This document shows positions 1 through 64,000 of a stretch of 64,000 nt of DNA, in pieces. The notes under the pieces are model-generated. The model was given only the letters and a program-made list of their open reading frames with translations. It was not told the DNA's origin and did not search any database. The position numbers and the translations under genes were made by a program. The stretch covers positions 1-64,000 of the forward strand of contig MGUI01000074.1 of the NCBI GenBank assembly GCA_001799895.1. The letters run 5' to 3'. This DNA comes from Elusimicrobia bacterium GWD2_63_28. GTDB taxonomy: Bacteria > Elusimicrobiota > Elusimicrobia > Elusimicrobiales > UBA9959. Each line of letters begins with the position of its first letter. The first letter of the stretch is position 1.

Positions 1-209
1 AAGGCGAGGAAGTGGACCAGCACAAGGTCTCCGAGACCATGACCAAGAACATCCACAATATCCGCCGCCTGCTCGTGAAGATCATCCCGATGGTCGCGGC
101 GGCCGGCTGCCGCGGCAACTGCCCGGAGTTCATAAAGAACTCCCTGCTGACGCACAAGGAAAACTTCCCGGCCGCGACTTACAAGAAACTCAAGCTGATC
201 CTGGGGTAA
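1..209 (+). CDS. 3' end of an unrecognised gene (partial)
   Basis: The reading frame is open from base 3 and ends with TAA four bases before cdd, so this is the C-terminal part of a gene that starts outside the window. About 68 residues are visible. They are basic and mostly helical-looking, with a CRGNC motif near residue 35 of the visible part and a hydrophobic VKIIPMVAAA stretch. A GTG at base 12 lies in frame but has no clear ribosome-binding site, so I take the gene as truncated rather than starting there. The spacing suggests co-transcription with cdd. I do not recognise the family. Confidence 0.5.
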   Translation, partial: GEEVDQHKVSETMTKNIHNIRRLLVKIIPMVAAAGCRGNCPEFIKNSLLTHKENFPAATYKKLKLILG

Positions 210-213
210 AAAC

Positions 214-648
214 ATGGCCAAGAAACCAGTTCAGAAGCAGAGCGGCTGGAAGAACCGGCTGATAGAGGCGGCGAAAGAAGCCCAGAAGAACGCCTACTGC
301 CCGTACTCCCATTACCCCGTAGGGGCCGCCGTGCTGACCGAGTCCGGCGCCATCTACACCGGCTGCAACGTGGAGAACGCCTCCTACGGCCTGGCCATCT
401 GTGCCGAGCGCGTGGCCGTATTCAAGGCCGTCAGCGCCGGCGAGAAGAAGGTCATGGCCCTCGCCGTGTCCGCCAAGTCGGCCAAGCCCTGCGGCGCCTG
501 CCGGCAGGTCATCATAGAATTCGCCCCCAAGGAAGCGCCCATCTTCTACGTGGACTGGCATCCCAAGGCGAAAACAGCCAAAGTCACCGGCACGCGCGCC
601 GGCCGCCTGCTGCCGCAGGCTTTCGACCCGAAAGAAGCCGGACTTTAA
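214..648 (+). CDS. cdd: Cytidine deaminase
   Basis: It hydrolyses cytidine or deoxycytidine to uridine or deoxyuridine in the cytoplasm (pyrimidine salvage). The 144-residue protein has the normal length of the homotetrameric, single-zinc class. The zinc and catalytic signature is complete: CAER at residues 63-66 carries the zinc Cys and the proton-shuttling Glu65, and PCGAC at 92-96 supplies the other two zinc cysteines. The substrate-loop motif NVENASYG is at 52-59. The N-terminus has a lysine-rich extension of about 10 residues. It starts four bases after the upstream stop and is followed by accB after 16 bases, so it is probably part of a housekeeping operon. Confidence 0.95.
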   Translation: MAKKPVQKQSGWKNRLIEAAKEAQKNAYCPYSHYPVGAAVLTESGAIYTGCNVENASYGLAICAERVAVFKAVSAGEKKVMALAVSAKSAKPCGACRQVIIEFAPKEAPIFYVDWHPKAKTAKVTGTRAGRLLPQAFDPKEAGL

Positions 649-664
649 AATTTACGGAGGTACT

Positions 665-1042
665 ATGGACGTGAAAACACTGACTAAGCTTACTAAGTGG
701 ATGGAAACTACCGACCTCGAGGAGATAACCTGGAGAAGCGGCGACGACAAGATAAGCCTCAAGCTCAACAATAACCCCGAACACAGCGCTACCATCGCCT
801 CTTCGATGGAACCGGTGCTCGCCCCCTCCATCGGCATCTTCCGCTTCGCCCGCCCGGGCAAGACCAACCACCTGAAAGAAGGTTCTTCCGTCAAGGCCGG
901 CCAGGAGCTCGGCGTGGTGGAAGTGGGCAAAGATTTCAAGAGCGTCACGGCCCCCTCCAACGGCCTGCTCAAGATAATTTCCATAGAGGATGGCAAGCCG
1001 GTGGAATACGGCCAGCCCCTCTTCTTCTTCGAACCCAAGTAA
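665..1042 (+). CDS. accB: Biotin carboxyl carrier protein of acetyl-CoA carboxylase, unusual biotin site
   Basis: This is the carrier subunit that shuttles carboxybiotin in the first step of fatty-acid synthesis. The 125-residue protein has the AccB layout: an N-terminal helical segment (MDVKTLTKLTKWMETTDLEE), a linker, and a C-terminal biotinyl domain from about residue 50 (APSIGIF, then VEYGQPLF). The biotin-lysine site, normally AMKM, reads VGKD at residues 87-90. The lysine (K89) is in place, but both flanking methionines are gone. The call rests on the fold pattern and on accC lying 1.7 kb downstream in the same direction. A GGAGG ribosome site precedes the ATG. A lipoyl-type or non-biotinylated role cannot be excluded. 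Confidence 0.85.
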   Translation: MDVKTLTKLTKWMETTDLEEITWRSGDDKISLKLNNNPEHSATIASSMEPVLAPSIGIFRFARPGKTNHLKEGSSVKAGQELGVVEVGKDFKSVTAPSNGLLKIISIEDGKPVEYGQPLFFFEPK

Positions 1043-1045
1043 ACG

Positions 1046-2743
1046 ATGACGGCAAAGCCAGCTGTAATAAAGTGCCCCAAGTGCGGCTACCAGCCGAACA
1101 TGCTGGGGGACACCTGCCTAAAATGCAATACCCGCCTGGACAAGCTCTGCGGGGAATGCGGCTTTGCCAACCAGGTGGAGAAGAACTATTGCGACCAGTG
1201 CGGCGCCGTGCTGGCGCTGCAGCCGCCGCCCAGGCAGGAGGCGCCGCCGCCCCCGCCGCCCGGCCACCCGGCGGAGCAGCCCCCGCCTGAGCAGAAGCCT
1301 TCCTTCAAGATAGAGATGGAGTCCATACAGGACACCGTCTCGGAGCGGGCCACCTCCTTCCGGAGCAAGGCCGTGCCTCCGCCCGCGCCTGCCGAGGCCC
1401 CCAAAGCGCCCCCGCCGGCTCCCGGAAAAGCGCCCGCCCCGGCGGATCCCTCCAAAGCCACCAGCGCCTTCACTCCCGATTCGGCCAGGCTGCCGGCCCA
1501 GGGGCCGCTGCCCAAACCGGTGCGCGCGGGCATGGTGCGGAGGCTGGCCGGCCCGGTGCTAACGGTGCTGCTTTCGGCCATACTCCTTGGCATACTCTAC
1601 ATGATAGTCGCGCCTTCCCTGCCGAAGCTGCGCCTCATGATGACCGCCAGGTCCTACCTTTCCTATATCTCCGAGCACAAATTCGAGAAGGCCTACGAGC
1701 TGCTCTCCACCAATTCCAAGTCCGCCTGCACGCTTGAGGAATATGTAAACAACAGCAAGGAGCACTATTCCAAGGCGCCGGCCTGGGAATTCAAGGACGT
1801 GCAGGTGATGGCGATAACCGGCGAGGCCGCCATGATCCGGTACCAGCTCAAAGAAGCCGGCGGGGAGTGGAAGAGCGACTACATCTCCTTCGTGCGCGAG
1901 CATAACCGCTGGACCAGGCCCTACATCTGGATACTTTTCAACCCGATAGACGACGCGGTGCGGCGCCAGGATTTCCCGCAGGCGCTTTTCCTGGCGCAGA
2001 AGTTATATTTGACCGACCCTATCGACCCCCGCTCCTCCGCCTACCTCTGCGCGGCCGAGTTCTTCATGGGCCTGCACGAGAAGGCCGCCGAATCCTGCAA
2101 GCGCACCATCGATACCGCCGCCGCCTACCCGGCGGGCTATGTCAGCGACAACATGTTCCAGTACCATTCCCATTACGCGGACTGCCTGCGCTACCTGCAG
2201 CGCGACCGCGTGGCCCTGCAGGAATACGAGAAATTGCTCAAGTGGCCCGGGCTGACCCCGGCCGAACTCTGCCCCCTGCACCTCAACCGCGCCGACTCTT
2301 TCGTCTACCTGAAGGAATATGACAAGGCGCTGCAGGAAGTCATGGCGGCCTCCGGGATCTGCACGCAGAACCCGGGCAAGGACGAGACGGCCAAGCGCCT
2401 GGCCTACCTGAGCGGCTCGGCCGGCGCGGATGCGGTGGCTTTCGCCCAGAAATCCCGGTTCCAGCAGGACATGCCGCCCATAGCCGAGGCCCGCAAGCTG
2501 AATTACGACGCGCTTAAGGCCAGGCTGGGGCCCAAGAATTACAAGCTGCTGCCCAAAGACCAGTGGCTGGCCGTGCACGTGGCCGGCCCGGAGTACCGCG
2601 TCTTCCTGCGCGAAGAGGCCTACATCCCGCAGCTGCGGAAGTCTGAAACGCGCGAGATCTTCATTTTCCTGATAAACCTCTGGACCAACAAGGCCAAGGT
2701 GGAAAAAGCGCCGCCGCCCCAGGGCGCGCCGAAAGGCAAGTAA
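1046..2743 (+). CDS. Zinc-ribbon, single-pass membrane protein with TPR-like C-terminal half
   Basis: A 565-residue protein of unassigned function. Residues 10-55 carry four CxxC pairs (CPKC, CLKC, CGEC, CDQC), which form a double zinc ribbon. Residues 65-165 are a proline/alanine-rich linker. One membrane helix lies at about 173-192. Next comes a DUF4878-like domain (YLSYISEHKFEKAYELLS...), typical of proteins that hold an alpha+beta fold after a membrane anchor. The last 270 residues contain helical repeats resembling TPRs (FPQALFLAQKLY, YDKALQEVMAA). The topology suggests a cytoplasmic zinc ribbon and a periplasmic repeat domain. It starts three bases after accB and lies between accB and accC, but nothing ties it mechanistically to carboxylation. 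Confidence 0.8.
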   Translation: MTAKPAVIKCPKCGYQPNMLGDTCLKCNTRLDKLCGECGFANQVEKNYCDQCGAVLALQPPPRQEAPPPPPPGHPAEQPPPEQKPSFKIEMESIQDTVSERATSFRSKAVPPPAPAEAPKAPPPAPGKAPAPADPSKATSAFTPDSARLPAQGPLPKPVRAGMVRRLAGPVLTVLLSAILLGILYMIVAPSLPKLRLMMTARSYLSYISEHKFEKAYELLSTNSKSACTLEEYVNNSKEHYSKAPAWEFKDVQVMAITGEAAMIRYQLKEAGGEWKSDYISFVREHNRWTRPYIWILFNPIDDAVRRQDFPQALFLAQKLYLTDPIDPRSSAYLCAAEFFMGLHEKAAESCKRTIDTAAAYPAGYVSDNMFQYHSHYADCLRYLQRDRVALQEYEKLLKWPGLTPAELCPLHLNRADSFVYLKEYDKALQEVMAASGICTQNPGKDETAKRLAYLSGSAGADAVAFAQKSRFQQDMPPIAEARKLNYDALKARLGPKNYKLLPKDQWLAVHVAGPEYRVFLREEAYIPQLRKSETREIFIFLINLWTNKAKVEKAPPPQGAPKGK

Positions 2744-2784
2744 AAGGAACCAGTCTATTTTCCCGCTCACAATACGGAGGAGCT

Positions 2785-4149
2785 ATGTTTAAAAAAGTTC
2801 TGATCGCCAACCGCGGCGAAATCGCGGTACGCGTGATACGGACCCTGCGCGAGCTGGGCGTCCCCTCGGTGGCCGTCTACTCCGAGGCCGACCGGTCCTC
2901 GCTGCACGTGCGCCTGGCCGACGAAGCCGTCTGCATCGGGCCCGCCATGGCCAAGGAAAGCTACCTGGTCATCCCCGCCATCATCGCCGCCGCCAAGGTC
3001 ACCGGCGCGGACGCCATCCACCCCGGCTACGGCTTCCTCTCCGAGAACGCCGACTTCTCCGCCGCCTGCCGCGACAACGACATCGCTTTCATCGGCCCCT
3101 CTCCCAAGTCCATCCAGCAGCTCGGCCACAAGTCCGAGGCCCGAAAGATGGCGGTAAAGGCCGGCGTGCCCGTGACGCCCGGCACCAAGGACTGCGTCTC
3201 CGTGAAGGAAGCGGCCGCCGCGGCGGCCAAGATCGGCTTTCCTATAATGATAAAAGCGGCCGCCGGCGGCGGCGGCAAGGGCATCCGCATCGTGCGCGAG
3301 GCCGGCCAGCTGGCCAACGAAATGAACATGGCCTCCAGCGAGGCCAAGGCCGCCTTCGGCAACGGCGAGGTTTACTTCGAGAAATACATAGAACTGCCGC
3401 GCCACATAGAGGTGCAGTTCGCCCGCGACATGCACGGCAACGTGATAGCTTTCCCCGAGCGCGACTGTTCCATTCAGCGCCGCCACCAGAAGCTGGTAGA
3501 GGAAACGCCGAGCCCGGCCGTGGACAAGAAACTGCGCGCCAAGCTGGAGAAAGCGGCTGTGGACCTGGCCGAGGCGGCCAACTACGTGGGCGTGGGCACG
3601 GTGGAATTCCTGCTGACCCAGGAGGGCGAGTTCTATTTCATGGAAGTCAACACCCGCCTGCAGGTGGAGCACCCGGTCACCGAGTGCGTGACCGGCTTCG
3701 ACCTGGTGCGCGAGCAGCTGCTCGCGGCCTCCGGCGAGAAGCTCACCTACACCGGCGGCCACACCGTGCCGCTGCTGGGTCACTCCATCGAGCACCGCAT
3801 CAACGCCGAAGATTTCAGCCGCAACTTCGCGCCCTCCGTGGGCCGCATAGAGGAATGGCTGGTACCCGGCGGCCCCGGGATACGCGTGGACACCCACGTC
3901 TACGCCGGCTACAATTTGCCCGTTTACTACGACAGCATGCTGGCCAAGCTGATAATCTGGGCCCCCACCCGCGAGCAGGCGGTAGAGCGCTCGCGCCGCG
4001 CGCTGGCCGAGTTTGTAGTGACGGGGGTAAAGACCACCATAGACGCGCACCAGCTGATAGTGGGCAGCGACGCCTTCAGGGCCGGCAAGACAGACACCGG
4101 CTTCATGGAGCGCCTGCTGGCCCCTGCCGAACCCGTAAAGGCCGCCTGA
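2785..4149 (+). CDS. accC: Biotin carboxylase subunit of acetyl-CoA carboxylase
   Basis: It carboxylates the biotin of the carrier protein using ATP and bicarbonate. At 454 residues it matches family length. Visible hallmarks are the N-terminal KVLIANRGEIAVRVIR, HPGYGFLSENA, the ATP-grasp glycine loop AAAGGGGKGIRIV at about 158-170, and the active-site stretch MEVNTRLQVEHPVTE near 286-300. A GGAGGAG ribosome site precedes the ATG. accA and accD are not in the window, so the carboxyltransferase must be encoded elsewhere. The stop overlaps the start of the next gene (TGATG), which indicates translational coupling. Confidence 0.97.
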   Translation: MFKKVLIANRGEIAVRVIRTLRELGVPSVAVYSEADRSSLHVRLADEAVCIGPAMAKESYLVIPAIIAAAKVTGADAIHPGYGFLSENADFSAACRDNDIAFIGPSPKSIQQLGHKSEARKMAVKAGVPVTPGTKDCVSVKEAAAAAAKIGFPIMIKAAAGGGGKGIRIVREAGQLANEMNMASSEAKAAFGNGEVYFEKYIELPRHIEVQFARDMHGNVIAFPERDCSIQRRHQKLVEETPSPAVDKKLRAKLEKAAVDLAEAANYVGVGTVEFLLTQEGEFYFMEVNTRLQVEHPVTECVTGFDLVREQLLAASGEKLTYTGGHTVPLLGHSIEHRINAEDFSRNFAPSVGRIEEWLVPGGPGIRVDTHVYAGYNLPVYYDSMLAKLIIWAPTREQAVERSRRALAEFVVTGVKTTIDAHQLIVGSDAFRAGKTDTGFMERLLAPAEPVKAA

Positions 4150-4613
4150 TGCGGACCTCCGGCAAGATAATAAGCCTTAAAAAAGCCCTGGCCCTGCGCG
4201 CCTCCCTTCAGAAATCCGGCAGGAAGGCAGTTTTCACCAACGGCTGCTTCGACCTGCTGCACGCGGGGCATGTCTATTCGCTGGAGAAGGCCCGCTCCCT
4301 GGGCGATTTCCTCTTCCTGGGCCTCAACTCGGACGCCTCCGTGCGCCGCCTCAAAGGCCCTTCCCGCCCCATTAATAAGGCCGGGGACAGGGCCACAGTG
4401 CTGGCGGCCCTGGCCGCTGTGGACGCCGTGGTGGTTTTCAGCGAAGACACCCCCTTAAAGCTCATAAAGGCCCTTAAGCCGGATGTCCTGGTAAAGGGAG
4501 CGGACTACCGCAATGGCGTGGTGGTCGGGGCTGAATTCGCCGGCCGCGTGGCCCTGGTGCCGCTGCTCAAAGGCCGCTCCACCACCGCCCTTGCCAAAAA
4601 GCTTAAGTTTTGA
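4149..4613 (+). CDS. rfaE2: D-glycero-beta-D-manno-heptose 1-phosphate adenylyltransferase
   Basis: It activates heptose 1-phosphate to ADP-heptose for the LPS inner core. This single-domain form of 154 residues corresponds to the C-terminal half of HldE. The nucleotidyltransferase motif is TNGCFDLLHAGH (residues 30-41, the HxGH box). Later motifs are LNSDASVRRLKG, KGADY and LKGRSTT, all typical of RfaE2. The ATG overlaps the accC stop. It implies an LPS-type outer membrane. The kinase half (RfaE1) is not in the window. Confidence 0.92.
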   Translation: MRTSGKIISLKKALALRASLQKSGRKAVFTNGCFDLLHAGHVYSLEKARSLGDFLFLGLNSDASVRRLKGPSRPINKAGDRATVLAALAAVDAVVVFSEDTPLKLIKALKPDVLVKGADYRNGVVVGAEFAGRVALVPLLKGRSTTALAKKLKF

Positions 4614-4664
4614 GCATTATTTTAGCCTAAACCGCCCCCCAATTTAATAGAATATCCAAATAAT

Positions 4665-5869
4665 ATGACCGACATTTTCGACAAGTGCCGCAGTTTCAAC
4701 ATTGTTAAGCAGCTCATAGCCAACGGCATCTACCCTTATTTCAAGGAACTGGAGTCCGACAGGCCCCCGAGATCACCATAAAGGGCAAGAAGTTTATCAT
4801 GTTCGGCTCCAATAACTACCTGGGCCTCGCCAACGACCCCCGGATGAAGAAGGCCTCCATAGAGGCGGTGGAAAAGTTCGGCACCGGCGTGGCCGGCTCG
4901 CGCTTCCTCAACGGCAACACCGTGCTGCATACGGAGCTCGAGCGCAAGCTCGCCGCCTTCAAGGGCCGCGAAGCCGCCCTCATTTACGCCACCGGCTACC
5001 AGATGAACCTCGGCGTCGTCTCCTCGCTGGTCGGCAAGGGCGATTTCGCCATAGTCGACAAGCTCAACCATGCCAGCATCCTCGACGGCTGCCGCCTCTC
5101 CCACGGCGAACTGCGCCGCTTCCGCCACAACGATCCCGAAAACCTCGACAAAGTCCTCAAGGAGATCGGCCCCCGCCACGGCAAGCTGGTCATCGTGGAC
5201 GGCGTGTTCTCCATGGAAGGCGACATCGCCCCCATCCCCGAAATTTCCAAGGTCTGCCGCAAGCACGGCGCCCGCCTGATGGTGGACGACGCGCACGCCA
5301 CCGGCGTGCTGGGCAAGCACGGCCGCGGCACCTGCGAGCATTTCAACCTTTCACACAAAGACGTGGACCTGGTGGTAGGCACCTGTTCCAAGTCCCTGGC
5401 CGCCGTGGGCGGCTTCGTGGTGGGCGACGCGGACATCCTGCACTACGTCCAGCACATCTCCCGCTCCATGATCTTCTCCGCGGCCCTGCCGCCGGCCTCG
5501 GTGGCAGCCATCTCCAAGGCGCTCGATATCATAGAGGCCGAGCCCCAGCGCATCAAGAAGCTCTGGGACAACGCCGCCTACCTGATGAAGCGCTTCAAGG
5601 CCATGGGCCTCAACACCGGCGAGACGCAGACCCCCATCATCCCGGTCATCATCGGCGACAACGAAAAGACTTTCATGCTCTGGCGCATGCTTTACGACCA
5701 CGGCCTGTTCACCAACCCGGTGGTCAGCCCGGCGGTGCCGCCCAAGCGCGCCATGCTGCGCGTCGTGGCCACCGCCACCCACACCAGGGAACAGCTGGAC
5801 CGCGCGCTGAACATTTTCGAGGGCTGCGTGAAGAAAGTCCTCCATAAAAAACCGTCCCTGGTGAAATAA
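4665..5869 (+). pseudogene. PLP-dependent alpha-oxoamine synthase (serine palmitoyltransferase-like), frameshifted
   Basis: Members of this family condense an amino acid with an acyl-CoA or acyl-ACP (serine palmitoyltransferase, KBL, BioF). The coding sequence starts at an ATG (MTDIFDKCRSF...GIYPYF), a typical family N-terminus. It runs into TAA after about 38 codons, because the frame changes at a run of five C at 4764-4768. Adding one C would restore about 401 residues, the family length. From 4799 the frame is intact. Visible motifs are GSNNYLGL, HASILDG (His stacking on PLP), DDAHATGVLG and the PLP lysine in CSKSLAAVGG (codon at about 5390). The strong match to lipid-type members and the GNAT gene 11 bases downstream favour a sphingoid-base role. 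Either a real frameshift or a homopolymer sequencing error is possible. Confidence 0.8.
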
Positions 5870-5880
5870 CCCCCGTTCTT

Positions 5881-7586
5881 ATGTCCATAGAAATCCGCGC
5901 ACTCGCCGAGGCGGAACTCGGCGCTTTCATAGACTATCCCTACGACCTGTTCAGGGGCCATCCCTACTGGGCGGGCGAGCTGAAGAAAGACGTGCGGCAC
6001 CTGCTGGATACCGGCCACCCGTTCTGGCGGCACGGCGAGCGCAGGCTTTTCATGGCCTTCAAAGCCGGCCGCCCGGCGGGGCGCGTGGCCGCCATCGTCA
6101 ACAGCGCCCACAATAATTTCCATAACGACAAGGCGGGCTTCTTCGGCTTCTTCGACTGCGAGAACGACAAGGAGACCGCGGCGGCCCTGCTGTCGGCCGC
6201 CTGCGCGTGGCTCAAGACCCGCGGCATGGACTCCGCCATCGGCCCGGTGAACCCCTCCACCAACGAGACCTGCGGCATGCTGGCCGAGGGCTTCGACGGC
6301 CCGCCGATGGTGATGATGCCCTACACCCCTCCCTATTACCTGGAGCTCGCCGAGGCGGCCGGGTTCGCCAAGGCCAAGGACCTGCTTGCTTTCCGCGTGG
6401 ACGTGGCCCACGGCTTCGGCGAGCGCTTCGAGAAGATAGTGCAGCGCCTCACCCGCGGCAAGGACATCAAGGTGCGCCACGTGGACGCCGGCGGCCTGGA
6501 CAAGGCCATCGCCGAAGTCAAAGAGATCTACAACTCCGCGTGGGAGAAGAACTGGGGTTTCGTGCCCATGTCCGACGCAGAGTTCAACGACATGGCCGCG
6601 GCCATGAAGCCGGTGCTCAAGCCCGAATACCTCTATTTCGCCGACGTGGACGGCAAGCCGGCCGCCTTCGGGGGCGCGTGGCCGCCATCGTCAACAGCGC
6701 CCACAATAATTTCCATAACGACAAGGCGGGCTTCTTCGGCTTCTTCGACTGCGAGAACGACAAGGAGACCGCGGCGGCCCTGCTGTCGGCCGCCTGCGCG
6801 TGGCTCAAGACCCGCGGCATGGACTCCGCCATCGGCCCGGTGAACCCCTCCACCAACGAGACCTGCGGCATGCTGGCCGAGGGCTTCGACGGCCCGCCGA
6901 TGGTGATGATGCCCTACACCCCTCCCTATTACCTGGAGCTCGCCGAGGCGGCCGGGTTCGCCAAGGCCAAGGACCTGCTTGCTTTCCGCGTGGACGTGGC
7001 CCACGGCTTCGGCGAGCGCTTCGAGAAGATAGTGCAGCGCCTCACCCGCGGCAAGGACATCAAGGTGCGCCACGTGGACGCCGGCGGCCTGGACAAGGCC
7101 ATCGCCGAAGTCAAAGAGATCTACAACTCCGCGTGGGAGAAGAACTGGGGTTTCGTGCCCATGTCCGACGCAGAGTTCAACGACATGGCCGCGGCCATGA
7201 AGCCGGTGCTCAAGCCCGAATACCTCTATTTCGCCGACGTGGACGGCAAGCCGGCCGCCTTCGTGCTGCTGCTGCCGGACCTCAACATCCCCCTGAAGGC
7301 GGCCCACGGCAGTCTTACCCCCCTGACCCTGCTGCCCTTCCTGTACCGCCTGTACTTCAAGATGCGGGCGGGCCGCATGCTGACGCTGGGCGTCAAGAAA
7401 GAATTCCGCGGACGCGGCCTGGAAATGCTGCTGATAAAGAAGGGCTTCGAGGCCGGGCAGAAGATGAAGTGGGTTTACGGCGAGATGTCCTGGACGCTGG
7501 AAGACAATACCCAGATAAACGGCGTCATAGAGGCCATAGGCGGGCGCGTCTACCGCAAGTACCGCGTTTACGAGAAAAAGATCTGA
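5881..7586 (+). pseudogene. GNAT-like acyltransferase gene disrupted by an internal 593-bp tandem duplication
   Basis: The frame opens with MSIEIRALAEAEL and follows a GNAT-related family: GPVNPSTNETCG, MMPYTPPYY, then a C-terminal GNAT half with VKKEFRGRGLEMLL, the acetyl-CoA loop. A perfect 593-bp tandem repeat (593 is not a multiple of three) shifts the frame, so translation from 5881 ends at 6843 after about 60 out-of-frame residues. Removing one copy restores 370 residues ending KYRVYEKKI. Proteins of this type often sit next to serine-palmitoyltransferase-like genes. From memory, reported bacterial ceramide synthases are described as GNAT-fold acyltransferases, so N-acylation of a sphingoid base is a reasonable but untested guess. 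It is a paralog of the gene at 32954-33979. Confidence 0.8.
6078..7263. repeat. Perfect tandem duplication, two units of 593 bp
   Basis: Unit one is 6078-6670 and unit two is 6671-7263. The two look identical, judging by the same translations in every frame. A 12-bp sequence, AAGCCGGCCGCC, occurs just before the first unit (6062-6073) and near the end of each unit (6655-6666, 7248-7259), giving microhomology for slippage or unequal exchange. The lack of any divergence means a very recent event or an assembly artefact. Confidence 0.92.
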
Positions 7587-7640
7587 GCCTCCCGCCCGCG
7601 GTTTTAATCATTCTGTAACCTTTATTTAACCCTTCCCGGG

Positions 7641-7655
7641 TATAATTCTAATATG
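7641..7655 (+). promoter_or_regulatory. -10 box immediately before a start codon (leaderless gene)
   Basis: A consensus TATAAT at 7641-7646 ends six bases before the ATG at 7653. No Shine-Dalgarno sequence fits in between. Transcription would begin at or next to the A of the ATG. A convincing -35 is not visible. Confidence 0.6.
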
Positions 7656-8870
7656 CGTTTCTCGGACCTTAAGAAACTTAAAGAGGAGCTCCCGCGCCGC
7701 AGGCCCGCGCCCGCCGCCCCCGCCCCCCAGGCTGAGGCCCCCGCGCCCCAGCCACCGACTCCGCCAATCTCCGCGCCGGAACCGGCGGCCGCCCTTCCGG
7801 CGGCGCCTGCCGCCGCGGATAAAGCGGAAAGCCGCAGGCGCGCCCCCGGCCCCAGGCTGATGAACAGCCAGGAACCGGCGGCAGCCGGGGAGTCCCGGTC
7901 CGCCTCCTTCGAAGAACAGACTTCGCGCGCCAGGGAAGTATACGCCCGCCTCCTGACCCAGGCCGGGGCCTTTCTTAAAAGCGTGGACGAGCCCTACACC
8001 GAAAAGTACGAATCCGTCTCCGCGTCCTGCGCCCTCGCCGCCGAAACGCTGAAGGTCAACTCGGCACTTTTATATTTCACCTCCTATTCCACAGCCGACG
8101 ACTACCTGCGCGGGCACACGGCCAACACCACGCTGCTGGCGCTGGCCATGGGCCTGGAGGCCAACCTGGACCCCGCCGAACTCCGCCTGCTGGGCTTCTG
8201 CGCCATGGCTCACGACATAGGCATGACTGAATATTCTTCCCTCTACAACAGGGAGGACCGGCTGCGCGACGAAGATTTTTCGGAGATGACGCTGCACGCC
8301 GAGGCCGGCGCGGCCAAGCTGGACCGCATCGTGGACCTGGATTACAAGATCAAGGAGCGCGCCCGCCGGATCATACTGCAGACGCACGAGCGCGCGGACG
8401 GCTCCGGCTACCCGGACCACGCTTCCGACGAGGAGCTGGACCCGCTGGCGCAGCTTATCAGCATCGCCGACGCCTACGAGGCCATGACGCACCCGAGGGC
8501 CTGGCGCGGCGCCATGGAGCCCCCGGACGCGATCAAGGACCTGATAGCCAGGGAGGGACGCGGCTTCAACGCCGGGGCGGTCAAGCTGCTGATCTCCGTG
8601 GTCTCGCTGTTCCCCCCCGGCTCCGTGGTGGAACTTTCCACGGGCGAGATAGCCCGGGTGCTCAAGGTGAACCGCGGCTCGCTTACCCGCCCGCTGGTCC
8701 AGATAGAACTGGACCCGGACTTCAACGCGGCGCCCCCCCGGCCGCTGGACCTGGCCAGGCATCAGCTGACCGCCATCGAGCGCTCCGTCGCCGCCGCGGA
8801 GCTGGAAGAGCGCAACCCCAAGTACGCGGCCAGGCTGGACCTCGCCCGCTGGTGGGTGGACTGGCAATGA
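7653..8870 (+). CDS. HD-GYP domain protein (cyclic-di-GMP phosphodiesterase family)
   Basis: The N-terminal 90 residues are proline/alanine-rich and disordered. The HD-GYP domain covers about 120-320: metal ligands GHTANT (H155) and AHDIGM (H187, D188), then THERADGSGYP (about 243-253), the GYP signature. Family members hydrolyse c-di-GMP to pGpG or GMP. A C-terminal region of about 80 residues (PGSVVELSTGEIARVLKVN) matches the tail often seen after HD-GYP domains. There is no membrane segment, so it is probably cytoplasmic. The stop overlaps the next start (ATGA), pairing it with a response-regulator receiver protein. The PilZ gene at 12650 could be a c-di-GMP effector. Confidence 0.9.
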   Translation: MRFSDLKKLKEELPRRRPAPAAPAPQAEAPAPQPPTPPISAPEPAAALPAAPAAADKAESRRRAPGPRLMNSQEPAAAGESRSASFEEQTSRAREVYARLLTQAGAFLKSVDEPYTEKYESVSASCALAAETLKVNSALLYFTSYSTADDYLRGHTANTTLLALAMGLEANLDPAELRLLGFCAMAHDIGMTEYSSLYNREDRLRDEDFSEMTLHAEAGAAKLDRIVDLDYKIKERARRIILQTHERADGSGYPDHASDEELDPLAQLISIADAYEAMTHPRAWRGAMEPPDAIKDLIAREGRGFNAGAVKLLISVVSLFPPGSVVELSTGEIARVLKVNRGSLTRPLVQIELDPDFNAAPPRPLDLARHQLTAIERSVAAAELEERNPKYAARLDLARWWVDWQ

Positions 8871-9274
8871 CCAAGAAACAGCTCCTGTTCATAGAGGAGG
8901 AGGGCTACGTGGTCGCCAGGGTCGAAGAGATCCTGTCCGGCTTCCCTTTGTTCGAGGTGACGCGCGTGGACGACGCCGAGAGCGCGAGGGCCCTGCTGGA
9001 GGAGAAAGCTTTCGACGTGGTAATTACGGATATCTACCTGCGCGGGGCCAGCGGCCTGGAGTTTTCCTTCAAGGCGCGGGAGAAGAACAAGGACGCCTGC
9101 GTCGTCATTATAACCGGCATAGACAATTCGTACATGGCCGCCAAGGCCGTCAAGGAAGGGGCTTTCGATTACGTGGTAAAGCCGCCCGGGCTGGAGCGGC
9201 TGGCCAATATACTGAAGATCGTTTCCCTGGTGCGCGGCCTAGGCGCGCCCGAAGAGGGAGCGCCGCAGCCTTAA
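8867..9274 (+). CDS. Single-domain response regulator (receiver)
   Basis: The 135-residue CheY-like receiver has the phospho-Asp in VVITDIYLRG (about residue 53), the conserved Thr in IITG and the Lys in VVKPPG. The usual N-terminal acidic pair is replaced by EEE. There is no output domain. The ATG overlaps the stop of the HD-GYP gene, so the pair probably works together, the receiver controlling the phosphodiesterase in trans. An upstream GTG would add five residues, but the overlapping ATGA start is preferred. The last 36 bases are one copy of the direct repeat flanking the transposase element, so the C-terminus may have been altered by insertion. Confidence 0.85.
   Translation: MTKKQLLFIEEEGYVVARVEEILSGFPLFEVTRVDDAESARALLEEKAFDVVITDIYLRGASGLEFSFKAREKNKDACVVIITGIDNSYMAAKAVKEGAFDYVVKPPGLERLANILKIVSLVRGLGAPEEGAPQP
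9238..9273. repeat. Left copy of 36-bp direct repeat flanking the transposase element
   Basis: It matches 10338-10373 at 34 of 36 positions. This copy encodes the end of the response regulator. The other copy, read on the minus strand, encodes the end of the nucleotidyltransferase-like gene. It looks like an unusually long target duplication. Confidence 0.8.
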
Positions 9275-10218
9275 ACATTAGGGGACGTTGTTGAGTTGTT
9301 GAGTTTTTCCCAATCCCCGAAATACCCCCGCCCACGCAAAATCAACCTCGAAACTCCGCTCCGGCTTATACGCAGTTCTTCCGCCAGCTCCTCGCCACTC
9401 ACACCAGAGCTCTCTTTGCGAAGGTAGCAGTATATCGCCCGCGCATATGAAACCGCCCGCGCGCGTGTGAGACCGAATATGTTTCCCCGCTCCACACCAG
9501 AAATGCGCTCAGCCAATGCCAGTACTGTATCCCTGCTCTGGGCCTGTAATATGGCTTTATCGACAGGAACCGGCGCAGATACAAGCCAGCCGTCCTGAGT
9601 TTCTTGATCTGGAGAAGTCTGTTCGGGCGCTTCAGGCAACTCCTCTCGCTCAAGTCGCCCCGCTGCCTCCCTCGCGGCTATCTCGCGCAGGTAGTTCCTC
9701 ACGGCGCCCTGCTCAGTTTCGCCAAAATGCTTAAGCAATTCGCGCCTGTCCAAGATATCTTTCCCGCACAGCCCCAGCGCAGCGGCATGTCCGCACCACC
9801 GGTAATCCTTCAGTCCGGACAATTCTTTGACAAGCCCGGCCCTAAGCGGGTTCAGATGGATGTACGGGACCAGCTCCCGTAAATATTTTTCAGACAGGCA
9901 GATTATGGATTTGTACCTGTTCTGGAACAAGTGCCCCGCGCGTTCGTGTTTGAGGTTATAGGTAGTCGCGTACCCGGTTAGAACGTGGCTCATCAATTCA
10001 GACAGCGGCCTGTCCCCGCGCATTAGGAACACGTGAAAGTGGTTAGGCATCAGGCACCAAGCAAGGCATTTGCCGCCGGAGCGGCGGAGCCATTCCGCCA
10101 GGCGCCCGTAAAAATCTTCATAGTCGGATTCACCGACGAATATCGCGCGCCTCTCTATCCCGCGCGACATCACGTGGTAGTACTGTCCCTCTATGTCTAT
10201 CCTGGCTTGTCTCGGCAT
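9271..10218 (-). CDS. REP-associated tyrosine transposase (Y1_Tnp / TnpA_REP family)
   Basis: A 315-residue single-strand DNA transposase-like protein. The N-terminal Y1 domain shows YYHVMSRG, the HUH motif in MPNHFHVFL and the catalytic tyrosine region HLFQNRYKSI, followed by YIHLNPLRAGLV. The C-terminal half carries a helix-turn-helix-like segment (SGEELAEELRISRSGVSRLI) resembling DnaA-type or bacterial-transposase HTHs. Family members nick and join hairpins at palindromic repeats. The gene lies between 26-bp inverted repeats, and its final codons run into the left one. Its stop lies opposite the response-regulator stop. Confidence 0.93.
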   Translation of the reverse strand: MPRQARIDIEGQYYHVMSRGIERRAIFVGESDYEDFYGRLAEWLRRSGGKCLAWCLMPNHFHVFLMRGDRPLSELMSHVLTGYATTYNLKHERAGHLFQNRYKSIICLSEKYLRELVPYIHLNPLRAGLVKELSGLKDYRWCGHAAALGLCGKDILDRRELLKHFGETEQGAVRNYLREIAAREAAGRLEREELPEAPEQTSPDQETQDGWLVSAPVPVDKAILQAQSRDTVLALAERISGVERGNIFGLTRARAVSYARAIYCYLRKESSGVSGEELAEELRISRSGVSRLILRGRGYFGDWEKLNNSTTSPNV

Positions 10219-10332
10219 ACCCCACCCCCGCTAATAGGATAGCAGAAGACCCCGACAACGGCTTGTCGGGGTCTTTTTGCAGATGAGGGCGAATTCTCCG
10301 GCCAATAACTCAACAACTCAACAACGTCCCCT
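9280..10332. mobile_element. Transposase element with 26-bp perfect inverted ends
   Basis: The ends 9280-9305 and 10307-10332 are exact reverse complements, beginning AGGGGACGTTGTTGAG. The element carries only the Y1 transposase. It sits between two 36-bp direct repeats (9238-9273, 10338-10373) and separates two convergent genes. The MITE-like element at 46352-46457 shares the terminal AGGGGACGTTG. Confidence 0.9.
10246..10278 (+). terminator. Rho-independent terminator inside the transposase element
   Basis: A 13-bp perfect stem (AAGACCCCGACAA with its complement) and a 4-base loop are followed by TTTTT on the plus strand. It lies upstream of the minus-strand transposase. It would stop plus-strand transcription crossing the element from the HD-GYP/regulator operon. 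Confidence 0.75.
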
Positions 10333-10337
10333 ACCTG

Positions 10338-10373
10338 CCTAGGCGCGCCTGAAGAGGGAGCGCAGCAGCCTTA
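10338..10373. repeat. Right copy of 36-bp direct repeat flanking the transposase element
   Basis: The partner of 9238-9273, with two mismatches. Its minus strand encodes the last 11 residues and stop of the nucleotidyltransferase-like gene. Confidence 0.8.
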
Positions 10374-11190
10374 GGGGGCGCAGGGCGTAGGCGGCCGCCG
10401 TGGCCGAGCCGTAGCGCCGCACCATGAAGCGTTTTTCCGGCGCGGCGTATTTCAGCAGCAGGCCGGGCCGGTGCAGCACCGGCAGCAGGTACTCGAGCGG
10501 GACGGAATGTTTGCGGGCGGCTTTCTCAAAGAAGGCCGCCTTTATTTTTTCCAGACCGCGCGGCTCAAGTTCCGCCAGCGCGCCCTCCGGGACGACGAAA
10601 GGCCCCGCGGCCAGCCGCCGCACCAGCGGCCAGAGCACCGGCCGCAGGCCGTAGAGGCCGGTCTTGCGCGCCACCAGCGCCCAGAATTTTTCCCAGTCTC
10701 CGGGCGCGTGCCCGGCTATGCGGGCGCAGTCCTCCAGGGCCCGGGGCGTAAGTTCGCCGTGATGCAGGAGCGGGTGCGCCGCGGCGTGTATGAACAGGTC
10801 GGCCAGGTTCAGCACCGGGCCGCGCCGGCCGGGCTCCAGGCCCCAGTCAAAGAGCTCGTCGGTGTGCTTTATATGCCAGAGGCCGGTATGCAGGTCCAGG
10901 ATCACCGGCGGGGCGCTGCCGGCGGAAGGCCTGAGCCAGGCGTCGGAGCTGTTCTCCATGGGCCTGTAGCCCAGGCTTTGCAGCAGCCCTTCGAAAACCG
11001 CCAGATCCCCGGGCCGCAGCAGCAGGTCCGCGTCGCTCATGCCGCGCTCGCCGATCTGGTAAATGCCGGCCTCCAGCAGCGCCGCGCCCTTCAGCGGCAC
11101 CACCTCGATACCCGCGCCGGCGGCGGCGGCCCGCGCCTCTTCCAGCGCGCCCAGCAGCATGATCTCCCTGCCCGCTATAGCTTTATCCAT
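10339..11190 (-). CDS. Nucleotidyltransferase-family protein (NTP_transf_5-like)
   Basis: The 283-residue protein has the pattern of the uncharacterised nucleotidyltransferase family PF14907: VVPLKGAALL near residue 36, then GERGMSDADLLL near 52-62, whose two Asp residues would bind metal. An ILDLHTGLWH segment follows. Members occur in polysaccharide or capsule loci, but here there are no such neighbours, so the substrate is unknown. The C-terminal 100 residues are basic and helical. The 3' end coincides with the right 36-bp repeat, so the extreme C-terminus (LRSLFRRA) may reflect the insertion event. Confidence 0.65.
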   Translation of the reverse strand: MDKAIAGREIMLLGALEEARAAAAGAGIEVVPLKGAALLEAGIYQIGERGMSDADLLLRPGDLAVFEGLLQSLGYRPMENSSDAWLRPSAGSAPPVILDLHTGLWHIKHTDELFDWGLEPGRRGPVLNLADLFIHAAAHPLLHHGELTPRALEDCARIAGHAPGDWEKFWALVARKTGLYGLRPVLWPLVRRLAAGPFVVPEGALAELEPRGLEKIKAAFFEKAARKHSVPLEYLLPVLHRPGLLLKYAAPEKRFMVRRYGSATAAAYALRPLRLLRSLFRRA

Positions 11191-11207
11191 ATCGCTTACA
11201 CCTAAAC

Positions 11208-11244
11208 AAACGCGGGGACCGGCGCTCCCGCCATCCCCGCGTTT
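11208..11244 (-). terminator. Terminator after the lysine-rich secreted protein gene
   Basis: An 11-bp perfect stem (AAACGCGGGGA with its complement) and a 15-base loop, ending in GTTTG T-rich sequence on the minus strand. It lies directly downstream of the gene ending at 11261. Confidence 0.6.
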
Positions 11245-11260
11245 CCGAAGTTCTCCGGGC

Positions 11261-11836
11261 TCAGCGCTTGCCGCCGGAGCCGGGCCGGTCCGCCTTCGCG
11301 GGCCTGGAGGGCTTTTCAGCCTTGCCGCCTTTCTCGGCTTTGCCGCCCTTCATGGCCTTCTCCTTCTTCATGGCCTTCTCTTTCTTTACTTTTTCTTCCT
11401 TGATTTTTTTGCGGGCGCCGTCGGCGGCCTTCCTGGCCTTGCTGACGGCCGGGCCCAGCTTCAGGCCCAGTTCTTTGGCGACCTTGCCCCAGCCCATCAC
11501 GGGCGGGCCCTGCCGCAGGGCGACGACCTTCTGCACGTTCTCTTCGGTAATGCCCCCGGGCAGGCCCTGGGCCAGAGAAAGGGCCGCGGCCATGCCGCCG
11601 TAGCTGAGGTTCTTCTCAACCAGGCCGGCGATGCGGGCGTCATCCACTTTGAAGTCGGCTTTTATTTTCTCGACCACGGCCTTTTGCCCTTCGGGTTCCG
11701 CGGCGTCCTTGTTCAGGTCGGCTTCCACCTTGTCCATCTTCTTCTCTTCTACGGCCTGTTCCTGGGCGAAGGCCGGGACGGCCGCCGCCAGCAGGAAAAG
11801 ACCGGCGAATATCAACTGGTTTTTTTTCATGTTCAT
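11261..11836 (-). CDS. Secreted lysine-rich protein of unknown function
   Basis: A clear signal peptide (MKKNQLIFAGLFLLAAAVPAFA, cleavage after AFA near residue 24) starts a 191-residue protein. The mature part has an acidic, helical first third, a middle segment (VMGWGKVAKELGLKLGPAVSKA) and a low-complexity tail of repeated KEKAMK and GGKAEK units rich in Lys and Gly. The tail could bind polyanions such as nucleic acids or LPS. The start could be the first Met or the Met two codons later. It lies 20 bases downstream of the outer-membrane-like gene, probably in one operon. I do not recognise a family. Confidence 0.7.
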   Translation of the reverse strand: MNMKKNQLIFAGLFLLAAAVPAFAQEQAVEEKKMDKVEADLNKDAAEPEGQKAVVEKIKADFKVDDARIAGLVEKNLSYGGMAAALSLAQGLPGGITEENVQKVVALRQGPPVMGWGKVAKELGLKLGPAVSKARKAADGARKKIKEEKVKKEKAMKKEKAMKGGKAEKGGKAEKPSRPAKADRPGSGGKR

Positions 11837-11856
11837 TACTCCCCCCTTTTTATTTG

Positions 11857-12636
11857 CTAAAACTTGCGGCTCAGGCCGGCGCTGAGCCCGAAATCGGGGC
11901 TGCCCTCGGAGAGCCCGAGCGTCAGGCCGCCCGTAAACTGGAGCCCGCCGGCCGCGCTCTTTGAAAGCGTGCCGCTCAGCGCGCGCGGGTCGGCGCTGTC
12001 GTCGGTCATGGCGCTGCTGGTTTCGTACATGACGGTAAGGCCGAGCCCCTTCTCCAGGGGTTTATAAAAGCCGACCGAAAGCGCGACCTGGTTATTGAAG
12101 TCAGCTCCTTCGGGGTCCCCTATTATGGTGTAGTAGGCGTCGGCCAGCAGGGTCCAGCGCGGGTTCAGCTCTTTCGAAAAATCAAAGCCGGCGCCCTGGT
12201 CCATCTCCCCGGTGCCCAGCCCCTTCTCCTCGTTGGCCGTGGGCAGCTTCAGCTTGCCGCCTATTGAAAAATCGAAGGAGCCGGGGCCGTCGCGCTTGAT
12301 TACATAGGCACCGCGCACCAGGATATCCCCGAGCCCGCCCTCTGAAGTTTCTACCGCGGAGGAGCTCGCGCCGGCCACGCGCAGCGGCTTGCCGCCCACG
12401 CGGGTAACCTGCCCGGTAGAGCTCTGGCGCAGGTAAGGCACGGTGACAGACAGGTCGGCGCTGCGGTAATAGCGCTTCAGCGTGAGCGGGACATAAAGCG
12501 AGTCCATCCGCGTGGTGCCCCCGTACTTGCCGGTGTCGTAATTGACCGAGGAACTGAATTTCCAGTCCTGCGCTGCCGCCGGGGCGGCCAGCGCCGCGGC
12601 GAGCAGGAAAAAGAGAGAGATGTTTTTATAGTTCAT
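11857..12636 (-). CDS. Predicted outer-membrane beta-barrel protein
   Basis: 259 residues with a signal peptide ending AAPAAAQ near residue 22. The mature part alternates polar and hydrophobic residues in repeated strands (LYVPLTLKRYYR, LSVTVPYLRQS, FDFSIGGKLKLP, QVALSVGFYKPL). It ends with SAGLSRKF, a C-terminal aromatic typical of barrel-assembly signals. The pattern resembles the transporter/MetA-like barrel family found in many diderms. Substrate unknown. It is followed by the lysine-rich secreted gene and preceded by the PilZ gene. Confidence 0.75.
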   Translation of the reverse strand: MNYKNISLFFLLAAALAAPAAAQDWKFSSSVNYDTGKYGGTTRMDSLYVPLTLKRYYRSADLSVTVPYLRQSSTGQVTRVGGKPLRVAGASSSAVETSEGGLGDILVRGAYVIKRDGPGSFDFSIGGKLKLPTANEEKGLGTGEMDQGAGFDFSKELNPRWTLLADAYYTIIGDPEGADFNNQVALSVGFYKPLEKGLGLTVMYETSSAMTDDSADPRALSGTLSKSAAGGLQFTGGLTLGLSEGSPDFGLSAGLSRKF

Positions 12637-12649
12637 AATTTTCAGCCGC

Positions 12650-12970
12650 CTAGCGCCCGCCCTTGAGTTCCCCGGTCGGGTGCACCTTCTTCACCGAGTC
12701 GAACCTTACGCCGTAGAGGGCGCGGCCGTTCTCCCTGCGCGCCCAGACCACTTGTCCGGCCACGTCCAGCACGCCCTTGTCCAGCAGGCGCAGGCGGGCG
12801 CTGACCTTGTCTCCCTTGGCAAATTCCTCAGAGGAGGTAAAAGAGATCCCGCTGGCCGAATAGTCGGCTAGGCGGCCGGAGGCCCGGAGCTTTCCCGACA
12901 GGTCGAAGATCTCTATCACCGAGTCATGCCTGTCGCGTTTCGCGCGGCGCTTGTCGTTTGGACGAATCAT
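12650..12970 (-). CDS. PilZ domain protein (c-di-GMP binding)
   Basis: The 106-residue single PilZ domain has both ligand motifs: RRAKR (R8 and R12, RxxxR) and DYSASG (residues 36-41, D/NxSxxG). These residues bind c-di-GMP in characterised members. There is no membrane segment. It heads a minus-strand group with the barrel and the secreted protein, so it may be the c-di-GMP-responsive part of a surface function. The HD-GYP gene at 7653 would act on the same second messenger. Confidence 0.9.
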   Translation of the reverse strand: MIRPNDKRRAKRDRHDSVIEIFDLSGKLRASGRLADYSASGISFTSSEEFAKGDKVSARLRLLDKGVLDVAGQVVWARRENGRALYGVRFDSVKKVHPTGELKGGR

Positions 12971-13023
12971 TTTACCCCCCGGAACCCTTAGAGTTATTTT
13001 ATAATATCACGGGGCCTGTATTG

Positions 13024-13317
13024 ATGAAAAAAGAGATAGAAGCCGAAATCCTGACCCTGGGCAAGATGCTGGGCATCTATTGCGGCGCCAGGCACGGCGC
13101 AGCGCTTTGCCCGGCCTGCCTGGAGCTGCTGGCCGGCGCCAGCGAGCGCCTGCGGCGCTGCCCGCGCGAGCCCAAGCCTCCCTGCAGGAAGTGCCCGGCC
13201 AATTGCTGGCCGCCGGACCAGCGGCAGCGCCTGCGGGAAGTCATGCGCTTCGCCGGCCCGCGCATGCCGCTGCGCCACCCGCTGCTGGCGCTGAAGCATT
13301 ATCTGAAATATTTTTAG
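13024..13317 (+). CDS. YgbA-family protein (nitrous-oxide-stimulated promoter family)
   Basis: 97 residues with the family pattern of paired cysteines: YCGARHG, LCPACLELL, CPREPKPPCRKCPANCW, then REVMRFAGPRM and a C-terminal HPLLALKHYLKYF. These cysteines probably bind zinc or an iron-sulfur cluster. The family has been linked to nitrosative stress in enterobacteria, but the molecular function is not settled. A TATAAT lies at 13000-13005. The ATG is chosen over an upstream in-frame start because the family begins with a short KxE..ILTLGKMLxIYC stretch. Confidence 0.85.
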   Translation: MKKEIEAEILTLGKMLGIYCGARHGAALCPACLELLAGASERLRRCPREPKPPCRKCPANCWPPDQRQRLREVMRFAGPRMPLRHPLLALKHYLKYF

Positions 13318-13373
13318 TAAGATAGTCAGGTTGCCGGGGGGGCAATATTTCCAGCGCGAAAACGGAGAGTTTT

Positions 13374-13727
13374 ATGAAGATACTTATTGTGGACGACAAC
13401 CTCCTCACCAGGGCCATGATAAAGGACCTGCTGACCGAAATGGGCCACCAGGTCATCGGAGACGCCGAGAACGGCGACGAGGCTATAAAATTTTTCACCG
13501 AGCAGAAACCCGAACTGGTGCTGCTGGACCTGATAATGCCCGGCAAGACGGGCCTGGAGACGCTGAAGGAGCTCAAGGCGCTGGACCCCTCCTCCAGGGT
13601 GGTCATGGTCACCGCAGTGCAGCAGGAGAGCATGACGCAGCAGCTCCTGGAGGCCGGCGCCGCCGCGGTGCTGCACAAGCCCTTCATGTACGGCGAGCTG
13701 GAAGAGGTCCTGAAGAAATTTCAATGA
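13374..13727 (+). CDS. CheY-like response regulator
   Basis: 117 residues, a complete receiver: acidic pair VDD (7-8), phospho-Asp in LVLLDLIMPG (about D51), Thr in MVTA and Lys in LHKPF. No output domain. A GGAGAG site precedes the ATG. The stop overlaps the next start (ATGA), coupling it to a CheC/CheX-like phosphatase. The histidine kinase encoded convergently at 14289 is a plausible partner. Confidence 0.92.
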   Translation: MKILIVDDNLLTRAMIKDLLTEMGHQVIGDAENGDEAIKFFTEQKPELVLLDLIMPGKTGLETLKELKALDPSSRVVMVTAVQQESMTQQLLEAGAAAVLHKPFMYGELEEVLKKFQ

Positions 13728-14281
13728 CGCCCGGTAACAAGCTGGAAATACTGGCCCTGCTGAGCCTGGAGAGATGCCTGCTGAGGATCTCGCGCATCTC
13801 CACGGGCTCCTGGCGCGTGGCGGGGGTAAAGGTTGGCCCGGGTTCAGCCGCCGGAGAGCTGGCCGGCTACGCCGGGACAGAAGCCGCCGCCGTCTACATG
13901 GTAATGGATTCGCTGCCGATGACCGCCGTGATGGCGGCCTCCCCCGCGGACATAGAGTGCCTCTCGAAGGGCTACACCGGCCACGGCTTTCCCAGGGGCG
14001 CCCGCGTAACCCCGGCCGAGGAGATAATGCTGACGGAACTGGGCAATATCCTGCTCAACGCGCTGATCAACGGCCTGCTGAACGAGCTGAAGATAACCCT
14101 GCTGCCCGCGCTGCCGCGCTTCGCGGCCGGCGACGCCGCCTCGCTGACGGCGGCCCTCGGCCCCGCCCCGGAGGCCGCGCGAGTGATAGCGGCAAAACTG
14201 GCGCTGGATTGCGGCGGTTCTTCCGCCGAGTGGGATCTGTTCGTGCTGCTGCCGGAAGACCTGGCGCGGCGCCTGGACTGA
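13724..14281 (+). CDS. CheC/CheX-like chemotaxis phosphatase family protein
   Basis: 185 residues. The segment MLTELGNILLNALINGLL near residues 103-120 contains the E-x2-N signature that CheC and CheX use to dephosphorylate CheY-P. The N-terminal half carries an AAAVYMVMDSL strand, as in CheC homologs. Translational coupling to the CheY-like gene supports phosphatase action on that receiver. No flagellar or chemotaxis genes are nearby, so the pathway controlled is unknown. Confidence 0.75.
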   Translation: MTPGNKLEILALLSLERCLLRISRISTGSWRVAGVKVGPGSAAGELAGYAGTEAAAVYMVMDSLPMTAVMAASPADIECLSKGYTGHGFPRGARVTPAEEIMLTELGNILLNALINGLLNELKITLLPALPRFAAGDAASLTAALGPAPEAARVIAAKLALDCGGSSAEWDLFVLLPEDLARRLD

Positions 14282-14288
14282 ACCCGGC

Positions 14289-15599
14289 TCAGGCCTGTTC
14301 GTTCGCCCGCGGTTCCTCGGCGGCCGCCAGCGAGAAATAGAAGCAGGAGCTCTTGCCGGGTTCGCTGCTGATCTCCAGCTCGCTGCCGTGCAGCAGCAGC
14401 ATCTCGTTGCAGATCCTCAGGCCCAGCCCGAAACCGGAGGCGGCGGCCTTGCCGTCCTCGGTCCTGTAAAATTCTTCCTTTATCTTCCTGATCTCTTCGG
14501 GGCTTATCCCCCGGCCGCTGTTTTCGGCGTAAAAAGTTATGCGGCCTGCCTTTGGCGCGTCGGCCGCCATCCGCACGGAGACCCGGCCGCCCGCAGGCGT
14601 ATACTTCACGGCGTTGCCCAGCAGGTTGGAGATCACCAGCGAGAGCGCCTCTTTGTCGGCCGCCACCAGCACCCGCTTCTCCGGCAGTTCCAGCGCGAAC
14701 GTGATCTTCTTCTGGCGCAGCAGGCCTTCCATCGAATACACTATCCCGGCCACCAGGTCGCGCAGCGCCAGCGTCTTTTTCTCCAGCTTGAAGCGCCCCG
14801 CCTCCATGCGCGCTTCGTTGAGGATGTTCTTGACGTAGCGGCCCAGGGACTTACGCTCGAACTCCAGCGTGCGGAACAGCTCGGTCCGCGCCGGGGTGGT
14901 CTTCTTCGGCTCAGTCTCCTCCAGCATGAAGACCGCGGCGTCTATCACGGTCAGCGCGTTGTTGAACTCGTGGCTGACGGTATGCACCATGGCGGACTTA
15001 AGCGCCGCCGACCGGCGCTCCTCGCGCATAAAGGCGCGCAGCTGCCAGAGCAGCAGCATGGCCGCCACGGCGGCCAGGAAGATTATCACCAGCTTCTGCC
15101 TGGTGGAGGCCAGGCTCTCGCCCAGGGTCTCGCTGTTCATCGCCAGCGCCACCGTGCCCAGCCTTTTTTTGCCGATCAGCACCGGGCTGGAAAAATAATA
15201 GTAGCCCAGGCCGTCCGCGCCTTTGAACTCCTGCGCCAGCGGCGTTTTGGAGTTCCTGGCCGTAACCCCCTCCCGGCTTCCATCCGTATCGCCTATGCAT
15301 TCAGGGTTGGAATGGGACAGAACCCTCCCGGCCTGGTCGGAAACCAGCGAGTACTTTATGATCTTTTCGAGCGCCAGCGTGTTTACCAGGAAATGCAGGG
15401 AGAAAATGTCCGTCCTCGGGAACAGGGCCGGGGCGGCCCTCTTCGCGAAGATCTCGGCGCGCATCCGGGTATAATCCAGAGCGGAATCCCTCTCAGCTTC
15501 CAGGATGAAGCCGGAGGCGGCGGCTATGACCAGCAGCACGCACAGGGAGATGAGGAAAAACACATTGACCGACATGTCCCTGAATTTTTTTATCTGCAT
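14289..15599 (-). CDS. Membrane-bound sensor histidine kinase
   Basis: 436 residues. Transmembrane helix 1 is at about 12-32. A periplasmic sensor of about 135 residues follows (LVSDQAGRVLSHSN resembles a PAS/Cache fold). Helix 2 is at about 171-190. The dimerisation box is VHTVSHEFNNALTV with phospho-His near 208. N box NLLGNAVKYTPAGG, G1-like NSGRGISPEE and G2 GFGLGLRICNE are all present, so it is a complete kinase. The sensor ligand is unknown. It is convergent with the CheY/CheC pair. Confidence 0.93.
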   Translation of the reverse strand: MQIKKFRDMSVNVFFLISLCVLLVIAAASGFILEAERDSALDYTRMRAEIFAKRAAPALFPRTDIFSLHFLVNTLALEKIIKYSLVSDQAGRVLSHSNPECIGDTDGSREGVTARNSKTPLAQEFKGADGLGYYYFSSPVLIGKKRLGTVALAMNSETLGESLASTRQKLVIIFLAAVAAMLLLWQLRAFMREERRSAALKSAMVHTVSHEFNNALTVIDAAVFMLEETEPKKTTPARTELFRTLEFERKSLGRYVKNILNEARMEAGRFKLEKKTLALRDLVAGIVYSMEGLLRQKKITFALELPEKRVLVAADKEALSLVISNLLGNAVKYTPAGGRVSVRMAADAPKAGRITFYAENSGRGISPEEIRKIKEEFYRTEDGKAAASGFGLGLRICNEMLLLHGSELEISSEPGKSSCFYFSLAAAEEPRANEQA

Positions 15600-15619
15600 G
15601 GGTCTCTCGAGGAGGGGCG

Positions 15620-15916
15620 CTATTTGTACCCGGACAGGCGTATCTTATCGCGCAGTTCCAGAGCCGGCTTGTGGGCGGGGTTTATGGAGAAGATCTCTTT
15701 GAGGTGGGCGGACGCGGCCGGCATGTCGTTATTGCTGAAGGACCCCACCGCCTTGTAATAAAGCTGGTCCACTTTCTTGAGTTGCTCGGGGGAAAGTTTC
15801 ACGGCCGCGGCCGCCCGCTGCGGGGCGGCGGCGGGCTGGACCGCTTTTTTGGGCGGCAAGCAGGCGCAGGCAAGGATACAGGCCAGGACCGGGATAAAAA
15901 ACTTAATAGTAATCAT
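15620..15916 (-). CDS. Small predicted lipoprotein with one TPR-like repeat
   Basis: 98 residues. The N-terminus (MITIKFFIPVLACILACAC) has a hydrophobic core ending in a lipobox-like LACAC, so it is probably lipidated. The mature part has a Pro/Ala linker, then one helical hairpin (YYKAVGSFSNNDMPAASAHLKEIFSINPAHKPA) typical of a TPR. It lies 20 bases upstream of the histidine kinase on the same strand and may be co-transcribed with it. Function unknown. Confidence 0.7.
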   Translation of the reverse strand: MITIKFFIPVLACILACACLPPKKAVQPAAAPQRAAAAVKLSPEQLKKVDQLYYKAVGSFSNNDMPAASAHLKEIFSINPAHKPALELRDKIRLSGYK

Positions 15917-16008
15917 AACCCCTGTAAGAGTTTACAATATAGACGCCGCGGCCTCAAAATCCGGCCGCAGCCGGCGGCGCGGCCTTTACCATTCGCGGCC
16001 ATTAATAA

Positions 16009-16024
16009 TATTATCTTGAATATG
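16009..16024 (+). promoter_or_regulatory. -10 box immediately before the permease start (leaderless gene)
   Basis: TATTAT at 16009-16014 ends seven bases before the ATG at 16022. The bases between (CTTGAAT) hold no Shine-Dalgarno sequence. Confidence 0.5.
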
Positions 16025-17305
16025 CAAAAAATGTATTACCCTGAAGACAAGCTCCCCCTCCAGCGGCTTATACCTATGGGCATGCAGCACGTGGTAGCCA
16101 TGTTCGGTGCCACGGTGCTGGCCCCGATCCTGATGGGCTTCAACCCGCAGACCGCCATCTTCTTCTCCGGCGTCGGCACCCTGATCTTCATCGCCGTCAC
16201 CCGGGCCAAGGTGCCCAGCTACCTCGGCTCTTCCTTCGCCTTCATCGGCCCGGTGCTGGCCGTGACCGGCGGGGCGGCAGAAAACATACCGCACGCCCTC
16301 TGCGGCATAGCCGGGGCCGCCCTGCTGTACGCCCTGGCTGGCGCCGCCACCATGAAGTACGGCTCCAAGTGGATAGACCGCCTGATGCCGCCGGTGGTGA
16401 CCGGCGCCGTGGTCGCCATCATCGGCCTGAACCTTTCCTCGTCGGCGGTCTCCAATTTCCTCAACGCCGATTTCCGCCTGGCCACCGCCGAAGACGCCCG
16501 GCTGCTGCTGGTGGCGGCCGTCACCTTCGTGACCGCGGCCTCCGTCTCCATCTACCTGAAGGGGTTCCTGCGCCTGCTGCCGATACTCACCGGGGTCGTG
16601 GCGGGCTACGCGCTGTCGCTCGCGCTCGGCATTATAGGCCCGGAACAGCTCGCGGCTATCCGGAGCGCGCCCTGGGCGGGCCTGCCCCCCTTTACCGCGC
16701 CCGTCTTCAGCTGGCAGGCCATTTTAGTGATCGCGCCGGTCTTCGTGGTGCTGGTGGCCGAGAACAAGGGCCACATAGAGGCGATCAGCGGCTACATGAA
16801 GCGCGACCTCAACCCGCACCTGGGCCGCGCCTACCTGGGCGACGCGATAGCGTCCTTCGTCTCGGCCCTGGGCGGCGGCACGCCGCAGACCACCTACGCC
16901 GAGAACATGGGCGTGATGGCCATCACCCGCGTGTTCAGCGTCTACAACTTCATAGCGGCGGCCTGCATAGCGCTGCTGCTCGGCCTCTGCCCCAAGTTCG
17001 GCGCGGTCGTCCAGTCCATACCGAACCCGGTGCTGGGCGGCGTGACGGTCATCCTCTACGGCCTCATCGCCGTCATGGGCATCAAGATCTGGCTCGACGC
17101 CAAGGTGGATTTCTGCTCGCACAAGAACCTGATCATCGCGGGCTCGTCGATAATAATCTCCACCGGCCTCGGCGTGAAGGGCTTTACCGCCGGCGGCGTC
17201 AACATCGCGGGCATAGCCTTCGGCACGGTGCTGGCGGTGGTAATGAACCTGGTACTCTCTTTCGGCGGCGGCGACGAACAGCAGGACCGCGCCGAGTGCT
17301 CATAA
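16022..17305 (+). CDS. NCS2-family uracil/xanthine permease
   Basis: 427 residues, close to UraA. It is an inner-membrane nucleobase:cation symporter with about 14 helices. Family signatures are GMQHVVAMFGATVLAP (about 18-34), LGSSFAFIGP, the transport Glu in VLVAENKGHIEAI and GGTPQTTYAENMGVM. These fit the uracil branch better than the xanthine branch. With the cytidine deaminase gene it points to pyrimidine salvage. The frame is open further upstream, but the ATG directly after a -10 box is the sensible start. Confidence 0.92.
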   Translation: MQKMYYPEDKLPLQRLIPMGMQHVVAMFGATVLAPILMGFNPQTAIFFSGVGTLIFIAVTRAKVPSYLGSSFAFIGPVLAVTGGAAENIPHALCGIAGAALLYALAGAATMKYGSKWIDRLMPPVVTGAVVAIIGLNLSSSAVSNFLNADFRLATAEDARLLLVAAVTFVTAASVSIYLKGFLRLLPILTGVVAGYALSLALGIIGPEQLAAIRSAPWAGLPPFTAPVFSWQAILVIAPVFVVLVAENKGHIEAISGYMKRDLNPHLGRAYLGDAIASFVSALGGGTPQTTYAENMGVMAITRVFSVYNFIAAACIALLLGLCPKFGAVVQSIPNPVLGGVTVILYGLIAVMGIKIWLDAKVDFCSHKNLIIAGSSIIISTGLGVKGFTAGGVNIAGIAFGTVLAVVMNLVLSFGGGDEQQDRAECS

Positions 17306-17314
17306 AAGGACATA

Positions 17315-18688
17315 ATGCTTGATAAACTCCTGGCCCTCTACAGGCCGGCCGCCCACATAGAGCGGCTCCCGAAGCAGCTGCAGGACGCCCGCTATAAGGC
17401 GCTGCGAGTACAGATGATGCTCTCCATCTTCTTCGGTTACGCCGGGTTCTACCTGGTGCGCAAGAACTTCTCGCTCGCCAAGCCCTACCTGATCAACGAG
17501 TACGGCTTCTCCAAGGGCGACGTGGGCCTGATCGCCACCGGCCTGGCCGTCTCCTACGGCCTGAGCAAGTTCGTGATGGGCAATGTCTCGGACCGTTCCA
17601 ACCCGCGCTATTTCATGGCGACCGGACTGATCCTCTCCGGCGCGGTCTGCCTGCTGTTCCCGTCGCTGGCGGGCTCGCTGTGGGCCATGGTCGCGCTGTG
17701 GTTCGTCAACGGCTGGGCGCAGGGCATGGGCTGGGCGCCCTGCGCGCGCACGCTGACCCACTGGTTCTCCGACGACGAGCGCGGCACCAAATTCGCCGTC
17801 TGGAACCTGGCGCATAACGTGGGCGGCGGCGTGGTGGGCCCCATCATCAACGGCGCGCTGGCCCTGGCGGCGGTGCTGGGCCTGACGGCCGTCCTGGGCG
17901 ACGGCAAGCTGCCTTTCTACCTGATCTTCTACGTGCCGGCCCTGATGGCCATAGGCATGGGGCTGCTGATAGCGACTTTCCTGCGCGACACGCCGCAGAG
18001 CTGCGGCCTGCCGTCCATCGAGGAGCACACCGGCGACAACCCCGACACCGGCGTCGCGGACCCGGAGCGGGAGATGAGCGCTAAAGAGATCCTCTTCGAG
18101 CACGTGCTCAACAACAGGCCGCTGTGGATCATCGCCATCGCGAATATTTTCGTCTACGTCATCCGCTACGGCGTGCTGGACTGGGCGCCCACCTACCTGA
18201 CGGCGGTGAAAGGCTGCCCGCAGGACATAGCGCGCTGGCAGTACTTCGTCTACGAGTGGGCGGGCATCCCGGGCACGCTGCTGGCGGGCTGGGCTTCGGA
18301 CAGGTTCTTCCACGGCCGCCGCGGGCCGGTGTCGGTGATCTACATGCTGTTCGTCACGATCGCGGTGTATGTCTACTGGCAGAACCCGGCGGGGCGCTTC
18401 TGGGTGGACTCGGCGTCGCTGTTCGTGATCGGCTTTTTGATCTACGGGCCGGTGATGCTCATCGGGGTGAGCGCGGTGGACATGGTGCCCAAGAAGGCGG
18501 CGGGGACGGCGGCGGGCTTTACGGGTTTCTTCGGGTATATGTTCGGGGCGGTGATAGCGGAGGTGGGGATCGGGCGGGTGGTGGACCGCTGGGGCTGGGA
18601 CGGCGGCTTCAAGCTGCTGCTGGTCTCCTGCGTGCTGGCCATCGCGCTGCTGGCGCTGACCTGGAAGAAGCACCACGAGAAAGATTAG
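17315..18688 (+). CDS. glpT: Glycerol-3-phosphate:phosphate antiporter (MFS, GlpT family)
   Basis: 457 residues with 12 helices. It follows GlpT closely: GYAGFYLVRKNFSLAKPYL, SDRSNPRYFMATGL, NGWAQGMGWAPCARTLTHWFS, ERGTKFAVWNLAHNVGGG and YEWAGIPGTLLAGW. It imports glycerol 3-phosphate in exchange for phosphate. It starts nine bases after the permease gene. The secreted glycerophosphodiesterase at 27451 could supply its substrate in the periplasm. The last third has a run of G-rich codons, but the frame is intact. Confidence 0.92.
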   Translation: MLDKLLALYRPAAHIERLPKQLQDARYKALRVQMMLSIFFGYAGFYLVRKNFSLAKPYLINEYGFSKGDVGLIATGLAVSYGLSKFVMGNVSDRSNPRYFMATGLILSGAVCLLFPSLAGSLWAMVALWFVNGWAQGMGWAPCARTLTHWFSDDERGTKFAVWNLAHNVGGGVVGPIINGALALAAVLGLTAVLGDGKLPFYLIFYVPALMAIGMGLLIATFLRDTPQSCGLPSIEEHTGDNPDTGVADPEREMSAKEILFEHVLNNRPLWIIAIANIFVYVIRYGVLDWAPTYLTAVKGCPQDIARWQYFVYEWAGIPGTLLAGWASDRFFHGRRGPVSVIYMLFVTIAVYVYWQNPAGRFWVDSASLFVIGFLIYGPVMLIGVSAVDMVPKKAAGTAAGFTGFFGYMFGAVIAEVGIGRVVDRWGWDGGFKLLLVSCVLAIALLALTWKKHHEKD

Positions 18689-18863
18689 CGGTCTTGTAAC
18701 CTCGCAGCGCCGGTCTGCCGGCCGGAACGCAAAACGCGCTCGCGCACACCGTGCGCTCGCTCATCATTCGGGTTCGGCGCTATGCAAGCCTCACCCTCAT
18801 GAAGGTTTTGCTAACCCGGCCGCCAGCCCTGCGCTGAACGCAGCACCCCATCAAGGATATTCA

Positions 18864-19568
18864 ATGCGGGCTTTTCTTACATACATTTTGTTATTTATTT
18901 CATCTGTCGCCATGGCAGGGCAGGAGACGGTTAATTTCACTACTAAGGACGGGTGCAGGATTGAGGCATATTACTCGGCGGCGTCGTCCGGGGCTTTAGT
19001 ATTTATAAATACGCACGGGCTGGGGTCGGACAAGAATGAGTGGGGAAGTTTTCAGAAGGCGCTGGGGGAGCGCGGGTACGGCTGGCTGTCGCTGGACCTG
19101 CGCGGGCACGGAGGCAGCGGGACCTGCGGAGGGAAGAAGGCGGATTACCGGAATTTTTCAAAGGCTGATTGGGCTAACGCCTCGCGCGACCTCGAAGCCG
19201 CGGCGGCGTGGCTAAAGAAGAAAGGGGTGCCGGCTAAAAGGCTGGTGTTCTGCGGCGCCAGCATAGGCGCCAATCTTTCGGTCAAGGCCGCGCGCGCCGC
19301 GGGACCCGCGGCCGTCATTTTGCTCTCGCCCGGCCTGGACTACGCCGGGCTAAAGCCGGAGAAATATTTTCCGGGAGGCGCCTACAGGGTGCTGATAGCC
19401 GCGGCGCAGGACGATCCTTACGCCTGGCAGAGCGCCCTGCCGCTGTTCAAGGCGGCCAGGGCCGGCCACGCCGCGGCCACCCTAGACGGTATCAGCGGGC
19501 ACGGCGTGAACATGTTTAAAGCGCCTAAGGTAATACCGGCGGTGCTGGACTGGGCGGCGGGAAAATAA
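18864..19568 (+). CDS. Secreted alpha/beta hydrolase
   Basis: 234 residues with a signal peptide (MRAFLTYILLFISSVAMA). The hydrolase core shows NTHGLGSDKNEW (oxyanion region), LDLRGHGGS, the nucleophile elbow CGASIGAN (Ser near 137) and a C-terminal GHG with the likely catalytic His. It resembles dienelactone hydrolase or serine aminopeptidase types, so an esterase or peptidase role is possible but the substrate is unknown. It precedes the SGNH-like gene by 10 bases. The 175 bases upstream (18689-18863) hold nothing I recognise. Confidence 0.82.
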   Translation: MRAFLTYILLFISSVAMAGQETVNFTTKDGCRIEAYYSAASSGALVFINTHGLGSDKNEWGSFQKALGERGYGWLSLDLRGHGGSGTCGGKKADYRNFSKADWANASRDLEAAAAWLKKKGVPAKRLVFCGASIGANLSVKAARAAGPAAVILLSPGLDYAGLKPEKYFPGGAYRVLIAAAQDDPYAWQSALPLFKAARAGHAAATLDGISGHGVNMFKAPKVIPAVLDWAAGK

Positions 19569-19578
19569 GCGGGCAACG

Positions 19579-21045
19579 ATGAAAAAGATAATTCTGGGCC
19601 TGTCGGTTCTGGCGGCCGCGCTGCTGGCAGTTTCGGCGGCCTGGACTGGCGCCACCAGGGGGCGCTGGGGCAACTTCGAAGATTATATGTGCCGCGAGAC
19701 GGCCAAACCTTTTTTCCTGTCAGTCCACGCTGACGGCGGCGCGCTGGTCACCCAGGGCAGGAAGGGCGCGCGGCCCTTTTCTTTTTCCATGCCCAAGCCG
19801 GCCGGCGTCAAACGGGTATTCGTGATAGGAGAATCAGCGGCGGAGCTGCTCGCACGCGGCGGCAGGGATTCCTTCGAAGAGACTTTCAGGTCCGCCGCCG
19901 GCACGCCCGTAGAGATAATAAACTGCGGCATGGGCGCCTACGACAGCTCCCGCATCTACGGAGTTTTCACCGAGGCGCTGGCTTACGCCCCCGACCTGAT
20001 AATACTCCTGAGCGGCAATAACGAAATAGGGCCGGAGATGGAGGCCTGCCCCGGCCCTTCCGGCTTCTTCCGGGCCGTTCCGCGCTGGCTGCGGGCCCTG
20101 TTCTTCTCGGCAGGGAGGAGCTGGCGGGAAGGACTGCGGCGAGAAGCGGACCGCGCGCACGCCGCCAGGCTGGAGAAGATGGCGGCCCTGGCCGGCCGTC
20201 GCGGGGTTGGCTTCATGCTTTGCACGCTGCCCTACAACCCGGCCTTCCCTCCCTACGGGCCCATGCCGCTGGAGGACGAAGATTTTGCCGCCGCCTTAGC
20301 CCTGCTGGAGCGGGGAGAAATGTCCGGGGCGCAGGCGCGCCTCCTGGCTTTCGTCTCTAAAAAGCCCGGAAATACTTTCGGTCTCTATTACCTCGGCCTG
20401 GCCGCGGCCAAGGCCGGCGACGCCGGGCAGGCCGGGGATTTTTACGAGCGGGCGCTGGCTTCTGACCACCGCTCGGACCGCGCCGGGGCCGCGAGAAATT
20501 CCTACATCCGAGGCTCGGCCGCCCGCACGGGTTCCTGCCTGGGAGACCTGGAAGCGGCCCTGGGCGGGCGGTTGCCCGCGCCCCTGGCCGACGGCGTGCA
20601 CTGGCATAAACGCTATGACCGGGAAGCGGCCCTGGAGATACTCAGGGGCCTGGCGGCCTGCCCCGCGGCGCAAGACCTGCGGCTGCGCGGAACTCCTCCG
20701 CCGCCGGAGGAGCGGAGCCCCGCCGAGCGCCGGGAGGCCCTGCGCGAAGAGTCCCGGGCCATGCTCAACTACGCAGCGGCCTACCTGCTTTTTCCGGCCG
20801 GCGAGCCGCCCTATTTGAATTCGCGCGCGCTCTACCAGCTGGAAGGCGCCTGCGCCCGGGACAAGGAATTCATAGGGGCCGCGCTGGCGTCCGAAAGCAG
20901 CCTGGCGGAAGCGCTGACCGACAATATGTGGGTGGGCGAGCTGCGGGCCGGGGCAAAGACGCTGCTGCCGCTGCTGCGGCGGCACGCGGAGGGCCCTTGC
21001 GCCCGGGGGGCACGTCTCTACGCCGGAGGAACGGACCGTTCTTAG
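19579..21045 (+). CDS. SGNH/GDSL-like hydrolase with TPR-like insertion
   Basis: 488 residues with an N-terminal signal/anchor (IILGLSVLAAALLAVSAAW). The SGNH blocks are spread out: block I VFVIGESAAE (GES in place of GDS), block II INCGMGAYDS, block III LLSGNNEIG, and block V DGVHWHKR, which carries the catalytic Asp and His. Between III and V lies about 130 residues with a TPR-like pair (GNTFGLYYLGLAAAKAGDAGQAGDFYERAL). All catalytic residues are present. It may act on acyl groups of surface glycans or lipids. Confidence 0.75.
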   Translation: MKKIILGLSVLAAALLAVSAAWTGATRGRWGNFEDYMCRETAKPFFLSVHADGGALVTQGRKGARPFSFSMPKPAGVKRVFVIGESAAELLARGGRDSFEETFRSAAGTPVEIINCGMGAYDSSRIYGVFTEALAYAPDLIILLSGNNEIGPEMEACPGPSGFFRAVPRWLRALFFSAGRSWREGLRREADRAHAARLEKMAALAGRRGVGFMLCTLPYNPAFPPYGPMPLEDEDFAAALALLERGEMSGAQARLLAFVSKKPGNTFGLYYLGLAAAKAGDAGQAGDFYERALASDHRSDRAGAARNSYIRGSAARTGSCLGDLEAALGGRLPAPLADGVHWHKRYDREAALEILRGLAACPAAQDLRLRGTPPPPEERSPAERREALREESRAMLNYAAAYLLFPAGEPPYLNSRALYQLEGACARDKEFIGAALASESSLAEALTDNMWVGELRAGAKTLLPLLRRHAEGPCARGARLYAGGTDRS

Positions 21046-21053
21046 GGGACATT

Positions 21054-21281
21054 ATGCCATGGAAAAGACGTAGCATCAGCGGCGGCAACAGGCGGCTGCT
21101 GCTTTGGGTACTGGCGGCGGCGCTGGGGAGCGGGGCGCTGGCCTGCCTGGCCGGCTCGCTGCTGGATGAGAAATGCTCGGCGCTCATATCTAAATATTCC
21201 GCCTACAAGTCCATCACCGGGAATTATTCGCAGGACGAAATAAAAGCAGCGCTTAAGAAGCGCGGCATTGTCCCTCGCTGA
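21054..21281 (+). CDS. Small predicted membrane protein
   Basis: 75 residues. A basic N-terminus (MPWKRRSISGGNRR) is followed by one hydrophobic helix (LLLWVLAAALGSGALACLAGSLL) and a polar tail of 35 residues (ISKYSAYKSITGNYSQDEIKAALKKRG). It begins eight bases after the SGNH gene and shares its strand. No family recognised. Confidence 0.5.
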   Translation: MPWKRRSISGGNRRLLLWVLAAALGSGALACLAGSLLDEKCSALISKYSAYKSITGNYSQDEIKAALKKRGIVPR

Positions 21282-21293
21282 ACCGCGCCGTTT

Positions 21294-21376
21294 TTATTTA
21301 TCCGCCGACAGCAGCTGTATGGCCGCGTTGGCGATGGTAACGGTCAGCGTGGGCAGGCTGCCCATCGCGGCCCGTT
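21294..21376 (-). pseudogene. Remnant of the tcdA 3' end
   Basis: The minus strand encodes RAAMGSLPTLTVTIANAAIQ and then LLSADK before a stop. It matches the last 25-30 codons of the intact tcdA gene 1.9 kb away, with an in-frame 12-bp deletion (GIFGL reduced to V). Upstream the frame is closed by a stop. Together with the intact end at 23209-23289 it brackets the phospholipase-like gene. Confidence 0.8.
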
Positions 21377-21533
21377 TTGTTTATAATGTTAAGAACCGCC
21401 TGGTTTTTCGTGAATTCAGACAGGCATTTCCTTCCGCGCGGCGCCGTGGGTCAGTCTTCAGGCGGGGGCAGGTCTATTACGCTTCTTGTCTTTAATATGT
21501 AATGTCAGTCTGTTGTATTCCAAAGGAGCTCCC

Positions 21534-22991
21534 ATGTACGCCTTCTTAACAGCGCTCGCGGCATTCTTTGTTCTTATGAATGTATCCGGAGTTTACGCCA
21601 ACGGGGTGACGAGCCACGCCGTCGCCGGCGAACGCGTCATCGACACGCTCGAATCCAGGGACCTGGCCAAGATACTGCGCGACAACGAGATCGAGTTCCA
21701 TAATGGTATCTTCTGGCCGGACGCCTCTAATGAAGAGTTTGAGGAGCAGGGTGACAGAAACAGCCACGGGTGGACCGAGAAGACCAAAACGAAGGAGCAG
21801 ATCGGCTACAACTCAACTATGCAGGACGCCATCCGCAGGCACTGCGGCAAAGCCGGCGACCCCTTCATTAAAGTATGCCAGGAAGCCATCGCCTTCTATA
21901 TGGGGACGCTGACCCATATGGTCGTGGACGGCCCCTGGCATAAGCAGTTCATCGACAACACCACCAAGGACGAGTGCAAAGCCGCTGAGCTTACAGGCGC
22001 GGACAACACGGACCGCCGCCATGATATAGCCGACGAGAATATCGACTTGTGCCTGGAGCGCCGCCTGCGCGGCGTCCCCGGCAACATCGCCCAGCCGGTT
22101 TACGCCAAGGCCTCTTATCACAAAAAGATCGGCTGCGTGGACGAGGGGACTTTCGACGGACTGGACGGGATCTGCTACAAGTGCGACGAGGATTACAAGC
22201 ATTACGGCGGGTACGGCGTCAACGACGAGCGGGTCTGCCAGAAGCCGCGCACCTACGGCGGCAAAGCGGAGCAGAGCTGCGCAAAGACGGGAGGCTTCGG
22301 CCCCTGCCTTACGAACGGAAAGTGCTACAAATGTGAAAGCGGCTGGACGCATGATCCGGGGCAGACCGCCTGCTCCAAGGAGGTCTGCTACAAACAGCAC
22401 CGAAAAAAAGCCGAAAAAGCGAACCGGCATGGCTGCGAGGACGGTCAATTCTCGCACCTCCGAAATGGCGTCCAGGAATGCTGGTCCTGCCCTAAAGATT
22501 ACAATCGCACCGGCCACGACATCAAGGATGCTAAAGCCTGCGCGCTGCCCATGCAGCTTCCCTGCGACAAGCTCGAGCTCCCGTCATGGGCCAAACGCCC
22601 CAAGGTCGGAGCAGGGCCCTCCGATACCGCCGTGGACTTCCTTGTGCTGGCCTATTCGACAGCCGCAGTCAAGGATGGCCAAAGCAAGCCGCGCAAGGAG
22701 TGGATCAAAAACAACCTGGACAAATTCCGCGTGAAGTACAGGGACGAGGGTTTTGGCGCGGCGGCCAGCGGGGTTAAAGCTTTCGGCGACAAGTGCGACT
22801 GGATCTACGAGCACGCCTTCTCCGGCAAAGGCGGCATCAGCGACGGGATCGGCGAAGCCAAAAAACTTCTGGACGCTATCTGGCCCAGGGTCAAGGCGCG
22901 CAAAGAGATCACGGTCCTGAGGGTCAGCACCTACCGGTACGCGGCCTACGAGGACGGGGTCCTGATCTACGAGACCAAGGACCGCTTCTAG
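21534..22991 (+). CDS. Secreted zinc-dependent phospholipase C-like protein with cysteine-rich modules
   Basis: 485 residues. The start after AAAGGAG gives a signal peptide (MYAFLTALAAFFVLMNVSGVYA). Residues 23-180 fit the Zn-dependent PLC fold (PF00882): VTSHAVAGERVID, IEFHNGIFWPDAS, SHGW, and MGTLTHMVVDGPWHKQF with His and Asp metal ligands. The middle has three CYKC/CWSC modules (GICYKCDEDY, GKCYKCESGW, QECWSCPKDY), each followed by a short Gly/His/Asn segment, plus many other cysteines. The last 140 residues are unassigned. Codon and base use look less GC-biased than the neighbours, and tcdA-end fragments flank it, which suggests it was acquired. Confidence 0.75.
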   Translation: MYAFLTALAAFFVLMNVSGVYANGVTSHAVAGERVIDTLESRDLAKILRDNEIEFHNGIFWPDASNEEFEEQGDRNSHGWTEKTKTKEQIGYNSTMQDAIRRHCGKAGDPFIKVCQEAIAFYMGTLTHMVVDGPWHKQFIDNTTKDECKAAELTGADNTDRRHDIADENIDLCLERRLRGVPGNIAQPVYAKASYHKKIGCVDEGTFDGLDGICYKCDEDYKHYGGYGVNDERVCQKPRTYGGKAEQSCAKTGGFGPCLTNGKCYKCESGWTHDPGQTACSKEVCYKQHRKKAEKANRHGCEDGQFSHLRNGVQECWSCPKDYNRTGHDIKDAKACALPMQLPCDKLELPSWAKRPKVGAGPSDTAVDFLVLAYSTAAVKDGQSKPRKEWIKNNLDKFRVKYRDEGFGAAASGVKAFGDKCDWIYEHAFSGKGGISDGIGEAKKLLDAIWPRVKARKEITVLRVSTYRYAAYEDGVLIYETKDRF

Positions 22992-23178
22992 GTTTCCGGC
23001 CTCTCCCGGCGACCGAGGCGCCAGCGCACCGTCGCAGCCAGGCTCAAACAAGCTCGCCGGGAAGGGAGTTTTTCCAGCGGCCAGCTTCTCGTCCTGCTTC
23101 CAGACGCCGTGGTGTCGGCAATCTTTCAATTCAGCGGATTATCAATATAAATTGCAGGAAATATAAGCGCGGTTATCG

Positions 23179-23940
23179 TCACTTCTCCACGCTTTTTTTT
23201 TCTTCTCCGGAGAGCAGTTGAATGGCCGCGTTGGCGATGGTAAGGCCGAATATGCCGGTCAGCGTGGGCAGGCTGCCCAGCGCGGCGCGCCGGCGGCCCT
23301 GCTCGAAATGCTCGGTCTCCGGGTCCACCTGCCTCTTTTTCTTCAACTCCCCCACCGGCTCGGTGGAATAGACGCAGGTAAAATCCAGGTGGGTGCCGCT
23401 CTTCCTGAGCAAATTGCGCACCTTGGCGGCCAGCGGGCAGCCTACCACTTCTTTTATAGGGCCGACGCGCACCGCGGAGGGGTCCGTGCGCAGCGCGGCG
23501 CCCATGGAGGCGATCAGCGGCAGGCCGCGCTTCACTGTGGCGGCTATCAGCCCCGCCTTGGGCCCGAGCGAGTCTATGGCGTCTATCACCAGGTCGGGAT
23601 GCCCGCCCAGTATGGTTTCGAAAGTGTCCTCGTTGGCGAACACATTCATTTTCTCGGCGGCGCAGTGCGGGTTTATGTCCAGCACCCGCTCGGCGGCCAC
23701 GTCGGCTTTGTGCCGGCCCAGCGTAGAGCCCAGCGCGTAGAGCTGGCGGTTTATGTTGCTGGCGCGCAGCACGTCGAAATCCACCAGCCGCAGCCGCCCC
23801 ACGCCGGAGCGCGCGAGGCCTTCTACGGCGTAGCTGCCGACGGCGCCCATGCCCACCACCACCACGAAGGACTTCTTCAGCCTTTCCAGTTTTTCCTCGC
23901 CCAGCATCAGGCGTATGCGCGCCAATCTGTCTTCGCTCAT
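23179..23940 (-). CDS. tcdA: tRNA threonylcarbamoyladenosine dehydratase
   Basis: 253 residues of the ThiF/E1 family. The enzyme cyclises t6A37 to ct6A in tRNAs, using ATP. The Rossmann motif VVVGMGAVGSYAVEGLARSG (about 27-46), LVDFDVLRASNINRQ and the C-terminal CVYSTEPVG are typical of TcdA/CsdL. Its start overlaps the stop of tatD (ATGA). Its last 25-30 codons are duplicated as a remnant at 21294-21376. Confidence 0.9.
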   Translation of the reverse strand: MSEDRLARIRLMLGEEKLERLKKSFVVVVGMGAVGSYAVEGLARSGVGRLRLVDFDVLRASNINRQLYALGSTLGRHKADVAAERVLDINPHCAAEKMNVFANEDTFETILGGHPDLVIDAIDSLGPKAGLIAATVKRGLPLIASMGAALRTDPSAVRVGPIKEVVGCPLAAKVRNLLRKSGTHLDFTCVYSTEPVGELKKKRQVDPETEHFEQGRRRAALGSLPTLTGIFGLTIANAAIQLLSGEEKKSVEK

Positions 23941-24677
23941 TTAAAACCCTCTATGAAGTTCAAGCCGTTGGAGTAGGAGATGCCGGCCAGTTCTTCCTCC
24001 GGGCAGCCCAGCAGGCCGGAGGCCGCGGCCACCACTTCCGCCACGCCGGCCGGGCCGGCGCGCCAGAGCGGCCCTCCCGGCTCCGGAGCTTCGGTTTCGA
24101 ACAGCAGCCTGTCCACGGGGACGGCGGCCAGCGCCTCGCGCAGCTTCTCCCTGGCAGGGTCCGCTATTTCCCCTCCGAAGGAGAAATAACCGCCGAGCGC
24201 CGCGAAGTCTTTAACCAGCTCGGGGGCGCCGCCGTAGCCGTGCAGCATGAAGGAGCGCAGCCTGGCCGCCTTCAGCAGCTCCAGCATGCGCCCCCAGCTC
24301 CGGACGCAGTGTATCACCGCGGGCTTGTCGAAGCGGCCGGCGATCTCTAGCTGCAGTAAAAAATTCTTTTCCTGGTCTCCGGAATCCCGCGTGCCGTCGA
24401 GACCGATCTCCCCCACACAGCAGGGCGTCCGCCGGACAAATTCCTCCAGCTTCTGCCGCCAGCCTTCCTCCGGCGTATACCAGGGGTGCAGGCCGAAGCA
24501 GGGCGTTATCTGCGGATACCTGCCGGCCAGCTCCAGCACGCGTCCCCAGTCGTCGGGGCCCGTGCCGCAGCAGAGCATGCCTTCCACCCCGGCGGCGGAG
24601 GCGGCGGCCAGGGCATCAGCCAACTCTCCCTCTGAGGCGAAATCCTGCAAATGGTTATGAGCGTCGAAGAACTTCAC
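23937..24677 (-). CDS. tatD: TatD-family metal-dependent hydrolase/DNase
   Basis: 246 residues of the amidohydrolase superfamily. Metal and active-site motifs are FDAHNHL (6-11), GLHPWY, VGEIGLD, VIHCV, MLHGYGG and the final FETEAPE, so the site is complete. Related enzymes remove nucleotides from DNA 3' ends. The start is a GTG with no ribosome site; a TAAACT -10-like box lies six bases upstream, so the mRNA may be leaderless. The downstream gene is tcdA, with a 4-base overlap. Confidence 0.9.
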   Translation of the reverse strand: MKFFDAHNHLQDFASEGELADALAAASAAGVEGMLCCGTGPDDWGRVLELAGRYPQITPCFGLHPWYTPEEGWRQKLEEFVRRTPCCVGEIGLDGTRDSGDQEKNFLLQLEIAGRFDKPAVIHCVRSWGRMLELLKAARLRSFMLHGYGGAPELVKDFAALGGYFSFGGEIADPAREKLREALAAVPVDRLLFETEAPEPGGPLWRAGPAGVAEVVAAASGLLGCPEEELAGISYSNGLNFIEGFK

Positions 24678-24683
24678 CTGGAA

Positions 24684-24689
24684 AGTTTA
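24684..24689 (-). promoter_or_regulatory. -10-like TAAACT before tatD (leaderless candidate)
   Basis: TGTAAACT on the minus strand ends six bases before the GTG start of tatD. The same TTGTAAACT string occurs upstream of the minus-strand genes starting at 15916 and 47261, so it may be a recurrent -10 form. Confidence 0.4.
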
Positions 24690-24737
24690 CACCATAACGA
24701 CTCGCCCAGGCAACGCGCCGCCGGCCTTATATATGTT

Positions 24738-24767
24738 TTGACACGGCTTCGGGATTAGGTTTACAAT
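24738..24767 (+). promoter_or_regulatory. Sigma-70-type promoter of the glycosyltransferase/TPR gene
   Basis: TTGACA (24738-24743), 18-base spacer, TACAAT (24762-24767). The ATG follows seven bases after the -10 box, so transcription would start at or beside the start codon and the mRNA would lack a leader. Confidence 0.7.
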
Positions 24768-24774
24768 AACTTTA

Positions 24775-27417
24775 ATGCGAGACAAAATGAATTCCGCCGC
24801 CGGGCGGGCGGCGCGCGCGCTCGAACGCGGCCGGAGGGTTGCGGCGCGCCTGGCCGGGCCCGCCTTCTGGCTGGCGGCGGCAGCCCTGGCCTGGGCCGCC
24901 CTGCGGCTGGCCGCGCCGCGCGCGGGCTATAACCCGTTCAGCTTCCTCACCTACGCCGACAGGGGCGAGGCCATCTTCCACGGTGTGCTCGACGGCGGCA
25001 TCGCCTTCAGCATGCCGCTGCTGAGCGCGCTGGTCTCGCTGTCCTCCTACCACGGCCTGGCGGGGATGGAGCTGATCTCAAAGGCCCTGCTGCCCGCCAT
25101 CTACCTGCTGGCCTACGCGCTGGGCGCCGCCGGCGGGAGCCGCTGGCGGGGGCTGGCCTTCGCCCTGCCGCTAGTGGCGATGGACGCCGCCGGCGCAGGG
25201 ATTGAAACGGAGCAGAGCGTCTATACCCTCCTTCTCTTCCTCTACCTGAACTTCGCGCGCGCGCATTTGCTCAGCCCCGGCGGCGCGGCCGGCGCGCTCT
25301 CCGGTCTGGCGCTCGGCCTGACCCTGCTGGTGCGGCCGTCCCTCTTTCTCTGGCCCCCGCTGGCCGCGGCGTGGGACTTCGCAGGCAAGGCGCCGCTCAG
25401 GAAGAAACTCCTCGCCGCGGGCCTGCTGCTCGCGGCCTCCTTCGTGCTCCTGCTGCCGTGGATCCGGGTTAACGGCCGCCTCTTCGGCAAGTTCGTGCCT
25501 TTCGAGTACGAGCGCGGCTCCTGCAATATCATCACCGCGGTGAAAGGCACCGTCTACACCATGGAGGGCGACTGCCGCGCCCTGGCCGGGCTTTCCAAAA
25601 CGGACTCGGTGCCGGCCTGGGCGGTGCGGACCGTGCTGGCCGACCCGCTGTTCTACGCCGGCAATGTCGCCAAACGCCTCTGGCACGTGCTGCTGATGTT
25701 CCCGCTGCTGCTGCCGCTGGCGCTGATAGCGGTGATACTGAGGCCGCGCAGGGAGCACCTCTTCCTTGGGGCGCTGGCGGCCTGCTTCATCCTGACGCAT
25801 TGCCTGCTCTCCATCGAGCACCGCTATTTTTACCCCCTTCGCTATCTGCTCGGGATCATCGCCGCCGGCGGGCTGTTCGACGCGCTGTTCCGCCCCGAGC
25901 GGGGGCGCGCCGGCGTCGGCGCGCTGGTTTACGCCTTGGCCGCGGCCCCCGCGCTGCTGGCCGCCGTCACGGAATACTCTCTGCTGGCCTATCCGGGCCG
26001 CGCGGGCAACCCGCTGCTCTCCGTGGAGCGCGAATTGAAGCAATACCCGGAAGACCCGTGGCTGCTAAAGCGCCGCGGCTTTTTGCTGCTGGGCCTCAAC
26101 CGCACCGCGGACGGCCTGGCCGACCTGGCGAGGGCGGCCGACCTGGCCGGCGGCGTAGAGGAGCATTTGCGCTACAGCGCAGAAATCGTCGCTTCGGAGG
26201 CGCTCCCGCGCCGGGCGCTGCCGTCGGAAGAGGGTACGCTCAACGAGCACGACGTCTTGAAACTCCTGAAGGAACTGGAACTGGGGCGCCTGGGCGAAGC
26301 GGGCGTCACTTTCGCCAGGGCGCGCCATTTCTGGGCCAGCGAAAAAGGCTCGCTCAAAGGCCTGCCCTATGCGACAGACAGCCGCGTCCTGGCCGAGATA
26401 CAGGCCTCCACGCGCTCCTACGCCAACGACGATGTTTACAGGGGCCTGTTCTTCTGGCCGCCGGAGAAGCGGGAGCGGATAATCGCAAATTTCAGCCGCC
26501 TCTCACCCCTCACGCCCAATCTGCGCTACCTGCTGGAGGAATCCCGCCTTGCGCAAGGCAAAAGCCCGTCGGCGGGAGTCCCGGCCTGGCTGCCCGGCAC
26601 CGGCCTGGACTACGCCAGGACAAAGTTGGATTTGACAGTTGAGATCCTTAAGGAGACGCCCCGCGTCGACGGAGCCGGGCTGCCCTACCCGCTGCCGGAA
26701 ATCCTGGAAGCGGCAAACCTTTACCTCCCGGGCAGGCCGGGCGAGTTCCTGAAAGCTCTGGGCGGCGGCCGGCCTGGCTATCGCCAGCTCTGGCCGCTGC
26801 TGGACCTGGTAAAAGCGAAGCCCGGCACCAGGGCGTTCAAGGCGGCGGCCGCCGATCTGCTGGAAGTCAGCCCCGGCGAGCTGCCTGCCCTGGTCATCCG
26901 CCTTTCAGAAGGGCTCGGCGATAAAGAAGTTCAGGCCGCGCTGCGCGCCCTTCAGAAAAATCCTGAGGGAGCGGTGAAGGCCGCGGGCACCCTGGCTGAC
27001 ACAGGCAGGAAGGAAAAGGCCCTGGGCCTCTGCGCCTGGGCATTGAAGCAGCCCGGCGCCGCGGCCGCTGCCCTGCCCGCGGCGCTGCTCTACCAGCGCC
27101 TGGGAGAACATCACCTGGCCCTGGTAGCGCTGGACGCCGGCCTGAGCCGTAATAAGAACAGCGCCGAGCTGCACAACGGCCGCGGCGTGGCGCTGCGCTT
27201 CCTCGGCCGCAACGCCGAGGCCGGGCCCGCTTTCGCCAGGGCCCTCGAACTGGCTCCCGCCCTGCCCGAGGCCGCCTTCAACCTGGCCTCGCTGCGCCTG
27301 CTCGGCGGCGACAAGGCCGGGGCCCGGGACCTCTTTGAAAAAGTCCTCAAACAGCCCGGCCTGGACGCCGGCCTGGCGCAGCGGGCGGAACTGGAGCTTA
27401 CCGCTTTGCGCCGGTAG
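24775..27417 (+). CDS. Large membrane protein: glycosyltransferase-39-like N-half, TPR C-half
   Basis: 880 residues. The first 400 hold about ten membrane helices, with a short acidic loop after helix 1 (TYADRGEAIFHGVL), a pattern like the PMT/ArnT glycosyltransferases that use polyprenyl-phosphate sugars. The rest is soluble and helical, with TPR-like repeats strongest at the end (LPAALLYQRLGEHHLALVALDAGL, AELHNGRGVALRFLGRNAEAGPAFARAL, AAFNLASLRLLGGDKAGARDLFEKVL). Glycosyl transfer is inferred from topology only, since I cannot verify a catalytic Asp. A second ATG four codons in is possible, but the first lies next to the promoter. Confidence 0.65.
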   Translation: MRDKMNSAAGRAARALERGRRVAARLAGPAFWLAAAALAWAALRLAAPRAGYNPFSFLTYADRGEAIFHGVLDGGIAFSMPLLSALVSLSSYHGLAGMELISKALLPAIYLLAYALGAAGGSRWRGLAFALPLVAMDAAGAGIETEQSVYTLLLFLYLNFARAHLLSPGGAAGALSGLALGLTLLVRPSLFLWPPLAAAWDFAGKAPLRKKLLAAGLLLAASFVLLLPWIRVNGRLFGKFVPFEYERGSCNIITAVKGTVYTMEGDCRALAGLSKTDSVPAWAVRTVLADPLFYAGNVAKRLWHVLLMFPLLLPLALIAVILRPRREHLFLGALAACFILTHCLLSIEHRYFYPLRYLLGIIAAGGLFDALFRPERGRAGVGALVYALAAAPALLAAVTEYSLLAYPGRAGNPLLSVERELKQYPEDPWLLKRRGFLLLGLNRTADGLADLARAADLAGGVEEHLRYSAEIVASEALPRRALPSEEGTLNEHDVLKLLKELELGRLGEAGVTFARARHFWASEKGSLKGLPYATDSRVLAEIQASTRSYANDDVYRGLFFWPPEKRERIIANFSRLSPLTPNLRYLLEESRLAQGKSPSAGVPAWLPGTGLDYARTKLDLTVEILKETPRVDGAGLPYPLPEILEAANLYLPGRPGEFLKALGGGRPGYRQLWPLLDLVKAKPGTRAFKAAAADLLEVSPGELPALVIRLSEGLGDKEVQAALRALQKNPEGAVKAAGTLADTGRKEKALGLCAWALKQPGAAAAALPAALLYQRLGEHHLALVALDAGLSRNKNSAELHNGRGVALRFLGRNAEAGPAFARALELAPALPEAAFNLASLRLLGGDKAGARDLFEKVLKQPGLDAGLAQRAELELTALRR

Positions 27418-27450
27418 CGGCAATATCCTATTATTCTTAACGGAGGGAAC

Positions 27451-28335
27451 ATGAAAAAAATAATTTTGATCATACTGGCCGTCTGCGCCGCGCCGCTCTG
27501 CGCGCAGGACCTGAAGACCATAGCCGTGCACGGCCACCGCGGCAGCCGCGGCACCGTGCCGGAGAATACCATCCCGGCCTTCGAGGCGGCCCTGATGGGC
27601 GGGGCCGACGTGCTGGAGCTGGACCTGGGCGTAACCAGGGACAAGGTGGTGATAGTCTCGCACGAGCCCAAGGTCACGCCCGAGCGCTGCCTGGACGCCG
27701 AGGGTAAAAAACTGGAGAAGGCCATACCGATCAATTCCCTGACGCTGGCCGAGCTGAAGACATACGACTGCGGCACCCTTCTGAATTCCAAGTTCCCGCA
27801 GCAGATCGAGGTGCCCGGCACGCCGATGCCCACGCTGGAAGAAGTTTTCGAAATGGTAAAGAAATCCGGCTACGAGGCCGCGCCCAAGGCTGAGTTCAAC
27901 ATCGAGACCAAGATCTACCCCTACGAGCCGGAGCTGAGCCCCGCCCCCGCGGAGTTCGCCAGGCTCGTGGCCGAAGTGGTGAAGAAGCACGGCATGCAGA
28001 AGCGCACGATGGTGCAGTCCTTCGACGTGCGCACGCTCAGGGAGATAAAGAAAATAGCCCCCGAGATACGCACCTCCCAGCTGACCTACGAATCGCTGGT
28101 GGACATAGTCCCGGCGCTCAAGAGCTCCAAAACCGATATCTGGAGCCCCAACTACAAGTGGATCACGCCCGAGGCGGTGAAGGAAGCTCAGGCCGCAGGC
28201 ATAAAGGTGGCCCCCTGGACCATCAACACAAAAAAAGAATGGGACCTGGCCATAGCCGCCGGCGTTGACGCCATCATAACCGATTATCCCGCCGCCCTGG
28301 TTGAGCATCTGCAGGCGAAAAAGCTGCGTCCTTGA
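27451..28335 (+). CDS. Secreted glycerophosphodiester phosphodiesterase
   Basis: 294 residues with a signal peptide (MKKIILIILAVCAAPLCAQ). The GDPD barrel starts with HGHRGSRGTVPENTIPAF (residues 27-44), then LELDLGVTRDKVVIVSHEP, which carries the metal Glu/Asp and the second catalytic His, and FNIETKIYP. It ends IITDYPAAL, as in the family. It hydrolyses deacylated phospholipids to glycerol 3-phosphate and an alcohol in the periplasm; GlpT at 17315 could take up the product. Ribosome site GGAGGGAAC precedes the ATG. Confidence 0.93.
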   Translation: MKKIILIILAVCAAPLCAQDLKTIAVHGHRGSRGTVPENTIPAFEAALMGGADVLELDLGVTRDKVVIVSHEPKVTPERCLDAEGKKLEKAIPINSLTLAELKTYDCGTLLNSKFPQQIEVPGTPMPTLEEVFEMVKKSGYEAAPKAEFNIETKIYPYEPELSPAPAEFARLVAEVVKKHGMQKRTMVQSFDVRTLREIKKIAPEIRTSQLTYESLVDIVPALKSSKTDIWSPNYKWITPEAVKEAQAAGIKVAPWTINTKKEWDLAIAAGVDAIITDYPAALVEHLQAKKLRP

Positions 28336-28353
28336 GGCGCGGGTGCATTAGCG

Positions 28354-28390
28354 CAAAAAAGCCCGGCGAACAGCCGGGCTTTTTACTTTT
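28354..28390. terminator. Bidirectional terminator between convergent units
   Basis: The hairpin AAAAAGCCCGGC / CAGCCGGGCTTTTT lies between the diesterase gene (+) and the end of the long minus-strand operon, with A and T runs on both sides. Confidence 0.85.
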
Positions 28391-28402
28391 TAAATATATT
28401 TT

Positions 28403-28852
28403 TTAAGCCGGCGCGGTTTCTTCTCCGCCGGGGACTACCGCCGCTATTTCTTCTTCCGGCCAGCCTTTGGCCCGGAGCGCGGCCGCGATATCGCCAGCTA
28501 TTTGGCCGGACTTCAGGGCGTCTTCCACATAATAGACCAGCGCCAGCCTGTCCAGGTTTCCCTGCGTCTTTAATACGGCGATCCTTTCTTCCTGGACGCG
28601 CACTTTTGCCGCGACCGCCGCCGCGGCCCGGACCGCTTCGGTTTCAGCCCTGGCGGCCTCTGTCTCGGCGCGGGAGCGGGCCAAAGCCGCGGCCAGATCC
28701 TCGGCGGGGGCGGCGCTCACCTCTGCCTTTTTCTCCCCCTGTATAAGCCGCCAGATCCACCGTCCCAGCCGGTAGAGCACAAAGACCGGCAGCACGACGT
28801 TGATCAGGAACATCGCTATAAGGAAAAGCAAACAGAAAAAAAATGGCCCCAT
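28403..28852 (-). CDS. Small membrane protein with coiled coil and C-terminal GW motif
   Basis: 149 residues. One N-terminal membrane helix (residues 3-28) is followed by a charged coiled coil rich in Ala/Glu/Arg (ARSRAETEAARAETEAVRAAAA). The C-terminal 45 residues have the pattern YYVEDALKSGQ...IAAALRAKGWPEEEIAAVV. The same C-terminal pattern occurs in the next gene upstream, so the two are partial paralogs. It is the last gene before the terminator of the lipid-type operon. Function unknown. Confidence 0.65.
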   Translation of the reverse strand: MGPFFFCLLFLIAMFLINVVLPVFVLYRLGRWIWRLIQGEKKAEVSAAPAEDLAAALARSRAETEAARAETEAVRAAAAVAAKVRVQEERIAVLKTQGNLDRLALVYYVEDALKSGQIAGDIAAALRAKGWPEEEIAAVVPGGEETAPA

Positions 28853-28867
28853 CGGTAAACTCCTTTC

Positions 28868-29314
28868 TTATGCGCTTAAACCTTTCCCCGGCAGCGGATA
28901 TTTGGCCAGCATTTCCTTATAGGCGCTGAAAGCACCTGTCACCAGCTCTTCAGGCCAGCCTTTATCCAGCAGGGCGGATCTTACGGCTCCTTCTTCCCCG
29001 CCGTCGCGCAGCGCGTCGTTTATATACTGCAGCAGAGCGGCCGTATTGGCGTCACACTTCTTTTTAAGTCTCCCCATCTCTTTGCGCACGCTCCGCGCCG
29101 GCGCGCGCTCCCCGCGCTCAGCCGGCTCCGGCGCTTTTCCGAACCACTTCACGAATTTAAATATAGCGTAGAAAAAACCAACGATAGCCGCCACGCCGCC
29201 CGAAATCAAGGCCAGGCAGAAGCCTCCGAACCCGTCGCCGCTGTTCATGGCAATACCGAGAAAGACTATGTACCCGGCCAGCGCGCAGCTCCAGAATATC
29301 TGTTTCCCAGTCAT
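28868..29314 (-). CDS. Small membrane protein with C-terminal GW motif, paralog of the following gene
   Basis: 148 residues. Two hydrophobic helices (about 7-24 and 30-54), a basic linker, then LLQYINDALRDGGEEGAVRSALLDKGWPEELV, which aligns with the end of the 28403-28852 product. This short helical module (YI-x3-L-x2-G ... L-x3-GWPEE) is seen at the ends of assorted membrane proteins in other bacteria, without a known function. 23 bases separate it from the upstream gene. Confidence 0.6.
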   Translation of the reverse strand: MTGKQIFWSCALAGYIVFLGIAMNSGDGFGGFCLALISGGVAAIVGFFYAIFKFVKWFGKAPEPAERGERAPARSVRKEMGRLKKKCDANTAALLQYINDALRDGGEEGAVRSALLDKGWPEELVTGAFSAYKEMLAKYPLPGKGLSA

Positions 29315-29337
29315 AACTTCCTTATTCGCTGCATCCG

Positions 29338-30378
29338 TTACTTATTGTCCAATATGATTTCCCAGTATTTTACGAAAGACAGGATCAGCGCGAAGTAGAG
29401 CGGGATGCCGAAGGCCACTTCCATCGGCAGGTTGGTGAACGGGATATGGAAACCGGTAAACGCGGCCACCGTGCTGGGGCCGTAAACGCGGTAGCCTGAA
29501 GCTATCAGCCACAGCTCGGCGGGCAGCACCCCGACGAACACTATCCCCAGGTAGGCCAAAAACTTGCCGCGCAGGCTGAAGTGGATGAGAAACTTGTCCA
29601 CCAAATTTATCGCCAGCCAGGTCAGCAATACCCAGGCGCCGGTCAGCACCAGCGTGATGTCGTGGAAGAGGTAGGCCCAGGCCGGGAAACCGACGTTCTG
29701 CACCATCGGCTCCACGGTGATCTCGAATAGCAGCACCGAAACCAGGGTTATGGAGAAACTGCGCAGCCACGGCCTGCTCCGCAGCGGTATCACAGGCTTG
29801 CCCAGGATATAGAAGCTCCAGTATTTAGTAAAGCTCACCACCAGCGCCATGAACACCGGCACATAGACGAAGGTCTCCACCGGCGTGCCCAGCAGCGTAT
29901 AGCCGCTGATGGACTGCTGCACCTCGGGCGAGTAGCCGCTGACGCCGAGCTTGAGCAGGATGGCCTCGTAGACCAGCGCGGCGGGCGCGAGAAAAGCCAG
30001 GTACAGCGGGAAGCGCTTCCAGTCGGGCAGCGTCTCGAAGAAGCGGTCCACCAGGACTATGGCCCACATTATCATGGAGGCCCAGGCGAAGGTGGAGATC
30101 CAGCTGATGTCCTGGTAGAGGTAGGACCACCAGCCCAGCTTGTAGTTATGCCACATCGGAGAGGTAAAGAACTGGTGCAGGAACAGCCCGCCGGCGGCGA
30201 GCAGGAACTGCTGCACCCCTTTCTTCTGGTTCTTCCACAGCCAGAACAGGGTGAAGGCGGAGAAGGCCAGCAGCAGCAGCTCAAAGGCTATTATGGGTCC
30301 CGTCGGCGTTCTGTCGAAGGCGTGCGCCTTGTACATGGCGTCCGCGGCGGCGTAGAGTCTGCGGTAGAATTCAATCAT
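29338..30378 (-). CDS. Polytopic membrane protein with internal duplication
   Basis: 346 residues, about ten helices. Two halves look related: GTPVETFVYVPVFMALVVSFTKYW in the middle and NLPMEVAFGIPLYFALILSFVKYW at the end, each preceded by a HDIT/QDIS helix and an IVLVDRF / INLVDKF helix. Each has a Pro-x-Glu inside a helix followed by a Pro, a pattern that recalls lycopene-cyclase-type (CrtYc/Yd) repeats. The protein is longer than those and there are no carotenoid genes nearby, so I leave the function open. It overlaps the radical SAM gene by eight bases. Confidence 0.65.
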   Translation of the reverse strand: MIEFYRRLYAAADAMYKAHAFDRTPTGPIIAFELLLLAFSAFTLFWLWKNQKKGVQQFLLAAGGLFLHQFFTSPMWHNYKLGWWSYLYQDISWISTFAWASMIMWAIVLVDRFFETLPDWKRFPLYLAFLAPAALVYEAILLKLGVSGYSPEVQQSISGYTLLGTPVETFVYVPVFMALVVSFTKYWSFYILGKPVIPLRSRPWLRSFSITLVSVLLFEITVEPMVQNVGFPAWAYLFHDITLVLTGAWVLLTWLAINLVDKFLIHFSLRGKFLAYLGIVFVGVLPAELWLIASGYRVYGPSTVAAFTGFHIPFTNLPMEVAFGIPLYFALILSFVKYWEIILDNK

Positions 30379-31519
30379 ACTTTTTAAACTCCCTTGAGAT
30401 AGTCTTAGCGTCCGCGAATTTCGGGTCCTTCATGCGGCAGTAGCCCCACTTGGCGCAGGCGAAGTCGGGCAGCGAGGTCATCTTATCCCAGATCTCGTAG
30501 AGCGGCCGCTCGAGGGCGTTGCCGTAGATCATGTGGTTGAAGTCGCAGGGGCAGACGTCGCCCCAGGGGCTGAGGTAAAAATAGTTCACGCCGGAGGAGC
30601 AGCCCACGCTGCGGTGGGAGGTGGTGTAGGCGTACACCAGCACGCCGGGGTAGGAGTCGTCCTCGTTGTATTTCTTCACCGACTCTATCATTTCCTCCAG
30701 CCAGGCGCGGCTGCCCAGGTCGCAGCGCTCCGCGTAGCGGCCCGTCGGGGCGGCGTCGTAGACTATCACCTCGTGCACGCCCAGGTCCTTGGCCCGCTCT
30801 ATCACGCGGCCCAGCTCGCCCGCCTTGAAAGACTCGGGCGTCACGCAGCAGGAGAGACCGACGGAGAAACCGGCCTCGAGCGCTTTCGCTATGCCCCTCT
30901 CGGAGCGCGCCGAGAGGCCTTCCAGGCCGCGCGCCTTGTCGTGCGCGGCCGGGTCGGACGAGTCCACGCTGACATACAGGCTGTCGAGCCCGGCCCACTT
31001 CAGTTCGGCGCAGCGCTCTTCCAGGTGCCAGCCATTGGTGAACAGCGCCACGGTGGAGAGGTCTTTGTCTATGCTTTTGATGATCTCCGGCAGGTCGGGC
31101 CGCATCAGCGGCTCGCCGCCGGTAAAATTGATGACGGATACGCCGAGGTCCTGCGCGGATTTGAGCAGGCAGATCGCCTGCTCGCTGGTGACTGGCGGGC
31201 GCGTTTCCTTCTTGTCCTTGGCGTAGAAACTGCAGTGGGCGCAGGTGGCGTTGCATTCGTCCGTGATGGCGAAGCTCAGGAGGTTAGGGGTATTCTTGCC
31301 GTGTATGCTCTTGTAGAGCTGCCGCGCGAAGAAGTTGGCCGACGGCTTGGTGAACAGCGCCGGGCTGGAGAGAGAATACACCGGGTGCCCGTCCCGGTAA
31401 TGTATCACCTTGTTGTGGTTGAGGTAGATGCGGTACATCATCTCCGTGGCGTCGGCGGAATAATCCAGGGTTTTGGTGGCCATCAGCCACTTCAGCCGCA
31501 GTCTGTCCAGCATCTTCAT
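30371..31519 (-). CDS. Radical SAM enzyme with SPASM-like C-terminus
   Basis: 382 residues. The radical SAM cluster motif is CNATCAHC (C89, C93, C96). NFTGGEPLMRPDL is the SAM-binding GGEP motif. The C-terminal part has several cysteines in a SPASM-like arrangement (VGCSSGVNYFYLSPWGDVCPCDF, then FACAKWGYC) that could hold an auxiliary cluster. The start is the ATG after AGGAG, which overlaps the stop of the dikinase N-domain gene (ATGA). An earlier in-frame start would put 23 Arg/Gly-rich residues in front and lacks a ribosome site. The operon context suggests a lipid or isoprenoid substrate, but a peptide substrate cannot be excluded. Confidence 0.85.
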   Translation of the reverse strand: MKMLDRLRLKWLMATKTLDYSADATEMMYRIYLNHNKVIHYRDGHPVYSLSSPALFTKPSANFFARQLYKSIHGKNTPNLLSFAITDECNATCAHCSFYAKDKKETRPPVTSEQAICLLKSAQDLGVSVINFTGGEPLMRPDLPEIIKSIDKDLSTVALFTNGWHLEERCAELKWAGLDSLYVSVDSSDPAAHDKARGLEGLSARSERGIAKALEAGFSVGLSCCVTPESFKAGELGRVIERAKDLGVHEVIVYDAAPTGRYAERCDLGSRAWLEEMIESVKKYNEDDSYPGVLVYAYTTSHRSVGCSSGVNYFYLSPWGDVCPCDFNHMIYGNALERPLYEIWDKMTSLPDFACAKWGYCRMKDPKFADAKTISREFKKYD

Positions 31520-32328
31520 TTTAAGTCTCCTAAACCGGTTACCGGCCGGGCCTGCAGCAGGTACAGTTTCCCGCCTTTCAGGGCCCACTCTATGTCGGCG
31601 GGCTTATCCAGCAAAGTTTCGGCGCGTATGGCGGCCGCCGCCACCAGCGCCAGCTCTTCAGCTCCCAGTTTCTGCCGGGAGCGCAGCTCTTCCGGCACGG
31701 GGCGCAGCGCGGTGCCGCCGGCGGGGCTGACGGCCAGGCATTCGCCCTGCGTAGCGACGACCGCTTCTTTCGCCTGAAAGCCTTCCCTGGTTACGGCGTA
31801 ATGGTCCGGAGTCATTGCCCCGTTCACCAGCGGTTCGCAGAGCCCATAAACCGCTTCTATGATCACCGTCCCCCGGGCGCCGCTTACCGGGTCGCAGGAG
31901 AAAGCCACGCCGGAGATTTCGGCGTCCACCATCTCCTGCACTATCACCGACATGCGGCAGCCCGCGCCGCCGCCATAAGCCGCGGCGCGCTCACCGGAGG
32001 CCGAGGCCAGGCAGGCCAGCACGGCAGCTTCCAGCCCGGCGGCATTGACGCCGAGAAAAGTATCGAACTGGCCCGCGAAAGATTTCGCCGTGCCGTCCTC
32101 GGCCGCGGCCGAACTGCGCACGGCCACCGCTCCCGCCCCCAGCGCCGCGAAATCCGACGACAGGTTGCCGTCCAGGCTGGCCACCGGAGTTCCCGCGGGT
32201 ATCACAAAGCCGCGCGGCACCTTGAAGCCGGACCTGGCCAGCAGCGCCAGGTTAAAAGCCTTGCGGCCGTAAGCGCCGGGGTCCGAGGCCAGGTAGAGCG
32301 GAATAAAATGTTTCAATTCAGTGTTCAT
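31516..32328 (-). CDS. Stand-alone ATP-binding domain of a PEP-synthase/rifampin-phosphotransferase-like dikinase
   Basis: 270 residues equal to the N-terminal PPDK_N domain: GRKAFNLALLARSGFKVPRGFVI, VAVRSSAAAEDG, SFAGQFDTFLGV, VIVQEMVDAEISGVAFS, and the final IEWALKGGKLYLLQARPVT. In intact family members this domain takes the beta phosphate of ATP and passes it to a swivelling His domain. Here it stops at the ATP domain. The missing middle and His domains are in the separate gene at 34576-36267, three genes upstream. Both neighbours overlap it by four bases. Confidence 0.88.
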   Translation of the reverse strand: MNTELKHFIPLYLASDPGAYGRKAFNLALLARSGFKVPRGFVIPAGTPVASLDGNLSSDFAALGAGAVAVRSSAAAEDGTAKSFAGQFDTFLGVNAAGLEAAVLACLASASGERAAAYGGGAGCRMSVIVQEMVDAEISGVAFSCDPVSGARGTVIIEAVYGLCEPLVNGAMTPDHYAVTREGFQAKEAVVATQGECLAVSPAGGTALRPVPEELRSRQKLGAEELALVAAAAIRAETLLDKPADIEWALKGGKLYLLQARPVTGLGDLK

Positions 32329-32960
32329 TTGAGCAGCAGCAGCACTCCGCCGGCGGCCAGCGGCACGCCTAAATTGTCCCAGCCCTTGCCCAGGGCGCTC
32401 TCCACGGCGGTGACGGCCAGCGCCCCGGCGGCGGCAGCCGCTGCAGCAGCGGGCGTAAGAGAGCCCTGTCTGAAATACATAAAAGCTCCGAGCAGCGCCA
32501 GCGACACAACGAAGAAGAGCAGGCTGCCTTCTATTGTTTTATGCCCGGTAATGCTGTATTTCCTCCTGCCCCAGAGCCCGCCGCCGGCCCCGGCGGCCGC
32601 GTCCGCAAGCCCTAGCAGCAGCGCGGACCACTGGAAGATCACGGCGTCTTCCCCCCAGAAAAGCAGCACGCTCAGCGCCAGGCCGGCCGGAAACAAAACC
32701 GCGCCGGTAAGGCCCCCCTCGCGCACGCTGCGCAGCGCGCCGCGGCGGGCGGCGGCCAGCACGAACAACGAGACGCCGGCGCCTATAGAGACGGCGGCGG
32801 CCTTGGTGACGAAGATCGGCAGCGCGCAGGACACCAGCCCGCCGGCGGCGTGGGCCGACTTGCGGGTCAGCAGCGGCGGCCAGCCGCGCCGCAGCAGGTA
32901 TTCCGCCCCGGCGAAGACCGCGGCGTAGGCGGCCAGCATTATCAGCACGCCGCTCAGCAT
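32325..32960 (-). CDS. Phytol/dolichol kinase-like membrane protein
   Basis: 211 residues, six or seven helices. Family signatures are LTRKSAHAAGGLVS (about 31-44) and the cytoplasmic loop LADAAAGAGGGLWGRRKYSITGHKTIEGSL, which carries the nucleotide-binding residues of CTP-dependent polyprenol kinases (SEC59, VTE5). It would phosphorylate an isoprenoid or other lipid alcohol using CTP. This fits a neighbouring UbiA prenyltransferase and a CDP-alcohol transferase. It overlaps both neighbours by a few bases. Confidence 0.82.
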   Translation of the reverse strand: MLSGVLIMLAAYAAVFAGAEYLLRRGWPPLLTRKSAHAAGGLVSCALPIFVTKAAAVSIGAGVSLFVLAAARRGALRSVREGGLTGAVLFPAGLALSVLLFWGEDAVIFQWSALLLGLADAAAGAGGGLWGRRKYSITGHKTIEGSLLFFVVSLALLGAFMYFRQGSLTPAAAAAAAAGALAVTAVESALGKGWDNLGVPLAAGGVLLLLK

Positions 32961-33979
32961 AGTTCCTTCTTAAAAGTCAGGTATTCGCGGTAGGGGGCCG
33001 AGCCGCCCGCGGCCAGCGCTTCTATCCCGGCATTGCCGGCGCGCATGGTGGACAGCAAATAGCGCCGCGCGCCCCACGCTTTGGCTTGCGCGTCCATCAT
33101 GGAGAACAGGGCGCGCCCGAGCCCCTTGCCCCGGTGTTCCGGCAGCACGGCGATGGTCTTGAAGATGAAATTCTTGCCGCCGGAACAGGCGTCGGGCAGC
33201 CCCCACAGGAAAGCCGCCGGCTTGCCCTGAGGGTCGCCGGCCAGGATCACCGTACCGCCGGCGGCGCGGCCCGCCTGGCTGCCGGCTGAATACAGGAATT
33301 CATCGAGCCCGGAGGGCACGAACAGCGGCGAAGCGGAAAAGACGGCTGAAGCCACGGCGTGCAGGTCGGCCGCGCGGGCGGGCAAATCCTGCGGCCCGAG
33401 TTCAGTGAAGGAGAACCCCTGCGCCGCCAGCGCGGCCAACCTGTCCGCGTAGGCGGCGAACCCGGCGTCGTCGGCGTAGACGGCGGCGGTGAGCCTGAGG
33501 TCGGCCGGCTCGAATCCCCCCTCCCTGAAATAGTCGGCGTAGGCGGGAGGCGTGTAGGGCTCGCCGCCGTAAGCCGGGGCGTCGCCGGAGGCGCAGGCGC
33601 CGTAGCGCTGCCAGACGGTGTCGTTCACCGGGCCGTAAACCGTTTTAACTCCGCGCGCGGCGAGCGCCTCACAGGCGGCCCCCAGCACCGCCGCTGCGGC
33701 GTCGCCTTCGGCCGCTTCGAAGTAGCCTATAAGGCCGGTCCCGGCCGGCAGCCTGTTATCGGTAATGGCGCAGGCGTGCGCCACGGCCCGGTTCCGCTCC
33801 AGGGCCAGGAAGTTCTCCCGGACGCCGTGGGCCAGGAAAGGGTTCTCCGGCCCCAGCTGCTGCACCAGCTCGGCGGACAGCGCGGCTGCGTAGGCCTGCT
33901 GGTCGGCGTAGACGCGGCCCACCAGCCGCTCCAGCGCGCCGTCGGGCAGTTCGCCCGTCTTATAGCTGGTGATTTCCAT
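32954..33979 (-). CDS. GNAT-like acyltransferase, paralog of the 5881 gene product
   Basis: 341 residues. The N-terminal half shares YGPVNDTVW and GGEPYTPPAYADYFREGGFEPAD with the disrupted gene at 5881 (GPVNPSTNE, MPYTPPYY...AAGFAKAKD). The C-terminal half is a GNAT domain with the acyl-CoA loop VLPEHRGKGLGRALF. It probably transfers an acyl group to an amine or alcohol of a lipid precursor, judging from the operon. It overlaps the CDP-alcohol transferase gene by 20 bases. Confidence 0.75.
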   Translation of the reverse strand: MEITSYKTGELPDGALERLVGRVYADQQAYAAALSAELVQQLGPENPFLAHGVRENFLALERNRAVAHACAITDNRLPAGTGLIGYFEAAEGDAAAAVLGAACEALAARGVKTVYGPVNDTVWQRYGACASGDAPAYGGEPYTPPAYADYFREGGFEPADLRLTAAVYADDAGFAAYADRLAALAAQGFSFTELGPQDLPARAADLHAVASAVFSASPLFVPSGLDEFLYSAGSQAGRAAGGTVILAGDPQGKPAAFLWGLPDACSGGKNFIFKTIAVLPEHRGKGLGRALFSMMDAQAKAWGARRYLLSTMRAGNAGIEALAAGGSAPYREYLTFKKELC

Positions 33980-34589
33980 AAAATTCCATGAAACCGAATA
34001 AAATAGCTATACCCAGCAGCAGCGCGGCGAAGGCCGGCACCGACACCGGCTTGGGCACCTTCACCGTGGAGACCATCAGGGCGGCCGCGGCCAGCAGCGC
34101 CCCCCCGGCAAGAAAATCGAAATAAGGAACGCCGTAGAGCTTAAGCGCCACCAGCGCCAGCAGCAGCAGGTGGTTATAGTAAACAGGCATGCCGCTGTAG
34201 GCGCGCGCGCCGTCGGCGGTGGCGGCGAAGCCCTGCAGGGTGAAGCGCACCAGCCTGAAGATACCGGCGCAGAGAAAGACAGAGATGGCGATGACCGGGA
34301 AAACATCCCGCATGGCCAGCGGCAGGTAGCAGGCCAGCGCCGGGTAGAGCAGATAGATGAAAACGTCCACGTGGCTGTCGAGCTGGCGGCCGAACTCGGA
34401 CTCCTGGCGCAGTTTCCTGGCCAGCATCCCGTCGAAGGCGTCCAGCACCAGCGCCGCGAGCGCCAGCGAGAAGGACAGGTAGAAGAACCCGCGCAGCAGC
34501 AGCAGGATGGCGCCCCACGCCGTCAGCAGCGCGGCGAAGGACAGGGCATTGGGCCAGTTCAACCAGCCGGGGCGGTCAATTGAGTACAT
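33960..34589 (-). CDS. CDP-alcohol phosphatidyltransferase family protein
   Basis: 209 residues, six helices. The full signature D-G-x2-A-R-x8-G-x3-D-x3-D is present in DGMLARKLRQESEFGRQLD plus SHVD (about residues 55-77), with all metal-binding aspartates. It moves a phospho-alcohol between CMP and an acceptor, as in phosphatidylserine or phosphatidylinositol-phosphate synthesis. Length resembles PssA. The acceptor alcohol is unknown. The 14-base overlap with the dikinase C-part gene implies tight coupling. Confidence 0.9.
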   Translation of the reverse strand: MYSIDRPGWLNWPNALSFAALLTAWGAILLLLRGFFYLSFSLALAALVLDAFDGMLARKLRQESEFGRQLDSHVDVFIYLLYPALACYLPLAMRDVFPVIAISVFLCAGIFRLVRFTLQGFAATADGARAYSGMPVYYNHLLLLALVALKLYGVPYFDFLAGGALLAAAALMVSTVKVPKPVSVPAFAALLLGIAILFGFMEFYGNHQL

Positions 34590-36267
34590 GCACCTCCCCC
34601 GTCTCCATGTGCATTTCTATATTAGCGCCGCGGGGCACTCCGGCCACGGCCCTCTCTACGCCCACTATGCAAGGTATGCGCAGCTCGCGCGCCACTATGG
34701 CCGCGTGCGACAGCATGCCGCCGCGCTCTACTATTATGCCCTTGAGCAACGGAAAAACTATGGTCCAGCCAGGGTCGGTCTGGCGCGTCACCAGGATCTT
34801 GCCGGCGAAATCCGCCGACGGGTCGAAGTCCGGCAGCACCAGCGCCTCTCCGGAAACCTTGGAGCGCGGGGTGCGCGCCGCCGTAAAGCCCTTCAGCACG
34901 CCCGTCCCGGCGGCGGGAGCGGCCCCGGCGCGCAGGCCGGCCTCTATGGCCGCCAGCGGCAGTTCCGACTCTATCCGGCGCGGGGTCTCGCGGCCCTTCC
35001 AGTATTCGTAATCGGCTTTCCTGGCGGCTATGGCCTTGTTAAGGTCAGCCGCCGCGCGGCCCGAATCTATGATTTCAAAGATCTCTTCCATCGACAGGTA
35101 AAAGATATCCTCGCGGTTGTTTATAAAACCGCGCGCGGTGAATTTATCGGCAATGGCCAGGAAAAGCTTGCGCGAGAAACCGAAGATCAGCGAGCGGCGG
35201 AAGCGCGTTTCCTCCCGGCGGAAAACGCTGTTCACCGCCCAGTTGCCCACAACGGCGAGGACCAGCCTGCGCCAGAACGGCAGGCCGGCGGCCGCGTCGG
35301 CGGCCTGCGGCGCCTCGGGCGCGGCTTCTTTGCCGGAGGAGAGCGAGGCCTGCAGTATGGAGATGAAAAATTCCGGCTGTTCGTTTATGCTTTTGGATTC
35401 CAGCTTCAGCTCATTGGGCACGCGGCTGCCGAAGCGCTCCATGTAAGCGCGTATCTCGGCGGCGGCGGCAGAGGCGGCGAACCTGCCGCGCAGTTGGGCC
35501 AGGATCTCTCCGGGCTGGCCGCCGGCGAAAGCGGCCAGCAGCTTTGGCTCTTTCTTTATCAGCGAGACTATCTCTATTATCCGGTAGCCCGGGTCCAGCG
35601 TGACCAGGGGCCGGCGCGAGCGGGAGAACAGCTGCACATAGCCGTCTTTGTCCAGCCAGGCCCGGTAAAGCTTGTCGGCCGCGCCGGCGGCCACCATCAC
35701 GGCGAAATCGTTGGCTATGGGCACCTGCCAGCGCGCCACGAACTCGTCGTAGACCTGGTAATAAAGTTTCTTGCAGGCCGGCAGGTCCAGGGCGGCCAGG
35801 TCCAGCGCCGAAAGCTCGCCGTAGGCCTGGTCGAAGCGCCGGTTGAAGCCGCGCACCAGCGCGCCCATGCGGGCGAAGGTGAGCGCTATCTTGAGCGTCT
35901 GGTAAACCAGCCGCGGCAGCACTATGAAGTAACGCTCGAGCGCCCCTGCCGGCGGGGGCGGGTTATAGTCGTAGCGCTTCTGCAGCCCCAGCATTTTCTC
36001 GAAGAAGCCGCGGTTAAAGGAATAGCCGGGCAGGAAAGAGACCAACTTGTACCAGTTGATCAGGTCGTAGTACATCCGGCCGCCAAGGAACTCCACCATC
36101 TTGGCGAACATCGGGCGGTTGGCGTTTATGGCGGAACTCCCCACGCCCATCATGCCGCAGAAATAGACGTAGACCTCCTGGTAGACGGCCCGCGCGAAGG
36201 AATAGGTCAGCGGCGTGGTGACGCCGGAGTAGCTCTCGGCGATGTTGGAGTTATCGTAGATCTTCAT
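34576..36267 (-). CDS. Dikinase middle and phosphohistidine domains (second half of the split enzyme)
   Basis: 563 residues. The C-terminal swivel domain has GIIVERGGMLSHAAIVAREL with phospho-His at residue 521, then IPCIVGVERA, as in PEP synthase and rifampin phosphotransferase. The preceding 480 residues are helical, lack an ATP-grasp domain, and correspond in position to the substrate-binding domain of rifampin-phosphotransferase-like enzymes. There is no PEP/pyruvate TIM barrel at the C-terminus, so PEP synthesis is unlikely. A small-molecule or lipid hydroxyl is the likelier acceptor. It needs the ATP domain encoded at 31516-32328. Confidence 0.8.
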   Translation of the reverse strand: MKIYDNSNIAESYSGVTTPLTYSFARAVYQEVYVYFCGMMGVGSSAINANRPMFAKMVEFLGGRMYYDLINWYKLVSFLPGYSFNRGFFEKMLGLQKRYDYNPPPPAGALERYFIVLPRLVYQTLKIALTFARMGALVRGFNRRFDQAYGELSALDLAALDLPACKKLYYQVYDEFVARWQVPIANDFAVMVAAGAADKLYRAWLDKDGYVQLFSRSRRPLVTLDPGYRIIEIVSLIKKEPKLLAAFAGGQPGEILAQLRGRFAASAAAAEIRAYMERFGSRVPNELKLESKSINEQPEFFISILQASLSSGKEAAPEAPQAADAAAGLPFWRRLVLAVVGNWAVNSVFRREETRFRRSLIFGFSRKLFLAIADKFTARGFINNREDIFYLSMEEIFEIIDSGRAAADLNKAIAARKADYEYWKGRETPRRIESELPLAAIEAGLRAGAAPAAGTGVLKGFTAARTPRSKVSGEALVLPDFDPSADFAGKILVTRQTDPGWTIVFPLLKGIIVERGGMLSHAAIVARELRIPCIVGVERAVAGVPRGANIEMHMETGEVHVLN

Positions 36268-37139
36268 GCCAGCGCCGCCCAGATGGCCGCGGCGTTGAGC
36301 AGCGTGAAATAAGCCACCGCCGTGTTGAAGACCGCCTTGGAGGATCTGGCGTCCCGGCGCCGTGAGAAGATCAAAATGGAATAGCCGAAATAAACGAAGG
36401 CCGGCAGCGCAGCCAGGTAGCGGTTGTCGTCCCCGGAGGCGAACCAGCCCAGTTTGAGCGCCGCCGCGGCGGCCAGGACCAGCAGGATGGAGGCGCCGCG
36501 CACGCCGTACTGCGCGGTATAAGTGTCGCGCGCCGCGTTCTCCAGCTCCGGCGGACGCATCTTGCGGGCTATCTCCAGGAAGAAAAGCTGGAAGCCCAGG
36601 AACAGCACCAGCGCCCAGGCCAGGGGATCGGCGTATAAACGGCCGGAGGGGGCCTGCATGGAGGCGGCGTAGAAGAACAGCGGTATGGCCAGCAGTTCAT
36701 GCAGGAAGATGTAAAGCGTGAACCGGGACCGCAGCCAGGCCGGGGCGAAGAACTCTTTGAACATCAGCAGGGAATAAGCGAGGCTGGCCGCGAAGTACGC
36801 GAAAGGTATAGCCCCGGCCCAAACCGCCACTGCTATTTCCCCGGCGAGGGTTATGAAGATCAGCAGTTTTATGTCGCGGGTGCTTACCAGGCCGCGCTGC
36901 AGCGGGCGCTGGGGATAGAACCGCCGGTCGTGGGCGTAATCCTTCAGCTCGTCGAAGAGCCGCAGCCGGAAAAGGAAAAAGAGCAGGGCCAGCGCGGCGG
37001 CCAGCACCGCCGGCCACGAGTTTATCCCGCCGAAAGCGGCCCCCTGCACGCAGGCCCCCGTTACGGCGGCCAGCAGCCCCGCCAGCAGCAGGAATTGCTG
37101 CGGCGGAAACCTTTCAGACAGGTAAGTTAAATACTTCAA
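36264..37139 (-). CDS. UbiA-family prenyltransferase
   Basis: 291 residues, about eight helices. The first Asp-rich motif is RLFDELKDYAHDRRFYPQRPLQRG (about 57-80), the prenyl-diphosphate site of UbiA enzymes. The second motif is weaker (FFLEIARKMRPPELEN). It would attach a prenyl chain to an acceptor in the membrane. The start is TTG, nine bases after a strong GGAGGG. It is the first gene of a minus-strand run of ten overlapping or closely spaced genes, so it probably leads the operon. A TATAAT lies upstream on this strand near 37170. Confidence 0.85.
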   Translation of the reverse strand: MKYLTYLSERFPPQQFLLLAGLLAAVTGACVQGAAFGGINSWPAVLAAALALLFFLFRLRLFDELKDYAHDRRFYPQRPLQRGLVSTRDIKLLIFITLAGEIAVAVWAGAIPFAYFAASLAYSLLMFKEFFAPAWLRSRFTLYIFLHELLAIPLFFYAASMQAPSGRLYADPLAWALVLFLGFQLFFLEIARKMRPPELENAARDTYTAQYGVRGASILLVLAAAAALKLGWFASGDDNRYLAALPAFVYFGYSILIFSRRRDARSSKAVFNTAVAYFTLLNAAAIWAALA

Positions 37140-37180
37140 CCCGCGCCCTCCGTTAAATACTTTTAATTATAATACTAAAT

Positions 37181-37210
37181 AAAAAAACCGCGCTTCCGGC
37201 GCGGTTTTTT
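37181..37210 (-). terminator. Terminator between the secreted-protein group and the lipid operon
   Basis: A 7-bp stem (ACCGCGC / GCGCGGT) with a 5-base loop, flanked by a run of A and a run of T. It lies after the 37229-37816 gene and before the UbiA gene. Confidence 0.8.
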
Positions 37211-37228
37211 AGTTTTAGCGGCGGCCGG

Positions 37229-37816
37229 TTAAGGCAGGCCCTTAAAGCTTTTGGCTATTTTCTCGAAGGTGCCTAGGTTGGCGAGGAAAGAATCCTTGGG
37301 GGCGCTGAAATGCAGCACGTAGAAGCCGGCCTTGGCGGGCAGGACGTACAGTTTTTCTTTCAGCTGCACGCTCTCGTCGGACTTGGTGGTGGGGTGCAGG
37401 AAAACCATGCGCTCGCGGGACAGCAGCAGGGCCTTGCGCCCGGCGAGGGTTATATCTTTTACCGGCTCGTAATTTTCCCTGGCGCTCTTGGTTTCACCCA
37501 GGACATTCTTGGAATTGCTGTTTACATAGTCCTGGTACCCGTTAAAATCAGCGTTATCCTTCGCGTAATAAGAAACGAAAACAGAGGTGGGCGCTTTGCC
37601 GGATACCGGGGCCAGCAATTGTATCTCGTAGATCTTGTATTCCTCGTCCTTCTCCTGGTCGCGTTCCATGGACCAGGCCGCGGGCACGCTGCAGGAAAAA
37701 TAATTATTCTCCATGGCGAAATTCTTGAATTGCGCGGCCTTGCCCTTAGCCTGCGCGCCGGCGCAGGCGGCGGCCAGAAGGGAGAGCATGGAAACGGTCA
37801 GTAAAATATTTTTCAT
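37229..37816 (-). CDS. Secreted PsbP-like or unknown-family protein
   Basis: 195 residues with a signal peptide (MKNILLTVSMLSLLAAACAGAQA). A CAG near residue 18 could be a lipobox, but the upstream residues fit poorly. The mature domain (FSCSVPAAWSMER, APTSVFVSYYAKD, AGFYVLHFSAPKDSFLANLGTFEKIAKSF) has the strand-helix order of PsbP/MOG1-like folds found in many secreted bacterial proteins. No catalytic motif seen. It overlaps the 37813-39567 gene by four bases. Confidence 0.65.
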   Translation of the reverse strand: MKNILLTVSMLSLLAAACAGAQAKGKAAQFKNFAMENNYFSCSVPAAWSMERDQEKDEEYKIYEIQLLAPVSGKAPTSVFVSYYAKDNADFNGYQDYVNSNSKNVLGETKSARENYEPVKDITLAGRKALLLSRERMVFLHPTTKSDESVQLKEKLYVLPAKAGFYVLHFSAPKDSFLANLGTFEKIAKSFKGLP

Positions 37817-39567
37817 ACGGGCACCGGGGGCGCATTGGTCTTCTGCGGCGCCGTGCCGGCCTCCAGGGCTTTTAAAGCGCCGCTGTTCTGCCTGTCCGAG
37901 GCATTATAGCGGCTCCGGTAAACGCCCAGCCTGGACAGGTCTCCCTGTATTTTAGCAAGAACAGGAGTCTGTATCTCTCCCACCGAGCCGGCCAGTTCGT
38001 CCGGGGACATTTCCAGCGCTTCGGCCAGGTTAAGGCCGGAGGCGTCCAGCGAGGCCTTCTCTGCGGCCGGCATGGTCTCGCGGCGCTCCAGTTCGCCGGT
38101 GACGGCGCCCAGCACCTGCGAGGCGGCCGCGTCCAGGGAAGGCAGGCCCGAGAAATAGCGCTGGCGCACGGTGGTGGCGAAACCCTTTGAACGGCCCGCT
38201 TTAAATTCTGTGGCTATTTCGACGCTCTTCGCGGCATATTGAGAGAATCCGCGACTATCGCTCATTATCGTATTAAACGTGGCGTCCTTCTGGAGCTTCT
38301 CCGTGGTGAACAGCCCCTGCAGCGCCATCGCCTCTATTTCGTTCTCCTGGGTGCGCGGCAGGTAGACGCCGCGCGACTGCGCCCAGTCGGCCTGCGACTT
38401 ATGAGCGGCCTCGTAAACCACGGCCGGGGACATGTACTTGGCTATCTCGGCCAGCTGCGCCGGGTTGGACATCACCGAGGTGGCGGTATAGCCTTTAATG
38501 CGCATGTACTGCTGTATGGTCTCGGAATCCAGCACCACCGAGCCGGTGGCCGGGTCGTAGCGGGAATAGCCGCCGGAAACGGGGGCCACGGTTATCCTGA
38601 GACCGCCGGGGAAAGCGGCCAGGGCCCGGTCGCCGGCCTGCGTGCCGCGCAGCTCGGCGGCCACGGAAGTATTGAGCATGGTGCCCAGCACCTGCCGCTG
38701 CCCGGAGGGCAGCACTTCCTGCGGCAGGGAGGAGCGGGCGGAATTTATCCGCGCCCGCAGGTCCGGGGCGGCGGTTATAGAGCTGTTGTCGAACATGTTG
38801 CCCAGCAGGTAAAGCTGGTCTTCGAACGACTTGCCCGACAGCTGCGACTGCACCCCGGGCGGCAGGGTGCCCACGAAGGCGCGCACGTCGCGGTCCAGCG
38901 TAGCCTCCTGCCTGGCGGCGGCCAGCCGCTGGTCGTTATAAACGAGGAAGCGCGGGTCATTGGTTATGAGCCGCTCTATTACGGCGTTGCGCTCGCGCAG
39001 CACCATCCGCTCCCAGGCGGCCTTGGTAACCTGCACGCCCTGGCCGGAGCCCAGGTCGGCCTGCGCCCAGCTCATGGCGCGGGTGTCGGTCATGGTGCCG
39101 AAGATAACTTCCCACTGGCGTATGGCCTTGGTCACCACGGTTTTCTTGGCCGCGGGATAGGTAGGGGCGAAGCGGCCCAGCCAGGTCAGCAGCTTCTCCG
39201 GCTCTGGTCCTACGCCCAGCCCGGACAGCGGCTTGTCAGCGTCTATCCGTATGGTGAGGGACTGGTTCAGCTGATTGATCCGGGCTTCGTCCCAGGGCAG
39301 GGCCAGCAGGTCTTTCAAATCCTTTAGCGCCTCGGCCTTGCCCAGCAGGGCGGCCCCGCGGGGGCCGGCTTCGGCCAGCTCTCGCGCTTCGCCGTCGCGC
39401 AGGAAAGCCGCGGCCAGAATAGGATTGCCGCTGGCTATGCCCACTTCGTATTCGGCCAGGCGGTCGGCGGCGTCAGCCTCTTCCTGGGCCAGGGCCGGCA
39501 GGCCGCAAAACAGCAGCCCCGCCGCTAAGGCGGCCAGGCGCAGGGTTTTGGCGGCTGTTCCGTTCAT
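37813..39567 (-). CDS. Secreted protein with degenerate zincin-like motif
   Basis: 584 residues with a signal peptide ending ALPALAQ near residue 28. Most of it is helical with no family match. Near residues 390-425 the order SPAVVYEAAHKSQ...TQENEIEA looks like a gluzincin (HExxH...E) in which the first His is Tyr (YEAAH). The preceding segment (YDPATGSVVLDSE) also fits a protease-like strand. If so, the site is probably inactive. The C-terminus is Pro-rich. It lies two bases downstream of the clostripain-type peptidase gene and probably shares its promoter. Confidence 0.6.
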   Translation of the reverse strand: MNGTAAKTLRLAALAAGLLFCGLPALAQEEADAADRLAEYEVGIASGNPILAAAFLRDGEARELAEAGPRGAALLGKAEALKDLKDLLALPWDEARINQLNQSLTIRIDADKPLSGLGVGPEPEKLLTWLGRFAPTYPAAKKTVVTKAIRQWEVIFGTMTDTRAMSWAQADLGSGQGVQVTKAAWERMVLRERNAVIERLITNDPRFLVYNDQRLAAARQEATLDRDVRAFVGTLPPGVQSQLSGKSFEDQLYLLGNMFDNSSITAAPDLRARINSARSSLPQEVLPSGQRQVLGTMLNTSVAAELRGTQAGDRALAAFPGGLRITVAPVSGGYSRYDPATGSVVLDSETIQQYMRIKGYTATSVMSNPAQLAEIAKYMSPAVVYEAAHKSQADWAQSRGVYLPRTQENEIEAMALQGLFTTEKLQKDATFNTIMSDSRGFSQYAAKSVEIATEFKAGRSKGFATTVRQRYFSGLPSLDAAASQVLGAVTGELERRETMPAAEKASLDASGLNLAEALEMSPDELAGSVGEIQTPVLAKIQGDLSRLGVYRSRYNASDRQNSGALKALEAGTAPQKTNAPPVPV

Positions 39568-39568
39568 A

Positions 39569-40861
39569 TTATTTCAGCCTCTCGCTCATCATGTCCAGCA
39601 GGAAATCGTCCCAGAGAGAATCGCCGGCGAAGGTCAGGCTCTCGTAATTGGCGGAATCGTAGGTCAGGGCGGGAATGTAGATAGCGAGGCCGTTGGCCGC
39701 CGAATACCTGCTGTAGCGGGCGGGCCGCGCCACATTGCGCGCCAGCAGCACGCCCCGCACCTGCGCCTTCAGCGCCTCGCCTGCGGCCTTGGCGGCACTG
39801 CCCTCGGGCAGTCGGGCCGCGACCTTGTCCACGTAATCTATAAGATCTTTTGAATCCTCATAATGGAACCGCGAGACGGTCCGGAGCAGGGCCAGGTCGG
39901 TGGCCACGGCGAAAGCCCGGGGGTCGGAGCGCACCGCGCTCACCCAGCCGTCTAGCGCCTGCCGGAAAGCGGGCAGCGCCGAAGTGCGCAGCGCCGAAAG
40001 CGTGGCGTCATCGGGATAGCTGGCGCCGAAAGAGTCCACTATCACCCGGCCCAGTTCTTCTGCGCCCATGCCGGGATTGGCGGCCAGGCGGTTAAGGATG
40101 GGGGTGTAGGGATAGCCGGGGCCGGAGATCACTTCTTCGGAAGCTACTATCACGTCCGCCGCGTTCCTGAATTCGTAGGCCACGCTGGCCATCTGCATCA
40201 GGCAGGCGTCCATGGCGAACACGTCCAGCTTCCGGCCCAGCGTCTTGGCCGCCTGGTTCAGCGCGAAGCCGAGGCGGTCTATAGACATCTCGTTGCCGGT
40301 GACGTCATCGGAAGCTATGCCGAGGCGGCCGGCCCCGTGGTTCCACAGCACTACGGCCACCTTGCGGGCGGGGTACTGGCGCAGTCCGCGCTTTATGAAG
40401 CGCAGCAAATGGGCCTCGCTGCCCATGTCGGCGGTATTGGAATTGTAGATGACGGGAGAGGTTATCGTGTTGGCGTCGGCGTCCCTGGTGACATAGATGG
40501 TTTTGGAGCCGCGCTGGAACTGCAGGTTGCGGTCCGTATTATTGTCTATGCCCAGTATGCCGAACTCTACTACCACGGCCACGCGGTCGGTGGAGCCCGC
40601 GGCCTCCATCTCGTTGATGTCGTCTTTGGCGAAGCCCAGTATGCCCAGGTCGTTCACGCCGTTCACGAAGACCAGCACCAGCCACTCGCGCTCTACGGCG
40701 GCGGGCGCGTCCTGCGGAACCGCGGCGGGGGCGGGCACCGCGGGGGCCGCTACGGGGCTGGGCAGCTCCGACATCGCCCTGTCAAAAGAAAGTTCTTGGG
40801 CTTTGAGGCCCATGGCCAGGGCGGCTATTGCCGCGAAAGTTAATGCCAGCGCGCGTTTCAT
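39569..40861 (-). CDS. Clostripain-family (C11) cysteine peptidase, secreted
   Basis: 430 residues with a signal peptide (MKRALALTFAAIAALAMGLKA), a Pro/Ala linker and then the C11 domain. The catalytic dyad is visible: VVLWNHGAGRLG with His175, and FAMDACLMQM with Cys220. Family members cut after Arg or Lys, often after self-cleavage. The frame is open 38 codons further upstream, but this ATG gives the signal peptide. A TTGACA/TACTAT promoter lies about 115 bases upstream. The gene follows a small five-cysteine peptide gene on the same strand, and a processing role is conceivable but not shown. Confidence 0.9.
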   Translation of the reverse strand: MKRALALTFAAIAALAMGLKAQELSFDRAMSELPSPVAAPAVPAPAAVPQDAPAAVEREWLVLVFVNGVNDLGILGFAKDDINEMEAAGSTDRVAVVVEFGILGIDNNTDRNLQFQRGSKTIYVTRDADANTITSPVIYNSNTADMGSEAHLLRFIKRGLRQYPARKVAVVLWNHGAGRLGIASDDVTGNEMSIDRLGFALNQAAKTLGRKLDVFAMDACLMQMASVAYEFRNAADVIVASEEVISGPGYPYTPILNRLAANPGMGAEELGRVIVDSFGASYPDDATLSALRTSALPAFRQALDGWVSAVRSDPRAFAVATDLALLRTVSRFHYEDSKDLIDYVDKVAARLPEGSAAKAAGEALKAQVRGVLLARNVARPARYSRYSAANGLAIYIPALTYDSANYESLTFAGDSLWDDFLLDMMSERLK

Positions 40862-40977
40862 GTTAATATTTTCGGTTATTGCTTGACTTTTATCAAAGGT
40901 CCTAAGTCCCACAACGCAATAGGCCTTTAGACCTAAGCCGCGCAGTTGATCACAAGGTGTATCGACGGCGCCCACCT

Positions 40978-41007
40978 ATAGTATATAGATATATCTTGAC
41001 TTGTCAA
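40978..41007 (-). promoter_or_regulatory. Sigma-70-type promoter of the C11 peptidase gene, with palindrome
   Basis: On the minus strand: TTGACA (41002-41007), 18-base spacer, TACTAT (40978-40983). The -35 is part of the palindrome TTGACTTGTCAA on the plus strand (40996-41007), a possible operator. The spacer is a near-palindromic AT-rich stretch. The leader to the ATG is about 110 bases. Confidence 0.65.
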
Positions 41008-41026
41008 TAGCGGGCTCTTTCGGGTA

Positions 41027-41078
41027 GCGGCAAAATAGCGCCCGCAGAGCGCGGGCGCAGGGCCGAAGGTTTTGCCGC
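41027..41078 (-). terminator. Nested hairpin downstream of the five-cysteine peptide gene
   Basis: An outer stem GCGGCAAAA / TTTTGCCGC (41027-41035 with 41070-41078) encloses an inner 8-bp stem GCGCCCGC / GCGGGCGC (41038-41045 with 41051-41058). It lies 35 bases after the peptide stop. It may end the small transcript, or be a stabilising or regulatory RNA. Confidence 0.55.
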
Positions 41079-41112
41079 CTATAGAGAGACTTGCGCCGCT
41101 AAAGCAGCGCGC

Positions 41113-41328
41113 TCAGCCCCGGACAGCCGACGCGGCAGGGGTAGTGACATTTATACACGTACAGGTCTTATGAATGAGGCAGTCGCAGTATGCCTTGCCG
41201 GAGCACATACTGGTGGCCTTGTCGATCGCCAGGGCGGTAAAAGACAACCGCCTGTCCAGCTCTGCCACCAGCAGGTCTCCCTCAGCCAGGAATTCCACGG
41301 ACTCTAATATATTATCCAGCTTAGCCAT
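41113..41328 (-). CDS. Small five-cysteine peptide, candidate RiPP precursor A
   Basis: 71 residues. The first 40 form an acidic, leader-like helix (LDNILESVEFLAEGDLLVAELDRRLSF). The last 30 hold cysteines at 42, 48, 50, 56 and 58 and end in a Thr/Ala-rich tail. The ATG is chosen because AAGGAG lies nine bases upstream; an in-frame TTG three codons earlier is the alternative. Asp25-Arg26, Leu33, Asp36 and the first Cys fall at the same or adjacent positions in the 47519 peptide, and the promoters match at 19 of 20 bases. No signal peptide is visible. It precedes the C11 peptidase gene. Confidence 0.65.
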   Translation of the reverse strand: MAKLDNILESVEFLAEGDLLVAELDRRLSFTALAIDKATSMCSGKAYCDCLIHKTCTCINVTTPAASAVRG

Positions 41329-41373
41329 GACATTCAACTCCTTGAATTAGAACTTCTGCCCTATAGTGCCGTG

Positions 41374-41393
41374 CGGAACAATTTTAATGCCAA
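41374..41393 (-). promoter_or_regulatory. Sigma-54-like promoter of peptide A
   Basis: The minus strand reads TTGGCATTAAAATTGTTCCG. GG and GT are separated by ten bases, as GG and GC are in -24/-12 promoters. It differs at one base from the element upstream of the 47519 peptide gene. Confidence 0.6.
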
Positions 41394-41453
41394 TAGTTTT
41401 ATGAAACTTTTCACCGTTTCCCGCATCTCATTAGCGCAGGCAAGGAGAAACAC

Positions 41454-42797
41454 ATGAAGCGGATACTAACTTTTACCCTTATTTCCATACTCCCGGGCAT
41501 GGCGGCGGCGCAAACCGCGCTCAGCCTGTCCGAGGCCGTAGAGCGGGGGCTGCAGAACGACAATCTGATCAAAACCGAAGCCGCCAGGGTGAGCGGGGCC
41601 AGGTCGGGCCTGAGGCAGGCCGAAATGAGCCGTTTCGGCGGACTTAAACTTAAAGGAATGTATACTGACGGCACTGACCCGGTTTACGCCTTCGCCACCG
41701 CCATGAAGCAGGGCAGTTTCAGCATGGCCTCCATGGCCACCATCAATGACCCCGCCCCCGCCCGCAACTATATGGCCGGCATAGAGGCCGGCATCCCCCT
41801 GTTCACCGGCTTCGCGGTCTCGAATGCCGTGAAAATGGGGAATTTAGGGGTGGAAGCCGCCGCCAGCGGCTATGAAAGGGCCAGGTCCGGCATTACATTC
41901 AAGCTCACCTACCAGTGGCTGACCGTGCTGCTGCGCGCCCGCCTGGCCGCCCTGGCCGGGGAAAGCGTGGCGGCCGCCGAAGCCGAACTGAAGACCGCCC
42001 AGATGCTTAAGGACAAGGGCATGGTGCTGGGCTCCGACTATTACGGCGCCGAGGCCATACTTTCCACCCTGAAGGGCTACAGGCTCAGTTGGGACAGGGC
42101 GCTGGCGCTGGAGCAGGAAAAGCTCGGCATAGCCGTGGGCCTGCCTGGCGGCGCAGGGGCCGCCGGGGCCCTGGCCGCCCCCTCCTACCCTGAGAAAACC
42201 CGCGGCGCGCTGGCGCAGGCCGCGGCCGGGCGGCGCGACCTGAAGGCGCTGGAGAAAATGGCCAAGATCTCGGAAACCTCACTGGAGATGCAGGAAAACT
42301 CGGTGCTGCCCGTGGTGGAAGCCTTCGGCTCCTGGGAAACCAATTCCGAAAGCCTGTCCGAGTTCCGCGGCAACAGACTGCTGGGCATACGGCTCACCCT
42401 GCCCATAGGCGACCCCGCCTATTTCGCCAGGAAGGAAACCGCCAAGGCCGAAACCGCCATGGCGCGCGGCCGCCTGGACGAAGCCCGCCGCAACGCCGGC
42501 ATAGAGGTGGCCGAAGCCCTCAGCAACTACAACGCGGCCGTAGACGGCCTGCCGGTGGCCAAAGAAACGGTTGAGAAGGCCAAGCAGTCGCTGGAGCTGT
42601 TCCGGCCCCTCTACCGCCAGGGCCGCCAGAGCGTGCTGGAAGTGCTGCGCGCACAGGCCTCCGTGCTGCAGGCCGAAGCCGCCTACTACGAAACTCTTTA
42701 TAAGCTCAACCTCTACCACGCGCAGGCCCTGCTGGCCTCCGAAACCCTGGACGCCGCCGCGGTGAAAGAGATATCGGACAAACTCGCCGCGAAGTAA
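41454..42797 (+). CDS. TolC-family outer-membrane efflux protein
   Basis: 447 residues with a signal peptide (MKRILTFTLISILPGMAAA). The two long coiled-coil helical repeats of the OEP family are visible (LSLSEAVERGLQNDNLIKTEAARVSGARSGL; AEAELKTAQMLKDKGMVLGSDYYGAEA; later LELFRPLYRQGRQSVLEVLRAQASVLQAEAAYYE). It forms the outer-membrane channel of a tripartite pump. The RND gene follows after 11 bases. No membrane-fusion protein gene is adjacent. Confidence 0.9.
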   Translation: MKRILTFTLISILPGMAAAQTALSLSEAVERGLQNDNLIKTEAARVSGARSGLRQAEMSRFGGLKLKGMYTDGTDPVYAFATAMKQGSFSMASMATINDPAPARNYMAGIEAGIPLFTGFAVSNAVKMGNLGVEAAASGYERARSGITFKLTYQWLTVLLRARLAALAGESVAAAEAELKTAQMLKDKGMVLGSDYYGAEAILSTLKGYRLSWDRALALEQEKLGIAVGLPGGAGAAGALAAPSYPEKTRGALAQAAAGRRDLKALEKMAKISETSLEMQENSVLPVVEAFGSWETNSESLSEFRGNRLLGIRLTLPIGDPAYFARKETAKAETAMARGRLDEARRNAGIEVAEALSNYNAAVDGLPVAKETVEKAKQSLELFRPLYRQGRQSVLEVLRAQASVLQAEAAYYETLYKLNLYHAQALLASETLDAAAVKEISDKLAAK

Positions 42798-42808
42798 CGG
42801 AGAACAAA

Positions 42809-45800
42809 ATGCAGAACATAGAAAAAAAATACGGGATGGCGGGGCGGATGGCGGAGACCTTCATCGGCTCGCGCCTTACGCCCATACTGATAATCACCTT
42901 CATACTCCTGGGCGTCTTCTCCACCTTCAAGCTGCCGCGCGAGGAAGAGCCGCAGATCAACGTGCCCATGTTCGACATCATGGTGCCGTTCTACGGCGCC
43001 GCGCCCAACGAGATAGAGAAGCACCTCGTGGAGGTGGGCGAACGCAAGCTGTGGGAGATCCCCGGCGTGGAATACATTTATTCCATAGCGCAGCCCAATT
43101 TCGCCATGTTCACCGTGCGCTTCAAGGTGGGCACCGCGCCGGAGACGGCGGCCAACCTCATCTACACCAAGACCCTCGACAACAAGGACATCTTCCCCCG
43201 CGGCTCGGGCGAGCCGCTGATCAAGTTCCGCGCCATCGACGACGTGCCCGTGCTGGCCCTGACCCTGTGGGGCGAAGGCAAGAACGGCTACGACCTGCGC
43301 CGCGCCGCGGCCCGCATCCAGACCGAACTGAACTCCGTCGCCAACGTTTCAGAGACCCGCATCATAGGCGGCCACAAGCGCCAGTTCATAGTGCATTTCG
43401 ACCCCGCCGCCCTGGCGCGCCACCGCCTCACCCCCCCGATGCTGGCCGGCACGATCAAAATGTCCAACGCCAGCCTGCCCGCCGGCCATTACAACCAGGG
43501 AGACAAAGTGCTGCTGGCCGAAACCGACGCCTTCATACGCAGCGCCGACGACCTGAGGAATATCATAATCGGGGTTTACGACGGGCGTCCCGTGAAGCTT
43601 TCAGAAGTGGCCGACGTCAAGGACGGCCCCGACGAGGATGAGCGCTCCGTAACCATGCTGCAGGGCCCGGCCTCCTCCCTCAAGGCGGCGGCCTCGCCGG
43701 CCGTCACGCTCTCCGTGGCCAAGCGCCGCGGCGCCAACGCCACCGAGGTTTCCCGCGCCATACTGGCCAAGGTGGAGGCCATGAAAGGCCGCGAGATCCC
43801 AGACGGGATAAACCTGACCGTCACCCGCAATTACGGCGAGACCGCCAAGGCCAAGTCCGACGAGCTGATCTACCACATGCTGCTGGCCACCCTGTCGGTG
43901 ACCCTCCTGATAGCCCTTACGCTGGGGCTGCGCGAGGCGGCCGTGGTGCTGGTGGCCATCCCCGTCACGCTGGCGCTCACGCTGCTGGTGTATTACCTCT
44001 ACGGCTACACCCTCAACCGCATCACGCTGTTCGCGCTCATCTTCTCCATCGGCATCCTCGTAGACGACGCCATCGTGGTGGTGGAAAACATAAACCGCCA
44101 CTGCATGCTAAACCGGAAGAACTCGCTGTACCGCAACATCCTCAACGCCGTGGACGAGGTGGGCAACCCGACGATACTGGCCACCTGGACCGTCATCGCC
44201 TCTATCCTGCCCATGGCCTTCGTCAGCGGCATGATGGGCCCCTACATGCGCCCCATCCCCATAGGCGCGTCGGTGGCCATGCTGTTCTCTCTCGGCGTGG
44301 CGTTCGCTTTCGCCCCGTGGCTCTACACCAAGGTGGTGGAGCGCTGGCCGCTGAAGCACTGCGACCACACCCGGGAAGGGCTGCTGGACCGGATGTACCG
44401 GAGCCTGATGAAGAAGCTGATCTACAACCCGGCCAACGGCAAAAAGTTCCTGTGGTTCACCGCCGGGCTGCTGGCGGTGGTGCTGGCCATGGTGGGGTTC
44501 AGGCTGGTCATCTTCAAGACGCTGCCCTTCGACAACAAGAACGAGTTCCAGGTCGTCATCAACATGCCCGAGAGCTCGTCGCTGGCGCGCACGGAAAAAG
44601 CCGCCGGGGAAATGGCCGCCTACCTGGCCTCCGCGCCGGAGGTGCGCGACCTGCAGATCTACGCCGGCGCCTCCGCTCCGTACAACTTCAACGGCCTGGT
44701 GCGCCATTACTTCCTGCGCCGCGAGCCCTACCAGGCCGACATCCAGGTGAACCTCTCCGACAAGCACGACCGCAAGCGCCAGAGCCACGACATAGCCGTG
44801 GCCGTGCGCCCCGGGCTGAAGGAAATAGCCGACAAGTACGGCGCTCGGCTGCAGGTGGCGGAAGTACCGCCCGGCCCCCCGGTCATGGCCACCCTGCTCA
44901 TAGAGGTCTTTGACCCCAACCCCGTAAACCAGCGCGCGCTGGCCGAAGAAATTAAGAATGTCCTCAGGGCGACCGAGGGCATAGTGGATGTCGACTCTTA
45001 TATCCCCGAGGACCAGCCCATCACCCGGCTGGTGGTGGACAGGCAGAAGGCCACGCTCAACGGCGTGGCGGCGGCGGACATTGTGCAGACCGCGGCCCTG
45101 TCGCTGTCCGGCGCCGACATAGACTCGGCCCACGTCGAGGAAGAGAACGAGGCGGTGGACATCCGCCTGCGCCTGTCGCCGGAGAAGCGACGGGCGCTCT
45201 CCACGCTCAAGGAGATCAAGTTCTTCTCTCCCAACGGCACGGCCATCCCCATGGCCAGCTTCGTCAGGGCCCAGGACGGGCTGGAGAACAAGCCGATCTA
45301 CCGCAAGAACCTGCAGCGGGTGGCCTATGTCACGGCCGACATAGCCGGCGGCACCGAAAGCCCCGTCTACGCGGTGCTGGACCTCAGGAAGAAGATCGAA
45401 GGGCTCTCGAAGACCCGCGGCGCGAAGATCAACCAGTACTTCACCCGGCAGCCCGCCAGCACTTCGGAGACCGCCATAAAGTGGGACGGCGAATGGCACA
45501 TCACCTACGAGGTGTTCCGGGACCTGGGCCTGGCCTTCGCCATGGTGCTGGTGCTCATCTACATCCTCGTGGTGGCCTGGTTCGAGGATTTCGTCACGCC
45601 GTTCATCATCATGGCCGCCATCCCGATGGCGCTCATCGGCATCATCCCCGCGCACTGGGGCATGAACGCCTTCTTCACAGCCACGTCGATGATAGGCTTC
45701 ATAGCCTCGGCCGGAATCGTGGTGCGCAACTCCATCATTTTGGTGGACTTTATTAACCTGAAGGTGCGCGAGGGCATGGAACTCAAGGAGGCCGTGATAG

Positions 45801-46060
45801 AAGCCGGCGTGGTGCGCTTCCGCCCCATGCTGCTGACGGCGCTGGCCGTCATCGTCGGCGCGGGCGTCATCCTGTTCGACCCCATCTTCCAGGGGCTGGC
45901 CATCTCGCTGATAGCCGGACAGATAGCGGCCACTCTGCTGAGCCGCGTAGCCGTGCCGGTGCTGTACTACCTGGCCTTCAAGGACAAGGAATACAAGCTG
46001 AAGCCCGCGCCCAGGGAACTGGAGCAGCGCGAAGAATTAATGGGAGCAACCGGGGAATAA
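42809..46060 (+). CDS. RND-family efflux permease
   Basis: 1083 residues, full RND length, with 12 helices and two large periplasmic loops. Motif A (GILVDDAIVVVENI, the proton-relay Asp pair) is near residues 413-426, and the second repeat has SAGIVVRNSIILVDFINLKVREG. The Asp pair and overall layout fit the HAE-1 or related drug/organic efflux group rather than metal exporters, but the substrate is unknown. The stop TAA lies inside the left arm of the inverted-repeat element at 46059-46145. Confidence 0.92.
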   Translation: MQNIEKKYGMAGRMAETFIGSRLTPILIITFILLGVFSTFKLPREEEPQINVPMFDIMVPFYGAAPNEIEKHLVEVGERKLWEIPGVEYIYSIAQPNFAMFTVRFKVGTAPETAANLIYTKTLDNKDIFPRGSGEPLIKFRAIDDVPVLALTLWGEGKNGYDLRRAAARIQTELNSVANVSETRIIGGHKRQFIVHFDPAALARHRLTPPMLAGTIKMSNASLPAGHYNQGDKVLLAETDAFIRSADDLRNIIIGVYDGRPVKLSEVADVKDGPDEDERSVTMLQGPASSLKAAASPAVTLSVAKRRGANATEVSRAILAKVEAMKGREIPDGINLTVTRNYGETAKAKSDELIYHMLLATLSVTLLIALTLGLREAAVVLVAIPVTLALTLLVYYLYGYTLNRITLFALIFSIGILVDDAIVVVENINRHCMLNRKNSLYRNILNAVDEVGNPTILATWTVIASILPMAFVSGMMGPYMRPIPIGASVAMLFSLGVAFAFAPWLYTKVVERWPLKHCDHTREGLLDRMYRSLMKKLIYNPANGKKFLWFTAGLLAVVLAMVGFRLVIFKTLPFDNKNEFQVVINMPESSSLARTEKAAGEMAAYLASAPEVRDLQIYAGASAPYNFNGLVRHYFLRREPYQADIQVNLSDKHDRKRQSHDIAVAVRPGLKEIADKYGARLQVAEVPPGPPVMATLLIEVFDPNPVNQRALAEEIKNVLRATEGIVDVDSYIPEDQPITRLVVDRQKATLNGVAAADIVQTAALSLSGADIDSAHVEEENEAVDIRLRLSPEKRRALSTLKEIKFFSPNGTAIPMASFVRAQDGLENKPIYRKNLQRVAYVTADIAGGTESPVYAVLDLRKKIEGLSKTRGAKINQYFTRQPASTSETAIKWDGEWHITYEVFRDLGLAFAMVLVLIYILVVAWFEDFVTPFIIMAAIPMALIGIIPAHWGMNAFFTATSMIGFIASAGIVVRNSIILVDFINLKVREGMELKEAVIEAGVVRFRPMLLTALAVIVGAGVILFDPIFQGLAISLIAGQIAATLLSRVAVPVLYYLAFKDKEYKLKPAPRELEQREELMGATGE

Positions 46061-46145
46061 ATAGGGACAGACCCCTATATTTTCCGCAGAATGTGCTTAT
46101 AAATCAAACTAAATATTCCGGTTAAATAGGGGTCTGTCCCTATTT
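46059..46145. mobile_element. MITE-like inverted-repeat element 1
   Basis: The 20-bp perfect ends AAATAGGGACAGACCCCTAT (46059-46078) and their complement (46126-46145) surround 47 bases of AT-rich sequence. Each end is also partly palindromic (AGGG...CCCCT). It holds no gene and supplies the last base pairs of the RND stop codon. Such short elements are typical targets of Y1/REP-type transposases. Confidence 0.7.
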
Positions 46146-46160
46146 TTCGGTGGGAGCGAT

Positions 46161-46349
46161 ATGAGAATGAATGATGCGTTGAGACTGCTGGCGGGTTTTA
46201 TGGTGTTGCTGAGCCTCGGCCTGACCGTTTATGTGGACGGCCGCTTTATCTGGCTGACCGCCTTCGTCGGGGCCAATTTGCTGCAGTCGGCCTTCACCAA
46301 GTGGTGCCCGGCCATCTGGCTCTTCAGGAAACTGGGCCTTCAGGAATAG
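46161..46349 (+). CDS. DUF2892-family small membrane protein
   Basis: 62 residues, two helices (LRLLAGFMVLLSLGLTVYV and IWLTAFVGANLLQSAF), ending FTKWCPAIWLFRKLGLQE, the characteristic DUF2892/YgaP-type ending with a Cys-Pro. Such proteins often accompany rhodanese or sulfur genes, but here it stands between two MITE-like elements. Function unknown. Confidence 0.85.
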   Translation: MRMNDALRLLAGFMVLLSLGLTVYVDGRFIWLTAFVGANLLQSAFTKWCPAIWLFRKLGLQE

Positions 46350-46351
46350 GA

Positions 46352-46457
46352 ATAGGGGACGTTGATTCCTAATTCCTAATTTCTGGGGCATCAAAGCACA
46401 TTTCGCGCCACGCCAATTCGCCCATACAGTTAGGAATTATGAATCAACGTCCCCTAT
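46352..46457. mobile_element. MITE-like inverted-repeat element 2
   Basis: Ends 46352-46379 and 46430-46457 match as inverted repeats at 27 of 28 positions and begin ATAGGGGACGTTGATTC. The first 11 bases after AT (AGGGGACGTTG) are the same as the ends of the transposase element at 9280-10332. It is non-coding except that the right arm encodes the final residues of the HD-domain gene. Confidence 0.8.
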
Positions 46458-47261
46458 GTATTTGCGGCCGGGCTGGGCCTCGGTTTTAGCCAGGCTGGAA
46501 AACAGCGCGTCCAGCCCCTGGCTTTCCGGCAGCTGGCGGCGCAGACGGGACAGGAAGCCCCGGTCGGAGGCGGCCTGGCGGGCGGGGGTATAATTGAGGT
46601 CCTTGAACCAGCCAGCCACCATCACCATGATATCCGCCAGCGTGTGAAGATCTTTCAGGGCCAGGGTTTCCCCGCGCGCCGCGGCCTCCAGCACCCCGGG
46701 GGACAGTTCGCGGCTCAGCGCTATGTCCGGGACCATGACCTGCAGCCCCTTAAAACCGTCCGTTTCCACCGAACCTATCAACCCGTTCATAATGTCCAGC
46801 TTGTCGGCGTCGCGCACCAGCAGCAGCAGGCTGTTGTCGGCCGGCGGCAGGCCTGAAGGCAGGTCCTCGGCCTTGCGGTTATGGTACTGCACCGCGCACA
46901 ATAGCCGGCCGAAGGCGGCGCCGCAGGAGAACAGGGGGCGCGCCTTCTCTTCCAGCACCCGGCGGCCTTCCAGGCCGTGGTCCAGGCTGCGGGCGTCTAT
47001 GAAAGAGCCGTGGCCGGCGTACTGCGTGAAGCGCCCGGCGTCGTGCAGCAGGCCTGCGGCGCGGGCCAGGGCGGCCTCGCCTCCCGGCAGGCCTAACCCC
47101 GCGGCTATCAGCGAAGAGTTTTCGGCCACGCGGGCGCTGTGCGCGAGTTTAAACTCCAGCGGACCCGGCAGGGCCCCGTCGGCGCCCCGGAATTCGTCGA
47201 CATACGACCTGAACCAGGCCTCAATAGGGGCGTAAGCCCCGTCCCTGCCGTTTTCACTCAT
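46437..47261 (-). CDS. HD-domain hydrolase
   Basis: 274 residues. HD motifs: LAHSARVAEN (first His), AAGLLHDAGRFTQY (HD), HG near 100 and RDADKLDIMNG (terminal Asp), so all metal ligands are present. It is of the small-molecule phosphohydrolase type, substrate unknown. The last six or seven residues (YIGDVDS) are encoded within the right arm of MITE-like element 2, so the natural C-terminus was probably replaced by insertion. A fragment with the same RDADKLDI motif lies upstream of the PNPOx-like gene at 57066-57170. Confidence 0.85.
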   Translation of the reverse strand: MSENGRDGAYAPIEAWFRSYVDEFRGADGALPGPLEFKLAHSARVAENSSLIAAGLGLPGGEAALARAAGLLHDAGRFTQYAGHGSFIDARSLDHGLEGRRVLEEKARPLFSCGAAFGRLLCAVQYHNRKAEDLPSGLPPADNSLLLLVRDADKLDIMNGLIGSVETDGFKGLQVMVPDIALSRELSPGVLEAAARGETLALKDLHTLADIMVMVAGWFKDLNYTPARQAASDRGFLSRLRRQLPESQGLDALFSSLAKTEAQPGRKYIGDVDS

Positions 47262-47425
47262 ATCTTATGACAAGTTTACAATATTCAGCCTGTGCCGGGC
47301 CCGCCCGGCTGGCGATATGAGAATATTTATTTTCAAATGAAAACATTGGGGTCAAAAACGGGCAAATAACGCCATAAAACCGGGGTTAAGCGCCCAATAA
47401 GGGGAAAAATACGGGGCAAAGCGCT

Positions 47426-47445
47426 TGGCATAAAAATTGTTCCGT
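47426..47445 (+). promoter_or_regulatory. Sigma-54-like promoter of the RiPP-type peptide B
   Basis: TTGGCATAAAAATTGTTCCG, with GG and GT ten bases apart. It is 19/20 identical to the element before peptide A. A weaker GG-N10-GC match lies at 47449-47464. Two AAGCGCCC-N4/5-GGGG repeats (47389-47405, 47461-47476) may be activator or other protein sites. The predicted leader is about 65 bases. Confidence 0.6.
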
Positions 47446-47518
47446 GTTTGGCATACAGCAAGCGCCCTTGTGGGGCTAGTCTTTAAAAGTTAAAATATAG
47501 AAATTAGGGGAAAACACA

Positions 47519-47770
47519 ATGAAAAAAGAGTTTCTTATCAAGTCGCTGAACCTGAACGCCGCGGAGGCGCTCACGCTGGAGAAAGCCGAAGACAGGATGG
47601 AGTTCCAGGTCATGTTGGGCATGGACAACTTTTTCGCGACCACCTGCGATGACAAGTGCCGGGTAGTCTGCAACCCCTTCGGCCAGGGCACTCCCTGCAA
47701 CCCCATGACGCCGCCGACCGTCCCGGATGTTCCGCCGCCCACCCAGGTCCCCTGCCCCCAGCTGAAGTAA
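47519..47770 (+). CDS. Small five-cysteine peptide, candidate RiPP precursor B
   Basis: 83 residues. The leader-like first 40 (FLIKSLNLNAAEALTLEKAED, then RMEFQVMLGMDNFF) is amphipathic. The core-like part has cysteines at 43, 47, 51, 60 and 79 and a Pro-rich stretch (PPTVPDVPPPTQVP). No signal peptide. It lies immediately upstream of a radical SAM/SPASM gene and an M50 peptidase gene, the usual arrangement of a ribosomally made, post-translationally modified peptide. The core cysteines and Thr/Asp/Asn neighbours could take part in thioether cross-links. The modification type is unknown. Confidence 0.75.
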   Translation: MKKEFLIKSLNLNAAEALTLEKAEDRMEFQVMLGMDNFFATTCDDKCRVVCNPFGQGTPCNPMTPPTVPDVPPPTQVPCPQLK

Positions 47771-47785
47771 GCAGGGTTTGAATCC

Positions 47786-47817
47786 AGAACCCCGGAGCGC
47801 TCAAGCTCCGGGGTTCT
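47786..47817 (+). terminator. 13-bp hairpin between precursor and maturase genes (attenuator)
   Basis: A perfect stem AGAACCCCGGAGC with its complement and a 6-base loop lies 15 bases after the peptide stop. Only a weak T-rich tail follows, so it may partly terminate or protect the 3' end of the short precursor transcript. Either would give more precursor than maturase. Confidence 0.7.
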
Positions 47818-47838
47818 ACTTTATCCCGAGAGGTTAAA

Positions 47839-49266
47839 ATGAAAATAGAGAATTACAGGACCAGCCGCTACCTTAACGTGGCCGATCTCGGAGACGGAGA
47901 CTTCAGCCTGCTTTTTAACGGCATTAACGGCTGCCTGGACGAGGTGCCCAAAGAACTCGCGGCGCTGCTCGCTTCCGGGGACGCGGACCGCCTCAACCAA
48001 CTGGCGCCGGCCAATCTCGAGTTTCTCAACAAACGCGGCCACATCACCAGGCTAACGCCCGAAAAAGAGCTGGAGCGCTTCCGCGAGTTGGCCACCGCCA
48101 TCCATGAAAAAAGATGCGCCGCCAAGCAGCCCGGCGGGCTGCTGCTGCTGCTCAGCTACAACTGCAACCTGGCCTGCCCGTACTGCTACCAGCAGAAGCA
48201 CCGGCCGCACAAATCCAAAGCCGTAATGACCCCGGAGATGGTGGACCTGCTGCTTGACCGGCATTTTTCCTCCATCCTGCCGGACACGAATAAGCAGGTC
48301 CTCTATTTCTACGGCGGGGAACCCTTCCTCCCTGCCCATGAGCCGGCCATAAGGCGGGCCCTGGAGCACGCAAAAAAGCTCGGGCTGCACTGCGAGGCGA
48401 TCAGCAATACCACGATGCTGGAGTCCATGATCGACATTTTCGGCGAAGGCGCCGGCAAGGTTAACCAGGTGCAGGTATCCCTGGACGGCTACAAAGAAGA
48501 ACATGACCAGTCCCGTGTAGCCGTTTCCGGCGTTCCCACTTTCGACAAGATCATAGCCAACATAAAGCTCCTGCTCTCGCGCGGGACCGGAGTCTCGGTA
48601 AGGCTGAACCTGGACAGGAAAAAGCTGGACACTACGCCCCGGCTGCTGGAATTCCTCAAGACGGAGGGCATAGCCGGCCACAAGAAAGTCAGGGTTTACG
48701 CCACCCCCATCCACGACAATTTGTGCAAGGTGGACGATTCGGACTTCATGGACATTAAGGCGCTCTCGGAAAAGGTTTTAAACATGGGCATAGACCTGGA
48801 GCACCCGGTCAGCCTCCGGGGCAACGAGTTCCAGTACCTTTTCAGCCTGCAGAAGGGAACGGGGCTCACCCGGACCACCTACTGCATGCAGACCACTCAG
48901 ACCACTCTGGTCGCGGACGCCTTCGGCGACCTTTACGCCTGCTTTGAAGAAGCCGGCTACGATAAGTGGCGCGTCGGCCACGTCGGCGAGGCCGGCGTGG
49001 AATTCTTCCCGCAGCGGGAGATCTACCAGAAAAGGCATATCGCCAACATGCCCGACTGCCTGGCCTGCTCCGTCGCCCTGGCCTGCGGCGGCCAGTGCGG
49101 CGTCATGTGCAGGGCCAAGACCGGGGACCTTCTCAAGCCCAAGTGCAACGATATGAAAGAGACGCTGCTGGCCGGGCTGGCCCACGCCTACAACAAGTAT
49201 AAGGCCGCCGGTAAACCAGCGCCCGCCAAAGCGGAAGAACCCCTGTCAGGTTCCGCCCACGACTGA
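47839..49266 (+). CDS. Radical SAM/SPASM peptide maturase
   Basis: 475 residues. An N-terminal region of about 90 residues could be a leader-recognition (PqqD/RRE-like) segment. The radical SAM motif is CNLACPYC (C109, C113, C116), with FYGGEPFLP as SAM site. The C-terminal SPASM part shows CMQTTQTT...DLYACFE, then CLACSVALACGGQCGVMC and KPKCND, enough cysteines for two auxiliary clusters. Enzymes of this class make thioether, C-C or epimerised residues in peptides. The preceding gene is the likely substrate. The tail (about 30 residues) is Lys/Pro/Ala-rich. Confidence 0.92.
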   Translation: MKIENYRTSRYLNVADLGDGDFSLLFNGINGCLDEVPKELAALLASGDADRLNQLAPANLEFLNKRGHITRLTPEKELERFRELATAIHEKRCAAKQPGGLLLLLSYNCNLACPYCYQQKHRPHKSKAVMTPEMVDLLLDRHFSSILPDTNKQVLYFYGGEPFLPAHEPAIRRALEHAKKLGLHCEAISNTTMLESMIDIFGEGAGKVNQVQVSLDGYKEEHDQSRVAVSGVPTFDKIIANIKLLLSRGTGVSVRLNLDRKKLDTTPRLLEFLKTEGIAGHKKVRVYATPIHDNLCKVDDSDFMDIKALSEKVLNMGIDLEHPVSLRGNEFQYLFSLQKGTGLTRTTYCMQTTQTTLVADAFGDLYACFEEAGYDKWRVGHVGEAGVEFFPQREIYQKRHIANMPDCLACSVALACGGQCGVMCRAKTGDLLKPKCNDMKETLLAGLAHAYNKYKAAGKPAPAKAEEPLSGSAHD

Positions 49267-49282
49267 GGCCGCCGCTTTCCTC

Positions 49283-50416
49283 ATGTCCGAAACTCTTTAC
49301 GAGAACTTCCTGAAAGGCGAATACGCCGTCGAGAACGGCGACGCTTCGCTGATCATAACCAAGTCCTCCTGCTACAGGGTGAAAGAGGAAACCATAGCAC
49401 TGGTTGAGAACCTGCCCGCGCGGGGAGATAAGCAACACTTCATAAAGGCCATGGAAGGGCTCGGCATAGCGAAGGCCGCTCCCATCTTCGACAGGCTGCT
49501 GGCTATCGGGGCGCTCAGGCTCAAAGAGAAGAAAAAACTCAGCGGCGCGCTGAGCGCAATCGTAAGGCCTGATTTCCGGCTTATCCCCGCGGCCTGGCAG
49601 GAGAAGGCTTTCAGGGCCCTGGGCCTCGCCCCTTCCCCGGAATGGCTGGGCCGCAACTTCGGCAAGGTCTTCGCCCTGGCCGCGGCGGGCCTGCTGCTGA
49701 GCCTCGCCGTTTCATACACCGGCCTCTACCCGGCGCTGGCCAAGCTGTCCCACGGCGCCCCGGCCACCCTCACCATGTTCGCCCTGGTCTTCCTGGGCAG
49801 CGTCATACACGAGCTGGGCCATTCTTACGCCGCGGCCGCGGCCGGCATAGCTTTCCGGCCCATAGGTTTTTCCATCTATCTTTTCCTGCCGGTTTTCTAC
49901 GCTAATGTTTCCGGCATGGAACGGCTGCCCCTAAAGGAAAAAGCCGCCATTGATCTGGGCGGATTTTTTACCGAGTCGGCCTACCTGCTGCTCCTGCTTG
50001 CCCTCTGGTTTTTCACCAAAGACCTGCTTTTCCTGGCGGCCGTAAAATGGATGTCCCTTATCATCGTGTTCAACATGAACCCCCTGCTGCGCACCGACGC
50101 CTACTGGCTGTACAAGGACTTCAGGAAAAGTTTCCCCGGCCACAGGCTGGCGGACTGGTTCCATTACCTGTACCTGGCGGCTTTCCTCGGCTTCTCGCTG
50201 TACCTGTTCAAATACATCTATCTGCAGGCGGGCACGATCCTCGCCCTGCTCTCTTCGATCTGGGCCAGCCCGGCCCTGCTGCTGAGCGAAGGCTACAAGA
50301 TCATACTGGGCTTTTACCTGATCATCATCTTCTTCACCGGCGGGGCGAAACGGCTGGAGGAAACGCGGCAGGAATGGCTGGAAATGAAAGGCGGCAAGGC
50401 TCCGGCGCGCGCCTAG
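49283..50416 (+). CDS. M50-family membrane metallopeptidase of the RiPP locus
   Basis: 377 residues. The first 120 residues are soluble and winged-helix-like (YRVKEETIALVENLPARGD, FDRLLAIGALRLKEKKK). Next come membrane helices with the zinc motif VIHELGHSYAAAAAG (H176, E177, H180) and the third ligand in NPLLRTDAYW (D272), the layout of site-2-protease-like enzymes found in peptide-maturation loci. It could remove the leader or help export. It starts 16 bases after the maturase gene, and both share strand and terminator. Confidence 0.9.
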   Translation: MSETLYENFLKGEYAVENGDASLIITKSSCYRVKEETIALVENLPARGDKQHFIKAMEGLGIAKAAPIFDRLLAIGALRLKEKKKLSGALSAIVRPDFRLIPAAWQEKAFRALGLAPSPEWLGRNFGKVFALAAAGLLLSLAVSYTGLYPALAKLSHGAPATLTMFALVFLGSVIHELGHSYAAAAAGIAFRPIGFSIYLFLPVFYANVSGMERLPLKEKAAIDLGGFFTESAYLLLLLALWFFTKDLLFLAAVKWMSLIIVFNMNPLLRTDAYWLYKDFRKSFPGHRLADWFHYLYLAAFLGFSLYLFKYIYLQAGTILALLSSIWASPALLLSEGYKIILGFYLIIIFFTGGAKRLEETRQEWLEMKGGKAPARA

Positions 50417-50435
50417 GGAATCAAAACGGGGCAAG

Positions 50436-50470
50436 AAAAAAGGCCGGCTCATTGAGCCGGCCTCTTCTTT
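50436..50470. terminator. Bidirectional terminator of the RiPP-type locus
   Basis: A 10-bp stem AGGCCGGCTC / GAGCCGGCCT with a 3-base loop, an A run before and a T-rich run after, lies between the M50 gene (+) and the secreted-protein gene (-). Confidence 0.85.
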
Positions 50471-50482
50471 TACAGCCGCGGC

Positions 50483-51163
50483 TTACAGCCCGAAGGGCGT
50501 AGGCTCGGCGGTGGGATAGCAGGGCGTATGTATCGGGCCCACCCACTGGTTGGGGGCGGGGATCACCGGGAACGGGTTGGGCCGGCTGATGAAGTTGCCC
50601 TCGGGGCAGCGGTAGATGCAGGTATTGCCGGCGTCCATGGCCAGCGTGCAGGTGCCGCTGATGGCCTTGGGCTGCTCGATGAGGCCCTTCGGGGTCAGGT
50701 AGATACCGTCGAAGGTTGTCTTGGTCTTATACTTGTACACGGCGGAGACGGGGCGCAGGTTCAGGAAGCGGCCCCACAGGCACACTTCGAAAACTTCTTT
50801 CTGCCCGGGCTTCAGCTCGCGCGGCGCGGTTACTATCACGCGGGTGGTTTCGCGGAAGTACTCGGTGCGCGGGAAGCAGATCTGGCCGGCCGGGTAGCCC
50901 ATGTTCTGGCAGTCCTGGTAGGTTTCCATCGCGCTCAGGCTGATGTCGGCCGAGGTCAGCGGGCTCTCGGCGGTGAATTCCACTGTCTTGCAGTCCCGGC
51001 TGCTATAGGTCGGTATGCCGAACTTGGTCTCGGGAACATCTATCTTGACGGCGGAGGCCTGCTGCTTGAAAGATTTTATGTCCAAGGCCTGTTCGAAGCT
51101 CACCTGGGCCTGCGCCATAGAGGCGGCGGCCAGCAGGGATACAACGGCTATCATAATTTTCAT
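50483..51163 (-). CDS. Secreted cysteine- and proline-containing protein, unknown
   Basis: 226 residues with a signal peptide (MKIMIAVVSLLAAASMAQA). The mature part is strand-rich (TVEFTAESPLTSADISLSAM, TTRVIVTAPRELKPGQKEVFEVCLWG), like an immunoglobulin-type fold. It has eight scattered cysteines and a Pro-rich end (RPNPFPVIPAPNQW). No family recognised. It is convergent with the RiPP-type locus, and three TGGACC repeats lie upstream (51245-51294). Confidence 0.65.
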   Translation of the reverse strand: MKIMIAVVSLLAAASMAQAQVSFEQALDIKSFKQQASAVKIDVPETKFGIPTYSSRDCKTVEFTAESPLTSADISLSAMETYQDCQNMGYPAGQICFPRTEYFRETTRVIVTAPRELKPGQKEVFEVCLWGRFLNLRPVSAVYKYKTKTTFDGIYLTPKGLIEQPKAISGTCTLAMDAGNTCIYRCPEGNFISRPNPFPVIPAPNQWVGPIHTPCYPTAEPTPFGL

Positions 51164-51244
51164 CTGTTTCTCCTGAATATATGGTTTTGGGAACTTTCCC
51201 CTTAATACTATTGTAGGAGAAAGCAGGGCACGGAGTAAGAGGCC

Positions 51245-51294
51245 TTGGACCTACGCGAAAAGTATTTGGACCCACGAAGGGATATGGACCTAAA
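51245..51294. promoter_or_regulatory. Three TGGACC(T/C)A direct repeats
   Basis: TTGGACCTACG (51245), TTGGACCCACG (51266) and ATGGACCTAAA (51284) stand 18-21 bases apart in the 160-base gap before the secreted-protein gene. This is a candidate binding-site array. A related GGCCTTTAG-containing string occurs upstream of the C11 peptidase gene. Confidence 0.4.
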
Positions 51295-51324
51295 GGCCGG
51301 TTTTAGTGCCCTTTGAGGGCGCTA

Positions 51325-52170
51325 TCAAAAATCCCTGATCTTCACGGCCTTCGCTTCCACTACAAAAAGCGCCGACTTGGGGGTTTTTTCCTGCACTGTA
51401 TAGGCGGTGACGGAAGAGAGGTTCACAGACATCAGCTGGAAGAAGTCGCGCAGCGTGTCGGCGTCGGCCCGCACTATGCCGCGGCGGAACCAGGTCCGCT
51501 TGCCGGAGGCTATCAGCTCGTCGTGCCGCTTGGAGAGCCGGTCGAAGAGTTCCTGCGAAGCCGCCTTCTGCGGAGATTCCACCTGCGCCCCGGCCAACGG
51601 GCACTTGTAGCCTTTGCCGACTTTGCGCAGCAGCTTCACGGCGAAGAATTTTTTTATTATGGCGGCTGCGGCGGTTTTAGACAGCCCGGCCGCTTCCGCC
51701 AGTTTTTCCGGGGTCCAGATCCCGCTGTCGTTGGAGAGCAGCTGGTAGCAGAGATGGGCCTCGGGCGTGGCTGAAATAACGTCCAGGTGTTCCAGCGTCA
51801 TGTAGAACTTGCGCCCGGCTATGGCCTGCCGCAGGGCTTTCTGCGCAGGGGACAGGGCCAGCACCGCCGGCTTGTCGGCCAGCATGGGCTCCAGGATCTC
51901 GCCGAACAACTCGTCGCCTGACATGGTCCGCAGCCAGGCCCGCGTCAGTTCCTGGGCGGGCGCGCTGTTGCGCACCAGCCGCAGGCCGAAGATGAAGCCG
52001 CGCATATGCTTGAACAGCGGCAGTATGCGGCCCTGCTCCATCAGCAGGTACTTGCGGTAGCACATCCCCAGCACCTTGTCCCCCCCGTTATCATGGAAGA
52101 ACCGGTAGGCGGTGGGAAAACCCGCCTCCTGCCGCAATTTTACCAGCGTGTCGGAGAAGATAGTGCCCAT
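51325..52170 (-). CDS. Putative transcriptional regulator (TIGR02147-like)
   Basis: 281 residues, soluble. The N-terminus (LVKLRQEAGFPTAYRFFHDNGG) resembles an XRE-type helix-turn-helix. A winged-helix segment is near 150-185 (LSNDSGIWTPEKLAEAAGLSKTAAAAIIKKFFAVKLLRKV). The C-terminal domain (RRGIVRADADTLRDFFQLMSVNLSSV) recalls the TIGR02147 family, known mainly from Fibrobacter and related phyla. The DNA target is unknown. It sits between the RiPP-type locus and the metal-transport genes and could regulate either. Confidence 0.5.
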   Translation of the reverse strand: MGTIFSDTLVKLRQEAGFPTAYRFFHDNGGDKVLGMCYRKYLLMEQGRILPLFKHMRGFIFGLRLVRNSAPAQELTRAWLRTMSGDELFGEILEPMLADKPAVLALSPAQKALRQAIAGRKFYMTLEHLDVISATPEAHLCYQLLSNDSGIWTPEKLAEAAGLSKTAAAAIIKKFFAVKLLRKVGKGYKCPLAGAQVESPQKAASQELFDRLSKRHDELIASGKRTWFRRGIVRADADTLRDFFQLMSVNLSSVTAYTVQEKTPKSALFVVEAKAVKIRDF

Positions 52171-52180
52171 GAGTGAAATT

Positions 52181-53026
52181 CTACTTTAAACCCCCGCCGT
52201 CTTCAACGGCTCTCCCCCTGTAACGCAGTTTGTCGGCGCAAAAAGCGGCCAGGGCCAGCGCCCCGAAGGCGCAAACGATTGCGGGCCCGGTGGGCAGGTC
52301 GAACCTGGCGGAGGCGTAGATCCCGGCGAGGCTGGTGCCCACGCCCAGCCCCCAGCCCAGCCAGAGGCGCCCTTTCAGAGTGGAGGAAAAGCGCATGGCC
52401 GACACCGCGGGTATTATCAGGAAAGTAAAAACCAGCAGCACGCCGGCCAGTTCCACCGAGCTGGTGACCACGAAACCGAACAGCGCGTAGAAGAAGAAAT
52501 CCCACAGCCGCGCGCCGGCGCCGCAGTCCGCCGCGGAGGCCGGGCAGAAAGAGATGGCGGCGAAGCGCGCCCTGAACGCGTAATGCGCCAGGCCTACGGC
52601 GGCGTAGAGCGCCGCGGTCCTGGCCACCTGCGGCCAGGTCACGAACAGGATATTGCCGACCAGCATGCCTTTGAGATGCTCCGCTTCGCCGGGCAACCGG
52701 TCCAGCACCATCACGGCCAGCGCCGCCGACACCACGTACACTATGCCGATGGCCGCCTCCTGCATGGCACCGGTGGTCTTCCTGCCGCGCGACAGCGCGA
52801 ACACCCCCGCCCCGACAAAGGTGGCGGCGAGCGAGGCGAAGTAGGAGCCGGCCGTATGCAGCTCCAGGCCGAACAGCACCCCGGTGATGGCGCCCAGCGC
52901 CGCTATCTGCGCCAGCGCCAGGTCCACAAAGATCACGCCCCGCGCCAGTATATGTATTCCCAGGTAGGCGTGTATGCCCACCATTATCACGGCCGCGGCC
53001 ATGGCCGGCAGCATTATTTCCAGCAT
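52181..53026 (-). CDS. Zinc/manganese ABC transporter permease
   Basis: 281 residues with eight or nine helices of the ABC-3 family: GIHAYLGIHILARGVIFVDLALAQIAALG near the start, then VTSSVELAGVLLVFTFLIIPAVSAM, as in ZnuB/TroC. It imports Zn(II) or Mn(II) with the substrate-binding protein encoded upstream. No ATPase gene lies between or beside them, which is unusual for this operon type. 51 bases containing a GC-rich palindrome near 53043-53072 separate it from the binding-protein gene. Confidence 0.88.
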   Translation of the reverse strand: MLEIMLPAMAAAVIMVGIHAYLGIHILARGVIFVDLALAQIAALGAITGVLFGLELHTAGSYFASLAATFVGAGVFALSRGRKTTGAMQEAAIGIVYVVSAALAVMVLDRLPGEAEHLKGMLVGNILFVTWPQVARTAALYAAVGLAHYAFRARFAAISFCPASAADCGAGARLWDFFFYALFGFVVTSSVELAGVLLVFTFLIIPAVSAMRFSSTLKGRLWLGWGLGVGTSLAGIYASARFDLPTGPAIVCAFGALALAAFCADKLRYRGRAVEDGGGLK

Positions 53027-53077
53027 AAAAGTTCCCCTTAAGCCGCCGGGGCGGATCCGCCGCCCCCGGCGCTGCGT

Positions 53078-53983
53078 TTATTTTTTCCCCGCGGCTGCTT
53101 CCAGCCCGGCTATCACACGGTCGAAGACGTCGAAGTAGGTCTTCACCCCTGCGGCGCCACCGGCGCTGACCGGGGCCGTCACCACAACGGCTCCGATTTT
53201 AGCGGCCAGGAAATCCGGGCCTTTGCGCGGGTAGTAGCTCTCCGTAAGTATCACCTTTACGTTCTCCGCCGTCATCTTCTTCACCAAGCCGTCCAGGTGC
53301 GAGGCGGAGGGCGGAATGCCGGGCTTGGGCTCCACGTGGCCGGCCACCTCCAACCCGAAGCGCCGCGCGAAGTACGGCCAGGAGCCGTGGTAGGTGACCA
53401 CCTTCAGCCCCTTGAACCTGGCCGCGCGCGCGCCCCAGGCGGCCAGCCGCTCGTCGGTCTCTGCCGCGAAGTATTCGTAATTAGCGTCGAACAGCGCGGC
53501 CTTCTCCGGGGCCAGCCGCTTGAGCCCGGCCAGGATATTCTTAGCCATCACCTTCGCGTTGGCCGGGTCCAGCCAGTAATGCGGGTTGCCGTAGATGTGT
53601 ATGTCCCCCATCGAGGCGTCCACCTTGCCCTCCGGCCGCTCCAGCAGTTCTACGCCAGCCGAGGCGTCCACGTAACCTGGCTGGCCATAGAACAGCGCCT
53701 TGTTCCTGGCGGCGTTTACAAGGCTGTCGAGCCACATATCCAGGTCCAGCCCGACGCGCACCACCATATCCGCCTTCTTCAATTTGAACACCATGCTCGG
53801 CCGGGGTTCCACCATATGCAGGTCCTGCCCGCCCGAAGCCAGGCTTTCCACCTTAACCTCCGCGCCCCCTATTCTTTCGCAGATATACTTCAGGTCGGTG
53901 GAGGCCGTCATTATTTTTAATTCAGCGCGCGCAGGGCAGGCCCAGAGCGCCAGCGCCGCCGCCGTCAATAATATTTTCTTCAT
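53078..53983 (-). CDS. Zinc/manganese ABC transporter substrate-binding protein
   Basis: 301 residues with a signal peptide (MKKILLTAAALALWACPARA). It belongs to the ZnuA/TroA cluster A-I: metal ligands are seen in GQDLHMVEPRPS (first His), NPHYWLDPANAKVMA (second His), TYHGSWPYFARRFGL (third His) and a late Glu/Asp (TESYYPRKG). There is no His-rich loop, so high zinc loading is less certain and manganese is possible. Its stop is followed by the permease gene. Confidence 0.9.
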   Translation of the reverse strand: MKKILLTAAALALWACPARAELKIMTASTDLKYICERIGGAEVKVESLASGGQDLHMVEPRPSMVFKLKKADMVVRVGLDLDMWLDSLVNAARNKALFYGQPGYVDASAGVELLERPEGKVDASMGDIHIYGNPHYWLDPANAKVMAKNILAGLKRLAPEKAALFDANYEYFAAETDERLAAWGARAARFKGLKVVTYHGSWPYFARRFGLEVAGHVEPKPGIPPSASHLDGLVKKMTAENVKVILTESYYPRKGPDFLAAKIGAVVVTAPVSAGGAAGVKTYFDVFDRVIAGLEAAAGKK

Positions 53984-53993
53984 GGCTTTCTCC

Positions 53994-55133
53994 TTATTCC
54001 AGCTCGTGGCTATGCGGGCCCAGGCCGAAGATCAGCTGGAACCAGGCTTCGTCAGTTTTTTCGCCGCTCAGATTTATATGCTTATACTGCGCCCGCAGCG
54101 TGGTGGTCTCGGTCAGGTGCCGGGTGGCTATCAGCGAGTAATCGCGCTCATAGGTTATCTCCGGGAAGGCGTTCTCGGCGTAGTCGAAGCGCGCGCCGAA
54201 ATCCCAGTATTTGCTCTGCCTGTAATTGGCCAGGAAATACAGGCCGTCGCGCTTAAGTTCGCCTACCGGGATATCGCGCTTCAGGCGCAGGTACTCGCCC
54301 TGCAGCGTGAACCGCTTATAAGTTGAGGGCCAGAACTTCAGCGTGAAGTCAGCGCCGGCTATATTTATATTGTCCCGGTGATGCTCCCAATGGCTGCCTT
54401 TGCCCTTCAGCCAGCTGGTTCCCAGTTCCAGTTCTGCGCCGTCCGAAAGCGGGAAGGACATGTTCATGCGCCCGGTATAGATCTTGCCGGCCGGCGAGAA
54501 CTCCTCGCTTTCAGCCGGCGCCAGCACCACAGTGACGGTGCTCTGGTCCACGTCCAGCACGTCGGCCGTCAGGTCCCCGTCCACGTGGTGGGCGTGGGCA
54601 TTGCCCTGCCAGGCGCCGGCCTGTACCTGCGCGTAGAAAGGCAGCGGCAGCAGGTATTTCAGCACCGCGCCCTGCGGGTTCAGCGCGTGTTCGCCAAGGA
54701 ACTTCGTCAGCGCGGCGGGCTGGTCGGCCATGGCCCTGGTATGGCTGTGAGCCTTATTCAGCTTACCGAACTCGGCGTTGACCTTCCCCACCTCCGCCGA
54801 AAGCCCTCCGGCCAGGCTCAGGAAGGAGACCTTGGCCTCGCAGATCTCGCTGGCGTATTCTTCGCCGTGCTTGTGCAGGGCCAGGAACACGTCGGCCTTC
54901 ATCTCGGGATAAATGTAGCCCTGGAAGGCTGTCTCCACCTCGCTGAACTGCAGCATGTTGCGCGTCTCGTCCGACTTATTTGAGCTGGTATGCCCGTCGA
55001 TAACGCCTATCAGGCTGATGTCCGGCAAATTGGCCGGCGTACCGCGCATACCCTGCGGCGGCGTGCCGGTTTCCTGGGCGGCGGACGCGCAGCAAAGTCC
55101 GAAATACAAAGACAAAGCAATAATTTTTTTCAT
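53994..55133 (-). CDS. Predicted outer-membrane protein of the metal-uptake locus
   Basis: 379 residues with a signal peptide (MKKIIALSLYFGLCCASAAQ). Barrel-like strands alternate throughout. Histidines are abundant (LALHKHGEEY, NKAHSHTRA, NAHAHHVDGD, HWEHHRD), and the end is GPHSHELE, a pattern of zinc-responsive outer-membrane proteins next to ZnuA genes. It probably lets metal pass the outer membrane. It leads the three-gene unit; the 87-base gap upstream shows no certain Zur box. Confidence 0.75.
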   Translation of the reverse strand: MKKIIALSLYFGLCCASAAQETGTPPQGMRGTPANLPDISLIGVIDGHTSSNKSDETRNMLQFSEVETAFQGYIYPEMKADVFLALHKHGEEYASEICEAKVSFLSLAGGLSAEVGKVNAEFGKLNKAHSHTRAMADQPAALTKFLGEHALNPQGAVLKYLLPLPFYAQVQAGAWQGNAHAHHVDGDLTADVLDVDQSTVTVVLAPAESEEFSPAGKIYTGRMNMSFPLSDGAELELGTSWLKGKGSHWEHHRDNINIAGADFTLKFWPSTYKRFTLQGEYLRLKRDIPVGELKRDGLYFLANYRQSKYWDFGARFDYAENAFPEITYERDYSLIATRHLTETTTLRAQYKHINLSGEKTDEAWFQLIFGLGPHSHELE

Positions 55134-55220
55134 AGATCTCCTTCAAACTGTATCGTACGCCCCAAAAGGCAACAGCCCTTCGAAGCGGGTATGTGGGAAT
55201 TATTAAAAGGCAGGCGCCTT

Positions 55221-55493
55221 CTAGCGGGGAGGGGCGCGGCCGCAGAAAGCCGATAAGACATGGCGCAAAACCGGCCGCCCGGGGAGGGCGGCCGTGTTCA
55301 CTACAAAATTATCGGGGCGCACCAGCAGCCTGGTGCCGCAGTCGGCGTTGAGTTCCGGGGCACCGGCCACCGAGCAGACCTGGCAACTCTCCCCCGCCTC
55401 GTGGGCGGGGCCGAGCATGTGCAGGTCCCACGCCCCCGCGGCTACGGCCGCGAAAGCGAGGCACAGAAATGTTTTTACAGCCCGGAACTTCAT
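55221..55493 (-). CDS. Small secreted CxxC protein
   Basis: 90 residues with a signal peptide (FLCLAFAAVAAGAWDL). The mature part has HEAGESCQVCSVAG (CxxC with a nearby His), another Cys in NADCGTRL and a last one near the C-terminus, suitable for metal binding or disulfides. It overlaps the end of the NapH-like gene by four bases, so it is probably translated with it. Its role may be metal or redox handling for the neighbouring membrane protein. Confidence 0.6.
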   Translation of the reverse strand: MKFRAVKTFLCLAFAAVAAGAWDLHMLGPAHEAGESCQVCSVAGAPELNADCGTRLLVRPDNFVVNTAALPGRPVLRHVLSAFCGRAPPR

Positions 55494-56635
55494 GTGGATA
55501 TTTTAACTTTTTCGAATTTACCCGCGGGCGGCAGCTGGCGCCGGCCGGCCGAGAACGAGACGGCCCCGGCGGGGCAGGCCGCCAGGCAGTCGCCGCACGC
55601 GAAACAGTCCGGAATGGCGCGGTCCCGCCTGAGTATGGCGCCCATCACCGTAGAAGGGCAGGCCCGCTCGCAGGCGCCGCAGGCCACGCACTTGGCGTAA
55701 TCCACCCTTACCTTGTACACGCTGATCTTTTCTGCGAGCCAGCCGACGAGCCCGAAAGGGCAGAACAGGTGGCACCAGGGCCGGTACAGGAACAGCGACG
55801 CGGCCAGCAGCAGGGTGATGAACCCCGCGCCCCAAACGCCGAGCGCCAGCGGGCTGTAGATCTTGAAAGGATCCACCGGTGCGACGATATCGAGGCCCAG
55901 CATGGCCCCCAGCACCAGCGCTATAAAGAAAAGTATGCGCACCGTGTTGGTGAGAGCGAACGGCAGTCGCCAGCGCTTCAGGTCCCCGGCGCGGCCCAGC
56001 CGGAAGAGCAGGTCCTGCAGCACGCCGAGCTGGCAGCCCCAGGAGCAGATGAACTTATTGGCCAGCACCACCAGGAGCAGGAACACGGCGAGCGCCTTCA
56101 GGCGCGGCAGGAAGACAACCCCGCTTTCCCCATAGAGCACAATGGCGTCCTTTACCGTGCCCATGGGGCTGGGATCCGCGCCCAGGGCCACGCCGAAGAT
56201 TAGCACGGCGGCGAAGTAGAACCAGTTGCGCAAAGCGCCTTTCATGAGGCCGCGCCGCAGCAGCGGGAAAACCGCCAGCAGGAAGGCCGCCCACATTATG
56301 AATTTAAGGGCTATCTTTAGCCAGTTCTTGGAGGCGGCCTCGTTGTGCAGCGCCAGCTCGCGCTCCACCGTGGCCCTCAGGCCGTCCTCGGGCAGTTCGC
56401 CGTAATAGATGGGCGCGGACATGCGGGAACCGTAGGCCGCGCTGGCCACTTCCTCCGGCAGGTTATTGGCGGCGGCGAATTCCGCCGCGGTCATCCCCGC
56501 TGAATACACCAGCGGCCCGGCCAGCCCGGCTTTTTCCTCTTTGTCTTTCCACATAGAAGAGGAAAAGTAGGAACCTGTCAGAACGAAGAGCAGCAGCAGG
56601 ACGGAGCTGACGGCGGTTTTAAGATATGGGCGCAT
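55490..56635 (-). CDS. NapH/CcoG-like membrane ferredoxin
   Basis: 381 residues with five or six helices. Cytoplasmic cysteine pairs CSWGCQLG and CHLFCPFGL fit the NapH/NosR/RdxA family, and two [4Fe-4S] motifs follow: CVACGACERACP and CFACGDCLAACP. It would pass electrons from the quinone pool or cytoplasm to a periplasmic partner. The 120-residue N-terminal periplasmic part is unusual and unassigned. It is followed by a CxxC secreted protein and lies next to metal-uptake genes. Confidence 0.85.
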   Translation of the reverse strand: MRPYLKTAVSSVLLLLFVLTGSYFSSSMWKDKEEKAGLAGPLVYSAGMTAAEFAAANNLPEEVASAAYGSRMSAPIYYGELPEDGLRATVERELALHNEAASKNWLKIALKFIMWAAFLLAVFPLLRRGLMKGALRNWFYFAAVLIFGVALGADPSPMGTVKDAIVLYGESGVVFLPRLKALAVFLLLVVLANKFICSWGCQLGVLQDLLFRLGRAGDLKRWRLPFALTNTVRILFFIALVLGAMLGLDIVAPVDPFKIYSPLALGVWGAGFITLLLAASLFLYRPWCHLFCPFGLVGWLAEKISVYKVRVDYAKCVACGACERACPSTVMGAILRRDRAIPDCFACGDCLAACPAGAVSFSAGRRQLPPAGKFEKVKIST

Positions 56636-56690
56636 ATTTAGCGGGCGCTTAAACAGGGCAGAGTGGACAAAAAAGCCCGGGGCTTGTCTA

Positions 56691-57065
56691 TTACAGGAGT
56701 TTCTCCGCGCCCGAGTAAATTTCCTCCACCTTCAGCACGGCCGCGGCCACGCGCGGGAATTTATCCGGGATAGAGGCCTTCAGGTCCTCATAGACCGGGC
56801 CCGAGGCCAGGTACTCTATACTGCCCTTCGCCTGATACGGTTTGCGCGGCCTGGCCAGGAACAGGAAAGAACCTTTGCTGCCGTTCTTTATATTCTCGCG
56901 CGTCTTATGGAAGTAATTGTCCATGACGGCTATGCGGCCGTCTTCCAGCAGTTTCATGCCCAGGACATATACGGAGTTGGGCAGGCCGTTCTTATCGACG
57001 GTAGTGAAAACAGCGGGCCCTTCGCGCAAAGGCCAGGCCTCCTTTAATATCTCTTTAGCTCCCAT
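56691..57065 (-). CDS. Pyridoxamine 5'-phosphate oxidase-like flavin-binding protein
   Basis: 124 residues of the split-barrel fold: GPAVFTTVDKNGLPNSVYVLGMKLLED, IAVMDNYFHKTRENIKNG and FLFLARPRKPYQAKGSIEYLASG are typical of this family, which binds FMN, heme or F420. It is too short and lacks the residues expected of true PdxH, so a generic flavin reductase or redox role is likelier. The ATG after GGAGGG is the start. The same frame continues upstream into a remnant of an HD-domain gene. Confidence 0.82.
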   Translation of the reverse strand: MGAKEILKEAWPLREGPAVFTTVDKNGLPNSVYVLGMKLLEDGRIAVMDNYFHKTRENIKNGSKGSFLFLARPRKPYQAKGSIEYLASGPVYEDLKASIPDKFPRVAAAVLKVEEIYSGAEKLL

Positions 57066-57170
57066 ATATTTCCCTCCGGCCGCAGCCACGGAACGCAAGA
57101 CTACTTCAATGATATCCAATTTATCAGCGTCGCGCGTCAACAATAACCCTGCCCGGATCGCCCCGCCCAA
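57066..57170 (-). pseudogene. Remnant of an HD-domain gene
   Basis: An in-frame stretch of about 35 codons (GAIRAGLLLTRDADKLDIIE...) directly before the PNPOx-like gene contains RDADKLDI, the terminal HD motif seen in the 46437-47261 product. It is closed by a stop upstream. It looks like the tail end of a deleted gene. Confidence 0.55.
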
Positions 57171-57172
57171 AA

Positions 57173-57202
57173 GCCGCAGCCGCTGAATTTAGCGGCTGCG
57201 GC
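57173..57202 (-). terminator. Terminator after the DUF5320 gene
   Basis: A 12-bp perfect stem (GCCGCAGCCGCT / AGCGGCTGCGGC) with a 6-base loop is followed by TTTT on the minus strand. It lies directly downstream of the gene ending at 57213. Confidence 0.7.
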
Positions 57203-57212
57203 GTTCCCCCTC

Positions 57213-57389
57213 TCAACCACCTCCGCGCCGGCGCCTTCCTTTCCCTCCGTCCCGCGCGCCTTTTCCACCGCCTCTGCGGCCGGCGCACGGCGCGTCCTTC
57301 GCTTTTCCCGCCCCGCCGGCGCAGGGGCCGCGCCCCCGCCCTGTTTTCGGGCCTTTCCCGCCGGGACCTGTTCCGTTTCTTGCTGGCAT
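57213..57389 (-). CDS. DUF5320-family small glycine-rich protein
   Basis: 58 residues starting MPARNGTGPGGKGPKTGRG, the DUF5320 signature, followed by GPC and a tail dominated by Gly, Arg and Lys. Such proteins travel with NifX-like and MinD/ferredoxin genes in anaerobes, as here. The ribosome site GGGAGG overlaps the stop of the DUF89 gene. A longer frame upstream is not used, since the family starts at this Met. Function unknown. Confidence 0.82.
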   Translation of the reverse strand: MPARNGTGPGGKGPKTGRGRGPCAGGAGKAKDAPCAGRRGGGKGARDGGKGRRRRGGG

Positions 57390-57393
57390 ACGA

Positions 57394-58299
57394 TTACCTC
57401 CCAACCCTCTGTTTTTTAACTGACCCCGATTTTCCGATCGTTTTCCCGGCGCCTGACCGCGCCAGCACCTGGGCCCCAAGCGGCACTCCGGCGCGCGCAG
57501 CTATTACCGGGCATTTGGCCTTAAAAAGAAAATAGACCGGGCGGGGAGCTTCGCTGAGCGTTTCAAAATTACCCTGACCCTTGGCCAACACCAGGTCCGC
57601 CGCCATAAAAGTTTTTTTAAACCGGGGTGATACCTCCTCCAGCACCGTGCCGGCCACGTCCGAACCGTTGTCAATCACCTCGACAATCCTGTGCAAACCG
57701 GCGGCGCGGGCGTCGGATAAAAGCGCGTCGTTCAATACTGGCGCGCCGCGCACGGCCACGGTAACGCGCCCGGGGCCAAGCTGCTCTATAAGCAGGCGGT
57801 CGAAAACTATTTCACCCGCATTGTCGGCCAGGTAAAGTATGCTGCCGGCCTTTTTTACCGCGCGGCTGAACGCGTCATGGTTCCCGTCGAGAGGCTCGGT
57901 CAGGGCATGGCGAATGGCCCTGCGCACCCCAGCCAGGCTCACATCCCCGGAGGCTCCCATGTCTATTATGTTGCCGGCGATGGCGAATTTTACGGCGAGT
58001 TCCAGCGGGTCCGCAGTTTTTTTCAGGGCGGTCCTTAACTCCGGCAGCAGGCGCAGGGCCAGGCGGTTCTGGGCGGTCTTGGCCCGCCGGTAAGGGTCTT
58101 TTACTCCGGTAAGGGTGCGCAGGCGGCGGTAGATGCGCCGGCCCATAACGGGGGCCGGCTGGGCCATGTTCATGCCCCGGCTCCAGGCCAGCACGTCCCG
58201 CAGTATTTTTTCATGAACTCCGGGATCGCGCGAAAACATACGCGCGGCGTCCAGCGCTTGCCGGAGCAGGCAGGGAACACAGTCGAGTGAAGTCTTCAT
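57394..58299 (-). CDS. DUF89-family protein (damage-control phosphatase type)
   Basis: 301 residues. N-terminal CVPCLLRQALDAAR is the paired-Cys motif of the stand-alone DUF89 subfamily. The active-site segments are LYLADNAGEIVFDRLL (Asp-Asn metal site), VIDNGSDVAGT and LAKGQGNFETL. Relatives are metal-dependent phosphatases that clear damaged sugar or cofactor phosphates. Substrate here unknown. Next upstream is def, after seven bases. Confidence 0.88.
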   Translation of the reverse strand: MKTSLDCVPCLLRQALDAARMFSRDPGVHEKILRDVLAWSRGMNMAQPAPVMGRRIYRRLRTLTGVKDPYRRAKTAQNRLALRLLPELRTALKKTADPLELAVKFAIAGNIIDMGASGDVSLAGVRRAIRHALTEPLDGNHDAFSRAVKKAGSILYLADNAGEIVFDRLLIEQLGPGRVTVAVRGAPVLNDALLSDARAAGLHRIVEVIDNGSDVAGTVLEEVSPRFKKTFMAADLVLAKGQGNFETLSEAPRPVYFLFKAKCPVIAARAGVPLGAQVLARSGAGKTIGKSGSVKKQRVGR

Positions 58300-58306
58300 C
58301 CTTTCC

Positions 58307-58825
58307 TTAACGAAGCCACTCTTTTTTAAGCCGGGCCAGCCTGGGTTTCAGCCGCAGCCGGGCTAGCAAGGAGAGCCGCTGAGTGAAGACCTTTCCGTCG
58401 AGGTGGTCTATCTCGTGCTGAAGCGCGCGGGCCAGGAAACCGTCGGCGTTTATTTCTACCGGTAGTCCTCGCTCGTTAAAAGAGCGCACCTTCACTTTAT
58501 TGAAACGTTTTATTTTCAGGAACAGCCCGGGAAAGGACAGGCAGCCCTCTTCCCCGGTCTGAGAACCCTCTCCGGAGATTATCTCGGGGTTGACCAGGAC
58601 CAGCTGCACCCCCGGCCCCTCCTTGGGAGGTATGCGTATCACCGCCACGCGCAGCGGCACTCCGGCCTGGTTGGCGGCTAGTCCCACCCCGCCAAAGGCC
58701 TCCATGGCAGCAAAAAGGTTCCTGACCAGTTCCCCCACCAGCTCGCGTTCCGAAGGGAGCAACACCGGCCGCGTTTTGCGGGTCAGCACCGGGTCTCCAT
58801 AAAGCCTTATGCCGAGAACGGCCAT
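58307..58825 (-). CDS. def: Peptide deformylase
   Basis: 172 residues. It removes the formyl group from nascent proteins. The three motifs are complete: GVGLAANQ (46-53), EEGCLSFPG with Cys95 and QHEIDHLDG with H137, E138 and H141. It begins one base after the mrp stop; a TTG six codons earlier is possible, but the ATG gives the usual short N-terminus. The C-terminus is unusually basic (RLSLLARLRLKPRLARLKKEW). Confidence 0.95.
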   Translation of the reverse strand: MAVLGIRLYGDPVLTRKTRPVLLPSERELVGELVRNLFAAMEAFGGVGLAANQAGVPLRVAVIRIPPKEGPGVQLVLVNPEIISGEGSQTGEEGCLSFPGLFLKIKRFNKVKVRSFNERGLPVEINADGFLARALQHEIDHLDGKVFTQRLSLLARLRLKPRLARLKKEWLR

Positions 58826-58826
58826 A

Positions 58827-59642
58827 TCAGGGGCAGACCTCAAAGAACTTTTCCGCTATGGCCATGGCCGCGTCGCGGGTCTTGCCGGATTCCATTTCAA
58901 AAAGAGTGCGCCCGGAATCGGCGAACATGACCGCCTTGGGGTCCAGCGGCAGCCGGCCCAGAAAAGCCGCGCCCAGTTCGGCGGCCAGTTTCTCCCCGCC
59001 GCCGCTGCTGAACACATGCGTCTCAAGTCCGCAGCCGGGGCAGACGAAGCCGCTCATATTTTCCACCACGCCGAGTATCTTAACCTTGAGGCTGCCGGCG
59101 AAAGAGGCGCTGCGGCGCGCGTCGTCGAGCGCCACTTCCTGCGGGGTGGTCACCAGCACGGCGCCGGTAAGCCCGGGCAAAGACTGCGCCACGGTCAACG
59201 TCTCGTCGCCGGTGCCGGGCGGGGAATCGATGAACAGATAATCCAGTTCTCCCCAGTTCACCCCGCCGAGCAGTTCCTTGATGGCGGAGGTTTTGCGGGG
59301 CCCGCGCCAGATAATGGCGGTGGAGGGATCAGCGCCCAGCAGGGCCATGCTGCAAACCACCAGATTGGGCGCCGCGGCGTAAGGCTGGATGCTGTCCCCG
59401 TCGGACTCCAGGCGCATGCCGGCAATGCCCAACATCCGGGCCACGTTCGGGCCGTGCAGGTCCACGTCGAGCAGGCCGGTCTTCTTGCCCGCGGCGGCCA
59501 TGGCGGCGGCCAGGTTGACGGCCACCGTGCTCTTGCCCACCCCGCCCTTGCCGCTCATTACCAGCACCTTGTTGCGCACCTGGCGCATCCTGCCGGCTAT
59601 CTCCCGTTCCTGCTCCTTGATGGTTTCTTCCATTGATGTCAT
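58827..59642 (-). CDS. mrp: Mrp/NBP35-type iron-sulfur carrier ATPase
   Basis: 271 residues. The deviant Walker A GKGGVGKST is at 31-39, and a DVDLHGPNVARMLG and FIDSPPGTGDE follow. The C-terminal VCPGCG (CxxC) would bind a bridging [4Fe-4S] cluster, as in ApbC/Mrp. It delivers clusters to target proteins. Location next to NifX-like, NifU-like and ferredoxin-MinD genes supports cluster trafficking. The ribosome site AAGGAG overlaps the stop of the upstream flavin enzyme. Confidence 0.93.
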   Translation of the reverse strand: MTSMEETIKEQEREIAGRMRQVRNKVLVMSGKGGVGKSTVAVNLAAAMAAAGKKTGLLDVDLHGPNVARMLGIAGMRLESDGDSIQPYAAAPNLVVCSMALLGADPSTAIIWRGPRKTSAIKELLGGVNWGELDYLFIDSPPGTGDETLTVAQSLPGLTGAVLVTTPQEVALDDARRSASFAGSLKVKILGVVENMSGFVCPGCGLETHVFSSGGGEKLAAELGAAFLGRLPLDPKAVMFADSGRTLFEMESGKTRDAAMAIAEKFFEVCP

Positions 59643-59643
59643 A

Positions 59644-61014
59644 TTAAATCTCCTTTAGCGAGCGGCAGAGTTTTACGGATGCGTCCTGCGCCGCCGCGGT
59701 CAGCGGGTACACCGTGGGCGCTGCCGTAAGCCACGGGTGCGTGGCCACCTGCAGGGTCTCCAGTTCCGACACCGACATCCCGGTCTGCACGGCCAGGCCG
59801 ACCACGTTTATCAGTTCGCCGCAGGAAACTCCGCCTGAGGCCTGCCCGCCCATCAGCAGGCCGGAATGCCTGGAAAAGACGAGCTTCAATTTGACTTTGG
59901 AAGCCCCTGGCATGGACGCCGGGTGCTTATCGAAGCCTTCGGAAAGGCCTGTGACTATCTCAAACCCCTCTTTCAGCGCCGCCGCCTCGGTCAGGCCCGC
60001 CGAGGCCAGCACCAGGCCGTCCACGGAGGTGGAATAGGCCGCTATGGTACCCTTATTCTCGCGCACCACCTTCAGGCCAAAAAGGTTCGAGCCGGCCACG
60101 CGCGCCTCCGCGGTGGCGGTGGAGGCCAGCATCACGGAAACCGGGCGGCGGGTAAAGAAATCCTTCTTCTCGGCGCAGTCTCCCACGGCGAAAATATCAG
60201 GATCGGAAGTGCGCATGTACTCGTCCACGCCTACGGCCCCGCTCTTTGAAACGTCCAGGCCGGCGTCCGCGGCCAGGCCGGCGTTGGGCACCGCGCCGAT
60301 GGCCAGCACCGCCGCGCCGCAGGGCAGCGAGGCGCCGCCGGCGAGCAGCACCCGCTCCACCCGGCCGGCACCTTCGAAAGCCTCTACCTTCACCCCGGTC
60401 ATTATCTTAACGCCGGCGGCCTCCAGTTTTTCCCGGGCCAGGGAACCGAACTCCGGGTCGAAGGAGTTGGAGAGCAGCGCGTCCTGCATCTCGATAAGCG
60501 TCACGCGCCTGCCCGACTTGGCCAGTTCGTCGGCCATTTCCACGCCGATGAAGCCGCCGCCCAGCACCGCTATATTTTCCGTTCCGGCCAGCGCCGAGAA
60601 CATTTCCTTCAACAGGTCCAGGTCCTTGTAGATGCGGAAAACGTTCTTCAGCCCGGCCCCCGGTATCTTGGGCATGAAAGGCGTGGAACCGCAGGCCAGC
60701 ACCAGCTTGCCGTATTTTTTCAGCGTGCCCCCCGAAAACTCCACCGTCTTCGCGGCGCGGTCAATGCGCAGGGCGGCGGCGTTGAGCACCTCTATGCCGC
60801 TTTTTGCCAGCGGCGCCGACGGCGAGGAATTCTCGTCTGGGCTCTTGAGGCTGGCCGCCATATAGGGAATGCCGCAGGGCACCACGCCCCTGGCCACATC
60901 CAGCGCCAGCAGCACGCTCTTCTGCGGGTAATACTTGCGGGCGGTAAGGGCGGCTATGCGGCCGGCGGGGCCTCCGCCGATAACTATGATGTCGTAGGTT
61001 TCCTGGTCAGTCAT
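59644..61014 (-). CDS. Pyridine-nucleotide-disulfide oxidoreductase family flavoenzyme
   Basis: 456 residues. FAD site IIVIGGGPAGRIAALTAR near the start, NAD(P)H site IAVLGGGFIGVEMADELA near 150-167 and the second FAD site YMRTSDPDIFAVGDCAE. The catalytic-type cysteine is in VPCGIPYM, as in the NADH oxidase/CoA-disulfide reductase group. The last 110 residues are the dimerisation domain. Neighbours handle iron-sulfur clusters, so a disulfide or persulfide substrate is possible. Confidence 0.85.
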   Translation of the reverse strand: MTDQETYDIIVIGGGPAGRIAALTARKYYPQKSVLLALDVARGVVPCGIPYMAASLKSPDENSSPSAPLAKSGIEVLNAAALRIDRAAKTVEFSGGTLKKYGKLVLACGSTPFMPKIPGAGLKNVFRIYKDLDLLKEMFSALAGTENIAVLGGGFIGVEMADELAKSGRRVTLIEMQDALLSNSFDPEFGSLAREKLEAAGVKIMTGVKVEAFEGAGRVERVLLAGGASLPCGAAVLAIGAVPNAGLAADAGLDVSKSGAVGVDEYMRTSDPDIFAVGDCAEKKDFFTRRPVSVMLASTATAEARVAGSNLFGLKVVRENKGTIAAYSTSVDGLVLASAGLTEAAALKEGFEIVTGLSEGFDKHPASMPGASKVKLKLVFSRHSGLLMGGQASGGVSCGELINVVGLAVQTGMSVSELETLQVATHPWLTAAPTVYPLTAAAQDASVKLCRSLKEI

Positions 61015-61121
61015 TTTTCATTCCTTGGCTTTTGTCTTTATACGGCCGCCTTAAGCCTGGCCTGTATTTCCGCGCCGGGAGGCAGGTAAACCGCCACCTG
61101 CGAGCGGCAAAAAGCCCTGAC

Positions 61122-61916
61122 TCATATTTTACCCCTTCTCCTGAGCGTTTCCGGGGCGCTCACGGGGGTTACCTTCGGATGCCCAGCCCGGTAAACGTCT
61201 ACCACCTTTATCTTGCCGGCACCCAGCCGGGCCAGTTCCGCCGAAACCTCGGCGCTTATGGCCTCCAGTTCCGGCTGCGGCAGCGGTTTCTCGGCGCAGG
61301 GCCGCAGCGGGGTGTTCAGCTCCACCTCGTCGGGGCCTATTTCGGCGTAGAGGCGCGCCAGGTCCCTGGCTCGGCCCTTGTTGGCGCCTATCAGCATGGT
61401 TTGTATAGCCAGCCGGCCCCGGCAACCTTTGGAGAACAAAACCAGCCCGCTGACCACTTCCCTGAAATACACCCCCGGGCCCGGCCGGTTTATCGCGTCG
61501 AACAGCGCGCCGTCGGGAGCGTCCAGCTTGGCCACGACAAAGTCAAAAGAGGCGAGCTGCTCGCGGACCTTGGCCGAATACATCAGCCCGGAGTTGGTGA
61601 TGACGGCGATCTTTTCGGGCCGGCGCCGGGAGCATTCCAGCCGCAGTTCCGTCAGGTTAGCGGCCATGGTGGGCTCTCCTCGCCCGGAGAAAGTAAGGTA
61701 ATCGGCCGGCGCCTTTATGCGCTCCAGCTCTTCGCCCAGGTCTTCCGGCATCACGTAAACCGACCGGCCCGGCTGGCAGGGGAGGCGGTGGCCGAGCTGG
61801 CAGTAGACGCAGTCGAAGTTGCAGACCTTCTCAGGCTGCGAGACCGGGTCAATGCCAAGCGAAACGCCCAGCCGCCAGGACCCCACCGGTCCGTAGCAAT
61901 ACTTGAAGCCGCTCAT
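61122..61916 (-). CDS. Radical SAM protein (COG0731-like)
   Basis: 264 residues. Cluster motif CNFDCVYC near residues 32-39, SAM-binding FSGRGEPTMAANL near 76 and ending ETLRRRGKI, as in many short relatives of TYW1. Such proteins often appear in NifX/MinD clusters. The function is unsettled and may concern metal-cofactor assembly. It overlaps the NifX-like gene by four bases. Confidence 0.85.
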   Translation of the reverse strand: MSGFKYCYGPVGSWRLGVSLGIDPVSQPEKVCNFDCVYCQLGHRLPCQPGRSVYVMPEDLGEELERIKAPADYLTFSGRGEPTMAANLTELRLECSRRRPEKIAVITNSGLMYSAKVREQLASFDFVVAKLDAPDGALFDAINRPGPGVYFREVVSGLVLFSKGCRGRLAIQTMLIGANKGRARDLARLYAEIGPDEVELNTPLRPCAEKPLPQPELEAISAEVSAELARLGAGKIKVVDVYRAGHPKVTPVSAPETLRRRGKI

Positions 61917-62236
61917 TTTTTAGACAGGTATTCCTCAACAGCCTGGCGCACGGTTATGCTCCCGGAAACCCCGGTGACGCCTTTTATACCGGCGACCGCT
62001 ATAGCTGTTTTAGCGTTGGGCCCGAGCTCGCCGGTAAGTACCACCTGCGCCCCTTGGGCCGCCACCTGGCGCACGGCCTCGGGACCGGCGCCGCCCTGCA
62101 TACTTTCGGCGGCGTTAAGCGCCGGGACAAAGCTCATGTCGTCGCTTTCGACGATCACGAAATAAGGCGCCCGGCCGAAACGCTCGCTCACCTTGGCGTC
62201 CAGGGAACCGCTCATCGCGGATACGCAGATTTTCAT
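61913..62236 (-). CDS. NifX/NifB-C-terminal-like cofactor-binding protein
   Basis: 107 residues, the fold of the dinitrogenase iron-molybdenum cofactor biosynthesis family: MKICVSAMSGSLDAKVSERFGRAPYFVIVE, then GAGPEAVRQVAAQGAQVVLTGELGPNA. In organisms without nitrogenase such proteins are thought to carry iron-sulfur or molybdenum clusters. The ATG after AAAGGAG is the start; an upstream in-frame Met adds seven residues without a ribosome site. No nitrogenase genes are in the window. Confidence 0.88.
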   Translation of the reverse strand: MKICVSAMSGSLDAKVSERFGRAPYFVIVESDDMSFVPALNAAESMQGGAGPEAVRQVAAQGAQVVLTGELGPNAKTAIAVAGIKGVTGVSGSITVRQAVEEYLSKK

Positions 62237-62253
62237 TTTAAGCTCCTTTAACT

Positions 62254-62997
62254 TCAATGACCAAGTACAAAAAAAGCGATGGTACCGACACCGGCCAGCC
62301 CAAGCAGGAACTGCCCCCAGGGGTTGCCGATTCCCGGCCGGCGGTGCAGGGCCGGTATGAGGTCCGCGAGAGCTATATAGATAAAACTGGCCGCCGATAC
62401 CGCCATAACATAGGGCAGCGCCGGCTTGAAATAGGCCAGTCCGTAATAGGCGCCGAAGGCGCCTGGCACCGTGGCCAGCGAAGAAAGCACATTTCCCCAG
62501 ATCGCTTTTTTTCGGGACCAGCCGGAAGAGAGCATAATGGCGAAATCCCCGGTTTCCTGCGGTATTTCATGCGCCACCACGGCCAGGGCAGAGGTATACG
62601 CCAGCGCAGGAGAGACCAGCAGGGCGGACCCTATCAGAACACCGTCCATGAAATTATGCAGCGCGTCGCCTATTACTATAAGCGTGCCGGCCGAAGAATG
62701 CACTTCGCAGTCTTCCTTATGGCAATGCCTCCAGAGCAGCGTTTTCTCAAGCCCGAGGAAAACAAAGATACCGCCCAGCGCCGCGCCCAGCACTGTCACC
62801 GGGGCTCCGCCCATGTTCAGAGCCTTGGGCAGCAACCCCAGGAAAGCCGCCCCTAGCAGCGTACCGGTGGCGTAGCTGATAAGGCAGGGCAGCAACTGAC
62901 CGCGCGTCCTTTCCGGAAAGAGCAAAAAGAGCCCGGCGGCCGCGACGCTTAAGACGCTGCCGGCGAGGCTTAAGAAAGAGAGTAACGCAAGTTCCAT
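62254..62997 (-). CDS. ZIP-family divalent metal transporter
   Basis: 247 residues, eight helices. The metal-binding helices 4 and 5 are clear: GDALHNFMDGVLIG (HNxxD) and VAHEIPQETGDFAIML (HExPQExGD). A short His/Cys loop (WRHCHKEDCEVHSS) lies before helix 4. ZIP proteins move zinc, iron or other divalent ions into the cytoplasm. Within this iron-sulfur cluster of genes iron is an attractive substrate, but zinc is equally possible. Confidence 0.92.
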   Translation of the reverse strand: MELALLSFLSLAGSVLSVAAAGLFLLFPERTRGQLLPCLISYATGTLLGAAFLGLLPKALNMGGAPVTVLGAALGGIFVFLGLEKTLLWRHCHKEDCEVHSSAGTLIVIGDALHNFMDGVLIGSALLVSPALAYTSALAVVAHEIPQETGDFAIMLSSGWSRKKAIWGNVLSSLATVPGAFGAYYGLAYFKPALPYVMAVSAASFIYIALADLIPALHRRPGIGNPWGQFLLGLAGVGTIAFFVLGH

Positions 62998-63359
62998 CAG
63001 GGTTTAAGCAAATAGTCGGCCAGCGCCCGGTAGAAGGCCGTGGCCGCCAGTATGGGGCAATGCTTGTGATCCTCCGGAACCGGCCCCAGGGTTTTTAGGA
63101 TCAGCCCCGGCGAAACAAAAAAAGCCTCGGCGAGCGGGCGCTGGTCGGCGTAGAAAGCCACAATCGCGCCGCAGGCCTGGGTTACAGTGCAGCCGTCGGC
63201 GTGGTAGCGGATCTCCGCGACCTTGCCGTCCTTTATATTTAAATAGAATTCCATGGTGTCGCCGCAGGGGCCGGTGACCGAGGCGGAAGCGTCGGGGTCG
63301 TTCAGCCGCCCCTCATAATGTTTTACTGCCTCGTCGAGCGCCATCTTGCGGTCTTCCAT
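62997..63359 (-). CDS. NifU/IscU-like iron-sulfur scaffold protein
   Basis: 120 residues. The scaffold cysteines appear in TGPCGDTMEF (C32), HADGCTVTQACG (C57, C63) and KHCPILAA (C101), spaced as in IscU-type proteins. The ATG used follows the MinD-type gene by one base; a longer frame upstream would give an unlikely Pro/Trp-rich N-terminus read from its other strand frame. It probably assembles clusters for the neighbouring Mrp, ferredoxin and radical SAM proteins. Confidence 0.85.
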   Translation of the reverse strand: MEDRKMALDEAVKHYEGRLNDPDASASVTGPCGDTMEFYLNIKDGKVAEIRYHADGCTVTQACGAIVAFYADQRPLAEAFFVSPGLILKTLGPVPEDHKHCPILAATAFYRALADYLLKP

Positions 63360-63360
63360 C

Positions 63361-64000
63361 TTAATTCTCCAAGGCTTTTTCCAGGGTCCGCCAGGCTTTT
63401 TCCACGGCGTCCGCTGCGGGGGCGGCGCCGTCTTCGCCCAGGGTTTTCCTGGCCAGCAGGGTCTTAATGACGCCTGTATCGAAGGGCATGCGGCCCAGCA
63501 GTCCAAAACCAAAATTCGCAGCGGCCGCTTCAAGGGCCGCCGTTTCCTCTTCGTTCAGATCCCATTTATTTACCAGCAGAAACCCTTTCAGTTTCTGCTG
63601 TTTGAGCAGCTCCGCCAGGCGCATGAAATCGTGCCGGCCCGACACCGTGGGCTCGGCCACCAGCACCACCGCGTCCACCCCGCCCAGCGCGGCCAGCACC
63701 GGGCAGCCTATGCCCGGCGAGCCGTCCAGTATAAGGTATTTAGCGCCTGAACTTTCGGCGGCCTTGACCGCCTCGCCCTTGAGCAGGGCTACCAGCTTGC
63801 CGGAATTCTCCTCCGCGGGTTCCAGCCTGGCCCCGGCGAAGGTTCCGAAGCGGCAGGGCGAAACCGCCCAGGTGCCGCTTAAGACTTCTTTGGAGGTTAT
63901 GGCGCCGGCCCGGCAATTCCACACACAGACGCCGCAGCCTTCACAGGCGGTCTGATTGATCTTAAAGGGCCCGGCGGTAACGGCGTCGAAACGGCAGACC
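63361..64000 (-). CDS. MinD-superfamily ATPase with inserted ferredoxin domain (5' end outside window)
   Basis: The frame runs off the window edge, so the Walker A region is missing. The visible part starts in the inserted ferredoxin (CEGCGVCVWNC near 63930-63960) and continues through the ATPase: YLILDGSPGIGCPVLAAL (Walker B-like), VVLVAEPTVSGRHD and LLVNKWDLN. An internal GTG could be taken for a start, but the cysteines before it show the protein is longer. These ATPases occur in pairs with NifX-like proteins in anaerobes and are presumed to handle metal clusters. Confidence 0.88.
   Translation of the reverse strand, partial: VCRFDAVTAGPFKINQTACEGCGVCVWNCRAGAITSKEVLSGTWAVSPCRFGTFAGARLEPAEENSGKLVALLKGEAVKAAESSGAKYLILDGSPGIGCPVLAALGGVDAVVLVAEPTVSGRHDFMRLAELLKQQKLKGFLLVNKWDLNEEETAALEAAAANFGFGLLGRMPFDTGVIKTLLARKTLGEDGAAPAADAVEKAWRTLEKALEN

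Follow-up and report, generated by a model that had tools for sequence, protein, structure and literature searches.

What is a short, cysteine-rich reading frame doing beside a radical SAM enzyme and an M50 peptidase in Elusimicrobia bacterium GWD2_63_28? The window, a 64,000-nucleotide stretch of contig MGUI01000074.1, comes from a 3.29-Mb draft genome in 74 contigs. An earlier note on this DNA had described a compact three-gene unit, and the reading frames, their order and their spacing (47519-50416, forward strand) are as it claimed: a precursor gene of 83 aa (47519..47770; ORF call, leader family and coding comparison), a radical SAM/SPASM peptide maturase of 475 aa (47839..49266) and an M50/site-2-type intramembrane metalloprotease of 377 aa (49283..50416), the latter two assigned from ORFs, profiles and structural models. 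The gaps are 68 nt between precursor and maturase and 16 nt between maturase and protease. A terminator with a T-rich tail follows (50441..50472, forward strand), and calling it shared was fair, as its 10-bp GC hairpin (50441-50463; z -4.8 by terminator scan and folding) sits between the unit and a convergent gene at 50483-51163. The reading as a RiPP locus is now strongly supported: given a conserved leader followed by variable cores in 19 loci, a SPASM fold with an RRE and a second RRE on the protease, the unit is very probably a RiPP cassette with leader-guided modification and cleavage, belonging to a family centred on the Elusimicrobiota. This is apparently a new and undescribed family of radical-SAM RiPPs; no report of the family or the cassette was found in the open-access literature (subscription papers were outside the scope of the search), where combining Elusimicrobia with radical SAM returned unrelated papers only. 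For a phylum in which few natural products have been characterised, this is an added RiPP family.

The precursor consists of a leader of about residues 1-32 (MKKEFLIKSLNLNAAEALTLEKAEDRMEFQVM) and a Cys-rich, Pro-rich core, with the five Cys of the earlier description at positions 43, 47, 51, 60 and 79. The earlier note could not match it to known sactipeptide, ranthipeptide or SCIFF precursors, and we found no Pfam or NCBIfam model that it matches. Its short length and want of database matches, and nothing more, would fit a chance ORF adjoining an unrelated radical SAM protein and peptidase. This explanation deserves almost no weight and was rejected, because the same leader stands upstream of the maturase in 19 loci and because conservation is specific to the frame: the closest precursor homologue is of equal length with 51 of 82 residues identical in frame, and there are stops in the other two frames. 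These two sequence comparisons show the precursor to be a real gene.

Reading upstream of each maturase, we collected 25 precursor-like ORFs across the 19 loci, which combine one common leader (consensus MxxxxIIKSLNLTxGExLTLEKAxDRMEFEAL) with highly variable Cys-rich cores of about 19 to 76 residues. All 21 aligned precursors have N11, L20, K22 and R26, and all share the first Cys of the core. Three precursors occur in locus L034 and two each in L026, L032, L040 and L075; the window's precursor is the sole member of the leader family in its own genome. Between the window and locus L046, whose maturases are 70% identical, 29 of 36 leader residues are identical as against 14 of 39 in the core, and the Cys spacing differs. 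Some two dozen natural precursors are thus available for one maturase family, with 2 to 12 Cys per core behind a near-constant leader, a set well suited to asking how a SPASM enzyme picks its cross-link partners. We also observed a predicted membrane protein of greater length whose C-terminal end is a leader-like segment with a Cys-rich core (L027 in genome G001, 9203-10528, minus strand), and cores ending in long TEPD or QP repeats that look like spanning linkers (L041, 8284-8601; L019, 333-635).

The maturase carries the pattern that defines SPASM enzymes, CX3CX2C (C109/113/116) plus CX9-15GX4C...CX2CX5CX3C...C (C349, G363, C368, C407, C410, C416, C420 and C436), and all ten Cys, three of the radical SAM motif and seven of the SPASM domain, are invariant in 19 homologues. 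The earlier note had raised the prospect of a maturase falling inside a family with a known non-peptide substrate; we found instead that the best-scoring NCBIfam models are peptide maturases, aligned over most of the protein and all far below their cut-offs. The best profiles are maturases of Cys-rich RiPPs, namely the geopeptide maturase TIGR04280 (126.9 bits, cut-off 400; best score of this model anywhere in the window's genome, 126.6 bits), CefB NF038107 (113 bits, cut-off 600), PapB NF047865 (108.9 bits, cut-off 340) and the TIGR04463 maturases (100 bits, cut-off 525). The best E-value to curated models among the 19 family maturases is 7e-41. That the family escapes every curated model for precursors or maturases counts against the RiPP-cassette reading. 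The maturases of the window, L026 and L046 form one clade (support 100/99).

An AlphaFold2 model of the maturase (pLDDT 78) has as its closest solved fold the SCIFF/thermocellin enzyme CteB (5why; Z = 20.9, rmsd = 5.6, 354 aligned, model residues 10-435), with TigE (8vpo) at Z = 18.4 (rmsd = 6.7, 406 aligned, model residues 2-465). Both share with the window's maturase the domain order RRE, radical SAM, SPASM, but are only about 20% identical to it. The N-terminal domain of the maturase (about residues 1-94), three strands followed by helices, aligned with the N-terminal domains of CteB and TigE, and that of CteB is a described RRE (PMC8172795). Since both alignments run through this domain, we read it as an RRE-like fold predicted to bind the leader.

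The protease likewise belongs to a recognisable kind. The HELGH motif and a distal Asp (NPLLRTDAYW) do not vary across 17 homologues, and with H176, E177, H180 and D272 invariant the protein has the HExxH, NPxxxxD and transmembrane core by which site-2/M50 proteases are defined. In its AlphaFold2 model (pLDDT 83) the transmembrane body aligned with SpoIVFB (8vjm; Z = 11.1, rmsd = 5.5, 188 aligned), mjS2P (3b4r; Z = 9.0) and RseP (Z = 8.9). The proposal in the earlier note that an extra N-terminal domain could recognise the leader is backed by residues 3-84, whose predicted fold resembles the RREs of McbB (Z = 6.8), MccB (6.2), the TigE N-terminus (6.2), NisB (5.7), PbtF (5.6) and PqqD (4.7), and also matches TruD and TbiB1, the whole set spanning Z = 4.5 to 6.8. 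These matches are individually modest (Z about 5-7), and a profile comparison found no sequence similarity between the RREs of maturase and protease, both of which weigh against the cassette reading, although the two domains may still be homologous. It is not any single Z value but the fact that most matches to the segment are N-terminal domains of RiPP enzymes that leads us to assign an RRE-like fold and to predict leader binding.

An RRE fused to a site-2 protease is no novelty on its own, since the daptide peptidase has this architecture (PMC10036551); the protease is a part of familiar type placed in a new context. Daptide MpaP (NF041824 daptide_HExxH), which cleaves off a RiPP leader, is likewise an intramembrane site-2 protease with an N-terminal RRE (PMC10036551); it is similar in total length and has a catalytic core that can be aligned with the window's protease, although the score of 41 bits is far below the cut-off of 300. 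Further, the window's unit lacks the decarboxylase, aminotransferase and methyltransferase of daptides, and a Cys-rich core replaces their C-terminal Thr. The epipeptide system (YydF/G/H, EpeXEP) also joins a radical SAM peptide enzyme to an M50 protease, EpeP, which is thought to cleave and export the epipeptide (PMC10885120). However, the window's protease scores 38 bits against the YydH/LiaK model NF058609 (cut-off 225), and whereas YydG is an epimerase, the window's maturase combines a complete SPASM domain with a substrate rich in Cys. A plasmid search with the protease returned distant M50 proteins only; one of them, on plasmid CP081100, could be aligned through the N-terminal region and was set aside because it lies in an efflux rather than a RiPP setting.

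Which modification the maturase installs was approached through the composition of the cores. We counted motifs in 17 representatives against shuffled versions of each core, in samples that are small and related, so the counts serve as a guide rather than proof. Thioether cross-linking is the likeliest chemistry, and one that we favour with some reserve, SPASM thioether maturases being a published precedent (PMC8172795, PMC9413430). Sactipeptides and ranthipeptides are defined by a thioether from Cys to an alpha or a non-alpha carbon. A ranthipeptide of the PapB/freyrasin kind, in which Cys would be joined to the side chains of Asp/Glu within CX3D/E motifs, might be expected from the PapB model, which matches all 19 family maturases and is among the best matches of the window's enzyme; the cores are also Asp-rich, and PapB accepts other Cys-Asp spacings (PMC9413430). 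Yet the PapB score is far under its cut-off, and CX3D/E is depleted in the cores (5 observed vs 12.3 expected) and missing from that of the window, which makes this product quite unlikely.

A sactipeptide (S to alpha-carbon) or a SCIFF-like peptide with Cys-Ser/Thr thioethers would suit CteB as the closest solved structure. It would also suit the enrichment of Cys-X4-Ser/Thr (21 observed vs 11.4 expected, p = 0.003), a spacing originally described in the SCIFF peptide Tte1186a (PMC8172795). We consider this possible but doubtful: two repeat-like cores, those of L032 and L040, supply much of the enrichment (13 vs 7.9, p = 0.04 in non-window cores when these two are removed), which is absent from the window's core, and the window's maturase scores 77 bits with the SCIFF maturase model TIGR03974 (cut-off 425), with no NCBIfam match for the precursor. 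Moreover, later work cited in PMC8172795 assigned the linked pair to Cys32-Thr34. Rather unlikely, too, is a product without thioethers, such as an epimerised, C-C linked or pearlin-like scaffold peptide whose Cys, once exported, would pair as disulfides or hold metal. The reactions catalysed by SPASM enzymes are many (PMC11002830), pearlin pathways also use M50 proteases (PMC10885120), and spaced Cys in CXXXC and CXC could bind metal or iron-sulfur clusters. The many spaced Cys without a single adjacent pair (0 observed vs 13.4 expected) nevertheless fit cross-linking of Cys one by one. In the window's clade CXXXC is enriched (6 observed vs 0.9 expected). Together, the core statistics speak against a plain PapB-type peptide, and thioethers arranged in some other pattern are left as the best guess.

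On the cassette reading, we propose that the N-terminal RRE of the maturase binds the conserved precursor leader and that the enzyme would then cross-link Cys of the variable core by SAM-derived radical chemistry, most likely as thioethers. The RRE of the protease would bind the same leader and bring the modified peptide to the intramembrane zinc site, and cleavage is predicted close to the point where the conserved leader stops, in the region of EFEAL/EFQVM (residues 30-36). The core would be released at the membrane, and cleavage may aid its export, as proposed for EpeP; that the window's three-gene unit contains no transporter gene is a point against the reading. Pairing a SPASM maturase with an RRE-guided intramembrane protease makes the hand-over of a leader between two RREs testable. 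Most sister loci add a signal-peptide TPR or a DUF4097 protein, whose probable task is to handle the product in the envelope or to sense it there. More speculatively, the family could be a new class of multiply Cys-cross-linked peptides, with linkages and rings unlike those of sactipeptides, ranthipeptides and SCIFF peptides, in which an RRE-guided intramembrane protease frees a fast-varying core at the diderm inner membrane, no dedicated transporter is needed, and a dedicated periplasmic TPR or DUF4097 partner takes up the product; we regard this fuller scheme as possible but less likely than not. The variable cores and patchy distribution suggest a role in antagonism or signalling rather than as a cofactor.

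Of 341 genomes from the phylum Elusimicrobiota, 15 encode the maturase (E 1e-80 or better), and an earlier search among relatives had given 15 of 101 genomes at E 1e-30. Nearly all carriers belong to one family, and the distribution is patchy even inside the genus; the nearest named relative of the locus is the Elusimicrobia MAG PEXN01000117. The gene order precursor-maturase-protease recurs across loci and none of the tested flanking genes of the window recur near other cassettes, so the cassette itself appears to be the unit. One further cassette is on the L046 contig (JANYIU010000299), which comes from a Holophagaceae MAG and is assigned to the Acidobacteriota; it is complete (5682-8555). 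A Der-like GTPase on this contig is 36-43% identical, over partial length, to the best Elusimicrobiota proteins, and 99 relatives of the genome yielded no close homologue and one distant one. Going by these sequences, transfer between phyla seems likelier than misbinning, but the contig may be chimeric.

The signal-peptide TPR gene lies between precursor and maturase in at least nine sister loci, and a DUF4097-type gene lies 3' of the protease in L029, L032, L040, L043 and, more weakly, L042. Neither was found in the window, L026 or L046 by similarity search or reading of gene maps. These three cassettes look like a reduced form of the unit. That the window lacks the TPR gene of most relatives speaks against the cassette reading, since its own unit might be cut down or work in another way. 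The convergent gene 50483-51163 (minus strand) encodes a secreted protein of 226 aa that contains 8 Cys and ends in a Pro-rich tail; it has no family match and no relatives near other cassettes, and was ruled out as the missing partner by its lack of similarity to TPR or DUF4097 proteins. In L035 we observed a relic of the TPR gene (8586-8754) retaining start and end regions only, next to an intact precursor, maturase and protease. A second radical SAM gene stands just 3' of the protease or maturase in L030 (9142-9996), L037 (4089-5138) and L075 (8796-9683), the last resembling the YydG epimerase family (49 bits).

Between precursor and maturase lies a strong GC-rich hairpin (about 47786..47818, forward strand) that the earlier note had passed over, for which folding of 47771-47838 gave -33 kcal/mol (z -4.8). 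It is absent from the output of the terminator scan, its T-run being too weak to score, and is probably an attenuator or mRNA-stabilising element. Folding revealed similar hairpins 3' of the precursors of L026 and L046; with these counterparts, a strong hairpin after the precursor suggests that precursor mRNA is probably produced or retained in surplus. A scan for sigma-70 promoters gave no match and is uninformative for this phylum.

The window's genome also holds a second, related cassette (L044, G000:C15:38000-54000, about 4629-11515, minus strand) with three short Cys-containing ORFs that share a different leader (ESNIIESVEFLAxxDLLVAELDxRLSFxA), a SPASM maturase 32% identical to that of the window, an M50 protease, a 557-aa protein without a family and another protein, of 585 aa, that shows similarity to radical SAM enzymes (PhpK-like, 60 bits). 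Elsewhere in the same genome (G000:C14, about 6300-47000), at least nine radical SAM reading frames fall within 41 kb.
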